From: Craspedostauros australis
Taxonomy: Eukaryota; Bacillariophyta; Bacillariophyceae; Mastogloiales; Achnanthaceae
Reading direction: 5' to 3'
Assembly (NCBI GenBank): GCA_026770025.1
Contig: JAMXDE010000030.1
Coordinates: forward strand, 406,001-470,000
DNA: 64,000 nt
Shown: piece after piece, positions 1 to 64,000 of the stretch
Layout: each line of letters opens with the position of its first letter
Position numbering within the stretch: position 1 is the first letter of the stretch
Position numbers and translations under genes: made by a program
The notes under the pieces: model-generated
The model's input: the letters and a program-made list of their open reading frames with translations, nothing else
What the model was told of the DNA's origin: nothing
The model's database searches: none

Positions 1-3000
1 TCTTCGATTGGGTGGTGGTATGCTTCGTTGAATGTGTTCGGTTCGGTGTATTCTGTTGGATGGTCTTCACTTGTCATACCAAATTCCGCAGTAGAGTTGT
101 TCGTATAGACTGCGTTGCTGCCGTATAGCGCGTCGATGATTGCGCTGCCTGAGTCTAGTTGTTCCGGTGGTTCGTCTTCGGTGGTAGTTTCGTCGTTCTT
201 GGTCTCATCTCCCTCAGTTTCGCTCTTGTCATCATCCTCCCTTCCTGCTTTGTTGTCTTCATCATCTGAGTTTGATGTTTCAGATCTTGCATGGTCGCTG
301 TTGAACACAGAAAGGTTGCTCGAGAATTTCTTGCCTGGAATGTTGTGGTTGGCGAGTTTCTTGAGCGCGTTCCAAGTTTTCACATTCATTTCTTCTGGTG
401 TCTTCTTCACTGGACGGGGTCCCTTCCTGCTGCGTGCTTGGTGGCGTCGCATCCGTTCAGTTCTCTCGATTTCCTTCTTCCTTGGTCTTGGCGGAGCTGT
501 GATCGTTGCCAAGGTGTTTGCTGGTTCCTCGGCATCGTCAACTCTCGGTTGCTTTCTCGATGCAGTTGGCGTGCGGAGAATGCTTGGTGGATCTTCGGTG
601 CTGACATTCTCTTCATCATCTGCGGGTGGTTCGTCAGGATCATCTGGTGCGATTACATCGATCTCTTCGTCTTTGATGGGATCGTTGAATTCTTCGTCAT
701 CGTCATCGTCGGACAGCACTTGGTAGCTGTTCTGGTCTGCAAATGAGACACGCTTCTCATTCCGGTTCGCCTCAGCGATTCTTCTTGGGACGGTTCTCTC
801 CCTTTTGATCTTGATGAATCCATCATCACTGACTTCGGTTGATTGGTCACCATTGGTCAGTTCGATCTGGTTGTCGCTCGGCAGGGTTTCCTCTGGTCCA
901 TAGGTCCACTTCATGATGTGGCTGTAGGTTCGGTTCAGCCATCGCACGTCTCGACTGCGGATGACTGTCTTGGTGGTTGGGCGAAACATGGTGTACACCC
1001 CTGTTCCGTGTTGTGGGGCGTAGCCGATGAAAATCATCTCGTCGCCTCTGTTCTGGAGTTTTGCGGTTGTGTTGCCGTGTGCCGTTTTCACGACTCCCAC
1101 TTCGCCAAATGTGCGAAGTCCATTCAGGTAGTTCGGGTCGTTTTCGAAAAGAAGCTGATGGGGCGAACACTTCTTCCCCTTGGGTACGATGATGTTGGAC
1201 ACTGCTGTGGCAACATTCGCTGCTGCCGCCCACAGTCCGTGTCAATGCTCTTTGTTCAACTGTGATCCATTCAGCATGGACCTTACCTTCGTGTAAAGGT
1301 ATGCGAACTTGCGTTCGACTCTTCCATTCTGCTGTGGAGTGTTGGGAGCAGTGTACTCGAATGACACATTGAGGCCGGCTTCGATCAGCTGTGCCTCTGT
1401 TGCCTTGTTCTCTCTGCTGTTGTCCCCACGGAAGATCACTCGATGGTCCTTGATGTGCGGACTCATCTGTTGGAGGAGTGTCTTGAGGTGGATTGGTTGG
1501 TCGCTCTTGTTCTTGGTGAAGAAGCTCCACGCGAAGTCGGTGTGGTTGTCGATGACCAGTATCCAGTACCTCTTGTTCCCAAACCTCGTGTGCTTGGTGT
1601 AGCTGATGTCAATGAAGAGCTGTTTGAAGCTCTTTGTTGCTCTTGGGATGGTTGCCTTGGCCAGGTTCTTCACGTGCGCATTCGCAGCGGCGCAATCGCG
1701 GCATGTGGGCAGATCTTCAACTATCTTCCATCCGTATTCGGCTGCGGTACGCTTCATAGTTGCAAGCGGTGCGTGTCCAAGGATACGGTGAAGTGTCGTG
1801 GCATTGATTGTCTGCTTGTCGCTAGACACGATGGATAGTGCGGCCACGTCGTTGTTTGGGTTGATTGGTCGCATCTGCACTCCGGTGATGGAACCATTCT
1901 TCGTTGGGAACACACGGTCGAACACGATTCGATTTCCGTTGTTCTTCGCGATGTTCATGATGATTCCGTTGTTGTTGATCCGGTACCCTTTTTGCAGGGC
2001 CTTGTTGGTGGAGAATAAATTCACCCACATTTTCGGTGCGACCTTCACATCATCAAGGCGAATCGTTGTTTTCGTGTTGTCCTTCTGTGTGACTTCCAGG
2101 AGCATCGAACCGATCTTGGGTGAGCTCAACTGGGTGTTGTCGCCAACTCTCACATGCGACTTAACATGGTGGATGTTGAACATCCCCTTGTCCGAGTTTG
2201 TGATGTGGCACGATGCGCCGCTGTCAGCTAGCCATGTGTGTTCGTCGGGTGTGTCTCTTGGTCCAACGGTTCGAAGGTTATTTCCAATCGCCATGATGGC
2301 CATGTCGTCGATGGCATGGTTGATGTCCGTATTGTTCTGGTCTTCGGCTTGACCTTGGTCTGGGTTCAACGCCATCCCATGTTGTGGATGCGGTCGTTGT
2401 ACGAGTAGCTCGGCCATGCAGCTGCCTAGGATGAGGTGGTGCTCAAGGTCAGCCATTCTCTGGATTCCTCATAGTTCAAAGATGTCGGGAAGGATGACGC
2501 CGTTCGCTAGGATGTGTTCAATGGAGAACAATCCTGCCGCTGTGAAGAGCGAGACCATGTTGCTCATCCAGGCGCTCTGGTTCCCTGGGTCGTCTGGGAA
2601 GAGGTGCATTGCCGCGGCGAATGCTGCATTCGCGATGTATTGTCGCTGCATAGTTCTGGCAGTTGGACTCGGATCCGGGAGGATCCGGTGTCGGCCGGTC
2701 CGTGCTTGCTTGAAGTACGGTGCAAGGGATCCGAGGATCACCTGCGTTGGGTATTGGACCCTCTCGTTGGGGTCGAAAGTGGCATCGTCGTTGCTGTAGT
2801 TGTCGTTGTCTGATGCCGAACTCTTGTCTGGTTCGATGTTGCTCTGTGAGCCATCAATGTCATAGTTGGATGCACTCGATTCCGATCTGCTGTCGGTCTC
2901 GTCGAAGATGCCTCGTCTTCTGTTGGGACGATCGTCAGTCGCTGTGCGACTGTCGCTCTCGTTGGTGTCGCCGCCCATTTCTTCTTCATCTGAGTCGTCT

Positions 3001-3206
3001 TGAGCATTCAGGCAGAACTCGAAGTTGAAGTCGAAGTCAAGGCCTCGGCTGGGATCCACCTCGTGGATGATTGGTTCGTGCAGCCACTCAGGGGTGGAGC
3101 TGTCGTCGTGGACTTCTTCGGGTTCGCTGGAGCAGGTGAAGGAGTCAAAGAAGGAGTCGTCAATCTCCCCTGTTACCTCCACGCAGTACGGTTCGTCGAC
3201 CATCAT
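1..3206 (-). pseudogene. Copia gag-pol remnant of element B, left end outside the window
   Basis: Degenerate Ty1/copia polyprotein read leftward and still open at base 1. In order it shows an acidic linker related to the one in the intact element at 18192-24362, the aspartic protease signature with Asp-Ser-Gly-Ala near 2210, a pre-integrase region, and an integrase core with the RGDN and NGRVERKF motifs near 1290-1430. The part left of 1240 aligns with the integrase-RT connector, so the RT lies beyond the window. Two in-frame TGA codons break it, at 2469-2471 and 1242-1244. At the second, the intact paralogue has Arg, which fits a CGA-to-TGA change. The frame starts only 48 bases from the LTR, so gag and its zinc knuckles are absent. 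It cannot make a full polyprotein without readthrough. Confidence 0.88.
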
Positions 3207-3253
3207 AAAAACTGATATTCAGAAATTGCATACAAGTCAAGGGCACCAAACAC

Positions 3254-4767
3254 TGCACTTACTACGCCGCCTGGGTGATCAATCCGTCAGGAGCAGTTGG
3301 TTTGTGTTTGGTGTTTGTTGTGTTCTAAGTTAGTTGTAGTCAATTGATGATTGTTGAGATTTGTGAGCACAAGATCTCATTCATCCTAAGCTGGTGCATT
3401 CATGCACCATTTCTACGATCTTGCCTGATTCATCATCAGGTCTTCCTACTGATCTGCTCGATGTCTTCGTGTTACATCGTGCATATTTTCTACTTTGTTG
3501 CCCAAGGATGTTGTCTGCTTTGCACAGTAATTCGTGTTATTTCTCCTCTTGGGTCTTTCTACATCTCTGTCTGATTTTGTCTATTCTTGTCTATTCTTGT
3601 CTGGTCTTGTCTAGTCTTGGAATCTCGTAGGATTCATATATCCCAACCGTCGACGTCAGTAGATTGCTTGCATCATCCCAGACATCACAAGACTATTTCC
3701 TAATTGTTGTTACCACGTGCTCACTGATGCACCTGGCGTCACTAGACAAGTCAGCATACCATGACTATCACTTATTCTTGATTCCTCGGATCTCAGCGAC
3801 TGTTGGCAAGTTCCGCTCACGGTAACCTACGATCGTGGAAGATGGTGTTGGTTGATAGTCGTCTGTTTGCTATTTCATTAGTTGGCTACTCCGATCCTCT
3901 CGGTGTACGCCCGTTCTCTTGCCCGATGCTCTCGGTGCTTCAATTTGTTTCGTAGATTCAGTCTCCGACTATGAGTCGGTACGCGAGATGCTCTCTCGCT
4001 CCTCTCTGTATTCTCTCTCTCTCAATGTCGTGTGCTCATGCTACACAATATTCCGTGCTCGATGCGTACTCCGCATTCGACACTCCGTTCGTTCAGTACT
4101 GGTTCCTACGCCATGAGTACTTACCATTTGAAGTTCACCTTCTGTATCCATGATGCTGATCCTCTTCGGTCATCGGATCTTCGCCTCCTGCTCTGACTTG
4201 GAGACAGATGTCGACGTGGTGACATGATGACATCCTGTCGACGTCAGTAGGCGTCCTTCTGCTCTCCAGATGTCATGTTCCATTGGTGATGCAGCAGTCT
4301 GTCAGATGATATCGTCATCTGAGGTTTAGTTGGGAAGTACCTCGAGATTCTCTTGGTACCATTGATGGATGGACGGACGATCTTCCAATTCTCTCAGAAA
4401 TCGTTATTTGCAAATTTCCTCCAGAAATCTTGCCCCTTTTTGTGTGTTCCATTTCCGCTGTAATTCTGACGAATCACATCATACTATCGACACGAATGTA
4501 GTTATACCGTCCAAGTGCGTATGAGAGAATAACGGGTGAACGATGCACATATACACGTACATCTCGACATATACTCACATGTACATCTCGACAAGCGACG
4601 ATCCTCTGACGTCATTCTCTGATATCAGTGCCTACGTCATATCTGATGACAATAGAACCCGAGCACCATTCGCATCATCAAGACTCATTCGACTGTACTA
4701 TCAATCGAGTCGAATCACGTTCCAGTAATGTGTGATGTTAGCCTAAATTTTGATCTAGATGTTGACA
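3254..4767 (-). repeat. 5' LTR of element B, interrupted by a solo LTR A
   Basis: On the minus strand this begins TGTCA and ends GTGCA, the TG...CA pattern of LTRs. A second copy at 27004-27729 matches on both sides of the interruption (3254-3800 and 4600-4767) but has no insert. Without the solo LTR and its target duplication the length is about 715 bases, against 726 for the other copy. Five bases inside the LTR, a minus-strand stretch starting TGGTGCCC (3248 leftward) could be a primer-binding site and is partly conserved in the other copy. The right edge falls inside the RNase H region of an older copia fragment. Confidence 0.8.
3801..4593 (-). repeat. Solo LTR of copia family A
   Basis: A 793-base copy of the LTR that flanks the intact element at 17377-25239. 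It begins TGTTGGCAAG and ends CTCGACA on the plus strand. The same 6 bases, agcgac, stand immediately before (3795-3800) and after it (4594-4599), a target-site duplication. There is no internal sequence, so it arose by LTR-LTR recombination or as a solo event. It differs from the intact element's LTRs at scattered positions and is therefore an older insertion. Confidence 0.95.
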
Positions 4768-6244
4768 TCTGGTGACGGAATCGTGGGCGTGGTCTGCGTT
4801 GACGTAGACGGTCAGTGTTGCTTTTGCTCCTTTCGGTGTGATGTCAGTATGTGGAATCTCTGCACGTGCTTCTGGGTAGTATTCTTGCCATTGGCTGGAG
4901 TATCCATCAAGTGTATGATGGACGAGTGGTGTGTTTGGATCGCAGAATAGCCGCTCCTGCTTTCGATGGTTGAGGTATTCAAATACTGTCTTCATCGCTC
5001 TCATGTGACGTTTGCGAGGGGCCATGCTGAACCGGGATACTGCCATGACGGCAAACTGGATGTCGTATCGGCCAAGTGTGATGATCCAGTTGGCGCTTCC
5101 GATGAGGGAACGATGTTTGCTTGCATTCGTTGAGTTGAGCAGAGGAGTATTGTCAAGTTCTGTTTGGTATGATTCAGACATGGGGACTTGTGCATGTGGG
5201 AACGTGCATTGCAGCATCTTCTCCAGTTTGGTGGTTGAGTTCGTGATGTATGTTGTGGCTGACAGTGCGGTGTGGATGTTGTGAGTTTGCCATTCTGTAT
5301 CCAGTGATTCGACGTTTCTGCCAAGGTAGTATTCTGGTACTCCGACACCTTTCAGTGTGTGGTTGTAGGGTTGATGTGGGTGATATTGATTTGATTGGTG
5401 GTATCGCCGTGGGTTGGTCGGTGGGGATGATGATGTTGCTGGGAATTTTGGTTTGCGATGGCTTCGCTCGTGCGACAGGGATTGTTGTATTCTTTGATGA
5501 TGGCTGTTGCTGTTCTTGCATGATGATGCGATGTACCTTCTTTCATGGCTTTCTGCGTATGGTTCGACGGAATGTTCTGAGCTTGGTGTTTATTGGTATG
5601 CGTTCGTCATCGAACATGAGAGGAACATCAGGTGTTGGGTGAGCAACGAGAGGGTTGAGTTCATGTGAGAATTGGAGTCACTTGTTGATGGTGTCCTTGT
5701 GGACAGGCTGGACAACGCTGCGGATGATGACACGTTGTGTCTTGTCGGTGAGGATGTAGTACGTGAGGGCATCACCACAGGAGTGTGCTACTCCCATCCA
5801 GTAACCCACTTGCTCCTTGGGGTCTGGGAAAGAGCTGTGAGGATCCATGTAGTATACCTGCTCATACAACGTGAAGTGCAGGAAGGTGAGATATCGACTG
5901 TTTCGTCATGCCTGACTGTTGTTGGGATTGCATATCGGTTGGATTCATCGGCAATCACATTATGAACATTGGCCAAGTACTTGCAGGTGAGGAACCATGC
6001 ACGAGGTGGGGCTCCAGTTCGATCGAGGAGGACGAGCGTGTGGTACTTCAACCATTTCATAGCGCGAAGCTCTGCTGGGGTTCTGGTTCTGCTGCTCTGG
6101 TTCGCTGTTCTCCATTGCAACGTGTAGGTTTCGAAGTGTGCGCTGAACCTCCATGCTTGTTTGTTCGTTCGCTCCATCTGACCTGAAGGCCCATGGCGCC
6201 CCTTGATCATGAAGGAAGTCAAGAATAGAGTTGAGATTCAATTA
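4768..6244 (-). pseudogene. CoDi-type copia pol fragment (integrase C-terminus to RNase H)
   Basis: Read leftward and with several frame changes, this gives conserved CoDi-type copia peptides. First comes the post-integrase region (the GYWMGVAHSCGDALTYYILT block near 5740-5800), then the RT end (VPEYYLGRNVES near 5330), the block with SANWIITLGRYDI near 5050-5110, and the start of RNase H (YVNADHAHD near 4790). Gag, protease, the integrase core and much of the RT are missing or scrambled. The first RNase H acidic residue, usually Asp in the YVDADHAHD motif, reads Asn here. The LTR of element B begins directly inside the RNase H block, so this is the older insertion. It is not functional. Confidence 0.78.
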
Positions 6245-6324
6245 GGGACAGACTATCACCGAACACGGTGTCTTCCTCCGATGGGAGAAATTCTTGTTTT
6301 GGATCAAAATCTTCCGATCTGATC

Positions 6325-7265
6325 TGTTGGAAATCCGGGGTGGTGATGATAGTAGCAAGCTAATTGTTTGTTAGACTCTACTTCTCTGAACTGTGAGCTC
6401 TTCATTGCTCTCATCTTTCAAAGTCCAATCTCCTCCTGAGACCTCCATGGGTCCATCTGTTGGTCTAGCATGCATTCATCTTCCCTTCATTATGAATTCA
6501 TCATGGACATGCACGCACCACCGAGTGCCCCATGCCCGTGCACTCATCACGTTGTCCTCCCACCGATAGTTTCGTTGGCTTAGACATCGCCGAGTCGCAA
6601 GCATCACTTGGCTCGGTTCATTCGATCGGATCCCAGTCTCCCATTCTTCACGTGAACAGCTTACTTGACTGCTATCCCAGATTCTCATCCTGGGACATCT
6701 CCGATCCTCTTTGACACTTCTCCGATCCTCTCTGAAACTTCTCCGATCCTCTCTGACACTTCTCTGATCCTCTCTGACACTTCTCCGATCCTCTCTGACA
6801 CTTCTCCGATCCCCTCTGACACTTCTCCAATCCTCTCTGACACTTCTCCGACATGTCACCGACATGTCACCGACATGTCACCAATCCTTTGCCGGTTTGT
6901 CATCGGTGATCCGTTCACAGGCCATCTCACTCTTCGTGACATCGGCATGTCTCGAATACTCTCTTTTCATTCGTTACGACATGGGGGCCGTAGCTGCGTG
7001 TATCGTGACGTTGGTCACGAATTCAACATCCCTGCCCCCTGCGACATACACATGTGATTCGCATTCCTGCATTGAGGTTACGAACATCACGGCCCAGTTC
7101 GCATTCGGCACGTGGCGTTCTCCACCGCAGGACGTGTGCAGCTCACATTTTCTGTCACAGAGATCCAAAGGTGGTACGTGCGGTAATGTAGCATTTCATG
7201 ACATTAGGCTCCTTACTATTGGGAGGTGCGGCAATTTGATGTTTCAGAACACCCAATTCCTGACA
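6325..7265 (-). repeat. LTR-like repeat D, copy 1 (uninterrupted)
   Basis: It starts TGTTGGAAATCC and ends CCTGACA on the plus strand, TG...CA like an LTR. A second copy at 16982-25727 shares both ends exactly but is split by the intact copia element. The two copies have unrelated flanks and no visible target duplication, so each may be the 5' LTR of an element whose internal part on the left has been lost or rearranged. The empty site matching the split copy is at 6626-6631 (tcggat). Confidence 0.65.
6700..6882. repeat. 21-bp tandem repeats followed by 11-bp repeats
   Basis: About seven imperfect copies of a 21-base unit (gacacttctccgatcctctct) run from about 6700 to 6850. Three copies of gacatgtcacc follow. 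They lie inside repeat D copy 1 and are absent from copy 2, so they expanded after insertion and explain much of the length difference between the copies. Confidence 0.9.
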
Positions 7266-8460
7266 CACACAGAAGTCCTTGGCCCAGATCTCACGCTTCA
7301 CCTTGGTGTCTCCTTTGATCTTGGGGAGCATAATCGTTGAACAGTGCTCACTGCCTTCCAATCCCATCACATATGTTTGGATGGTGTCTTTGCAAATGCA
7401 TTGGATGTTGCCGCTTCCTGCTAGTTCGAATGCAACATCCTGCCATGAGATTGCACCATTGCATCGTCACAACGCATCCTGGAGCTCATACCGCAGGAAA
7501 GGACTGTGCTCCAACCACGAATCATACAGGGCTTTTGCAGATGCCAGCTCTTCAGGAGCAGCACAGTCAAAGCCAGAAGAGATGTCGTTGGACTTGAACA
7601 CTTGGTCTGGATGTTTAAGCCTCAACTGCTTGGCGAAGGCAGCACGTGGTGTGAAGCATTCCTTTTGTTTCTGGGCGCTCGTGAAGATGCTGCTGCCAGA
7701 GTAACTGCACTTCTTCCGTTTCCACTTGTTCTGTTAGAACTTCTTGATGTTGCTAGTGACAGTGGTGACATCAACGTCCTAAGCGTGGGCAATCAATTTC
7801 GTCTTGGCTGAGATGTCGCCCAAATTGATGTAGACAACAATGTAGTTTCGCTTGTCTTGCATACCAAGTTGCTTCTTTCTATTGGTGGGGTTATCATTGC
7901 TATGCCCTCCATCCTTTTGCAACCATCCTTATGTTGTTGCCCCTTGCGCCATCTGCTTCATGAGACAGGCAATTGTTGTTGCCTTCTGCAGACATGAGAC
8001 CTCAAGAAAAGCAGTGATGCTGGCTTCTTGCAATTCCGTGGTAGCTGGGGATGGTGTGGGGGCTCAGCCTTGTTGTTGGCGCGCATGGCAGCGACGGAGT
8101 GATGATGCGGAGAAAGCAGGGAAGGCATACGTATGCCACCAGCGTTGCAAGCCCTTGCAACAGTAGCGAGGCTGTGTGGTGTGCACAGAACCTCGCGAAC
8201 AATGTACATTGGGATCCGCCCCATCACAGGAGAAACCATGACCATTGCCACCTCTCCTCGTGCGAGAGGCCCATCGCGTTGGATGGTAGTGCCCTCAATA
8301 GTCAGCTTCATTGGAAACTTGACATGACATACGCCCAGGTCACGGATCCTGTCATTTGAGTCCGTGTGAGGTGCCACCTTCACACAGTCGCCTGCGTGCA
8401 GCATGCTTGCGAGGTGCAGAGTACAGTGATTGCAGGATGGTATGTACTGTGTTGATGGAG
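7266..8460 (-). pseudogene. Degenerate transposase-like coding remnant
   Basis: From about 7860 down to 7266 one minus-strand frame stays protein-like for about 195 codons with only three stops. It has a helix-turn-helix-like start (LGDISAKTKLIAHA), a basic segment and a Trp-containing helical block (ALYDSWLEHSPFLRYELQDAL), and ends where repeat D begins. Before it, 7860-8460 gives further protein-like pieces in shifted frames (for instance GEVAMVMVSPVMGRIPMYIV near 8230). The layout suggests the N-terminal DNA-binding half of a DNA-transposon protein, cut by insertion of D, but I cannot name the family. It is not expressible as it stands. Confidence 0.4.
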
Positions 8461-10308
8461 GCTGCAGCCTATTCGAAAGCCGTGTCACCACGCACACCAG
8501 AAATGAAAGATGAATTTTGATTATGCTGAACTTACTTGTCAGCAGTACAGTGCAAGATGAGATTGATGATGATATGAGGGATATGATTAGATTTTGATTA
8601 GTGTTAGGATTGCATTTTGGGATGATTGTGGATTGTGAGCAATCGAATTACTTTGAGAATACATGATTTTGATTGTGTGAAGAATAACACATGTGACCGT
8701 GTAATATCGTGTGAAATGAAAGTGTGAAATGAAGATGGAAATGAGAGCAAAGCAACACATTTCCGTGTTGTTTGGAAGTTGGGAGAATCAATGTTCGCGA
8801 TAATCCCATCCTAGTCCAGACCAGAAGCCTAGAAATGAGGATCACGATCAAACGCGCTTCTTGATGATCGTGCCAAATTGGATGCCTTTCTATTTGCATC
8901 AGATGGTATGTTCTTTGGTTCATCATGGAATTGTTCTGCACATTTGATTGCAAAGACATATGAATGTATGTAGAGTGTGCTGTGATGGATGTGGAATGTT
9001 CCATGATGAGTGTAGACATACAATTCATTCTGATGGTGAGATCGTGATACGATTGAATTTGTTGATATGGTTGTTCTCTTTCTGTTGTGGGAGAAGCGGT
9101 AAAAGTATCAATTTTGGAGGTAATGATTTCAGGAGCACACCTGCTGCACATTGATTGATGATGTCACATGTATGTCATGGAGTGGATTGGATGCAGATTG
9201 GACAAATGCTTCGAATCATGTTTATACTGGGTGAAATATAGCTGTGTGCTGATAAGAAATGCAAGGACAGCGACACAGTGCACTGAATCAAAAGCCATGG
9301 ACGCATAGCACGGCATGGCACAGCACCAAGCATCACAGGAGGGCATGGACAAGACAGGAGGACGGTCGCAAGGTGCCTCGTATCGTCCACTTTCTCCCAT
9401 CCGGGAGGGTCAAAGTCATTCTACATTATGTGGAAGCTACAACTACAAGCACCAGAGAAACGAGAGTAGCTTGCACAAAATGGACTTTGTTCCCTGTGAG
9501 CTTGTGAGGGATATTTTGTTTCTCTCATCGTGTTATTGTTGAATGGTTTCACATTTGGGTATGTCACGAATCGAGAGTGCAATTACGTCACGATATCCGT
9601 GTATTACCGCATCTCCCAATGCCTTCGTTTAGTTTCTTTACAATCAACTAACCTGAATCACACTCGGACTCCCTTGTAGTCTGTCCCTCGTATGTACACA
9701 GAACACATGAGAAAATGAGAATCCGATTGTTGAGGAGTGATCATAACGGATTCGGAGCCATGGGCATTGTTGGAGTGTCACCCAAACAAGGAGGACTCAA
9801 TGCAGTGCTCCAAACTGGGCAACTTCTGGGGGAGCGGTAATTCACTATTTTAGCCAGAATCATTTTACTCCATTAATAGCACATTACCTTGGCTCCCAAT
9901 GAGCGAACTCTGCAACAACTTGGCAATCCACAGCAACACCACCTGTACACACACACCTTTTGCTAACCCAACTGTGTATCAACAAGCACAAATGCAACTC
10001 ATTGATGAAATGCAAATACAACTACATCACGAAGAGACTATGTTGTTAATGATACTGAATCACTGTTTAATGATGATTGTTCTTGTACTGCTACATTTGA
10101 CATCGAATCCATTCAACGCTATAATTGGCTTATCTCCAATTTCTGCCTCCTCATCAGCATGCTCTATCTCACCACCTATCCCAGTGTCACCTGGGAATTG
10201 GTGAATGTAGTGTGAGAGGGAGAGCTGATCATCCCCACTGCTGTGTGGGATGTAACAGAGCATTCCTCCTGCACACTAGGCACCAATACACAGCTGGCTG
10301 CTTCTTCT
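8461..10308. other. AT-richer spacer with no supported gene
   Basis: Only short open frames with unconvincing composition are present. The stretch 8530-9160 has many imperfect gatgatatgag/tgtatgt-type words and looks like decayed repeat. On the minus strand, 10060-10263 gives a protein-like peptide (QFPGDTGIGGEIEHADEE) that may be a leftover transposon exon, but nothing joins it to a gene. Confidence 0.4.
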
Positions 10309-13300
10309 GCTGCCATTGGTGGTGGTGCATGGTGATGGTGAATGGTGGTGGTGAATGGTGGTGGTGAATGGTGGTGGTGAACATGGTTGGTGAACATGGA
10401 TGGTGAACATGGTTGGTGAACATGGTTGGTGAACATGGTTGGTGAACATGGTTGGTGAACATGGTTGGTGAACATGGTTGGTGAACATGGTTGGTGAACA
10501 TGGTTGGTGAACATGGTTGGTGAACATGGTTGGTGAACATGGTTGGTGAACATGGTTGGTGAACATGGTTGGTGAACATGGTTGGTGAACATGGTTGGTG
10601 AACATGGTTGGTGAACATGGTTGGTGAACATGGTTGGTGAACATGGTTGGTGAACATGGTTGGTGAACATGGTTGGTGAACATGGTTGGTGAACATGGTT
10701 GGTGAACATGGTTGGTGAACATGGTTGGTGAACATGGTTGGTGAACATGGTTGGTGAACATGGTTGGTGAACATGGTTGGTGAACATGGTTGGTGAACAT
10801 GGTTGGTGAACATGGTTGGTGAACATGGTTGGTGAACATGGTTGGTGAACATGGTTGGTGAACATGGTTGGTGAACATGGTTGGTGAACATGGTTGGTGA
10901 ACATGGTTGGTGAACATGGTTGGTGAACATGGTTGGTGAACATGGTTGGTGAACATGGTTGGTGAACATGGTTGGTGAACATGGTTGGTGAACATGGTTG
11001 GTGAACATGGTTGGTGAACATGGTTGGTGAACATGGTTGGTGAACATGGTTGGTGAACATGGTTGGTGAACATGGTTGGTGAACATGGTTGGTGAACATG
11101 GTTGGTGAACATGGTTGGTGAACATGGTTGGTGAACATGGTTGGTGAACATGGTTGGTGAACATGGTTGGTGAACATGGTTGGTGAACATGGTTGGTGAA
11201 CATGGTTGGTGAACATGGTTGGTGAACATGGTTGGTGAACATGGTTGGTGAACATGGTTGGTGAACATGGTGGGTGAACATGGTTGGTGAACATGGTTGG
11301 TGAACATGGTTGGTGAACATGGTTGGTGAACATGGTTGGTGAACATGGTTGGTGAACATGGTTGGTGAACATGGTTGGTGAACATGGTTGGTGAACATGG
11401 TTGGTGAACATGGTTGGTGAACATGGTTGGTGAACATGGTTGGTGAACATGGTTGGTGAACATGGTTGGTGAACATGGTTGGTGAACATGGTTGGTGAAC
11501 ATGGTTGGTGAACATGGTTGGTGAACATGGTTGGTGAACATGGTTGGTGAACATGGTTGGTGAACATGGTTGGTGAACATGGTGGGTGAACATGGTGGGT
11601 GAACATGGTTGGTGAACATGGTTGGTGAACATGGTTGGTGAACATGGTTGGTGAACATGGTGGGTGAACATGGTTGGTGAACATGGTTGGTGAACATGGT
11701 TGGTGAACATGGTTGGTGAACATGGTTGGTGAACATGGTTGGTGAACATGGTTGGTGAACATGGTTGGTGAACATGGTTGGTGAACATGGTTGGTGAACA
11801 TGGTTGGTGAACATGGTTGGTGAACATGGTTGGTGAACATGGTTGGTGAACATGGTTGGTGAACATGGTTGGTGAACATGGTTGGTGAACATGGTTGGTG
11901 AACATGGTTGGTGAACATGGTTGGTGAACATGGTTGGTGAACATGGTTGGTGAACATGGTTGGTGAACATGGTTGGTGAACATGGTTGGTGAACATGGTT
12001 GGTGAACATGGTTGGTGAACATGGTTGGTGAACATGGTTGGTGAACATGGTGGGTGAACATGGTTGGTGAACATGGTTGGTGAACATGGTTGGTGAACAT
12101 GGTTGGTGAACATGGTTGGTGAACATGGTTGGTGAACATGGTGGGTGAACATGGTGGGTGAACATGGTGGGTGAACATGGTGGGTGAACATGGTGGGTGA
12201 ACATGGTGGGTGAACATGGTGGGTGAACATGGTGGGTGAACATGGTGGGTGAACATGGTTGGTGAACATGGTGGGTGAACATGGTGGGTGAACATGGTGG
12301 GTGAACATGGTGGGTGAACATGGTGGGTGAACATGGTTGGTGAACATGGTTGGTGAACATGGTTGGTGAACATGGTTGGTGAACATGGTGGGTGAACATG
12401 GTGGGTGAACATGGTTGGTGAACATGGTGGGTGAACATGGTGGGTGGGTGAACATGGTGGGTGAACATGGTGGGTGAACATGGTGGGTGAACATGGTGGG
12501 TGAACATGGTTGGTGAACATGGTTGGTGAACATGGTGGGTGAACATGGTGGGTGAACATGGTGGGTGAACATGGTGGGTGAACATGGTGGGTGAACATGG
12601 TGGGTGAACATGGTTGGTGAACATGGTTGGTGAACATGGTTGGTGAACATGGTTGGTGAACATGGTGGGTGAACATGGTTGGTGAACATGGTTGGTGAAC
12701 ATGGTGGGTGAACATGGTGGGTGGGTGAACATGGTGGGTGAACATGGTGGGTGAACATGGTGGGTGAACATGGTGGGTGAACATGGTTGGTGAACATGGT
12801 GGGTGAACATGGTGGGTGGGTGAACATGGTGGGTGGGTGAACATGGTGGGTGGGTGAACATGGTGGGTGGGTGAACATGGTGGGTGGGTGAACATGGTGG
12901 GTGGGTGAACATGGTGGGTGGGTGAACATGGTGGGTGGGTGAACATGGTGGGTGGGTGAACATGGTTGGTGGGTGAACATGGTTGGTGGGTGAACATGGT
13001 TGGTTGGTGAACATGGTTGGTTGGTGAACATGGTTGGTGGGTGAACATGGTTGGTGGGTGAACATGGTTGGTGGGTGAACATGGTTGGTGGGTGAACATG
13101 GTTGGTGGGTGAACATGGTTGGTGGGTGAACATGGTTGGTGGGTGAACATGGTTGGTTGGTGAACATGGTTGGTTGGTGAACATGGTTGGTTGGTGAACA
13201 TGGTTGGTTGGTGAACATGGTTGGTGGGTGAACATGGTTGGTGGGTGAACATGGTTGGTTGGTGAACATGGTTGGTTGGTGAACATGGTTGGTTGGTGAA

Positions 13301-14164
13301 CATGGTTGGTTGGTGAACATGGTTGGTGGGTGAACATGGTTGGTGGGTGAACATGGTTGGTGGGTGAACATGGTGGGTGGGTGAACATGGTGGGTGGGTG
13401 AACATGGTGGGTGGGTGAACATGGTGGGTGGGTGAACATGGTTGGTGGGTGAACATGGTTGGTGGGTGAACATGGTTGGTGGGTGAACATGGTTGGTTGG
13501 TGAACATGGTTGGTGGGTGAACATGGTTGGTGGGTGAACATGGTTGGTGGGTGAACATGGTTGGTGGGTGAACATGGTTGGTTGGTGAACATGGTTGGTG
13601 GGTGAACATGGTTGGTGGGTGAACATGGTTGGTGGGTGAACATGGTTGGTTGGTGAACATGGTTGGTTGGTGAACATGGTTGGTTGGTGAACATGGTTGG
13701 TGGGTGAACATGGTTGGTGGGTGAACATGGTTGGTTGGTGAACATGGTTGGTGGGTGAACATGGTTGGTGGGTGAACATGGTTGGTGGGTGAACATGGTT
13801 GGTGGGTGAACATGGTTGGTTGGTGAACATGGTTGGTTGGTGAACATGGTTGGTTGGTGAACATGGTTGGTTGGTGAACATGGTTGGTTGGTGAACATGG
13901 TTGGTTGGTGAACATGGTTGGTTGGTGAACATGGTTGGTTGGTGAACATGGTTGGTGGGTGAACATGGTTGGTGGGTGAACATGGTTGGTGGGTGAACAT
14001 GGTTGGTGGGTGAACATGGTTGGTGGGTGAACATGGTTGGTGGGTGAACATGGTTGGTGGGTGAACATGGTTGGTGGGTGAACATGGTTGGTGGGTGAAC
14101 ATGGTTGGTGGGTGAACATGGTTGGTGGGTGAACATGGTTGGTGGGTGAACATGGTTGGTGTTG
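10309..14164. repeat. 3.85-kb minisatellite with 13-bp and 17-bp units
   Basis: A tandem array of about 265 units. It grows out of a short (ggtggtgaat)-type stretch at 10309-10380. From there to about 12800 the unit is 13 bases, ggttggtgaacat, first almost pure and then mixed from about 11580 with a ggtgggtgaacat variant. From about 12800 to 14160 the unit is 17 bases with an added ggtg or ggtt (gaacatggttggtgggt). The plus strand is G/T-rich with few C. The plus strand has TGA in every unit, while the minus strand has no stop in any frame, giving three overlapping open frames of 1296-1340 codons. I treat these as by-products of the repeat, not genes. Confidence 0.97.
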
Positions 14165-14419
14165 ATGTGTCTGTGGTGGCAGTGTTTGATTGTGTGAATA
14201 GTCTCTGAGCAGTTAGCGTTAGTACAAGTGTTGGGGTTGGGTTGGAAGTTCGACGTCGTTACAAACCGTGCGAGCTGCGTCACGAATATCGTTTTCATTC
14301 TCGGCGAGCTGCGTCATGATTGGGGAAGCTTTCGCGTCTTGGCAAACTGAGAAAATGTGAGTGAAGTGGAACAAGGGAATGTCGTGACGTCAACAGCAAC
14401 TTATTTATGCATACGGTGT
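14165..14419. other. Unique spacer between the minisatellite and a transposase remnant
   Basis: Non-repetitive sequence bordering the array. A minus-strand frame beginning with ATG at 14298 runs leftward into the array for 1340 codons. Its first 50 or so codons are unique sequence with no recognisable domain. Confidence 0.4.
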
Positions 14420-15030
14420 CCTTATGCTTTTCATCAAGGACTTTCTTGCAGAGGTTACATTGGTTCGTTTTCAATTCGGATGGATCAATCGGATCGACGA
14501 TGGGGTTGCGAAGCAGCTGGCATTGTTGCTATGGAAGATGACCTCCTTGAGACCGTTGTGTAGTTTGGGTAGAATGTCTCTGAGGAGAAGCTTCAGCACA
14601 GCATTGACCTGCAGAGTCTCTTGTGTAGGACGGCCCTCGATGAGCAGGTTGATGAATCAATGTTCGAATCTTCCACCCACAAAGACGACTGTCATCACAC
14701 CCAGAAGTGACATTCCTGCTTTTCCAACGAACTCACTTTGGGTCTCTTCGTTCGCGGTGGGGAGGAACTTGCACTTGTGGTCAAATTTGGCTACACATGC
14801 ATGTGGGTGGGTCATCAAGTATTGGTTGTTTCGCTCACTTTGCTTGAACTGCACCATCGCCCTGATCCGATGGGCCATGTACATTCTCATCTGATTGCTG
14901 CAGAAGTCGACTGCGCGTGGCATCGTTTCCACCTCCAGTGTCGTCTGTAATCCATTGCATGTCAGTTTCGACGGCTTTCTTGGTGCAGATTGGGAAGAAC
15001 GTCATGGCAGCAGCGTATTTCTTGCAGACG
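14420..15030 (-). pseudogene. DDE transposase-like fragment
   Basis: The minus strand gives a protein-like frame with an HxxxRAMVQFKQSERN block near 14840, then FDHKCKFLP, EFVGKAGMSLLGVMTVVF near 14710, and VIFHSNNASCF near 14510. This order (an acidic/beta block, a glycine-rich strand, then a QSDNA-like motif) resembles the catalytic core of DDE-type integrases encoded by large algal and oomycete transposons. The Asp expected in the last motif is Asn here. A TGA near 14653 and another stop after 14480 break the frame. The assignment comes from motif layout only. Confidence 0.4.
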
Positions 15031-15501
15031 TGCTTCGATGGCTAATAGAGCTAAACTAGTATCCACCTTAGAGAGAGAGACTACGAATCATCCGACCAGT
15101 CAGCATTCCAGTAGATCGAATGAATACTTCACCGGCCCCCACGTTTGGGGACAGATCCAGAACATTGAAGCAGACCTTTGGAACCCGTGTCAAGGAACCA
15201 GAAGGGTTCCGATAACCAAGCCACTGACACCCATCATCGCCAAAACGCCGACACAGGGAAACAGTGCCCCAGCAACGCACATCATCGCGCCTTGTCTCTC
15301 ATGGAACACAGCCAAGGGATCTTGACCCACGGTACATGGGCTACACGACCCATACACACTGTCACTCAGGACACCACAGGAGATCCTCCCTGCGGGGAAG
15401 AACTTTAGCACTAACCTCATAATCCGCACGTTTCTTCACCATCTACCAGTATTCTCAATCGACTACTTGTGGAACAGAAGACTCTCGTTCGGACCTGCTT
15501 G
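15031..15501. other. Gap inside the transposase remnant
   Basis: Frequent stops occur in all minus-strand frames. The stretch separates the two readable parts of the remnant and shows no recognisable domain. Confidence 0.35.
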
Positions 15502-16980
15502 TCAATCAAGCCTCTGCCCTACAGCTAAACAACAGCCAACAAGACAACAGCCATTACGTTTGGGCTCTATTAATGGCTGCTGATCACATTTGGTGAGAGC
15601 AAATGTTGCAGAGTGGAGATGGTCCTCATCACACTCAACTTGCATATGGTAGTGGGTATACTCCCATCTCACAAAGGTGAAAGTAGCGTCAGCATTGTCC
15701 AACAGCATGGCAACCCCCATGCGTGGATCTGCAGTCGCCTCGATGCTGGGGAGTAATTCCAAGATCCTTCCCATCATGAGTTTGAACTCAGTGATGACGT
15801 TCGACATGTCCATGTAGTAGGAGGACAAGGCAGTGTGTGACGTGCCACATCTTGTCAGCAGCTTGAGGAGGTCAAGGAAGGTGGGAAAGCTGACTGCATT
15901 GTCATTGTCCTTGATGTAGTCACAGAACAGTTCCATTGGAGGAGCACTGTCATGTACAAGGAGTGGCAAGTTGTCATTGACATTGCCATCGAGCATCACA
16001 GTATGCAATCTGCCACCCTTGTGGTGCCTGATGGTTGTGATGTACGAGATGGCGTTATTGAGGGAGTCTTTGGGTGGACGGTAAGGTTGCTCTATTTCAG
16101 GAATTGACTTTCGAGAAAGAAGCGTGTCCACCAAATCCTTCAATCGACTGTGCGTTTCTTGGCGCATGGTGATCCGAGTGTTGGCAACCCTGCGTTGTTC
16201 TTCTGCTGGCAGGGCACGATGGTGCAATTGCAGGATGAGCTTGCACTCCGTGGTGCCACTTGTGCACACCAGCATCGCACGTGCAGCTTTGGAGAAGTCG
16301 TCATTTCCAGAGAAGGCGAAGCAACAGACAGTCTCCGCCAATCCCACAGGAGGGAGAGCCTTGTCATGCCGGACATCCTTGATGGCATTGCACAGATGGG
16401 GTGGAGCCATGGTGTTGGGAGAAGCTGTGGTCCAAAAGATGGAAGCCTGCTCTTCTCATGCTCGTTCCATGCAGCCCCAAAGGTATTTATTGGCCTTGGT
16501 CACATTCCCTGGATATCCACTCTTCAGGAAGTCTGTGAGCGTGTCCACGTCTCTGCCAGCCATACCAAAGAGGGATAGGAGCTTCCTCTTTGCAGACATA
16601 TCCTTCATCCAGGTGGGCCATCCAGAGTCTGAGACTTCGTTGTTGATGATGGTGTCACCCATCATTGCATCACCATTGTGATCATTGTCAATGTTGGTCG
16701 GGACTGGAGCAGACATGATGATGCTGCGATTTGCTCGGACATGCGGACGAGATGCTGCTTCGGAGTCATTTCGATTGCCACCATCCTGGGCAAAGCCAAC
16801 CTGCCCAGCTCCTTTGTGGTTTGTTCCACATTGCGGGCAGAACGAGAGTCTCACATATGCCGGATTGCAGCAACCGCAGAAAAAGATACCATGACCTTGA
16901 CATTCCAAGTTGCCAAAGCAGGTGATTGGTACGCTGTGTGTGAATGGTGGTATTGGATAGGTGATGTATGGAGCAGGCAC
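15502..16980 (-). pseudogene. Transposon-encoded protein remnant with a Cys cluster, one internal stop
   Basis: One minus-strand frame spans 15502-16980 (about 490 codons) with a single internal TGA at 16456-16458. The first 60 residues hold a cysteine cluster (CGCCNPAYVRLSFCPQCG) like a zinc ribbon. The rest is helical, with a block SFPTFLDLLKLLTRCGTSH and a His/Cys-containing end. It reads toward the DDE-like fragment at 14420-15030, and together they could be one transposase of 800 or more residues. It abuts repeat D at 16982. The first codon in frame is GTG, not ATG, so the true start was probably lost when D inserted. Function is inferred from position. Confidence 0.45.
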
Positions 16981-17129
16981 TTGTTGGAAATCCAGGGTGG
17001 AAACAGCAGACTAATCATTGTTAGAATCTACTTCTTCCAACTGTGAGCTCTTCATTGCTCTCTTCTCTTGATAATCAATCTCCTGCTGGAATCCCCATGG
17101 TTGCATCTGCTAATTCAGCATGCGTCCAT

Positions 17130-17301
17130 CTTGCATTCATCTTGCATTCATCATCATCCTGCATGCACAGCAGGGTTGCCTATCTCGTGAATCCATTTTC
17201 TTGTCTTGCATTCATCTTGCATTCATCTTGCACTCATCTTGCATTCAACATCATCCTGCATGCACAGCAGGGTTGCCTATCTTGTGAATCCATCATCTCG
17301 T
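17130..17301. repeat. Tandem duplication of 75-97 bp
   Basis: Two diverged copies, 17130-17204 and 17205-17301. Each begins with repeated cttgcattcat words and carries the shared core cctgcatgcacagcagggtt. They lie inside repeat D copy 2. Confidence 0.8.
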
Positions 17302-17376
17302 CTTGCTTCAGATAGTTTCATTGGCGTAGTCAGTTGCGATTCATAGGCATTCCTGACTTGCTTCATTCGGTCGGAT

Positions 17377-18171
17377 TGTTGGCAAGTTCCGCTCACGGTA
17401 ACCTACGATCGTGGAAGATGGTGGTGGTTGATAGTCGTCTGTTTGCTATTTCATTAGTTGGCTACTCCGATACTCTCGGTGTACACCAGTTGTCTTGCCC
17501 GATGCTCTCGGCGCTTCAATCTGTTTCGTAGATTCAGTCTCCGACTATGAGTCGGTACGCGAGATCCTCTCTCGCTCCTCTCTGTATTCTCTCTCTCCCT
17601 CTTTCTCAACATCATGTGCTCATGCTACACGATACTCCGTGTTCGATGCGTGCTCCGCATTCGACACTCCGTTCATTCAGTACTGGCTTCTACTCCATGA
17701 GTACTTACCATTTGAAGTTCACCTTCAGTATCCATGATCTTCATGGGTCATCGTATCTTCGCCTCCTGCTCTGACTTGGAGACAGCTGTCGACGTGGTGA
17801 CATGTTGACATCCTGTCGACGTCAGTAGGCGTCCTTCTGCTCTCCAGATGTCATGTTCCATTGGTGATGCAGTAGTCTGTCAGATGATATCGTCATCTGA
17901 GGTTTAGTTGGGAAGTACCTCGAGATTCTCTTGGTACCATTGATGCATGGACGGACGATCTTCTGATTCTCTCAGAAATCGTTATTTGCAAATTTCCTCC
18001 AGAAATCTTGCCCCTTTTCGTGTGTTCCATTTCCCCTGTAATTCTGACGAATCACAATATACTATCGACACGAATGTAGTTATACCGTCCAAGTGCGTAT
18101 GAGAGAATAGCGGGTGAACGATGCACATATACACGTACATCTTGACGTATACTCACATGTACATCTCGACA
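17377..18171 (-). repeat. 3' LTR of the intact copia element
   Basis: 795 bases, TGTTGGCAAG to CTCGACA on the plus strand. It contains a perfect 8-base inverted repeat with a 5-base loop at 17880-17900 and an ACGTCA word near 17819. Being downstream of the coding region on the minus strand, it would supply the polyadenylation signal. Confidence 0.97.
17880..17900. promoter_or_regulatory. Conserved palindrome in the family A LTR
   Basis: tcagatga-tatcg-tcatctga has perfect 8-base arms. The same 21 bases occur in the other LTR (24948-24968) and in the older solo LTR (4302-4322), although those copies differ elsewhere. It could be a protein-binding site or an RNA hairpin near the transcript end. 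The role is inferred. Confidence 0.45.
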
Positions 18172-18179
18172 CCCTTCCT
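18172..18179 (-). promoter_or_regulatory. Polypurine tract
   Basis: On the minus strand AGGAAGGG lies directly before the TGTCGAG start of the 3' LTR, the expected place for priming plus-strand DNA synthesis by LTR elements. Confidence 0.75.
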
Positions 18180-18191
18180 GTGTGCATTCGG

Positions 18192-21100
18192 TCATTCGAA
18201 TGTTCTCGATGTGTCAAGGTACGACTTCTCGTGTTCGCGTTGTAAGTCGGCCTTGATGTTCTTGGTGAATCCGTCACTTGTGTTCTGTTCGGATTTTACA
18301 AAAATGATTTCGATGGTTTTGTTGATTACCATGTTCCTCACGTAGTGATGGCGCACGTCGATGTGCCGCGATCGTTGGGATGTTGATGGGTTCTTGGCGA
18401 TGAAGATCGCTCCGATGTTGTCCACACGGACCTTGATCGGTGTCTTCACTGGGACGCCCACACTTTCGAGTAGCTGTACAACGAAGAAGATTTCCTTTGC
18501 CGCTTCGGAAAGGGCAACGTATTCTGCTTCGGATGAGCTGAGTGTGACGGCTTTCTGTGCCTTGGATCGCCAAAGGATTGGTACCTTGCACAGATATAGG
18601 ATGAATCCCCCTACGCTGATTCTTGTGTTCTTGTCTCCTGCATATTCGCTGTCGCAGAAGAGCTCCATGTCCCAGCCGTCGTCGTCTGGACGTGCTGGAT
18701 GGATCTTCAATCCATAGTCCTTTGTATCGATCACATACTTGATGATCCGATACATCTCCTTCATTGCGGCCTTGGTGGGCCCAATCAATACCTTGGAGAG
18801 TTCCCTCACAGGGTTCGCGATATCTGGTCGCGAGTGCTTGATGAGGAAGAGTAGCATACCGACGCCTCGGCGGTATTCGGCATGTTCTTCCGGTCCGACC
18901 TTCTGTAGTCCGTTATCTTCGGATGGTCGTACGATGATTTGGCCCGGGGTTCCCAGTGTCCCATAGCGTTGCATCTTCTCAACCTTGGTTCCGAACTCTT
19001 CGATGAGGTGTCGGATGAGATGTGGCTGACGCAATGTCGCTCTAGTCTTGTCATGGTTCAGTTCGATGTTACAGCTGAGGTAGTCTCCAAGTCCGCGCTC
19101 GATTGTCACCTTGAATTTGCTGCCTTGGATGTCCTTCAGGAATGTTTCCAGTGCCTTGGAGTCTCCACAACAGAAACAATCGTCCACGTAGATGGCCACG
19201 ATCATGCTTCCTTCGTTCGTCTTCCTGTAGAACAGGCACGGGTCTGCTGCGCTCTGTTCGAAGTTGATATTCTTGAAGGTCGATACCAACATCTTGAACC
19301 ATTGCCTGGCGCTCTGTACAAGTCCGTAGATTGGCTTGTGTAGGGTCAGGGCTTCGTCTGGTTGATGATCCATCCCGTTGGGACAGTTCATGTAGATCTC
19401 CTCGTCAAGGTCTCCATGTAGGAATGCCGTTACGACATCGACGAGTGCGCAGTCCATCTTCTTGATCAGCATGATCACCATCATGACCCGATAGGTCACG
19501 TCATGGATGACGGGTGAGTAATGCTCTTGGAAGTCCACTCCTGCGATTTGTGAATAGCCACATGCAACGAGCTGCGCTCGATGTGTGCCGTCACGTTTCA
19601 GCTTGAAGACCCATTTGCACTTGCAGCATCTGCGGCTGCGTGGGATGGCGTCTCGTTTGATCTTGCTATATACCTTGCGTGTATCCATGGAGTCGAACTC
19701 CTTCTTGATGGCTGCTCGATATCCCTTCCGGTGGATAGGATCTGGGTGATTGAAGGCTCCGTCGAACGTTGTAGGTTCGATGTGCTTCTCTGGTTCCTTG
19801 TTCTCGTCCTGCATCGACAGTCCGATGTCGATCGCTGGTGATTCGGTAATGATTGCATTCATTCCATATAATCCAGTTGTACTATGGTGAGTGATCTCGA
19901 CCTCTTCATCTTCGTTTTCGATTTCTTCGTCATCTGTAGTTTCGTTGTTGGAATCGTCGATCATCTCGTCGCTGAGTTCGTCACTCGCCTCATTGGATGA
20001 TGGATTGCTCTCATAGCCTTCTTCCTTTCGACCTCGTTCGTTGAAGTCTGCGAGCTCGCGCAGAGCTCTGGAAATACTCTTCCCTGTAGTTGGCTTGGGA
20101 TTAACTTCTCCCTTCCTGCCTCGTGCTTCGTGACGTCGGATCCTCTCCTTTCTAGCTATGTCACGCTTGTTTGGCTTGCTCGGTGGAGGTTTGGATGGTG
20201 TGCCATGTGTAGACCTCGCTGGTGTGTTCGGAGGAGTGACGCCTGTGTCATCGTCGGTTTCGTCGCCGGATGGTATGATCTCGTCATTCTCGTGATTGGA
20301 TTCGCTCCGATCTTCCTCGTCGTTATGGACTGATGGAGTTGCTACTCCGTCGTCCTCATTATCCTCATCATCGCTGTCTGATAGGATATAGTACATGTTA
20401 CTGTCAGCAAAGGATACTCTCCTTGCTTTCGATGCTTGACGCGTTGCCGTCCTTGGCGTTGCTCCCTTCCGTCCGATGGTTGTGAAGCCGTCTGCGTCCG
20501 TTGTTCCTGTCTCGTTGGATATGTTCGGTGCTGGTGCCCAGCCACGGAACTGTCCGTATGATTGGTTGAGCCACTTGATGTCCCGTGAACAGATGAGTGA
20601 CTTGGTCGATGGTCTGTACATGTTGTAGACCCCTGATGCATGTTGGTGTGCATATCCGATGAACACCATCTCTTCTCCTCTGTTCTTGAGCTTGGCAGTA
20701 ATCCCGCCGTAGGTAGTCTTCATAACACCCACCTCTCCAAACGTGCGGAGTGCATCCGCATATGGTGGATCGTTGTCGAAGAATTGTCGATGTGGTGACT
20801 CCTTCTGGTTCTTCGCTACAGTGATGTTGGCGATGGCGGTGGCAGTGCTAGCGGCTGCTGCCCACAGGCCATGCCTATACTCTTCGTCGAGCTGTGCTCC
20901 GTTGAGCATGGAGCGGATCTTGGTGTAGAGGTACGCGAACTTGCGTTCCACTCTGCCGTTCTGTTGCGGCGTGTTCGATGCCGTGTATTCGAATTTCACG
21001 TTGAGTCCTGCATCGATGAGAACATCCTCCGTGGATTTGTTCTCTCCGCTGTTGTCACCTCGGAAGATGATCTGTTGGTCACCAGTCTGTGACTTGATCG

Positions 21101-24100
21101 TCTGGACGAATCGTTTGATGTATCCTGGTTGATCACTTTTGTTCTTGAGAAAGAAACTCCAGCAGTGATCCGTGCAGTCGTCAACGATCAGGGTCCAGTA
21201 GCGTTTATCTCCGAAGCTTATGTGTTTAGTGTAACTAATATCAATGAAGAGTCGTTCGCCGCGGCGAGTCGCTCTTGGAATGGTTGTCTTTGGGATGTTC
21301 TTCACTCTTGCGTTCGCAACCGCGCAGTCGCGACACACCGGCATCTCGCCGATGATTGTCCATCCGTACTGAGCGGCTGTCCGCTTCATGGTCTCGAGCG
21401 GCGCGTGCCCGAGCATTCGGTGCAGGTTCACCACGCTGATCTCCTTGGATGGATTCTTGACGATGGCTGTGCAAGCCTTGTCGTCGTCTGTTGGCATGAT
21501 GGGGTGCATCTGCACTCCCGTGATGAATCCGTTGGATGTGGGGAAGACTCGATCGAACACGATCTTCATTCCGGATCCGTTGATGATGTCCATCAGAATG
21601 CCGTTGCTACCAAGTTGGTAACCGTTGTACAGAGCCTTGTTCGTGGAGAAAAGGTTCACCGCCATTTTCGGTGTGTACTTCACGTCATCGAGCCGGATGA
21701 CGTGGCCAGTGTTGTCTCGTTGCTTGACCTTCAAGCGAATAGATCCCATCTTAGGAGAGTCCAGCTTTGTGCTGTCTCCCACTTGGACGAATGACTTGAT
21801 GTGCCGCACGTTGAAGAGAGCGGCGTCTGAATTGACGATGTGACACGAAGCTCCACTGTCGGCGAGCCAGGTGTCCTTGTTGACCTTGTCTTTGTATCTG
21901 GTACTGAGCTCGTGGAGCTGCTCCACGGCTGCCGCAGCTATCTCGTCGTTGAAGCTGCCGTCGTCGTCGTCTTCGTGGACTCCATCTTCGTTGTATGGAT
22001 GATGATGGTCTCCGTCATCCATGTCGTCGGGTAGTTGCGCATAGTCCGATGGAATGGTGCTGTTTCGATGTGATCCTGTGGCTGGATCGTACGGGTGGAC
22101 GCGTGGTCGTTCGCGTAAGAGTACGCGCATACATCCTCCAAGGATGTAATGAAGATCCGTCTCTGGGATCGTCTCTGTCTCGGCTGCTTCCAGTATGCGA
22201 TTGATCACAACCGAATTGGCGAGAATCTCTTCGATCGATCTGAAGTTCTCGGATAGGATCGATCCCATCATGTTCACCCATATCGGTCTGAGCACTCCTT
22301 GTACATGCCCTGGGAAGAGGTTTGTTCCTGCTTCCATTACGGCATCGAAGATAAGTTGCTTCTGGATTACCAATGCTGTTGCTGTTGCATATGGGACGGT
22401 GTCATGACGGTGGAGGTAGTTGGACCTGTTGGGATCTTCGATTGGTGGGAAGTCGATATTCCCAGGGTATACGACACGCTCGTTTGGATTGAAGCTGTCG
22501 TCTGGATGATTGCCGTCCACCGATTCGTCGCTGTCATCCTCGTCGAAGATGCCCGATCTGTTGTTCCCCGCCGCTGGAGGAGGAGGCGCCGCGCCGCGGT
22601 CCGCCTCGTCGTCTTCATCTGCGCCGTCCTCGTCGGCGTCGTCGTCGTCATCACTCATGGCCTCTTCGATGTCACTATCGTTGGCCTCGTTGTCCATCTC
22701 AGCTTCGTCGCCGTATGAACCGATCAGGTCGTGCGCGTTGAAGCAGCATTCGTAGCTCACTTCGCGTCTTGGATCCACCTCGTGGATAATTGGCTCCTCG
22801 TTGAGCCACTCCGGGATGATCTCATCACCCTGCACTTCGTCGTCACTCCCGACGTACTCGAAGTTATCGAAGAAGGAGTCTTCGATGTAGTCGTCGGACA
22901 CCAACATGCAGAGCGGCATGTCCTTTGCCGAGAGTACCATCTCGTGTCCGCTCTTGTCGTGTCCTTGCGTTGCTGTGTTGGCCTGCTCGTCGGCCTTCTT
23001 CTCGTTGAACTTCTTCTTTCGGCACTCCGCCTCGCGGTGTCCGAAGATGCCGCAGTAGTTGCACTTGCCCTTGAAGCCGCTTCCCTTGTTGCGCTTTCCG
23101 TTCATCTTGTTGTTGTTGTTGTTGTTGTTTTTCTTGTTGTTCGATTTCTTGCGTTCTGGGCAATCGGCGGATCTATGGCCATACACACCACAGTTGTGGC
23201 AAGTACCCTTGAAGTTACCGGTGCTTGTGAAGCCGGTGTCGTTGCTCTTCGTGTTGCTGTCTTGGAAGTCGTCGACGTATGCCTTGCCTCCTCTGTGCGT
23301 GGCATATGCAGTGCGGAGTACTCCTCTGATCGTGTTGATGGTAACCAGCTCCGGATTGAACGTGAGTTGGTGTTGGAGGTTCACGACGTGGGTTTTGTAT
23401 TCCACGCTCACCGTGCTGAGAATCTGCATGATCATTTCTTCGTCCGTGATCTCATACTTGACATCGTGGAGACGCGATCGTAGACTTTCGAGTTGTGTGA
23501 TGTAGATGTCGGGGTCCGTGTCTCTTTTCATCTTTTCGTTGTTGAATTGACGCTTGAGTTTGATCTTCGTTACCGCGTCGGATGGACGGAACTTCTCCGC
23601 GAGAACGTTCCACGCTCCGTGTGCGTCTCCTTCGGGGTAGTCGTCGGAGATGCATTGGTTGATGTACTGGATGGCCTGCTTACCTTTTCCTTTCTCTGCA
23701 TCCATCATGAGGATCAGATCGCTGAAGCAGTCGCATCCCAGTTCGTAGATTTCCTCCATCGCTTCCTTGTCTTCATCGGTGGCTGCTGCGATCTCGCTCA
23801 CTGTTGGAACCTTGGTCTTCCCCAACATTACGTCTCTCGTCTTCTGTGCACGAGCGTATGCCTTCGCTTGGGACTCCCATGCGCTGTAGTCTTCCTGTTC
23901 ACCGCTGAACATTGGCGCCTTGATGCGTCGCTTGTTCATGTTGGCTGATGTCGCCATGTTGGTTCGTTGTTTCGTCGTTGGTGCGCTCGCGCCCTTGATT
24001 TCCGTCGGTTTCTGTGTTGCCGATTCTTCGATTTTCGCTTGTTGTTTCGCGAGGATTGATTTGCTCACAAATTCTCCTCCTGGTGGTGTCTCACTTTTCC

Positions 24101-24362
24101 CACCCTGTTTGGCTGTGCGAATGCTCTTCGTCACACCAGTCTCCTCTTGTTTGACCGTCTTGAGAATCCTCTTCTCCTCGCGGTATAGTCTTGCAGACCG
24201 TTCTTCTTCGGTCTCGTCGATTGCGCTTGCGTATGCGCCTGATAGGACAGTAGCCGCAGCTGCTTCCTTCTCTTGTCGTGGTGGAGTCTCACTCGCACCT
24301 TCTTCTCTCTTGATAGTCGGATTGGACAGAGGGATGTCTTTCAATTCCTCTTCCTCGCTCAT
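18192..24362 (-). CDS. Gag-pol polyprotein of the intact copia element
   Basis: A single 2056-residue frame from an ATG at 24362. It has an acidic/basic N-terminal leader and a gag domain from about residue 148 (MFSGEQEDYSAWE). Two CCHC zinc knuckles follow, near residues 388-401 and 433-446. After a long acidic linker come the protease with Asp-Ser-Gly-Ala near 834, an integrase core with FIDISYTKH near 1039, RGDN near 1099 and NGRVERKF near 1135, the reverse transcriptase with AFLHGDLDEEIYM and the YVDD catalytic motif near 1722, and RNase H with LFCDSEYAGD near 1899. The order protease-integrase-RT-RNase H is that of Ty1/copia. All catalytic motifs are present and no stop or frameshift is visible. 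Gag and pol share one frame, so their ratio cannot depend on frameshifting here. Confidence 0.97.
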   Translation of the reverse strand: MSEEEELKDIPLSNPTIKREEGASETPPRQEKEAAAATVLSGAYASAIDETEEERSARLYREEKRILKTVKQEETGVTKSIRTAKQGGKSETPPGGEFVSKSILAKQQAKIEESATQKPTEIKGASAPTTKQRTNMATSANMNKRRIKAPMFSGEQEDYSAWESQAKAYARAQKTRDVMLGKTKVPTVSEIAAATDEDKEAMEEIYELGCDCFSDLILMMDAEKGKGKQAIQYINQCISDDYPEGDAHGAWNVLAEKFRPSDAVTKIKLKRQFNNEKMKRDTDPDIYITQLESLRSRLHDVKYEITDEEMIMQILSTVSVEYKTHVVNLQHQLTFNPELVTINTIRGVLRTAYATHRGGKAYVDDFQDSNTKSNDTGFTSTGNFKGTCHNCGVYGHRSADCPERKKSNNKKNNNNNNNKMNGKRNKGSGFKGKCNYCGIFGHREAECRKKKFNEKKADEQANTATQGHDKSGHEMVLSAKDMPLCMLVSDDYIEDSFFDNFEYVGSDDEVQGDEIIPEWLNEEPIIHEVDPRREVSYECCFNAHDLIGSYGDEAEMDNEANDSDIEEAMSDDDDDADEDGADEDDEADRGAAPPPPAAGNNRSGIFDEDDSDESVDGNHPDDSFNPNERVVYPGNIDFPPIEDPNRSNYLHRHDTVPYATATALVIQKQLIFDAVMEAGTNLFPGHVQGVLRPIWVNMMGSILSENFRSIEEILANSVVINRILEAAETETIPETDLHYILGGCMRVLLRERPRVHPYDPATGSHRNSTIPSDYAQLPDDMDDGDHHHPYNEDGVHEDDDDGSFNDEIAAAAVEQLHELSTRYKDKVNKDTWLADSGASCHIVNSDAALFNVRHIKSFVQVGDSTKLDSPKMGSIRLKVKQRDNTGHVIRLDDVKYTPKMAVNLFSTNKALYNGYQLGSNGILMDIINGSGMKIVFDRVFPTSNGFITGVQMHPIMPTDDDKACTAIVKNPSKEISVVNLHRMLGHAPLETMKRTAAQYGWTIIGEMPVCRDCAVANARVKNIPKTTIPRATRRGERLFIDISYTKHISFGDKRYWTLIVDDCTDHCWSFFLKNKSDQPGYIKRFVQTIKSQTGDQQIIFRGDNSGENKSTEDVLIDAGLNVKFEYTASNTPQQNGRVERKFAYLYTKIRSMLNGAQLDEEYRHGLWAAAASTATAIANITVAKNQKESPHRQFFDNDPPYADALRTFGEVGVMKTTYGGITAKLKNRGEEMVFIGYAHQHASGVYNMYRPSTKSLICSRDIKWLNQSYGQFRGWAPAPNISNETGTTDADGFTTIGRKGATPRTATRQASKARRVSFADSNMYYILSDSDDEDNEDDGVATPSVHNDEEDRSESNHENDEIIPSGDETDDDTGVTPPNTPARSTHGTPSKPPPSKPNKRDIARKERIRRHEARGRKGEVNPKPTTGKSISRALRELADFNERGRKEEGYESNPSSNEASDELSDEMIDDSNNETTDDEEIENEDEEVEITHHSTTGLYGMNAIITESPAIDIGLSMQDENKEPEKHIEPTTFDGAFNHPDPIHRKGYRAAIKKEFDSMDTRKVYSKIKRDAIPRSRRCCKCKWVFKLKRDGTHRAQLVACGYSQIAGVDFQEHYSPVIHDVTYRVMMVIMLIKKMDCALVDVVTAFLHGDLDEEIYMNCPNGMDHQPDEALTLHKPIYGLVQSARQWFKMLVSTFKNINFEQSAADPCLFYRKTNEGSMIVAIYVDDCFCCGDSKALETFLKDIQGSKFKVTIERGLGDYLSCNIELNHDKTRATLRQPHLIRHLIEEFGTKVEKMQRYGTLGTPGQIIVRPSEDNGLQKVGPEEHAEYRRGVGMLLFLIKHSRPDIANPVRELSKVLIGPTKAAMKEMYRIIKYVIDTKDYGLKIHPARPDDDGWDMELFCDSEYAGDKNTRISVGGFILYLCKVPILWRSKAQKAVTLSSSEAEYVALSEAAKEIFFVVQLLESVGVPVKTPIKVRVDNIGAIFIAKNPSTSQRSRHIDVRHHYVRNMVINKTIEIIFVKSEQNTSDGFTKNIKADLQREHEKSYLDTSRTFE

Positions 24363-24444
24363 TCAGCCTGCTGCTCTTGAATGATGTTCGTCTTCCTCGC
24401 ACGATACGATTCGCGGGCTCGCCCTGATCTATCGTTTATAAACG

Positions 24445-25239
24445 TGTTGGCAAGTTCCGCTCACGGTAACCTACGATCGTGGAAGATGGTGGTGGTTGAT
24501 AGTCGTCTGTTTGCTATTTCATTAGTTGGCTACTCCGATACTCTCGGTGTACACCAGTTGTCTTGCCCGATGCTCTCGGCGCTTCAATCTGTTTCGTAGA
24601 TTCAGTCTCCGACTATGAGTCGGTACGCGAGATCCTCTCTCGCTCCTCTCTGTATTCTCTCTCTCTCTCTTTCTCAACATCATGTGCTCATGCTACACGA
24701 TACTCCGTGTTCGATGCGTGCTCCGCATTCGACACTCCGTTCATTCAGTACTGGCTTCTACTCCATGAGTACTTACCATTTGAAGTTCACCTTCAGTATC
24801 CATGATCTTCATGGGTCATCGTATCTTCGCCTCCTGCTCTGACTTGGAGACAGCTGTCGACGTGGTGACATGTTGACATCCTGTCGACGTCAGTAGGCGT
24901 CCTTCTGCTCTCCAGATGTCATGTTCCATTGGTGATGCAGTAGTCTGTCAGATGATATCGTCATCTGAGGTTTAGTTGGGAAGTACCTCGAGATTCTCTT
25001 GGTACCATTGATGCATGGACGGACGATCTTCTGATTCTCTCAGAAATCGTTATTTGCAAATTTCCTCCAGAAATCTTGCCCCTTTTCGTGTGTTCCATTT
25101 CCCCTGTAATTCTGACGAATCACAATATACTATCGACACGAATGTAGTTATACCGTCCAAGTGCGTATGAGAGAATAGCGGGTGAACGATGCACATATAC
25201 ACGTACATCTTGACGTATACTCACATGTACATCTCGACA
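24445..25239 (-). repeat. 5' LTR of the intact copia element
   Basis: 795 bases, apparently identical to the left LTR except for one position in a CT-rich run. On the minus strand this is the upstream LTR and should carry the element's promoter. The coding ATG lies 83 bases inside it. Confidence 0.97.
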
Positions 25240-25727
25240 TCGGATTGCCATCTCCACGTTCCACAAAAACAGGTTGGGGTTACTGTTCTCACGGGCGGAC
25301 GGCTGCTCTCACAATTTCTCGTGGTGCAACAATCATCCATTATCACTCAACACTTGCCAGTTTCTCATGTGGGATTTGCACATGTGCCATTTCATACTTC
25401 GTGACCCTGTTCCTGTCAGAATACTATTTTCTTGTTCGTTGTGACTTAGGGGCAGTAGTCGCACGTATCGTGATGCTGGTCACGAATCCAACATCGCCGC
25501 CCCCTGCGACATACACATGTGGCTCCCATTCCTGCATTGAGCTCACGAACGTCATGATCCAGTTCGCATTCGTCATGCCGTGTTCTTCGCCTCAATCAAG
25601 CAGCTCACATTTTTCTGTGACAAAGATCCAAACAGGGAGGTGCGGTAATATAGCATTTCAAAACGATCGGTATCTCACATGTGGGAGGTGCGGCAATTTG
25701 GTGTTTCAGAACACCCGATTCCTGACA

Positions 25728-26780
25728 AATTGCAGCTCGCAGCTACCAATTGGTATTTCCGTGTCTTTTGCACGTTTGTTTAGAATGCGAGTCTGTCCCT
25801 CAACCGGTTTTGACGCCGTTTGATGTTGAGGACAAAGCGATTGCAGACGATGGTGTAACTTAGTAGATGAGGGGTACAGCTGTGAAGATGCTTCATATTG
25901 CTTTCTTATGATATTTAGTGTGCTATTGATGGGACGATCGAGTAAAAAGGAAGGATTCATGCTTTCGTGCTTCAGCCGTTCTGACTTTATCGTATTACGT
26001 CGTTGTTGGTCCATAGATGCCATTGTCAGAGGTGCTATCGCAGAACAGAGCTTGATCTTTAATATAGATACGCTTCAAGGGCAACTCCTGATCCTGTTGG
26101 AGCGGCTGTCTAATTTGATTGGCTAGTGGGTTGCCTTGAAGGAGAGAGAGAGAGGATGGAGGATCCTGACGTCCTCCTCTTGAGCTAGTTGCGTTGCCAG
26201 CTGCCCCGCCGGCTGTTGTACATGATGTCATTGAACACACACTTGTTCCCTTGGGGCAAGATGGCTGGTCAATCATTCAACAGCTGCTGGTGGGTTGCAG
26301 GTGTCGCAAGTGCAGCCTACAAGTCCAACTGCGCACCGCACCTCTGGAATCATTCTATCCCACAAGTGGGTAGATGCACCGAACACGATGTACACGACTG
26401 GGCAGGCGTATCCTGGAGTTAAGTCTGTCCCAACTGTACAACACAATTCACAAAACAGAAAACGAAAATATAGGGCAATAGAAGTCTGGTTGTGTCTGTC
26501 TTTGCCTTCTAGTGTCGGACTTTGGCAGGTCAAAGGGGAATTGAAACTGCCAACGTCAGCGTGGTAATTTGTAGTGGAACCACGAACGTAGATGAGACGA
26601 TTGAGAATGCTTTTTGAGTTGGTTTGGTGATTGTAAAGCTTGAGTTTGTAGGATTGTTGTTTTTATGAGATTATTTTGGTTGAAGGTTGGAGAGGAAAAC
26701 GAGATGGGCTGGTCATCACACTGCTCTGCTGTTGGTTGTCGCTGTTCATGGTCTTGTGCATTTGGAAAATATCTCCACAA
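25728..26780. other. Repeat-derived spacer, no supported gene
   Basis: Only short frames with stops. Minus-strand pieces near 26000-26530 look like broken transposon coding sequence (for example GIYGPTTT and a Cys-rich peptide), but no domain can be named. Confidence 0.35.
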
Positions 26781-26808
26781 TCTCAGGTGATGAAATCACG
26801 ATGCTTCA

Positions 26809-27003
26809 TTGCTCTTGGCAGCTTTGAGAGCTGATTCTTCGATTGTTGGGGTGGAGGCGCAACTGTTCCAAGTCTTAGTCCTGTTTCAATTGCAGAATGG
26901 TCTTGCTTTTGATCCAAGACCAGCACATCCTGCATTGAAGATGCCATGTCAAATGTTAGTTCCTGAGAACCGTCAATTGCATACAGGTCAGGGCGCCAAA
27001 CAC
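26809..27003 (-). pseudogene. Leader and gag start of a second element B copy
   Basis: Directly inside the LTR at 27004, about 28 bases (26976-27003) match the equivalent leader of element B copy 1, including a TGGCGCCCTGACC stretch that could be a primer-binding site. Further in, the minus strand has an ATG near 26945 followed by about 55 open codons that end at TGA. This resembles the start of a truncated gag with no recognisable domain left. Confidence 0.4.
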
Positions 27004-27729
27004 TGCACGTACTACGCCGCCAGGGTGATCAATCCGTCAGGTGAAGTCTGCTATGTTTGGTGGTTGTGTTGTTAATGTTAGTGGTGTATTCGATTGATGA
27101 TTGATGATTGATGAGATTGTGAGAACAAGATCTCATCATCCTAAGTCGATGCATTCCGCATCATTTCTACTATCTTGTCCGATTCTACCGTGGTTTATCA
27201 TCGGGTCTTCCTACTGATCCGCTCGATGTCATCGTGTTACATTGTGCATACTTTCTACTCTGTTGCCCAGGGTTGTCACTCTGCTCTGCACAGTATCTCA
27301 TGTTATTCTCCCCCTTTGGGTCTTTTCACATCTCTGCCTGATCTTGTCTAGTCTTGTCTGGTCTTGCCTGATCTTGGAACCTCATAGGATCCATATATCT
27401 CAACCTGTCAATGTCAGCAGGATGCTTGCATCATCCCTGACATCATAAGACTATCTCCTAGTTGTTGTTACCACGTGCTCACTGATGCACCTGGCGTCAC
27501 TAGACATGCCAGAATACCATGACTACCACATAATCTTGATTCCTCGGATTGCAGTGACGATCCTCTGATGTCATTCTCTGATGTCAGTTCCTATGTCAGT
27601 TTTGGTAACAATAGAATCCGAACACCATTCACGTCATCAAGTCCCATCCGACTAAACTAAAAATTGAGCTGAATCACGTTCCATTCATGTGTGATGTTAG
27701 CCTAAATGATTGATCTAGGTTTTCTGACA
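27004..27729 (-). repeat. LTR of element B, copy 2 (uninterrupted)
   Basis: 726 bases from TGCACGTACT to TCTGACA on the plus strand, collinear with 3254-3800 plus 4600-4767. It gives the empty-site sequence for the solo LTR A insertion (around 27550). Divergence from copy 1 is substantial, so both are old. Confidence 0.8.
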
Positions 27730-29038
27730 GTTCCATACATATGTGATCTTGGAACAGATGGCAAAGAGGCAAGTGAGAAGCATCAACTGTGCATACAGCA
27801 TGGGCAATGCACTTGTATTCTTGCAGACAGATGCCTTCACATATGTAGGCTCTTTTGGAATTAGACCGTCTGTCCATTCGTTGCTCAATCGTGTGTACTG
27901 GTGGTAGTACAGACAATTCGGTCACCGGTCAACGGGGACTTGTAGGGAAATACCGATTTTCAGCAATTCTTCAGTGACGTCATGGTACATCGCAACTCAG
28001 AAGTATCTGACATCGAACAACCGCCACAAATGACAAATTGGTCAAAGTGCGGAACAGAACGCGCTGGCCGCACACCACAACCAGTCCCCGCCCACTCTCT
28101 GCCGATCAACATCGGCGCAAACCAAATCAACCATGGAACAGAGAGGCCATGCGCAGCAATCACAGCAATCACTGCAAACATTGCAGCACTCATATCACTC
28201 GCAGCTGCTATACATTTTACTGCTTTAGTCTGATCTATTATACTCTTTTCCACTGCACGGACGGACACCCTGCCAACAAGAACTGCACGGCGATCAGCGG
28301 CTCTTTTTCACACACAAGCTGCTTGTGTGGTTCATGTGATGACTGTTAGAGCAAGGAGCAGACCGGCAGGACAGATCAGTATCGACACACCAAGTTGGCG
28401 ATGTGACAACAACAGATTGATGTCAACTGACTGAGCCAGGCGTGCCAAAGTCCAGTACGAACAAGCGTTTTGGAGTGAAACATCAACGCCACGACCACTC
28501 CAGCCAGCACTGATCCTCACAAGTTCAAGGTCACCACCCAAGGTGAAAGCACCATCTCCCATGAAAAATATGCAAAGGAGATGGTGGACAAGCTCATCAA
28601 GCAGCAATAGCCCAACAAACTCGGCCTCACGTACCAGCTCCCAGGAATGGCTGCAATCAAGACAGCTGATGGGAAGCAACAGGGAGGAGGAGACAAACAA
28701 GGCACCCAATAAGCCAAGTCTTGCAACTACTTAACTGAACGAATGAATGAACGAATGAGTGAACGAATGATTGAACCAGCAAGTCTCATGATCTCTGATT
28801 GTAGTCCAGAGCATGTGTTGTGTGGGTGGACCATCCATCGTCAAGGACGCTGCAGCGATTCGCGCCCGCGCAACGAAAAGCCCTCTGGTACGGCTCTAGA
28901 TTAAGTGACCAAATCCATGAATTTTGTGGTCGTATTTAATATGATGCCATGTCTTTGTTCCTACACTGGTACAGCACAGCACGGCACAAGTCGTTTGCAA
29001 GCCCATTTGCAACGCCAGACACAGAGACAATCCTTTGC
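27730..29038. other. Spacer and 3' flank of the HDAC gene
   Basis: No convincing gene. A plus-strand peptide at about 28500-28615 (KFKVTTQGESTISHEKYAKE) is protein-like but ends in a stop and cannot be extended. A short (gaatgaac)-type repeat lies at 28737-28776. The last 100 bases or so are probably the HDAC 3' untranslated region. Confidence 0.4.
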
Positions 29039-32000
29039 CTAACCTGCGAACCCCTCCCGCTTCATCTGCTCATACAGCTCTCTGTAATCCACCACGTTCC
29101 GTTTGCGCTTCCTCGTTGACGCGCCGCCATCCTCTCCATCTGCACCGCCGCCATCGCCCTCGCTGTTGGGGCCGAACAGGGCCTGCCGTTGCTGCTCGGC
29201 AATCTGCTTCAGCCTCTCCACCTTCTGCTGTCGCTTGCGCTCTCGCTCCTCGACAATGTGCCTTTCGAATTGGCTCTCCCATTTGCCCGCCTCGCTGTCA
29301 TACAGCTCTCGCGATTTGCCACCGTCCGCCAACGCGCGGACGTGCGATGCGACGGATCGTGCGAATGGGCTCACGATGCCCCCGTGAATCTTGTACCCGC
29401 CTTCCAACACGCTCACGATTCGCCCGTTGCAGCACGTGTTGGCAATCTTCACTAGCTGCTCTGTCACCCACTCGTAATCATCCTCCACCATGCCAACGTA
29501 GCCAAAGTTCATGGTATCTTTCTTGTGGGCATCGAAGCCAGCGCTGATGAAGATGATGTCTGGATCGAACTCGCGAAGTTTCGGCAAGATCTTCTGACGG
29601 TACGTGTCTCGCAATTCCAGCCGCTGCATGCCCGCCACTGCGTCCGGTCGAGGCAGGCCCAGTGCGCAGTTCATGATCTTGCAGCAGTTGGTGCGAGCTT
29701 CCTCTCCGATACGCGTCCACGTTTGGCTCAGGATGAAGTCGGCCACATTCGGTGAATCCACCATGGACGGGTTTCCGATGGCATCGGAAACGTGCGCCTT
29801 GCCGGAGGCTGGATAGAACCACCCGGCGGCTGGCGTGTCGACATACTCCAACCCTCGCGGGCCGTATCCATGGGTGGATGCGAAGAACACATCGTTGATG
29901 TCCGTCTCGTCCAACCACGGTCTGTACTTTGGCACGGCGAATTCACCAACGGCGAATGGCAGGCGGATGGCGGCCTTCTCCACCGTCGGCGCGAGCTGAC
30001 GGATGATCTCCTCCGTTCCATTGCCGTGGTGCACGTCGAAGTCAACAATCGCAATCTTTCGGATCCCTTCGTTCCTGTACATGGATCTGGCATACGCAGC
30101 ACCGATCGCAACGTTGTTCAGGAGGCAGAATCCATGCGAACCTCCATCGGCGTCATTCTCGCATCGCACGATCCCCCGAGGACCGGCGTGGTGTCCCGGT
30201 GGACGCACCGCGCAGAAGGCATTGCGGTGATCACCAGCGACGACCCTATCCACGGCCTGACACACGGATCCCGCCGCCCGTAGCGCCGCCTCGAAGCTCC
30301 ACCTCGAGATGGCCGTATCCGCATCCAGGTGACCGATCGCATTCGGATGATCCGGTATCGACGAACAGAGATGGCTTATTCTCTCGACGTAGTTGAACTC
30401 GTGGCACTGTACGAGTAGTTCAGGAAAAACGCAGCGAGCAAAACCAATCCAATCCAAACCAGAATTAGACAGAGTTGAGTAGATTGAGACCCAAACCAAA
30501 ATACGTCAGATGGAAAAGCAGCACATATGTGGCCAGAATGGAGGAGTGAGCAGTCAGAAATGGCCAGCGTTGGGGGACCAGATCTTGAACATCGGAGCAA
30601 ACATTCCACGGTTTCTTCACCTCCGAACTTCATCGCGATGGTCGAAATACTCACCTTCAACACATCTACCATGGCAGCCCGCTTGGATGCGCCGTCCCAG
30701 TTGCATGCGCCGAATTCTCCGGTTTTCAGAATGCCCGTCTCCTCATCGACCAGCACGGTCAGTCTTCGTACGTTTTCTGGTGGCGGTTCGCTGGTGGCAT
30801 CTCGTATCATTGGCGGACAGCTACGATGCTGCGTGCACAGCTCATGGCTCAAGATCAGCGTCGATGAGTGGGGATCAACAACCAGGTCTCTCGGAGGCGG
30901 TATCGTGCCAGTTTCAGGCGGAGCACCGAGGGTTTCCAGCAAATCGTTGGGCACTGGCATGCCCCTCTTGTAGGCGAGCTGCCCCGGAGTGTAACCACGC
31001 TTGTCAACAGCGCCTGGGCTTGCCCCAGCCTGCAGCAGAAGACGCGCCACGGTCCAATTGCCCCTTCCGCATGCCACGTGCAAGGCGCTTTGTCCAACGG
31101 AGTCCGGCGCATCGACTTCGATGCCGTTGGCTTCCAGCAGAATCTCGGTCACCAGCGCTCGCGCTGTCGTGGCGATTGAACCCGACGGCGGTGGGACTGA
31201 CGAGGGGGACGAGGAAGTGCCACCAATCTTCCCGGAATGATAGCCAGGGATGTGATGCATGGAGTTGGGAATCGTGCCATCAGGATGGTGATGATGGAAT
31301 TTGGGAACTCCCGAAGCAACAGCCGCGGCAGCGCCCCTTCCTAGTTTGCCATTCGCCAAGGTGTCGAATTTGGCCGCGGCATGCAACGCTCTGCCACCGG
31401 ATCTGTCCGAACGCACGTTCAAAGTCGAAAGGCCGTCATCCTTCGACAGCAAGAACTGCACTATCTGCGGGAGGTTGTAGAAGCATGCCAGGTACAGCGG
31501 TGTGTGCACCGCGTCATCCTTCGCGCACAGATCGGCGTCGTGGTCGTGCAAGAGTTCCACACATTGATACGCAAACTGTGCATGCTTCGAGACGGCCCCC
31601 ATGCTGATTGCTGTGTGCATGGGCGCGCTGCCATCGCATTTTCGGAAGACATTCGCACCGGCTTCCAACAGGATCTTCACGTGCTCGAGTTTGCGGGCGT
31701 GGATGGCGACGTGCAGTGGTGTATTCTCGTCGCCATCGCGTTCGTTGAGGTTGTGTGGACAGTGGTACTTGACCTTTTTGAGTTTCGTGCTCTTGCTGCC
31801 TTTTGTTTTCGCACCAGCCAAAACACTGGCGCTTTCCCTGTCCCCATCTGGAGAAGTTGGTGGGGATGTGTCGGCATTGTGGTTTGTGTCCATGTTGACT
31901 TCGCCGTCCTCCGCGGTCGCTCGGTCGCTGGCTGTGGACTTTCCATTTTCAACACTCTTATCCTGGCTGGTAGTGGTAGCGGTTTCGTTTGCAGTTGGCG

Positions 32001-33043
32001 TTGCACTCGCGGTCTGGGATGCGGGAGTGGGTGTTCGTGGCGCGTCTTTGCCATCGCTTTTTGCAGTTGCATTGCCAACACAGTTATCCTTAGCCGTAGT
32101 TGTAGCTGCAGCTGTAGCTGTACCTGGTCCATCCTTGACGGGTGAGGCTGCATTTCCTTCGCCTGTGACAATCATGTCTGTAGGGGCGCTGGCGTCATCC
32201 TTGGAGCCCTGGATGACGGCTGACAGCTGCGAAGCAACACCTTCACTTGCGATAGTATCGCCTGGTGTCAATGATTTCCCAAGCCTCTTCAACGCCAGTG
32301 GCTGGGGCGAATGTCCAATTGCGGCGGCATGAGCAGCGGCGGCGGAATCGTTGTCATCTGAAGAAGACGAATTGTCGTCGCCAGTCGCAGCCTTTGAATT
32401 CTCGTCAATATCATCGTCTTCGTTATCATCATCATTGTCGTCTTCGTCGTCATGGTTATCCTCCTCCTCATCATCATCATCATCATCATCCGTATCCTCT
32501 TGCTCTTGCGGAACGTAGATCAATTTCTGCGGTTGAACGGACGATTGGAAGTTCAGCAATTGTTGGAACGGCGACGATAGCAATCATGCAGTCATTTTTT
32601 CGGTGTTGTAGTACATGTGGTGGACGCGGGTGGGGACAAAGCTCGGAATTGTGTTGAGGTGATGTATGAGGATGTGCACCAATACACGCATGTTCGTGCT
32701 CATGTTCGCGCTCATACGAACGTATCTGCATACGTATGGCATGGCGCGGCACGAGTCCCCAACGCCATCGTCCAGGAGAATGTCAAAAAGCATACAGTGA
32801 CTCCACATGCACAACATGCGACTCGCCCAGCGCCTTCTGCGACAGTGCAGACGACAAAAATCGATGACCCAACGCATCGTCCGCTGTGGTCATCCATCGA
32901 ACCCTCGTTTGACTCACCCTCAGCGCCGCCGCATCCTCGAACTCGCAGCAATCATGCAACGGGTAACGTCGGTCACCATGCAGCGGCATCGTGAAGCCGT
33001 AGTCGCCGTCGTCGTCGTCGGAGCCGGTGGAGGAGTGGCTCAT
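29039..33043 (-). CDS. Ankyrin-repeat histone deacetylase (class II-like), 3 exons
   Basis: A deduced 1121-residue protein. Exons run 33043-32918, 32526-30655 and 30406-29039. Both introns (391 and 248 bases) have GTGAGT donors and CAG acceptors, and all joins keep phase 0. Order: a short start leading into an ankyrin-like segment (YPLHDCCEFEDAAALR, cut by intron 1), a strongly acidic run at about residues 50-85, a Ser/Thr/Ala-rich region, about five ankyrin repeats at about 300-560, then the deacetylase at about 667-1060. The deacetylase shows RPPGHHAGP (His-His near 738), DFDVHHGNG (Asp/His metal ligands near 788-793), SAGFDAH and the GGY loop, so it should be an active zinc enzyme that removes acetyl groups from lysines. 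A basic RKRKRN near the C-terminus could be a nuclear signal. Ankyrin-HDAC fusions occur in stramenopiles. It is divergent from the kinesin gene. Exon joins are inferred. Confidence 0.9.
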
Positions 33044-34090
33044 GGTCGATCCTTGTGCGATTTTCTTGTGCTAGACTGATAATTGGAGAACGTCCTTGGT
33101 ATATGTATTGCGTGTCGTAGGACGAAGATTGTGCATTCGGTTTAATGTGACACGAATAGTTGGATTCGACGAAGACGACACAGCGATGTTGTTCGGGACG
33201 ACGCAATGCGAAGTGTGCCTTGTTTGGAAACCGACAACGAAAAATTGTGGTCTGTGCTGGCTGATCGTGTTTCGCTGTCGCGATGGGCAACGCGGCGGGA
33301 TGGGTGGTCGTAGAACCTGGCGGAAACTGTTTGTTTGTTGTCTTGTGTGGAGTTCTCACGAACGCATGACGAACGATGGAGTCTTCGTTTCTGAATTTCT
33401 GCGCCCTGTCAGATGTCTCCACGTGGCTTCGGACCTCGCGATGTTCTTGTTGGTTGCGCGTTCTTGGTGGGATTCCATGTTCCCTTTCGACGTCACATTG
33501 GGACTCCTTATGTTCATTTTGTGCCAGATGGCCGTTATTTGTCATCAAACTCAAAATTTGAATTTCTTCTGTCCGGAGGATTGTTTGGCTTGCTGTGTTC
33601 CTTGTGCCTTGTGCCGTCTCGAATGCGGCATGGAGGAACGCTGTTGGTGTGGGAGATGGCAGGGGGAGTGGCAGCACCAGGAGCATCAGTGACAGCGACG
33701 GTGACAGCCAACAAAACGGCTCAGGGTCTCACAATTGCGCCAGGCTGTGCTGCATCCATCCATCCCGGCTTGACTTTCCGCAGCGAATGCTCGATTGAAA
33801 CACAATCGCAATCTGACGCGTGCGATACAGAAAGAGATCATCATTGGCAGCATCATTGGTAGCATCATTGGCAGCAACATCGGCGTCCTGATACACGAAG
33901 GACCAGCACGCACAGAACGAACGGCACGAACGGTATTCAGCGGAACAGGGGAGAGCAGTCGCCAGAGAGTTCAAACCAAGCCCCACGTGTGACGTTTCGT
34001 CAGATCGGGAGAAATCTGCAATCCACTCTGTCTATACAGAGGCACTGATCATCACAGCTGGCGCCACAAGCCAAGGCATCTACAAGCAAG
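33044..34090. promoter_or_regulatory. Divergent intergenic region between HDAC and kinesin
   Basis: About 1.05 kb separates the two start codons and should hold both promoters and 5' leaders. Open frames here on both strands lack ATG starts and recognisable domains. A small repeat of cattggcagcat words lies at 33840-33880. No TATA box could be assigned with confidence. Confidence 0.45.
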
Positions 34091-37000
34091 ATGGTGTCCC
34101 CAACCGACAGGCAACGCATCTCGCCCACCAACAGTCTCAACGAACGGCGAGTTAGCACGAACAGAAGATCGACGGGATCCGAGGGTTCGTCTTCGTCTTC
34201 GGCATCCTCTTCCTCCTCAAGAAGAGATCGTGACAGGCGCAAGGATGACAAGTCGGAGGAAGGAATCACGGGTACGTAGCAAACATGCAACATGCAACAT
34301 GAACACCAGCGCACACTTGTGCATGTCAACACTCATCTTACTCATCTTACCAATCGTTACATTTGTGCACTGTGTTGCTGTTGCTCCACTTCTCTCCATT
34401 CGTACTATCTCTGCTCGCATCATGCCATACAACACCAATGTTCCCTTCACCACCCACGATCGACGCAGTCGCCATCCGCATGCGCCCGCTTAACACCAGA
34501 GAGAATGACAAGAGACGTGTTTGGAAGGTCGTCCCAAAGTACTCCGCCATCACACAAACCACCAAGGCAGGCAAGCCGTTGCCCGAAAAGATCATGGGGA
34601 GAACTTTTTTCCAATTCGACAGAGTGTTCGGCGAGGAGAGCAGCACGAAGGGCGTGTACGACTCCGTCGCGAAGGGCATAGTCACCAACGTCGTAGGAGG
34701 ATTGAATGGAACGATCTTTGCCTACGGCCAGACATCGAGTGGAAAAACGTTCACAATGCAAGGGTCCGGAACGATCCAGGAAGGCAATGGACAATGCGGT
34801 GGCCTCGTCCACATGGCGGCGAGGGACATCTTCGAGAAGATCCAGCAGAATCCCGACAGGATATTCCTCGTGCGAACCAGCTTCTTGGAAATCTACAACG
34901 AAGAGGTGCGAGATCTGCTCTCCGATTCCAACAGGACGCTGCCCATCCGCGAAGACCCACGCCGCGGTGTATTTGTGCAGTCAATGGAGGAAATCGTTTC
35001 GGACTACGAGAGTTTGCTGCGGGTGCTGTTTCAGGGTGAGAAATCGCGATCGGTCGCTGCCACAGGAATGAACGAACGGTCCTCGCGCAGTCACACCATC
35101 TTCCGAGTGACGATCGAGAGCAGAATGAAGGAGACCGGCAAGGCCAGCCCCAGCAGCGATGATTCCGACGATGATTCCGACACCGAGAACAAGCCACCTT
35201 CTGGTGATGGAGCTGTGCGAATCTCCACCTTGAATCTCGTGGACTTGGCCGGATCCGAAAGTGTGAGGCACACCGGTGCCACAGGCGAGCGTCAGAAAGA
35301 GGGCGGAATGATCAATCAAAGGTGAGCGCTGCAGTTGTGCATGCAATATGTTTTCCACCATTCCGTGCACCGTTGACTGCTGTTGCCAACCGTTGCCGCA
35401 CACAAAGCATCCACAACAACAGCTACGCCTTCCAGCGTTCAATTTCTCACCCAAGTCCCTAAATCCATTTTACATTTCTCCCACTAACAACACGACATCC
35501 AATCATGTGACACAGTCTACTCACGCTGTCGCAAGTGATTGTGAAGCTCGGGCAACCAACGGCGATGCATATCAACTTTCGCGACTCCAAGTTGACCCGC
35601 ATCTTGCAGCCTTCGTTGTCCGGAAATGCGCGAATGGCCGTGATCTGCTGCGCAACACCTTCCGAGCTGTACCTCGAGGAGACCAGATCCACTCTCCAAT
35701 TCGCATCGAGAGCCAAGTTGGTGAAGACGAATGCCAAGGTGAACGAGGTTTTGGACGAGCGGTCAATGATCCGCAAATTGCAAAGAGAGCTGGCGGAGGC
35801 GAAGCGTCGGGCCAACGGCTCCGGCGACATTCAGCAGCTGAAGGAACTGGAGGATCGGGCCGCAACCGCCGGCACCGCCGCCATCGAAGCCAAGGAGAAG
35901 CTCGATCGATTGAAGGCCTCCATTCTGAACGTGGGTTCGATCTTCACAGCCACACACAGCCCGTCGGGACGTGCATCAAGGCAGTCGCAGAAGATGAGGC
36001 GTCGCCGCAGATCCGACGGTGCTTTTCAGATACAGAGGTCCACTCCTACCAAGGATTCCGCGCCAGACGTCCCCGCGCCATCCACAATCCCACGACCTAT
36101 GAAAAAATCCAAGATTGCTCCACCAAAACCTCTGGAGGTATCCAACGAAATCCAACTGATCCGCGCAGCTCTAACTTCGAAGGCGAGGGCTCTGGATGCC
36201 ATGGGCATCCGGATCGAAGACTACCTCCGCCATCTTGACGCGAAGCAGAAGACCATCGACGAGCAAACGAAAGTCAATGAGAACTTGGCGGCGGAGGGCG
36301 AAGGGCAACGTCATCGCACAGATGAGATGTCGTCAATCATCAGCTCGTTACGCCAGGAATTGGAAGGTTTCAAGGCTCAGTGCACAGACATTTCCAGCCA
36401 ACGTGAGATCGAACGCGCAGAAGCCGAACAGCTGATTTCCGGCATCACAGCAGACAGAGCATCCGCGATCGAGAGCATCGAGATCTTGAGCGGTGAAATC
36501 GAGACCCTCAAGAAAGAGAACCGACGCAATGCATTCAGCATCGCGGAGGTGCTTGACCAGAAGGAGCTCCTCATCCAGGAGAAGGGCCGAGAGAATGCCA
36601 TGGTGCAGAAGCTTGTGACTCGAATTCAGGCCATGGAAGAGGACAGGTCTGATATGCAGGCCAAGATTGCATCGCTGAAGGACAATCTGCAGAACTCATC
36701 GAATGCCAGGGACGAGTTGACCGAAGAGCTGACACATGTGAAACAGGCGTGCGCTGATGGTCACGAGCAGCTCGCATCTGTGCAGAACTCGTTGCAGACA
36801 ACCACGCGGGCTCTCAATGCGAGCAAACTGGAGGCAGAAATCAAAACTGTCGCGCTACGACGGCAGGAGGAAGCGTCACAAACCGCGCTGAACCGCAAGG
36901 CTGAGGAGTTGGAGTCACGCCAAGCAGATGTGCTGCGTTTGAGGCAAGATAACGCAAACCTGGAGCAGAAGCTTGGCACAGAGGTCGAGGAGCGCACTCG

Positions 37001-40000
37001 GCTGCAATTCAGTGTAAAGGCTCTTGAGGAGAATGCCATCCACCACAGTGCGGAAATGGAGGAATTGCGTCAGCAATTCGTCATGTCGGCCAGCCGTTGC
37101 TCTGCTCTGCAGATGGATCTGCTCGAAATGAAGGAGAAGGCAGACGAAGCGGAGGTCCACCAACACACAATCGAAACACTGAAGATCGAACTTCAAACCT
37201 CTGAGCAGCGCATCGCCGATGCTGAGGAGCAGCTTGCAACCACGTCGCAGCAGCACGATGATGAAGTATCGACATTGATGACGCAGCTGCAAAGAGGCCA
37301 GGACCGCATTGCCGAGCTCGAGACTTCGAAGAGGCGATCAAGCGACGAATGTGCTACTTTGAAGCAAGAATTGGGAGAGAGTGTCAGCAAGGTTGAACAT
37401 CTCGAAGCCGAGGCGCTTTCCATCCTCGAGCTGCTCGAGCAGACCACCCAAACCAAGAACAAGGCAGAAGGCGAACTCAAGGGAGTGTTTCATTCCAAAG
37501 AAGATGTAGAGCGTCAGCTGAAGGATACCGCAGCACGTCTTGATGAAGCTAATGAGACCCTCGAAGAGGCGATGGATGCACTGAAGGAGCTTGAGGAGTT
37601 CAAGAAAGCAGCACAAGCGGACCTTCTTGACGCGAACAGATCGAAGGAGTCGTTGCAGACTGAAGTTGCTGACAAAGCAGCTGCTTGCGCCCAGCTCGAA
37701 TCTCGTCTTTCAAACCTCGAAGCGACCTCAGCCGAAACGTATGCTGACCTTGAAGCCAAGATCGACTCGATGGCCCATGATCGTGAAGAACTTGCGAAGA
37801 AGAACGACGAGCTGGCGACGGACTTGAACGAGGCCAGCATGAACCTTGAACAGCTAACTGAGCACCAGCAGGCCACTGCAGCATCCCTGAAAGCCAAGGA
37901 AGCGGAGCTGTTTTCAATGACTCAAGCACGCGATGACCTTCTCGTGCAACTCGCGAGAGCTGAAGAGCAGCGAGAGCAGTTGTCACAAGAGCTGGCATCT
38001 TCCAGCGGAACATGCTCGCAACTGGAGGACAACGCAACCAAGCTTCAAGAAACGGTTGATCAGCTTCGACAGACGCTTTCCCAAACGCAGGGTGAACTTG
38101 AGGCGCTCACAAAACAGAGTGCCCAACAGCAAAAGCACCACGAGGAGGCCATCAACCAGGCAAATACAGCAGCTGGGCAAACCGCAGCGCAGGCAGCGGA
38201 GCAGATTTCGGATCTCGAGACCAAGAGCCACGAACAACGTCTGAAACTCGGCGCGACCGAGGCTGAATTGTCGACCGCCAACGAGGAGCTCGAATCTTCG
38301 AAGTCGCTTTTGCAGCAAGTCATGGCAGATCTGGAACATGCGAAAGCTGACCTGGAACAGGCGAAGGATGAAATCGCTGCCAAAGCTGACGTCGAAGCTC
38401 TCCTTGAGGAGCGCGAAGAAGCCTGCAAGTCTCTGCATGACATCAACGAGAAGATCACAGCCGACGTTTCGCAGTGCAGAGCAGAACTGGAAGAGCTCAG
38501 GTTGAATTCGCTTGCATCCGAAGAGAAACTTGGACAGCTCGAAGGAGAGTTGGCGAAATCCAAGCACCAGCACGATCAGCTTCAACTTGTGACGAAAGGA
38601 ACAGAAGCGGAGCTCCAATCCAACGCGGAGCGTTTGGCAGAACAGCATCAGAAGTACGACGAGTTGCTCGCAGAAAAGGAACGAGCAGAACTGCTGGCAA
38701 CCGCGCGCATCGTGCAACTAGAAAGTACGCATGCGGAACTGTTGACCAAGGTGGAAGGCTTGACCGTGTGCCTATCGAATGCCCACGAAGACCTTGAGGT
38801 GTCGATGTTGACAACCGCCCGGTTGGAGCATGAACTGGGATCCACCACGACTGCGCTGGCTGGAAAGCATGAAGTTGAAATCAAGCTTGATGAATACAGG
38901 GCACAGTGCGACGAATTGGTGCAGACCAATGAACTCCTCCGGCAGAATCTGACACATTGCGAACAACATCTCGGACAGTCCGAAGGAGCCATGGAAGAAT
39001 TGAAGGAGCAGCTGGAATCCGCTTCGGTTGAGGCCGTTCGGCTCAGAACTTCGAAACAGGATCTTCAGAAGAGCTTGGAGAATCTGCAGCGTGAGTTGGA
39101 GGAGGCAGAGGCATCTATCACCGAGCATCGCGCTATGCAACAAACCATGACCACGGAGCATGAACGTAGTGCAGCAGAGGCCGCTTGCGCTGCGTCCACA
39201 AGAATCGCAGAACTCGAGGCAACGAACCAAGAGCTGTCGACGAAGGTGACCGAAGTGACCCTGTCGCGCTCGCAGATGGAGGAACGCCTTCTGTTCGTCA
39301 CAGCCGAAGCTGAAGACTTACGCAAGCAGCTTCAAGCATCATGTAAACGACTGGATGAGATATCGGAACTCGAGTGCTCATTGTCCCAACGCGACTCCAC
39401 GATCAAGGACATGGAGGAACACCTAACGAAGCTGGAAGGCGAGGCCGCAGACACGAAGCAGCTTCTCGAGGAATCCCGTGGCAACTTGAAGACCCTGGCG
39501 GAGGAGAACGACGAGCTTTGCGAAGAGCTGGATCTCATGACGGACCAATCCGTACGACTTCATGAGCTTTCGCAAGTGATCCAAACAGATCTGGAAGAAG
39601 CGATCGACGACAACATCAGACTCGCGTATGAGAAGCAGACGGTGGAGGCAACGCTGCTGGAAACCCGAAAGGAACGCACCGACGTAGAGGACGACGCAAA
39701 GGTGATCCGTGCGAAGCTTCAGGCTGCGGAGAATGAAGCAGATGAGATGAGGCAGCTGCTCCTTGCCGCCAGGAACGAGGCGGAGATGGCCGCGCACGTT
39801 GGCGAGCAGCTGCGCGCGATGGAAGAGAAAAGCCACCAGCTGATGGAGCAAGTCGATGAATCTCATTCGCAGCAAGAGTCGATGCAGCGCACCATGGAGG
39901 AACAAAGTGCGGCGCATGAAGCCGCGGTGCAGGAACTGCAGCAGTCTCGAGAATCGCTCATGTCCAAGCTTCGCAACCTTGAGGGGGAGCGGGACGCCTC

Positions 40001-42473
40001 CATGTCAGCGCTGGAGAGCCAGTATGAGGAGGTCTCCGCCATGTCGAAGGATCTGGAATCGGCTCGTGAACAGTGCGACAAGCTGAAGAAGCAAGTGGCG
40101 ACGCTGGAGTCGACGCAGCGCAAGATCCAAGAGCTGGAATCGGTGAACCAAGATCTGAAGCATCTGTTGGATGTGTCGAACGCCAGCGTGGAGGAAGCGC
40201 GATCAGCTGCGATCGCCGCCGATGACGAGCTGAAGGCGAAGGAGAGGGAGCTCGAGGATCTGCTTTATCGGAATGTGCAGCTGGAGGAAGAGCTGAAGTC
40301 CATGGAATCGCCTCGAGCAACAGGCCAAGGGAACTCGAACAGCAGCATCGCAGACCTGCACTTCCAGATCGATGAACTCGGCCGAGACAACGAGGAGATG
40401 CGACTTGCACTGGAGCAGGCGAAGTGCGAACGGGAGGAGTCGGAATCCACCCTCCGGCGCCAGATGGGAGACGAGCAACGAGCTCTGATTCAGGAAGGCG
40501 AGCAACGCATGCACAAGCTCCGAGCGGAGGCGGAAGATCTTCGTACAGCGCTGAAGGCGTCGGACTCTGAGGGCTACGCAGCACGCCAGCAGCTGGAGGT
40601 GCTGCGTGACCGAGCCGACCATGCAGAGAAGAAGGTTCTGCAGACGGAGAAGGAGAAGGTGAATCTGGAAGCCCGGCTGTCATCGCAGGGTGCCCAGCTC
40701 TCAACAGCCATGTCTGAGCTCAGTGCTGCGAAGATGGAGACCTACTCCCAACGCGGCGCTGTGGATGACTTGAAATCGAAGCTGCACAAGGCACAGGAGA
40801 ACCTCGACTCATCCAAGAGCGAGGCCAACATGCTCCGACGCAAGCTCTCCAGGGTCGAAGCAGACGTGCGCGCCATCCAAGATGAGAGAGACAAGCTGAA
40901 GCAGCGCGAGGCCAAGCTGGCATTGCAACAACAGCAGCACCAGCAGCAGCACCAGCAGCGCCTGGCATCACTTGAGGAGGTGGAAGGTTTAGAGAAGCAG
41001 CTTCTGCATCAGAGCGCTGCGATGGACAATCTCAAATCGCAGCTCGCCACCAAGGAGAGGCAGGTCCAGACCATGCGAGACAGCGTTGCGGCGTCGAGGA
41101 CGGCATCGGAGATGGCGGCATCAGCAAAGACCCGTGCGAATGAGCTGGAAGGGCGCATCGGGGAGCTCATCTCGGAGATGAAGACGAAGGATGCGCGCAT
41201 CAAGAAGCTCGAGGCCGTGAGACTTACGAAGGAGCAGTACGCGAACATCAAGCGCATGCGGAAGGAGAGGGATACATTCGAGAAGGAGCTGAAGGTGGCT
41301 GCAGCGGACCTTCAGAAGCACGTGACCGAGATTGATCGATTGCGACAGGAGATCGCCTCCACGTCTGGAGGTGCCGAGACGTCGGAGCTCCGGTTTCACA
41401 AGGAAGTGATGGAGAAGAAGATACGCAAGTACTCGACGCAACTGCAGCAGGCGGAAGAAGAGAAGACGTCCATGATGCAGATGATCCGGTCCTCGATTCC
41501 GAGTCTGCGCAAGGAAACCTCCGCAAAGCAAGCCATCTCGGACATCTGCAACAAGCTGATTGCGTTGGAGGGCAATGCTGAAGGTGGCTTGCGGCGCACC
41601 TCAAACGCCAAGGACGTGGAGGACTGCAAAGAGGAGATCGCATCCCTTCGCAAAGGCCTGAAGAAGTCTCACAACGACTACCAAGAGGCCGTGACCGCCC
41701 GGCAGATCCTGCAGCAGGCACTCAACGAGGCAGAGGAGAGGTTGTCTCGGGCCATTGCTGAACGCGAAGAGACTGGCAAGCAGCTCGAGGAGCTCCGCAA
41801 CGAGGGCGCGTCCGGTGGGGACGACCTGCGACGGAAGTTCAAGTTCCTCGAGCAGGAGAATCTGCAGCTCATGCTCGAGAGCAAGAAACTGAAGAAGCAG
41901 GCGAAGTTGGCGCGTGACGAGGTTGAGATGATGAAGCTGGATGCCACGAACGAACCGACGATCGACTTTTCAAAACCCAGCACGTTCTCCAAGAGGCAAA
42001 GGTCCGAAGCGACGGTCGCTGGCACAATGAAGTCTCCCCTCGCCGGCCATCGCAACCGTCCATTGCGGGTGAGATCCACCAATTTGGACGAAGGCACATT
42101 GGCTGGGCGCGGACAGCGCGGCGACAACCGCATGAACTCCGCGACGAAAGCTCAAGTCGGCGATGCGACGGAACAGCTTGCCACATCCAAGGTTGGCAGA
42201 CGCGAACGACATGCCCATCATCTCGTCCGCACTGTTGGTGCACCAAGCGACAGCAACAACGACAAGGAGAATGTGTCGAAGTCGACGAAGCACTCCACAC
42301 CTTCCCGCACAGTTGTGGGCAACAAGAGGAAGATTTTTTCTGCCACACCTGACGGGAGCGCGCACAAAATGAAGGCCATCAACGGTCCGGCAACTCGAGC
42401 CAGAGCAGTTCCGGGTCTTGGCGAGGCGGCGCTGAACGCTGATGATACGCCCGCAGAGTGCCAGCAGAGCTAA
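34091..42473 (+). CDS. Long kinesin with N-terminal motor, kinesin-7/CENP-E-like, 3 exons
   Basis: Deduced 2663 residues. Exons are 34091-34271, 34469-35321 and 35516-42473, with introns of 197 and 194 bases and donors GTACGT and GTGAGC. The joins restore the motor: TVAIRMRPLN across intron 1 and INQSLLTLSQVI across intron 2. A Ser/Arg-rich 60-residue head precedes the motor, which shows the P-loop GQTSSGKT at 147-154, switch I NERSSRSH, switch II LVDLAGSE and the neck-proximal HINFRDSKLTRILQPSL. From about residue 430 to 2450 it is an almost unbroken coiled coil rich in Glu, Gln, Leu and Ala. The tail is basic and disordered. The motor motifs and great length fit CENP-E, which links kinetochores to microtubule plus ends. 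The C-terminus (PAECQQS) lacks the CAAX farnesylation box of animal CENP-E. An ATP-driven mitotic role is inferred. Confidence 0.93.
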
Positions 42474-43629
42474 TAGTACCAACACAGAGACAGCATTGTA
42501 AATGCATTTGCGCTGGATATGATACAAAGTGGTGGCATGTTGCGTAGCAAATGTTTTCCATCGTGCGGGGAGTAGTAGGATTGGTGTTGGTATGCCAAAC
42601 CCATGAGTAATCGACCATGAGTCATCGAGCATGACATTGTGTGGAGTTTGCAGATTGTGTTGGTTCCGTTGTGGGCTCGCCTCGCGTTTGAAACAGGACT
42701 CGCTCCCAAACGTGCCATAGGTTCTGGTTGTCTTCGCGTTGGACAATGGTGTCCAGAAGTGACATCATGAATCCCATCGATGAAACGGAACCATATATGA
42801 CGTAACATTAAGACCTTAATATATTTATACAATTTTGATGACTTGGGACAATGAGAAATCGCGAACCCCCAAGCAACCTGCGTGTGCACTTTGCGTGGGC
42901 AAAGATTCCTCGTGTTTTGTGGAGGTTTGCAATCGTGGAGAGAATTGACACACGACATCACTCGACGTGTTTGGTGGAACGAGAAAGCGCAAGTGCAATG
43001 ACAACCAGAACCCAAACTCGACACCAAACATCAGCAACGGGAACGGCATCAACTCTGCCATCACCTTTGGCGTCAATCTTCCATCCGTGTTGTCGCCAGG
43101 CACGCCGCGACGAGATACGGTTGTCGTTCTCGTAATCGTCGGTACACGTAATCGTACGATGCGGCCACGAGGCGGAACTGTCAGCATCACAACTCGTTCC
43201 CATACTCGCATCTCAAGGATACGGCTACGCACTGGCTGCGAACCTTGTGACAATCTCGTCAATTCCTCGTTCCCATACCCCTTCTCTCCGTGTTTCTCGA
43301 CCAAGCTCCCATTCAACAACAGCAGAAGGAACCCTTCTGTAATCCTGGTTCTGCAACTGCAACAAGGCGAACATCTCCTTTCCATCGGATCCGGCTTCGT
43401 TTCGTCGCCTTCGGTTTCAGAGCGCACTGTCCGAGCCATCATAGTCGTACCAGCAGAGAGCAGTCGGACACCAAGCCCATAATCCGCAACTGGACCCACA
43501 GCTCAACACCTCACGGCTCAATACCCAACTGTTCTACAACTCAACAACAGTCCACACCGCCATCGTCATCGCCACTAACAAGTACTCGTACACGCGCCAA
43601 CACCCACACTCTCACGATCAACAGCCAAG
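42474..43629. other. Intergenic region, no supported gene
   Basis: Kinesin 3' flank, then the leader of the next gene. Frames of 170-225 codons exist on both strands at 42825-43499, but they overlap each other, lack good ATG starts and show no domain. The 130 bases before 43630 are rich in caac/cacc words, a composition also seen before the ATG at 62298. Confidence 0.5.
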
Positions 43630-44400
43630 ATGCCACCAAATAAGGCCTTCAAAGGATCGCATGTCAACTTCAACGGCACGGTTGACATCCTCAACGCGGG
43701 CGGGATCGTCCATGCGGCTCTCCCACCGCCAGACACCAGATCGCTCCCACAAACACTGCCGAAGACGGTCTCGCAGCCTTTGAAGGCACCTCAGCAAGCG
43801 ACCGGACTCAAGTCTGCCGCTCCATCTGGTTCGCAGCCATTGCAACAGCAGAAGCAGCAGAAGTCAGACGATGCTAAGGCATACTGGGACTGGGCCTACG
43901 AATCGCAAGGCAAGAAGGCCGAGCGCGAACGAATCCTGAAGGACATCCTCGAGAAGGATCGCATCCGTCAGATTCTCAGCACGAAGCACATCGAGGAGCA
44001 CCTCATCCGCACCCATTTCGACGTTCTGTCCCCCGGTGACGTGGACGATGGTGGCAGCGACAACAACGCTCCTCAGAGCGCCAAAGCAGCCTCGGCATCG
44101 CAGGAGCAACTGCAGCAGCAGGCCGACAGCTACTGGGAATGGCCGACACCGCCGCTTGGCGTGAACGAAGCTCCAAAGGAAGAAACGTACTGGTACATGC
44201 CTCCCACGGAGCCAAAGGTAGCCGGCCAGGAAGAGGAGAAGCTGCTGCAGCAAATCCTGAAGCAGGAGCAATGCCGTCAAGTACTATCTGCTGACCATGT
44301 CGTCAGCAACCTCGAGGCTGCATCGGGCGGCTTCAAAGACCCTGGCGCCGGACATGCCGTGCCGGCCGCATCAGGCAGCGAGTCATACTGGGACTGGTAA
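43630..44400 (+). CDS. Unrecognised protein with repeated YWxW motifs
   Basis: 256 residues from an ATG in a good context (gccaagATGCC). I do not recognise the family. It has a two-fold internal repeat. A YWDW motif at 85-88 precedes a charged helix at 98-125 (RILKDILEKDRIRQILSTKH). A YWEW at 168-171 and a YWYM at 187-190 precede a matching helix at 202-229 (LLQQILKQEQCRQVLSADH). A final YWDW forms the last four residues. Linkers are rich in Gln, Ala, Ser and Pro. There is no signal peptide or membrane segment, so it is probably cytosolic or nuclear. The repeated aromatic clusters at domain edges and at the exact C-terminus suggest short binding motifs. The single exon is on the plus strand, convergent with the DUF1800-DUF1501 gene. 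Confidence 0.75.
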   Translation: MPPNKAFKGSHVNFNGTVDILNAGGIVHAALPPPDTRSLPQTLPKTVSQPLKAPQQATGLKSAAPSGSQPLQQQKQQKSDDAKAYWDWAYESQGKKAERERILKDILEKDRIRQILSTKHIEEHLIRTHFDVLSPGDVDDGGSDNNAPQSAKAASASQEQLQQQADSYWEWPTPPLGVNEAPKEETYWYMPPTEPKVAGQEEEKLLQQILKQEQCRQVLSADHVVSNLEAASGGFKDPGAGHAVPAASGSESYWDW

Positions 44401-45414
44401 GACGAGCGCGAAGGGTACGGTCACCTCCGCGTGTATCGCCAGCGCCGTCAGCATCAGCCTTGCATGTCGGAACGGAACATCAGCCGGCCTGCAACCATTT
44501 TTCCCATCGGGGGTACAAATTAGTACGCTCCATACATTTTCACATACTCTACATCGAACCTCAATCGACCGAGACAATCCAGATTGCTCCATGCATCTTT
44601 GCATCCATCGTCACAAATGATCACCCACCTCCAATCCGTGCAGCGCTGACACCCCCACGCGATCTCCTCCGTTCCTGTCGACAATCAAGCGACGAATGGA
44701 CCTGGGGAGGAGAGTATGGTATTGCATCACGCGACAAATCTCAATACGAGCGCAGGCTAACAGGATCTTAATATCATAAAAATGCAAAACGACTTTGTTC
44801 ACGGATCAAGCGGCACAACTCCAAGGTGATGATAGCTCTGCTGCCGTCGCCGCCCCACAACCAGCTGCTTGCGGGTGCGTTTGGCTGACGATCTCGTGTC
44901 TGTCGTTGCTCTGCCGAAACTGTGCTCTGTTGATCTGCGTCACAGACCCCCGAGAAGACTTTGACCCAGCGACGCTCTTGTCGCGGTCACCTTGGAGGAT
45001 TCGCGGGCGAGGATGCACGAGTCCCTCCGCTCTTCGAGAGAGCACACGTTCCTTTCGTCTGCTTTTCACCCATCATGGTTGCACACGACGATTCGAAACC
45101 GTTGTATTCGCAGGTGCTCCAAACGACGGATTCTGGAATGCATAGAGTACGTGTATTGGAATATCATACGAATATGTTTGAATATGATATAGTGCACGTG
45201 ATGGACAGGCACGAGCCACATCCACCTGCGCTTGACCATTTGGTATGCCCAGATGTCCGAAACTTGAGAGCTGGCGATATGTTGTTTGACGGTTGCCCAT
45301 GACAAGCCTCATTGATGTTGTCTATGTTGCCATCATGTTGGGTGCTGCCAATTTTCGATGGACTTGCCTCTGTTGGTTCTTTCCCAGTGTTTGAAAGCTG
45401 TCGAAGCAAGCAAG
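44401..45414. other. Convergent intergenic region
   Basis: 3' flanks of two genes that face each other. Only short frames, none protein-like. AT-rich words near 44770 and 45140-45190 may serve transcript ends, but no signal can be assigned firmly. Confidence 0.5.
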
Positions 45415-48400
45415 CTAGGCTGCAGTGCAGTCGTCCCCATCATCACCACCAGTTCCGCCGTTTCCCCAAATAGAGCCCTTTGTCCACTTGTTGGGATTAC
45501 TTCCCAATGAACCGCCGACACCAACGCCAACCGGAGGCGTGCCACCACCACTGGCAGGGGCACCGCCTGGACCCCCAAAGTTAGGGAAGGTTCCCTTGGG
45601 ATTCTTGATCCCAGTGTTGGGAGCAGGCACCGTGCCACCGTTCGTTCCGAAGATTACACCCTTGACCTGACGGCGTCGGCGACGTCCACCACTGACCTCG
45701 CAGCTCGGCTTTGTCGGCTGTGACGTTGGTTGCGACGTTGGTTGCGACGTTGGCTGCGATGTCGGCGCGGCTGTTGGCTGCGACGTTGGCTGTGATGTTG
45801 GTTGCGATGTTGGCTGCGATGTTGGCACGGCTGTTGGCTGCGACGTAGGCTGTGCTGGAACTGGCTCTGCGCTTGGCATCGTGCTCGGTTCGGCAGACAG
45901 TGTCGGGGAGAAGCTCGGGATCTCGGATGGCTGGTTCGAGATTGACGGGTTTGATGACGGCATGTCAGAAGGTAGAAAAGACGACGATGGTCCGCTGCTA
46001 GGCTCCGTGGACGGTTCGATGGATGCTGTCGGATTCTCTGATGGCTGCCAAGATGGCATTTCCGATGGCGAGTTGCTCGGGTTTCCGGACGGTGTCGTCG
46101 ACGGTGAGTCAGATGGTTGCAACGATTCGGTGAGTTCAATACTCGGCAGTGCGGAGGGCTCGACGCTTGGCGAAGCGGATGGACGATCCGAGACGGTGGG
46201 TCCCATCGACGGCACGGCGGAGGGGGTCATCGTGGGCACCTTGGTCTCCCCCGGTGCGCAGCCATCGCCATCAACAGTCGAGCCCATCGTTGTCGTTGGG
46301 CATTTGTCCTTGTCATTCATCACGCCATCGCTATCATCATCAATCTGGGACTGGGAGCACCCATCTTCGTTGACGTCTTCCCCAAGCGGGGTCGACGGGC
46401 ACAAATCCTTGCAGTCCTCCAAGCCGTCGCTGTCTTCGTCGGGCATGGCGCAGTCGGCTCGCTTGCTGGTGCTGGTCGTGAAAAAGTCCTCTTCCACGAA
46501 GAGATCATCGCAACGGTCGAAGCTATCTCGGTTTGGGAGGACGTGGCTCAATTCGCACGAGTCTGTAACTCCCATCCACTGCGCAACTGGCTGCCAGTGC
46601 GCCTCCAGAGGCATCTCGGGGATCAGTCGGCCACGTCCAATGTTCAGCCGACCGTTGCTGGTGATGTCGTCGGGGTACAAACCGTGGATCTTCTTCTCCT
46701 TGAGCCCGCCGCCCATCATGAAACCGACACCACCCCAGCCGTGGTCTGTGCCTTCGCCGGAGTTGAGAGTGAGGGTTCGAGCGAAGTCAGATCCGGTAAC
46801 AATCACAACATCTTCCCAGATGCCTTGATTCTCCATCTCTTCGATGAAGCTCTTCAGAGCATTGTTCACATCTGTCAAAAGAGCCTCGAGGTTGTTGCGT
46901 GAGCTCACTGCGTGAAGGTCGTATCCTCCTTGTCGAACAAAAAACGCTTCGCGTTCCACCTTGCGCTGGTCCTTCGACTTCATCCACCTGGCCAGAGACT
47001 CGAAGTTCTTGTCAAGACGGGTCGAACCGAACGTGGCCGTTGGGTTGAACTCGTCCGAGTAGTAGATGTTGACCATCTCCTTGTTGGATGCCATGGATTG
47101 AATGAGCTTGGTCGCCCAGTGATCGCCGAACAAACCGCTCTGCACGTCGTTGGCTCCGTTGATGTCGGTCATGTGGTCGTTCATGTCTGTCACCTCTGGA
47201 TTCGAGTTAAAATTAGATGGAAAATGGTGTGGCAACTCGGTCACGGGGTTGTTGTCTTCCGGTGAACCGGAGAGCAGGACAGAACTGGTGCCGACGGATC
47301 CGGAGGATGTTTTGAAGCCGTTTCTCTTGAGGACGTCAATAAGACGACCGCCGACGCCCGTTTCTCCTGCCTCGTTTTCGATGTCCACCCGGTAGAACTC
47401 TCGTTGCTGGCTGTTGTGGGAGAAGAGTGGCGACTTGGTTTCCTGCCAGTTGTCCTTGGTGACTTTCTTCTGCAGCACACCATGGTTGGCGAAGAACATG
47501 GCCTGGTTGCTGTTGTACCGTTCCTGCAGGATAGGGATGGCGCTGTTGATGCCGAATGTGGTGCATGTTTGATCGGGATTGTTGGCATCGATCTCCAACA
47601 TCTCGCTCTCGGACAGGGCATGCACGCTGCGGACACTCTTGTACTCCTCGTACATATCCTTGTTGCCACATCCTGACTTGGGCACGAGCAGGTTGTGCGA
47701 ATCCATGCCGCCGTGAAACATGAGATACACGACAGCTCGGTATGGCTTCGTGGGCCCATCGTTGCCGTCAGGCAACGTTCGGGTGGTGTTGGCTGGACTG
47801 ATGATGCTCGTAGTTTGGAATTCGGCAGAAGCTACAATAAGCTGCTGTGCGTAGCGAAGTGCCTTTGGCCTATCGTCGATCACGTAAGGTTCGATGTATG
47901 CTGCGATCTTCGCCTTGTTGGACGCATCGAGGCGGTTTGCTGTCATCAAAAGAGCGAGGTCGTCGACAATCTCTGCCGAGGCGAGACTTGTCGTGTTGTA
48001 TTGCAAGTACCCAAAGGATTTGCTGACGTTGCCGAAGTACTCCGATCTCCAGCTGACGCACCAATCCTTGAGGCCCCGAGGACGATAGTCACCGAGACCA
48101 CCGCGGCATGAGATGATTCCTGCAAGCATTGTGGTGGAGGTAGAGTTGGGAGGTTTGGCATTGACAACATTGTTAAGCGATATTGTGCGGAGTGAAAGAA
48201 AGAGACTCAAACCGAAGAGAGTTGATTTGGTATGACGGGAAGGTGCGAAGTGAGATGTTGGTGTGAGTGTGAGAGCGAGAGTAAGAGGGGTGGTCGTGCA
48301 CTGTGGTACCTCGCAACGACAACAGGAATGCCACAGATTGGTGATGGTGGAGACAATCGCATGTTGCACAACCACCGGCAAGTGCGATCGGAATCGCAAC

Positions 48401-51400
48401 CTGTGCAGAGTTCCATAATCGCCACTGTCGCTGTTGCCTGCAACAGAGCAGTATCAACAATATCAACAGTGCCAACAGCACCGAGAATGTCCAAAGTATT
48501 AGCATTGATAGCACAGGCCAACCCTCGCAGGTTATCCACTCACCGTACTTCGATGTCGCGAATAGACTTTCCAACAGATCGGTCGTCTTTGTCGCCGTGA
48601 GGACAAGAGACTCGGGCGATTTCAAGAATGCGGTTGCTAATGGCCCCGATGGCACGAATTCTGGCAAGAAGAAGGAGAACACGCTGGGCGTCTCGTACAC
48701 GCCCTGGCCAATGTCATCCTGAAGGGTCGGGAGCAAGGGCCAGATCAAGGGGCTGTCGATCTTGTAGTCCAAATTCCTCAGGAAGGCCACAATCTTCAGC
48801 AATGGTTCCCGGAGCTGTCCATGAGCGACATCCGAATTGATGGAGATCGATCGAGCTTCTTGGTCGAGCAGAATGGCTGCGACCATGGCGCCGAGGTCAC
48901 CGTAGTTGCCAGAGCCGATACCGTTGTAGTCGCCGCTCTTGTAAGCAGTCACGACAGTCTTCACAAATCGAGGCGATGGGCTCGAGAAACCGAATCGCTG
49001 CAGGAGACGCACGGCAAGGAACGGCGCATGGCTGGGGTGATAGAAGTAGTGGTCCAGCACGGCGTCGATCTCGTGATACGCGTCTCTGGGCTCCGGATCG
49101 TGCACACTCATGAAGTTGACGGGGTTGCGGAATGAGTACGTGCTGGAATCGACTTTGACTGTGGAGACGAGGTTCTTGTAGTATTTCATGATGCCATACT
49201 CGTTGGGCAGCTCGAAGATCGTGTCCACGTCGAGATTGTCGCAGTTTGAACTGTTGTTGGCATTGTTGGTGTAGATCGTCACGCCAGAGACCGCGCCGCT
49301 GCAATCACCTCGATTGGTGTAGGCATCGGCATCGTGATACGAGGGTTCAAATGCTCCAATGAACAACACCTCGTACAGCTTGGTCTGATTCCCAACGTCC
49401 GTCGCTGTCGTGAACATCGGTTGCTCGACGACGCTGACGTCGCAGATGCATGAATCGTATTGGGAAATACAATTGCCGCCGGTTCCAGAACATCCAGCCT
49501 TGATATTTGGGAATTCACCGCCGGCCCATGGCACCTTGAAGAAGTTGATCGTCTCTTCAGACACTCTGGATGGGATCTCGTTGGCTCCGGAGAAGTCCGG
49601 ATCTACTCGGATTAGCATGTACGAGTATGGCAGCGAATATGCGTTGTTTGCGTGACGGTGGCACACGTAGTGGATGCAGTGCACATTACACATAGACGAT
49701 TGAAGACAAGTAGCATTCGACGTAAGAATACGAGTTTCGGAGGAGAAGCTTTGGAAAGCCAAGCGATGGGGACCAACGCACGAGACAGAAGCAATCATCA
49801 TGCACCAATGTGCTTGTCAGGATTCAGGAACGTACCGGGATTGTGCACAAGGGCGACCTCTCCATCAGCAGATACCTTCGCCTTGAGGGAGCAAGACCCT
49901 GTCGTCCACTGAAAGTAGGTTGCCCAGCGGTCCGGACCTGCCCACGGATCACGAACGCATTGGCCACCATACTGTGGCAGCATTCGCATGTTGTCGCACT
50001 GTTCAAAAACCACACCATCCCTTCCCTCGACTGTCAGCGCTGCACACCGTGACTGAGCCGTGGCGAAGCTGACCCGCTCGGCCTGGTAACGGCAATCGCG
50101 TCGCGCGTAGATGTTATTGGACCGGTCGCTGAACTGGATGGCATCCCATCCTTGAGCACAGCAACTCTCCGCAGCCACGGCCAGCCTTGGATTGGCGCAG
50201 AGGTTGTTGCGATTGACATGTCGATGGTTGGTCCAATCCGTGATGCGCTTGGCGTTGTTGTAGTATGTCTGCTCAACGCAGGGCTGTCGCACGTATTCGT
50301 AGTAGATGGGACTGCCAGATGTGCCAGGTCCTCCTCGCACCTGCACCGTCCTCACCGTGTCGACATCGTACTCTGTGAAGCTGTTGTTTGCGCCGTAGAG
50401 GGGAAGGAGGTTGCCTGGGAGAGTGATCTTACCAGGGTATGTGCAGCCGCTGCCGCCAACGTCGGCACAGAGTGCATCGTACAGAGGCGACGACACGTCG
50501 AGGGAAAGACGCACGACATCTGGTTGGTTGGTCCAGATCGAGTAGTAGGTGTGCAACTCCGGATACTCCTTCGATCCCAGCAGACGGTAGGTGGCACCCT
50601 TTCGTAGATGATGATGCTTCGGCATGTCCACGCACAAGGGAAAGCCATCTCCGATGTAGCCGTTGGAAAGGCTTGACTTGGGGAAGTTGTCGCGCCATCG
50701 ACTATTGGTTGATGATGTGGCGGGGGTTGGTTTGGCAAGACCGTTTGAAAATGTCAAGAGTGAGCGCGCATTGAGTCAGCGAGTGAATGAGTGAGTGAAG
50801 TGGGTCAGCGAGAGAGTCAGGATGCACATATAGTCGCATCAGCACCAATTGTGGGACTTACTTTCGGATCCTCATCGGATCCACTCTCGTCCAGCGGTAT
50901 TCGAAGTTTCCCCGGTTTGGTTGCTTTTCAAATCCAGTCCATGCTCTGGCGAACGACAAGATGTCGCTGTTGTCATAGGTTGGGACGGTCTCGCCTTCAG
51001 CATCCAGCTTTGCTGTCCCGTCTTCATTCAACTGTATCAGCCCGATGCTGAAGAGCTGCATGATCTCTCTCGCGAAGTTCTCATCCGGGAAAGCTGGTCT
51101 GCTGTAGTCGATGGAGTACTGAACGCTTTTGGAGTACGCCGATGAAAGCATTTCGGCCATGCGATCGTGGAAGGCCACCTGCTTGAGGACATCGCGATAG
51201 TTTCCGAACGCGTTGCGAACGAAGATATCGTAGAAGTCGACCGTGGTCTCCGTGAAGGTCACGTCGTTGAGGCCCGTTGGCGAGATGACTAGGACCTGGC
51301 TCAGCGCAAAGGCGACACGTTGGCGCAGCTGATCGAGCGCATTCAATGCGATGTTGGACCACATCGTCGCCTTCTGCCGTTGCAGCATCCCACTGGGGGT

Positions 51401-54153
51401 CGTGTCATATCGCTTCTCGATGTTGCCCTCGAGCTCGTAGTAGTTGGCGTCGAATCCTGCTCCCAGCTTGGGGTCGTTGGCCACCTCGCCTCGGGAGCCG
51501 CAGATGAGGACGCCCTTGCCGTCGGGATTAGTCTGCACCGAACCGTACTCATCCTCCAGTTCCTGTGCCTTGAGGTTGTCGGGGAGATCTGCGTAGGAGA
51601 TGTACTCGTCGTACCGACCCAGCAGCGGGCGCAGGTCAGGTTCGCTCACGATTTTTTGGAAGAACCGTTCGTTGCCGTTCCAATGGTGGTGGCTTGGGAA
51701 GTACAGGATCGATTTGTCATTGTCAGCAAAGTTGTAGATCTTCTGCGGGCCGCCGCCATGGATCAAGGCAAAGTTGGTGAAGTCGTACACATTGAGGTGC
51801 ATGGGATGAACGTGGCGCCAGCAATTTCCGTCAAAGTCCTTGATCTTGCCCAAGGCGAAGAGGTCGCGGTCGGCCGATTCGCATTCGAAGGTGGCAGGTA
51901 GTTGGACATCTTTGAGGTTGGAGTTGGTGTTGTAGTCGCCGATGCTTTCGAAACCTGGCTGTAGCAATGTGGCAAAGACTTGCTCCGTGTCTTCGTGGAC
52001 GGTTCTGTAATCAGCCGCGTCACATTCAGAGGTGTCGACTCGCATCCATCTGGATGTACGGTAGGCATGAAGTTGGCATGGCTTGGCCAGGTAGGGCACC
52101 TGGTCGTCGCCGTCGAAGTAGGTCTCGTTGGTGATTGGGAGGTTGTCGATGGCGTAGACCTGTGTGCGTAGGTGGGTTTGTAGCAGAGCATGGTGGAGTA
52201 CGCAGAATGACATTGCAACGAGTAGGTGCCATGCACAATGAAGGGAAGGGGCAAAAGAAGGCAGAAGATGAGATGGGATGAGGCATTGATAGTATCATGA
52301 TCAACAGGCACGAGCGTATGTAGAAAGTACGTCCAGATGATTCGGGTTTGATGATCGTCGTCATGGTCGCAACCATTGCAACAGGCACTGCAACAGGCAC
52401 TGCAACAGGCACTGCAACAGGCACTGCAACAGGCACTGCAACAGGCACTGCAACAGGCACTGCAACAGGCACTGCAACAGGCACTGCAACAGGCACACAT
52501 GTATACATGCAATCGCGCGAGAGATTGACTTACATATCTGCCGGTCGCTTCATGCATGGCAAGGAGGAATTCGTGAGAAAGCTTGACGGAGAAGGTTGGT
52601 GGAGCGTCGGGACTGCATGCGGTGGTTTCCTCGCTCAGGATGCAATGGTCTTCGTTGAGGAACGATCGTTGTGCGTTCGAGCACAGGACGGTGTTGCCAG
52701 TCTCGATGGCCACGCTTCCACCACCGTCGGGGATTGGATTTTCGAGGGTGTTCTCCTGCAGCTGCAGGCGAGGGTCGTAGAGGAGGTACTCGTCGGTGAC
52801 GCCGTCCGATGCGTTGACGCGGCCGAAGATGGGCTCAAGGCTGTACGACTGCTGCCGCGAAGTGGCATACGCCTTCGGAAGTGCAGCGCAAGCGGCTTCG
52901 GTCGGCGATCCAGAGCCATCGATGGATCCCGTGAGGATGTACTCGTCGTTCGATCCGTAGGCCGTGGTCCAGTAGACGCTCTCGTAGTCGTTGTCGTCGA
53001 TGGGCTTGAGCTGCGCACCGTTCGCAGCAGCAGCGCCAGTGTGGGGGTTTGGAAGATCGATGACGTGCGCAGTCAAGGTTGGATCGGCGGTGATATCCAC
53101 GGCGGGAACTCCACCGACCAACTCCAGGCATTCGCTCGAATCGTCGTTGGCGAGCTTCATCCAGACAGCGCCGCCGATGGATTCCTGGTAGAAGGTCTCC
53201 TCCTCCTGGCAGATCTCGTAGTCCGTGTTGAGCACAGCGGGAACGACGCTGTCGCCAGTGGTATCGAACGGTGTCTGGAAGGACGGAAGGTCGTCGACGA
53301 TGGTGCGGGCGTGCCCGTTGACGAGGAGGACGAAGGGGGCCGTGGTCTCGGCCTGCCCTGCCAGCGACCGGATCGTCATCGTCTTGCCGCTGTCCTTGAC
53401 GCTGAATGCAAAGCGTCTCCACCGCGAGTTCTCGTCGCACGGTGGGGGACCCGGACGGACCGGGTAGAAGGCCGCTTCGAGGCGGGGGTTGAGGCGCTTG
53501 CGGAAGTACTCGCGGTGCGAGGTGAGGCCAGAGACGGACGGGTCCATCTGATCCTCCACCCATTGCTTGATGGTGGACTCCAGCGGCTGGGTGAGGTCCC
53601 AGTCATCCAGCGCCTGGCGTGTGGTGCCGTACGTGCTCTGCTCCAGGAAGCGCGCCACCGCGGCCTTCTTGTCCACGTCGGTGGTGAGGTCGAGGTGCGG
53701 CGCGAAGGAGGTGAGCACGAAGATGTCGTTGGACTCGTCATCGGGGGCTGGGAGAGGCACGTTCATAGTGCACGCAGAGCCGCCGCAAGTGATCTGGAAC
53801 GAAGCGCCGTCTCCAGCGTAGAAGCCGGGAGACAGCTCCCAGTCGCTGCCATCGTAGCTGCGAGCCACGGGAACGACCGTGGCGGAGTTGGTGAGCTTGG
53901 TGAGCGTGCAGAGGCCGTTCGGCCCGTGCTTGGGCAGCGAGATGAAGGAGTCGGTGATCGGGGGTGAGGATTCGCCAGCGTTGGGGCAGGAGTAGGCCTG
54001 CTGCGCATGCACGGACGGGAGGGCTGCGAAGATGCTCGCGGCGACCAATGCCAGCACGATGCAGCGCGAGCTGGACATCGCTCGTGCCATTGGCGATTGT
54101 TGGCTGGCCGCGTTGATGGTGCTGCGCGTGGCATGGGGCGTGCTGGTTGCCAT
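45415..54153 (-). CDS. Secreted DUF1800-DUF1501 fusion protein, 5 exons
   Basis: Deduced 2515 residues. Exons are 54153-52534, 52159-50862, 50701-49836, about 49602-48544 and 48119-45415. Donors are GTAAGT, GTAAGT, GTACGT and GTGAGT, all acceptors are AG, and phases match at every join. The acceptor of exon 4 could also be at 49606. A signal peptide follows an N-terminal extension (hydrophobic core IVLALVAASIFAAL, cleavage after SVHA near residue 50). Met22 or Met26 could also be the start. DUF1800 begins near 150 (AVARFLEQSTYG), includes NFAREIMQLFSIG near 898, and ends near 1510 after a large insert. DUF1501 spans about 1740-2145 (LMFHGGMDSHNLLVP to VTGSDFARTL and DHGWGGVGFMMGG). Two thrombospondin type-3-like calcium loops (near 2175-2235), Ser/Pro repeats, Thr-Ser-Gln-Pro repeats and a Gly/Pro-rich tail follow. 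It is probably extracellular or wall-associated. The enzymatic role is unknown. Confidence 0.87.
52378..52496. repeat. 12-bp tandem repeat inside intron 1 of the DUF1800-DUF1501 gene
   Basis: About ten near-perfect copies of gcaacaggcact. On the gene's strand the unit is four codons long (Cys-Cys-Ser-Ala when read in the frame of exon 1) and contains no stop. Confidence 0.95.
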
Positions 54154-57100
54154 GCTGTGCTGTGGGAGCGTACTGGCGTGTACCGCACTCTGAGTTGACT
54201 TGTTGGGTGGAGGGACGTTTGCAGATTTTATGAAACAAATGTTGTGATGGATGCACCAGTTCAACGAGTGCTATGTTCCGTGTGGTGCCGATGTCTGGGC
54301 TGCTTTCGGCGTTGCGGAAACCGAGCCACAAAAGTTGTGATGGAAGTGAACAATGGCGGGGATAAGGCGTCTCGCCGCTCAGACGCGTGAGGCCTTCACG
54401 TAGCCAATGATAAAAGGAGAGCGCCACGAAAGCAACGATGTTGCCGCTTTCATGTTTTGAGTGGCTCTGTGGTTCGCACTGATACTCGCACAAGTACATC
54501 CGTCTCCGACTGGGATTGGCCGTGATGGCGGGTCAGCGTGGAGAATTGCTTTTTTTGGCTCGTCTTTGGTGCGCACTTTGTGACGATTGCTCGCGTTGTT
54601 TTGTTTGGAGGCACTGGCCAAGTCTCACTCAACAGACCGATTTGGGTTGTTGTGGAATTTGGCGGAGTAACTGACGCTCACGATGTCTGACTGGCGACAA
54701 CGCAATATGTGTGTTCATATCATGTGTGTCTCTTTCATGTCGTACATATGATTATCCGTGATAGCCTATAAATGAAGTGTCGGATTGTTGTTGCTTGTTG
54801 TGACTGAACCGCTTCTGACGAAATGTCATACAAGACTGCAACTCATAAATGTTGGAATGGGAAACGATGACCATTCGTTTCGCACTGCCGTTCAAGGCGC
54901 TAGCAAATACACGTCCACAAGGAGAGGAAAACGAAAGAAATGGGAATTGGGAACCACTTCTCGCCGAATCTTTGCTGTTCATCCCTGTCTCGCGCAATCT
55001 TTCGCGCCGTGCTGTGCTGTGCTGTGCTCACACACTCTCCTCCTCCCTGCATCGCAATCGGAATCGCTGCTCGGCGGCGACAGTCCCAAAAGAGAGGAGC
55101 TTTCGAGGAGGACAACAAGAACCACACATTGATGTGCGTACGATATGCATCATAATTACGAGTGTATAGAATGTAGCAGCGGTGCACGAGGATTTATGAT
55201 CCGCTTCCCACCATCCGCGTCGGTCTTGGTGCGTTTCGGCTCCTGTATCGCAAGTTCCTCTGGATCATTGCGAGCGGTCATTTTCGTCCACCCTCCATGT
55301 TCGTCGGCAACAACTTCGGCCACTGCCCAGACGAGCATCGGGGGACCACAGGCGCATGGTTCGTGTGGTCACAGGAGCCAGTCCCCAATCCCAGAAAAGT
55401 CCAGTGCCAACCTAGACTCCCTGTTGATGCCTTTTCGCCACAAGGGAGGACATGGGGGAGAACACAAGGGAGGCTGCATCCTTTCTCACATCCAAATGCA
55501 CCGTGGTACCATGTGAACGAGTAATTGTACTCATGTTCGTACGGAACGTGGTGGATCACCGAAGAGACCGTGTCCTTCGGCTTTGGGTGGTGCGAGCTTG
55601 GTATCCAATCCCACGGAGACAGCAAAAGCGAAAGAGAGAAATAGAGCAGCCTTGATGCGATGTCTTGCTTACCAATACCTTGTCCCCGTCTGTTGTGTGA
55701 GGATTTATGATTCCATCCTCTGCAGGTCTCCGCTTCGACTCCTCGATCCGCCTCTGGACTCAGACTCGTTTCTTGGTTTCTGAAGCGAAGGACTCGGATT
55801 CTGAAAGCCGATCGCCGCCGCTCTTTGTGGTCAATGTGCGACCATGTCTCTCCCTCTCTCCAGAACCTGTGAGCGCATCGACTTCATCCTGGGACAACTA
55901 AAAAGTCCCTGGAATGCAAGGTGATAGACACAAGAGCGGTCACGATCTCCACTCCTGTTTCCACATTGTGACTGCGACCGATGGGACCGCAGCCGAAGTG
56001 TGCACCCTCCTTGGATGGAAGCATCCCTGCCTCGCCAACAGTCAACACGCAGACACGGTGCGTCAATCCTCTATCTTCAGCCGGTGTAATGCAATAGTGC
56101 ATTTGACTGCACTCAGCAGCATATTGCCAATATTCGTGCAATACAATTCTATTGTGATGGCACATTGCCTCGAGTACACACTGTGCGAGTAGCGCACTAT
56201 CACAGAGAGCCGAGCTGCGCCAGATGAACCCGAAAGGGATGTCCGCAACGGAGCTGTATGGTATAGTAGCACACCATGTGAACACGAGCGACGCATCGCT
56301 CCAGATAACTATGGAGGAATAACCCTCTGGAAAGCAAATCTGTTGCTGTCGTCTCGGCGGACATTGTCCAATCCAGAATGGTGTTGTTTTCAGTCGTGGA
56401 CCGTTGGATGGTGTGAACGATCGATGGTTGAATCGTGAATGAAATAGACGGTCCAACTACTCTCACTATTGTACGTTTTGAAGCATTTCACACAACTCCA
56501 AATTGATTGTATTCATGTCTCAATGTTGCATATCACAAGAAGACCATCTGCTTCCGATCAATGTTCGCTTTCGATCGAATCGTGTGCTCGAGAGGCGGCA
56601 ATCCCACAGTTGGGGCGACCTGGCTTCATTACTTCAAGAAGTAGTTCTCATTTCCCCCCTTCATTGGAACGTGTTCGAGAGGCGGCAATCCTGCATTTGG
56701 GGCGACCTGGCTTCGTCACTTCAAGAAGCAGTTCTCATTTCTCCCCTTCATTGGAACGCCATCGATGGAAGGTTGGCATCACACGCCTGCCATACCTCAT
56801 TCGTTCACTCACATCCAACGCCTTCAACATTGCACGGTGTCAAAACATGCGCTGTCTCCAAACGTTTCTTCACGAACAAGGGTGTGAAGCACAAAGGAGC
56901 AGTGCCCATCGCCGTTGCGTCACGCCTCACACTCCGCGCGACAGAACACATCAACACACATCGCAGCGCAACACACCATTCGCAATCACTCCCTTCCGCC
57001 ACAATTAATCCATTCATCAATCGAAAACACGCGAACATCACCACCACCACCACCAACAACAACAACATAATCATCATTGAATGCACATCATCATTGACAC

Positions 57101-57190
57101 GGCCAACCGTTCTCACGTTGACTTGATAAAGAGTGCCCTACGACTACTCTCAAGGATAGGACCATACGAGTGGACAGTCCAAGGCGCACC
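54154..57190. other. Long divergent intergenic region, no supported gene
   Basis: About 3 kb between the DUF1800-DUF1501 gene and the TLDc gene. It should hold both promoters. Short frames at 54752-55190, 55156-55625 and 55884-56456 have no domains and weak starts. A tandem duplication lies at 56581-56756. The last 150 bases before 57190 are rich in cac/aac triplets (57038-57068). Confidence 0.45.
56581..56756. repeat. 88-bp tandem duplication
   Basis: Copies 56581-56669 and 56670-56756 share the order gagaggcggcaatcc, ggggcgacctggcttc, acttcaagaag and cattggaac with a few substitutions. It lies about 430 bases before the TLDc start codon. Confidence 0.9.
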
Positions 57191-60100
57191 ATGGCAGCCG
57201 AAGTGAACACCGAGGCGACATCAGCCACACCCAAGACCGCAGATGGCGCCATCGAAGACCCAGTTGCTGCGCAAGACAACGGCAGCACCAGCAATGGCAC
57301 GAATGCAAGCATGAACAACGGCATGGACAGCACTGCACATGATGCTGCGGACGACAGCATGTGCAACAAGGCAAAACGAGGGGTGCTGGGATCATCGCGC
57401 AGGCGCGCCTCCTCCTTCGTTTACCTGACGTCCAAGGAGCACAACTTCTTGCAGGAGCTTTCCATGGTCGGAACGGACAGCGAGATCGAACTGGCATGGG
57501 AACGACTCCATCAGGAGGAACTCATGTTCATGCCATCGGTTGCTCATGATGCCACAACCAAGCCAGCCGAGCTAAGCAGGCATGACGCTGACTCCACTGC
57601 TGCTGCTACAACAACTGCTACCACAACAACTGCTGCGACTGCAACTACAACTGCAACTGACGTGGAGGTGAAAGCAAACGCAAGGCCACCGCTGCCGAGA
57701 ATCCCAAAGCCCACATCATTTGCGTCCAACGCAGCTGGTCTTCAAAATGGCGATGTGAATGGCATCAATTCACAGGATTCCGTCCACAAGAAGATGGGCC
57801 GGTCCACATCAGTGGGTTCCGCCCGTCGCAACCAGGTGCTGCAGCAACGACGTCAGCAGCAACCGGATGGCAAGGACTCGCCACACGTGCTTCTGTGGAA
57901 GGCACACGAGCAAGGGTTGGGGACCTTGGTCACGACGTCGAATGCGACGGGTGCGGGGACGCTGTTCGTTCCAGCCGATGCGCCGCCACATCTCTGGCTG
58001 CAGTCGCAGGCAAAAGCCAACCAAAGGGACAGATCGTCATCGACCAACCAATCGGCGTCAACCACAGCAACACCTCCAACCGTCATCCAGCCACTCCCAT
58101 CCACTCTCCGGATTCCGCAACGCCGACGAAACAGCAGCCACGGCAGCAACAGCAACAGCTTGAGCAGCTACTACAAGTCCGCCGCTGCGCCAGGAGCCAA
58201 CAAGAGGCTGTCATTCTGCGGCAGTGTTCACAGCACCACCTCGGCCGCATCATCGTTGACCCCCGATGACATGCATCGCTTGCATGCTGCAGCGCACGCG
58301 ATTTTCCGAAGCAAGGTGCAACGCAGATCGATCAAACTCCCTGCCTCCGTCACTCTGCAGCAGAGGTTGCAAATGCAGCAGCAACAACGCGACATCCCAA
58401 CTGCAAAACTCAGACGCAAATTTCAGCGTTCCCAATCGCTGACCGTCGCTGCAGCATCCTTTGCAAACAAGACAATGGCAGCATCGCGGCTATCGCCAAT
58501 GCCCAAGCGATCGTCGATGTCAAAATCACAGTTTGGTGCCCTCGCATCTCAGCCAATGCCGCTGGCCCGACGTGGCAGGACGAAGTCAGTCACCTTCTCG
58601 GAGGGAGCAAACGATGGTGCCATTCCGACGCCAACTCCAACCTTTCGCAGGCCGAAGCTTCTGGCTCGCAGACAGTCGGACACATTGGCCTACGCCTCAT
58701 CGTCGTCATTGCCAATCGACGATGCTCCTGTGCCAACGTCGCAACCAAGCACAGCTCGTCTTGCAAGGATCGCATCTGACGCAGGATCCATCGCGTCCTT
58801 TGCCAGCATCCGCCCGGCCACCGCAATTCGAAGCGACTCATCCACGACAGTGGCAAGCATTGGCAATGTGAGCATCCCACCGATCCAACCGGCAACAGCG
58901 CTGCGATCACAATCGACAGCCACAGTCGATACGTTCCCCCCAATCCCTCCAGGCAAGGCGATGCGCGGCAATTCCATCTCAACAGAGACCAGCATCCCAC
59001 CTATCCAACCTGCGACGGCCATCCGGTCCGAATCAACTGCTACCAACAACACCTTCCCACCGCTCCCACCGGGCGTTGTGATGCGAGGCGAGTCAGTTGC
59101 CACCAACATGACGAATGCGACCATCCCATCCATTCGTCATGCGACAGCGTTGCGTTCCCAATCCACCATCTCGACGGACAGCGAGTTGCCCTTGCTTCAG
59201 AATTCGGCACCAGCAACATCGTCACGTGTTCAATCAACCGCGACCACTGCGACATTCCCACCCATCCAACCCGCAACTGCCGTGCGGTCCGAATCGTCCA
59301 CCGCCACTTTTCACGATGCATCAACACAGCAATCATCTGGAGTCGTCAACCAAGACGACACCCCGATCACAGCTCCCACCACAACCACGCAGCTGTGCTT
59401 CCGCGATGCTGTCGTCACCATCCCACCACCACCATCCGTCAACGCGGCAGAGATCCTGCGCGCGCAGTACGAGGCTTCGGATCAGGTGGCTATGGCATGG
59501 GCGACGGCCGGCAACATGTCGTCATTTGCAACAAGCACATCGCAGTCCTCGCAAACCAACAGCCAACACGATCAAGAACAGCAGCAACAAAATCCCCCTC
59601 TTGATCATGTTCCTGCTACCATTCCGACTGTCCCAACTGCGGCCACAATGCCGAGCGCCGCATCGACTGTCACAACCATCGAGTCTGCTGCAACGGCAGA
59701 TTCTTCAATGGATCTTGACACCATGAGTCAAGCTTTGCCTTCGTCAACACCATCAGACGCCAAGATGCCTTCCCTCACCACGGAAGAACATGATGCGCCA
59801 ACAGGGGCATCCGACACGCCCACAGCCAAGAAGAGTCCACCAAAACCTGTCCTGTTGCGCCTGGCATCAAGAAACAATTACGACGGCGAGGGTGTGGAAG
59901 TCAGCGAAAGTCCGTCGAATATGTTGCAGCAGCAGCAGCAGCAGGGTTCGTTGCAGGCAACGGAAGATGCCACAGCACATGGCCAAGACGACGATGGTCA
60001 AGATCAGCAGCAGGAACCAGTGGTGCTGGATTACACTGATGTGGATCACAGCGCCGCCGTCGAAAACGCTGGGTCAAGCGAAGGGGCCTATCATCACTGG

Positions 60101-61591
60101 CAGCAACAGCTACAACAACGGGCACAGCAACAACCTCCGCAGAGCATCATCTGGTTCTCTCGACTGTTGAGCCATGGAAACACACCGATGGATCAGAGCC
60201 ATGGCAACCATTACCTGTCAACCTCATTTGATGAATCGTCGTACTACCACTACAAGGACGGTTTCCAGAACCAGGGCGCTTTGTTCAACCAAGATGCGCA
60301 CGATGACATCTTTCGCATTCGTCGTGCCGTGTCGCACGACAACGATCAGTCGTTCATCCCAGAGATCATCGCCACAACGTCTGCACCAAATCTGGAGATG
60401 TCGAAATATTCCTCGCATGATCCCTTGGATGCCTCCACTATTGGCACACAGCGCGATCCGGAAGCCCTCAGTCACTTTGATACGCAGCATGCCCACCGCA
60501 TGCACTCTGAGGACGGCGATACTGATGACGACGACGACGACGACGACTACCAGGACTCTTGGGATATGTCATCGGTGCCAGACAACGAACGGTTCGACAG
60601 CTGGAACATCATGAAGGACGATTACGCGAACGGTTACGGAGGTGGTGGCACGTTGGGATTTTCCATCCTTGGCACATCGGCGGACGATGTGGCGGCGTCA
60701 CCTCATGTCCTGAGCCCTCCGTTGATGGAATCACTTCAAGGATTCTTCCCGTTTTCCAAAAATGGAGAAAACTTCTACCTGAAGTACTCCCTCGTCCGCG
60801 ACGGCGCATCCCTCGGGTCCTTCCTTCAGCATGCAAGAGGGGCGCAGTACACAATACTGGCGCTGGAGACGGTGGATGGCGAAGTGTTCGGCGCCTTCAC
60901 CGGCCAGGCATGGCGGAAGACATGGAAGTACTTTGGCACAGGCGAATGCTTCCTGTGGCGGATGCGCAATCACCGCTTGGCGCCGAAGAGCCGATCCGTT
61001 CTGGAGCAGGCGCAGCTGGAAAGCGAGATCGATGTCTTCCCGTATGCCGGTGCCAACGACTACATCCAGCTCTGCACGAGCGATCGACTTGCGGTTGGAT
61101 GGGGCACCCCTGCCGATAGCACCGGCCCCATGCCAATTCCCACCGTTCCATCCTCCTCCTCTTCTCACAACTTCTACGACGATGACGATGGCGGACAAGA
61201 AGCAGGCGAAAAGAAGGAGGAATATCCACACACGGCCACCAACTACACATCAACCCACCTGGACACCATTGGTGGTCCAGCGACGGGTAGCAGTGGCCTC
61301 GACACCAACACGCACACCAGCAACAACAACAGTGACAGAACACAGCAACAGCAGCAACAGCCGGACTGGGGATTTGGTTTGGTCATCGAAGGAGATGATC
61401 TGCTCCATGGAACAACGTCCCCGTGTCTGACATTCAACAGCCCATCACTGTCGAAGGTGCACAGCGACGGAACCAAGTTCGAAATCGTCAATCTCGAACT
61501 CTGGACGTTAACACCGTGCTCAACAGAAGCAGAGGCTGAGAAACTGGAGCTCTCGCGATTGTTTTTGGAACGCCATGCGGCATGGCCATAG
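57191..61591 (+). CDS. TLDc-domain protein with long disordered N-terminal region
   Basis: 1466 residues from the ATG at 57191. The frame extends a little upstream only from a GTG. Residues 1-1170 are low-complexity, rich in Ser, Thr, Gln, Pro and Ala, with several basic Ser-Arg patches, a poly-Gln run and an acidic run (TDDDDDDDDYQDSWD) near 1120. Residues about 550-720 repeat a motif like PPIQPATALRSQST five or more times. The C-terminal TLDc domain, about 1180-1445, shows FYLKYSLVRDGASLGSFL, VFGAFTGQAWR, YFGTGECFLWRM, GANDYIQLC and GFGLVIEGDDLLHGTTSPC, in the family order. TLDc proteins act in resistance to oxidative stress and as V-ATPase regulators in other eukaryotes; the role here is inferred. 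Two acidic/Ser/Gln-rich inserts interrupt the domain. No intron is evident. Confidence 0.9.
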   Translation: MAAEVNTEATSATPKTADGAIEDPVAAQDNGSTSNGTNASMNNGMDSTAHDAADDSMCNKAKRGVLGSSRRRASSFVYLTSKEHNFLQELSMVGTDSEIELAWERLHQEELMFMPSVAHDATTKPAELSRHDADSTAAATTTATTTTAATATTTATDVEVKANARPPLPRIPKPTSFASNAAGLQNGDVNGINSQDSVHKKMGRSTSVGSARRNQVLQQRRQQQPDGKDSPHVLLWKAHEQGLGTLVTTSNATGAGTLFVPADAPPHLWLQSQAKANQRDRSSSTNQSASTTATPPTVIQPLPSTLRIPQRRRNSSHGSNSNSLSSYYKSAAAPGANKRLSFCGSVHSTTSAASSLTPDDMHRLHAAAHAIFRSKVQRRSIKLPASVTLQQRLQMQQQQRDIPTAKLRRKFQRSQSLTVAAASFANKTMAASRLSPMPKRSSMSKSQFGALASQPMPLARRGRTKSVTFSEGANDGAIPTPTPTFRRPKLLARRQSDTLAYASSSSLPIDDAPVPTSQPSTARLARIASDAGSIASFASIRPATAIRSDSSTTVASIGNVSIPPIQPATALRSQSTATVDTFPPIPPGKAMRGNSISTETSIPPIQPATAIRSESTATNNTFPPLPPGVVMRGESVATNMTNATIPSIRHATALRSQSTISTDSELPLLQNSAPATSSRVQSTATTATFPPIQPATAVRSESSTATFHDASTQQSSGVVNQDDTPITAPTTTTQLCFRDAVVTIPPPPSVNAAEILRAQYEASDQVAMAWATAGNMSSFATSTSQSSQTNSQHDQEQQQQNPPLDHVPATIPTVPTAATMPSAASTVTTIESAATADSSMDLDTMSQALPSSTPSDAKMPSLTTEEHDAPTGASDTPTAKKSPPKPVLLRLASRNNYDGEGVEVSESPSNMLQQQQQQGSLQATEDATAHGQDDDGQDQQQEPVVLDYTDVDHSAAVENAGSSEGAYHHWQQQLQQRAQQQPPQSIIWFSRLLSHGNTPMDQSHGNHYLSTSFDESSYYHYKDGFQNQGALFNQDAHDDIFRIRRAVSHDNDQSFIPEIIATTSAPNLEMSKYSSHDPLDASTIGTQRDPEALSHFDTQHAHRMHSEDGDTDDDDDDDDYQDSWDMSSVPDNERFDSWNIMKDDYANGYGGGGTLGFSILGTSADDVAASPHVLSPPLMESLQGFFPFSKNGENFYLKYSLVRDGASLGSFLQHARGAQYTILALETVDGEVFGAFTGQAWRKTWKYFGTGECFLWRMRNHRLAPKSRSVLEQAQLESEIDVFPYAGANDYIQLCTSDRLAVGWGTPADSTGPMPIPTVPSSSSSHNFYDDDDGGQEAGEKKEEYPHTATNYTSTHLDTIGGPATGSSGLDTNTHTSNNNSDRTQQQQQQPDWGFGLVIEGDDLLHGTTSPCLTFNSPSLSKVHSDGTKFEIVNLELWTLTPCSTEAEAEKLELSRLFLERHAAWP

Positions 61592-62297
61592 GCACGAGCT
61601 ATTCCAAGCGATGTGGAGTACTCTGCATCGAAAGTACTGATGCACTGCTTCAGAGAGATCCGTCAGGACCACCGATCCGGATTGCGCAGCTACGAGCGAC
61701 ATGAAACCCGTTCAGTGAAATCATCATTGAGACTGTTACTACATTGCCAAGCTATCATGTGCACTCGTCCAATACCTAAGATACTAACCGCTCAGACTCA
61801 GAGCATACTTTCCACTCAAGAGGATCATTAGCACTTTTCTTGTAGTTGTACTCATCGTTGTGCTCCTCCTCCAGAACAGAGCGATGCTCCGACCGTTCCT
61901 GTGATGGATGTGATGCTCACTTTTCGTGCCAACTCCCTCGTGTCTTTTCGAAGACGAGGATGGGAAACATCATACCTGTAAAGTACGACTATGAGCAAGA
62001 CATGGACATAGAATCCCACAAGGGGGATGGATTGGATTGACGTGTGTAGGAGTATTTCCTACAAAGAAAGGGAGACAGAGATCGGCGCATGCCCACAGTC
62101 GCATGTGGCATCACGTGGCAAAGCGCTCTCAGGAGGGCACGAAACGAAGCCAGTACGGGAGAGTGCTCACTTTTTGCGCGAACCAAATAACAACAAAACC
62201 CCAACACAACAACAAACAAGAAAGAAAGCAGAATCAACACCAGTAACAACACCAATAACAATAGTAGCATCACCACAACAGGCAAACACAATCAACA
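61592..62297. other. Intergenic region
   Basis: TLDc 3' flank and the leader of the next gene. No protein-like frame. The last 100 bases are rich in caac and acaa words up to the ATG at 62298. Confidence 0.5.
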
Positions 62298-62720
62298 ATG
62301 AAGTTCATTTGTCTGGCATCCATGCATGCTGTTCGCAGAAGCGGCTCAACCTCTGCTTCCTTCGCAGGTCTTCGTGCCAAGAAGTTGGCATGCATCCCAG
62401 ATCATGCCTCTGCCCCCATTCGTCGTGGGTTTGCTGCAGATGGTGCTGCAGGGGGTGCAAGTAAGAATGGAGATCAACCAGCTGCTTTCCAGATCATGAC
62501 TCAAGACGACTTTGCACTGGCAAAGCAGGTGGCCATCGTTGCTGTCGTTGGTGGTGGCATTGGTGCTACTGTTGTGGGCAACATTATCAAACTCTTGGTC
62601 GATGACAGCATCAACAAGAATGCAGCCCACACCAAGGATATCATCGACTATGTGGACCAGACTGTGGAACACCGTATCAAGGAGACTTTCAAGGGCACCA
62701 CCAAAGAAGCGCGCAATTAA
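62298..62720 (+). CDS. Small putative mitochondrial membrane protein
   Basis: 140 residues from an ATG in an A/C-rich leader (atcaacaATGAAG). The first 50 residues are rich in Ala, Ser, Arg and Lys with no acidic residue until residue 35, and include APIRRGFAADG, a typical mitochondrial presequence end. A Gly-rich hydrophobic stretch (VAIVAVVGGGIGATVVGNII) near 79-98 is one transmembrane segment with a GxxxG-like pattern. A charged helix follows (DDSINKNAAHTKDIIDYVDQ). I do not recognise the family. Topology suggests a single-pass protein with its charged tail on one side of the inner or outer membrane. Single exon, no close neighbour. Confidence 0.65.
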   Translation: MKFICLASMHAVRRSGSTSASFAGLRAKKLACIPDHASAPIRRGFAADGAAGGASKNGDQPAAFQIMTQDDFALAKQVAIVAVVGGGIGATVVGNIIKLLVDDSINKNAAHTKDIIDYVDQTVEHRIKETFKGTTKEARN

Positions 62721-63853
62721 CAAACGGACAACGTGGCCAGTGTCGCAGGAGGCCGGTTTGTTCAAGGTGATGTGGAAGGGTTGTTGCTCCTTCCTTTCCA
62801 TGCAGCGTGGAAGCTTTGCCTCTGGCTTGGCACATCTTTGGCAAACATGTCCCGCACCAACACCAACACCAACACCAACACCAACAATAACAACAAACCA
62901 ACCAGCTGATCTCTTTCATATGCACTCTACTGTGACACCCATACCATGGATGCCATGGAGGGCAAGAACAGAATGCAGCACACTCCTCATGCTTGTTCAT
63001 AGAATGATTTGATATAACATTATGACAACAAATAGCAATCATCATCGCAAATCATTCCTCCTGTAATATTCGTATGAGTACATTTGTTCGACCGCAGTCG
63101 ATCGAGCAGCGTCATCTTGCCTCAGACATGAGCAGCCCAGATCATGGGTTCCTTTTCTTGCTTGTTGGCTTGATGACAAACCAATCAGCATGCCCGCAGA
63201 ACAAGCCATCATCCTTCCATCCGGTTGCCATTGGCATCTCATCCGTGGGTCTGTAAGAGTGCGCAGAGCGGCACGGAGTCGAACGGAGTTGAGTATCAAC
63301 ATGCGTCCAAGTGCGCAAGTACGAGTAGTGTCGACAACAAGATGATGGAAGAATCAAGGTGGAGGCGAAGTGAGAAAGCGGCGAGGATGGATGATTCCAT
63401 GAACGACAGATCACTGCGTCGCTTCATCACTGCGTACATATCATATCATAGCATGACCATGAGCACAAGCACCAGCTCAATTCCGTTTGTGTGCTCATGT
63501 TAATACATGATATCAAGCATCTGTGCTCTGACCGAACTTCCCGCTTCGATGATTCAGTCTTTGGATGCTTGGTTTCGTTCCCAACAAGACCGCCTGCATC
63601 GATCAGATCACTCCCAAATCCCGAGCATGCGCCACACCAGTCAATTCCATCGCCCACGCGATTCATCAAATACGCTGCATCACGCCTGTCGATGACCGCG
63701 GTGAAGAAATCATCATCGTCAGCGCCATTGTTGGTGCTGCTGTGGATATTGTTGTTCGTGACGTTCATGGTGATGATGGTGGTGGTGTTGTTGTGAGCGC
63801 ATCCATTCCTTTTCGTGGCGCTGGCGGTGCTGATGTCGTTGGAATCGAAATTG

Positions 63854-63886
<33 letters not shown>

Positions 63887-64000
63887 GTGGTGGTGGTGTG
63901 GATACTGGCCAGCAGTTGCTGCCGTTGCTGCCGCTGTTGCTTCTCGTGGTACTGGTGATGCTGACGATGATGTTACACATGGGAAGGAGCAATCGCATGG
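62721..64000. other. Right end of the window: no firmly supported gene
   Basis: A (caacac)-type repeat lies at 62852-62893. On the minus strand an ATG at 63768 opens 113 codons with a protein-like first half (DDDDFFTAVIDRRDAAYLMN then WCGACSGFGSDLIDAG). It could be an exon of a gene entering from the right, but its end is uncertain and no domain is recognisable. Confidence 0.35.
63857..63887. repeat. GTT trinucleotide repeat
   Basis: About ten copies of gtt followed by a short ggt run. On the minus strand it would read as poly-Asn, poly-Thr or poly-Gln/His depending on frame. Confidence 0.9.

Follow-up and report, generated by a model that had tools for sequence, protein, structure and literature searches.

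A DUF1800–DUF1501 fusion gene with a putative secretory signal, two large inserts, and a cytochrome-b5-like module in the diatom Craspedostauros australis

The genome of Craspedostauros australis contains a gene in which DUF1800 and DUF1501, two protein families that are widespread in bacteria and labelled 'unknown function', are almost certainly fused in one chain. The gene occupies 45415..54153 on the minus strand of a stretch of 64,000 nucleotides (contig JAMXDE010000030.1, positions 406,001–470,000; assembly GCA_026770025.1), hereafter the window, to which all coordinates refer. An independent rebuild with five exons at 54153–52534, 52159–50862, 50701–49836, 49602–48544, and 48119–45415 gave a closed frame whose sole stop is terminal, and reproduced the four in-phase splice joins and the 2515 residues given in a preliminary description of this DNA. 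All four introns are of the GT..AG type, with lengths of 374 bp (52160..52533, with a 12-bp tandem repeat at 52378–52485), 160 bp (50702..50861), 233 bp (49603..49835), and 424 bp (48120..48543). In a Pfam search of the 2515-residue model, the domains read earlier were found above their cut-offs, namely DUF1800 (PF08811; 162.8 bits, cut-off 26.1), DUF1501 (PF07394; 83.2 bits, cut-off 27), and the PT repeat (48.1 bits, cut-off 26.2).

Exon 1 encodes a putative signal peptide, the N-terminal DUF1800 block, and the beginning of a first insert. The secretory signal (residues 1–50; 54004..54153) was read by eye, with a hydrophobic core at approximately residues 31–46 and a cut after VHA; translation may begin at Met1, 22, or 26, and two other copies of the gene (L028 and L029) align to the model with a similar hydrophobic N-terminus. 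Relative to a profile of 543 positions built from 39 prokaryotic and IMG/VR rows, the DUF1800 domain is nearly complete, covering positions 25–541 in three collinear blocks and retaining 16 of the 17 invariant columns. Block 1 (residues 160–220; 53494..53676; profile positions 25–80, i-Evalue 1.2e-5) is followed by insert 1 (residues 221–797, up to 577 amino acids; 51389..53493, intron 1 included) and then by block 2 (residues 798–989; 50653..51388, intron 2 included; positions 88–279, i-Evalue 4.4e-62). The Cys-rich insert 2 (residues 990–1426, about 437 amino acids; 49109..50652, intron 3 included), most of which is encoded by exon 3 and whose exon 3 part is conserved among seven copies, separates block 2 from block 3 (residues 1427–1717; 47812..49108, across intron 4; positions 276–541, i-Evalue 4.7e-47). 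Exon 5 encodes the end of DUF1800, the whole DUF1501 domain (residues 1742–2097; 46672..47739), which like DUF1800 is of nearly full length and starts about 25 residues after DUF1800 ends, and the tail. The preliminary description did not mention the two inserts, the cytochrome-b5-like module in the first of them, the DUF1501 fold, or the wider gene family.

Searching the whole genome (74.8 Mb, 90 contigs) with tblastn identified nine other places that match the model, the weakest being a partial copy (best E 5e-52), so that there are 10 gene places in total, spread over six contigs. The genome also gave 61 light-harvesting matches, one of which has fucoxanthin proteins among its PDB relatives, in keeping with a diatom or another stramenopile. 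One of them, L021, has a stop-free frame of 1871 codons that contains both DUF1800 and DUF1501 and aligns to model residues 454–2167, across all four splice joins. Three very similar copies (L023, its near-twin L024, and L025) carry the C-terminal half of DUF1800 and DUF1501 in one frame, and all four of these copies traverse the intron 4 site without an intron. L027, L028, and L029 contain introns, L022 is disrupted by an in-frame stop together with a change of frame, and only part of the gene was found at L026. A 981-amino-acid ORF at L029 was considered as a further unspliced fusion and was dropped, because the DUF1800–DUF1501 region appears to hold an in-frame intron. One could imagine that faulty splice joins merge two neighbouring genes whose true boundary lies within the intron at 48120–48543, as the preliminary description had considered; this is extremely improbable, because intron 4 lies inside the DUF1800 coding sequence, which extends for about 100 residues into exon 5 in the profile alignment, and because the C-terminal half of DUF1800 and DUF1501 form uninterrupted frames in L021, L023, L024, and L025. 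Four of the nine other places, representing two gene lineages, are thus fused in one open frame, and the fusion is shown without splicing at the domain border. The single eukaryotic chain with both families that was proposed earlier is borne out, with the domains in the order of the bacterial genes.

In a scan of 84,980 prokaryote species genomes, at least 584 stretches were confirmed. Among the best 80 of these, which were mostly from Bacteroidota, Verrucomicrobiota, and Pseudomonadota, a DUF1800 ORF adjoined DUF1501 in every case, lying upstream on the same strand in 78 and downstream in two (L103 and L112), and no ORF contained both domains. Both families are also reported in a laboratory strain of Caulobacter vibrioides, which served as a control. 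The four plasmid regions that were opened showed the usual DUF1800–DUF1501 order, and in the IMG/VR loci, a DUF1800 neighbour was present in 15 of 18, the remaining three having a short upstream stretch. The earlier statement that the two genes lie side by side in bacteria therefore stands; its emphasis on Planctomycetes does not, since DUF1800 lay within 1.5 kb of DUF1501 in only three of 30 Planctomycetota loci, a figure from which more distant partners would be missed given the 1.5-kb flanks. These 30 loci, mostly best scorers, came from a sample of 25 genomes, 20 of which had DUF1501; a DUF1501 ORF was obtained from 29 of the 30, and none was fused. The bacterial pairs (PF08811 and PF07394) share gene order, families, and invariant residues with the algal gene, but the bacterial pair consists of two proteins, whereas the alga has one chain, with two much larger DUF1800 inserts and a secretory signal ahead. 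A loose twin-arginine pattern was found before or overlapping the start of the DUF1501 domain in 81 of 82 bacterial ORFs. In the window gene, a linker stands in place of this export-like motif, which is usual in bacterial DUF1501 relatives and lies outside the Pfam definition.

Phylogenetic trees of each domain were built as quick trees without bootstrap, with bacterial rows picked by similarity and with L022, L024, and L026 left out. In both the DUF1501 tree (seven algal rows and 86 others) and the DUF1800 tree (seven and 78), the algal rows were all on one side of a branch with an SH-aLRT support of 100, and the window copy grouped with L027, L028, and L029 at 99. We infer that one fusion event preceded the expansion of the gene family in the alga. 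The algal DUF1800 clade joined L042 (Opitutia, Verrucomicrobiota; support 96) and then L062 (Opitutales; 96). The free DUF1501 tree of seven algal and 86 other rows did not recover the algal–Opitutia grouping; when the algal rows were constrained with L042 and L062, the log-likelihood exceeded that of the quick tree by 13.7 (p-AU 0.778). Both halves therefore allow a single donor pair near Opitutia, and an Opitutia-like bacterium is a plausible, if tentative, source of the pair on these sequence comparisons. Long branches such as that of the alga can end up in the wrong place in a tree. A planctomycete origin was considered and is not supported, given the three paired loci among 30 and the position of the algal clade in the DUF1800 tree. 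The ancient transfer of a gene pair followed by fusion, as proposed in the preliminary description, fits both domain trees, each of which yields one algal clade; the direction of the transfer and its ancient date are tentative readings.

A recent bacterial insertion or contamination would be consistent with the finding that, in the prokaryote, plasmid, and viral collections searched, every relative from beyond this genome came either from bacteria or from IMG/VR or phage records. This explanation is nevertheless highly improbable, considering the four GT..AG introns, the 10 gene places on six contigs, the long common algal branch (0.89 changes per column in the DUF1501 tree), and the eukaryotic genes in the window, which include a histone deacetylase, a TLDc gene, and Copia elements.

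The positions of the two inserts in DUF1800 are not peculiar to the alga. We initially regarded the inserts as absent from bacteria, and this was overturned by smaller inserts at the same sites in L042 and L127–L130. Among the best 80 of the at least 584 GTDB loci, the largest insert at site 1 was about 102 amino acids (L042) and the largest at site 2 was about 25 residues (L046), and among the IMG/VR loci, the site 2 inserts reached about 376 residues in L127 and about 130 in L128–L130. No Pfam domain was found inside the site 2 inserts of L127, L128, or L129. As far as seen, the algal inserts thus appear unique in size and content, not in place, and the occurrence of other inserts at these sites means that an insert need not bring function. 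The L042 insert (about 102–103 residues) showed no clear kinship with the algal insert (best blastp E 0.11, in a different part of the protein); that a site 1 insert also occurs in L042, the nearest row of the DUF1800 tree, is suggestive. Sequence searches of the PDB found no relatives with the exon 1 or exon 3 alignments and only one match with DUF1800, which was weak (E 0.58) and not credible. In the viral contigs, insert 2 had no match, and the exon 2 profile matched one locus, through DUF1800 only.

Insert 1 contains a cytochrome-b5-like module (residues 652–705; 51665..51826), which is established more weakly than the fusion. Its scores against Pfam Cyt-b5 (PF00173) were 14.5 bits in the window model, 19.4 in L021, 15.4 in L023, and 21.2 in L028, the four scanned proteins that cover the module, all below the cut-off of 23.7. 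A His-x-Gly-Gly motif and a second His are invariant in all eight copies, and the two His residues are 24 apart in seven copies and 26 apart in L021. The two axial His of cytochrome b5 are about 24 apart, and the classical motif is HPGG; the window copy has HGGG. A profile of the eight copies matched 58 PDB sequences at E ≤ 1 (best E 9.2e-5), which we take to be b5 or b5-domain proteins apart from one putative kinase. In hhalign comparisons, the module gave 97.3% to a set of 12 b5 matches, out of 17 others in the genome, and 92.0% to eight chitin-synthase b5 domains, with scores of 57.5 and 37.8, respectively, a weak comparison because 12 of the 17 matches were used and the profiles were of unequal diversity. 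Derivation of the module from a chitin synthase is not favoured by these scores. The invariant His pair, the PDB matches, and the hhalign results together indicate that the module is b5-like. The histidines and their spacing are shared with PF00173 members, and the differences lie in the sub-cut-off score, the HGGG of the window copy, and the location inside DUF1800. Whether the module binds haem is evenly balanced on these sequence features.

The DUF1501 half is very probably of the alkaline-phosphatase/sulfatase fold, as predicted from a structure model with a pLDDT of 80.9 and a pTM of 0.84. Foldseek matches to the alkaline-phosphatase superfamily cover model residues 2–415, with TM-scores of 0.23–0.40 and rmsd values of 9–22 Å among the matches listed. 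The predicted fold is common to NPP/ENPP enzymes, sulfatases, LtaS, and phosphoethanolamine transferases, but the sequence identity is only about 10%, hhalign to phosphodiesterases gave only 3.0%, and a PDB sequence search with DUF1501 found no credible relative (one designed repeat protein). NPP enzymes have a DxxxH motif, versus DxH in DUF1501, and the TDHG motif of DUF1501 resembles the Asp–His pair of enzymes in this superfamily. DUF1501 has conserved Asp and His residues, and a Ser–His lies at a helix start; the invariant Asp/His residues are retained in all seven algal rows aligned with four bacterial rows. Catalysis by DUF1501 is reasonably probable, and a role of DUF1800 as its direct partner is slightly more so.

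Taking these features together, we lean slightly towards a reading of the gene product as a secreted protein that unites the bacterial pair in one chain, its DUF1501 half being a predicted surface enzyme that needs metal and acts on phospho- or sulfo-esters. The whole chain would enter secretion by its N-terminal signal, the bacterial twin-arginine-like motif being gone. DUF1501 would use metal to hydrolyse or transfer a phosphate or sulfate ester carried by a polymer or lipid of the cell surface, and DUF1800 would be its obligate partner, forming or gating the substrate site. The b5-like module may bind haem or have a contact role, and in the window copy, the loops and Pro-rich tail would fasten the chain to the wall. 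The pair was perhaps acquired from a verrucomicrobial, Opitutia-like bacterium, with one fusion and subsequent growth of the family.

The tail of the window copy bears on a different, unlikely explanation, in which the protein is a non-catalytic wall or adhesion protein whose domains were recruited as structural modules, with the tail and loops as the active part. Two thrombospondin type-3-like loops are visible in the sequence at residues 2175–2189 and 2208–2222 (46396–46440 and 46297–46341), with a third DGDGC piece (the whole at 46246..46440), followed by Ser/Pro and then Pro/Thr repeats (45700..46242; PT repeat at about 45712–45816). The calcium-type loops described earlier scored below the Pfam cut-off (TSP_3, PF02412; 17.0 bits, cut-off 25), and three weak NCBIfam matches in the tail were likewise below their own cut-offs; of the earlier reading, the PT repeat is confirmed by its score. 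Besides this tail, the two very large inserts that interrupt DUF1800 would suit a structural protein, and bacterial neighbours of the pair are often large extracellular proteins: the ORFs scanned (69 of 141 picked by script) contained F5/8-type-C (11), PA14 (7), and GLEYA (6) domains. On the other hand, the invariant Asp/His residues in all seven algal DUF1501 rows and the 16 of 17 invariant DUF1800 columns argue against a purely structural role, as does the lack of such a tail in seven other copies. The frames of L021, L023, L025, L028, and L029 stop shortly past DUF1501, whereas that of L027 has a hydrophobic end, and no such loops or Pro-Ser/Thr runs were found in the frames or in the 1.7–3.0 kb scanned downstream of the seven other copies L021, L023, L024, L025, L027, L028, and L029. 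The wall-type tail proposed as an addition to the fused gene is thus present on the window copy and, as far as seen, appears to be limited to it and not a family trait.

A connection with chitin was also considered, in which the pair works with a chitin synthase at the surface as an accessory factor of chitin synthesis, its b5-like module pairing with the synthase b5. Operons of DUF1800, DUF1501, and chitin synthase have been described in bacteria, in the part of that report consulted, and a functional link to the synthase was proposed (PMC5122149); they contain the same two families as the algal gene, but unfused. According to the portions consulted of a second report, diatom chitin synthases have two b5 domains predicted to be on the extracellular side (PMC10134812). 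Our genome search gave 10 PF03142 matches, read as nine chitin synthase genes, and eight of the 25 Cyt-b5 matches lie about 0.65–1.0 kb upstream of a PF03142 gene on the same strand, that is, before eight of the nine synthase genes, as expected from diatoms (PMC10134812, in the sections consulted). A GH19 chitinase gene also lies near the DUF1800–DUF1501 pair on a Vibrio plasmid. Against this, the relatives fetched here, unlike the operons described in the consulted part of PMC5122149, had no synthase beside the pair in any of 102 bacterial and viral loci (L030–L131; flanks of up to 10 kb, tblastn at E ≤ 1e-3 with one algal synthase query), and the fusion genes and chitin synthases lie on different contigs. 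The fusion b5 module also scored closer to generic b5, and the second His was missing, by eye, from the eight synthase modules. Chitin is hence kept as an alternative behind the favoured reading, and the accessory role is quite unlikely.

The reading as a secreted surface enzyme can be carried further, to a haem-gated phospho- or sulfo-transferase with DUF1501 as the catalytic half, DUF1800 as an obligate clamp, and the b5-like insert passing electrons or sensing redox, which would control how a growing wall polymer, be it chitin or a different glycan, is modified on the outer side of the membrane, the pair having come from an Opitutia-like bacterium and been fused. This more specific version is a speculative outside chance, a little less likely still than the chitin accessory role; if true, the DUF1800–DUF1501 complex would be the missing chemistry of a widespread bacterial pair.

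In the parts consulted of the open PMC literature on either family (PMC5122149, PMC6653060, PMC7563939, PMC3597751, PMC4452313, PMC4982196, PMC6329079, PMC5418858, PMC5587647, PMC4960237, PMC5888151, and PMC10134812), no fused DUF1800–DUF1501 protein was found. The parts are known families; those consulted portions do not describe their union in a single chain that also holds two large inserts and a b5-like module. DUF1800 has been encountered in another alga, Emiliania huxleyi, in which two of 10 DUF1800 genes were among those up-regulated in a study of calcium and biomineralisation; no DUF1501 or fusion is reported in the sections consulted (PMC7563939).

A natural fusion in a eukaryote that preserves the bacterial gene order makes a strong case for the two proteins functioning as a single unit. 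With a predicted phosphatase/sulfatase fold in one half and a haem-type insert in the other, the gene links two uncharacterised families and points to tests of their function. The fusion supplies a single chain for expression, folding, and assay, and the predicted alkaline-phosphatase fold with its conserved Asp/His set indicates the first assays. The b5-like insert and the enlarged gene family suggest that the alga took over the system for chemistry at its surface.

Four of the fusion-gene copies in the algal genome, L023, L024, L025, and L026, lie on a single contig (C36) and are highly alike. L023 and L024 are separated by approximately 15.3 kb, L026 is partial, and this group looks like the product of recent duplication. 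Another copy, L022 (contig C11:1477501-1487500), contains an in-frame stop and a frame change and is probably a dying gene. Within the window, a 12-bp tandem repeat occupies 52378-52485, in intron 1 of the fusion gene. Coding regions of Copia-type LTR retrotransposons were found on the minus strand at 3-2468 and 18195-24362, and a long stop-free region on the same strand (10179-14313), with all three frames open for approximately 1330-1360 codons and a strong GC skew (0.56-0.74), is probably repetitive.

The chitin synthases of this alga were also considered. PF03142 (chitin synthase) had 10 matches in the genome, interpreted as nine genes, at the loci L136-L143 on contigs C16, C20, C44, C56, and C17. 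A cytochrome-b5-like match was present upstream of eight of these genes, and its second His was absent when the matches were inspected by eye.

Among the bacterial relatives, the closest row to the algal clade was the DUF1800 of an Opitutia bacterium (L042:7576-9855), which carries a 103-residue insert at the same position as algal insert 1, the insert within DUF1800 that holds a cytochrome-b5-like module. A Vibrio maritimus plasmid (L030), whose isolation source was the diatom Skeletonema costatum, encodes DUF1800 and DUF1501 genes with overlapping ends, with a GH19 chitinase gene nearby. DUF1800-DUF1501 pairs also occurred on viral-classed contigs from IMG/VR (L114-L124 and L127-L130), L117 and L127 sharing one 322-kb contig, and some of these pairs had long inserts in DUF1800 and DUF1501 alike. 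At L125, L126, and L131, DUF1501 was present and DUF1800 was not found within the stretch examined.

The N-terminal extension of another bacterial DUF1800 protein (L088:4950-9836) contains a glucuronyl C5-epimerase beta-sandwich together with Kre9-like and PKD domains, which hint at glycan chemistry. When 69 of the 141 ORFs picked beside bacterial DUF1800-DUF1501 pairs were scanned (alignment A7), large extracellular proteins recurred as neighbors, with domains that included F5/8 type C (11/69), the Por secretion tail (8/69), PA14 (7/69), and GLEYA (6/69). Such a large extracellular neighbor is possibly a third component.
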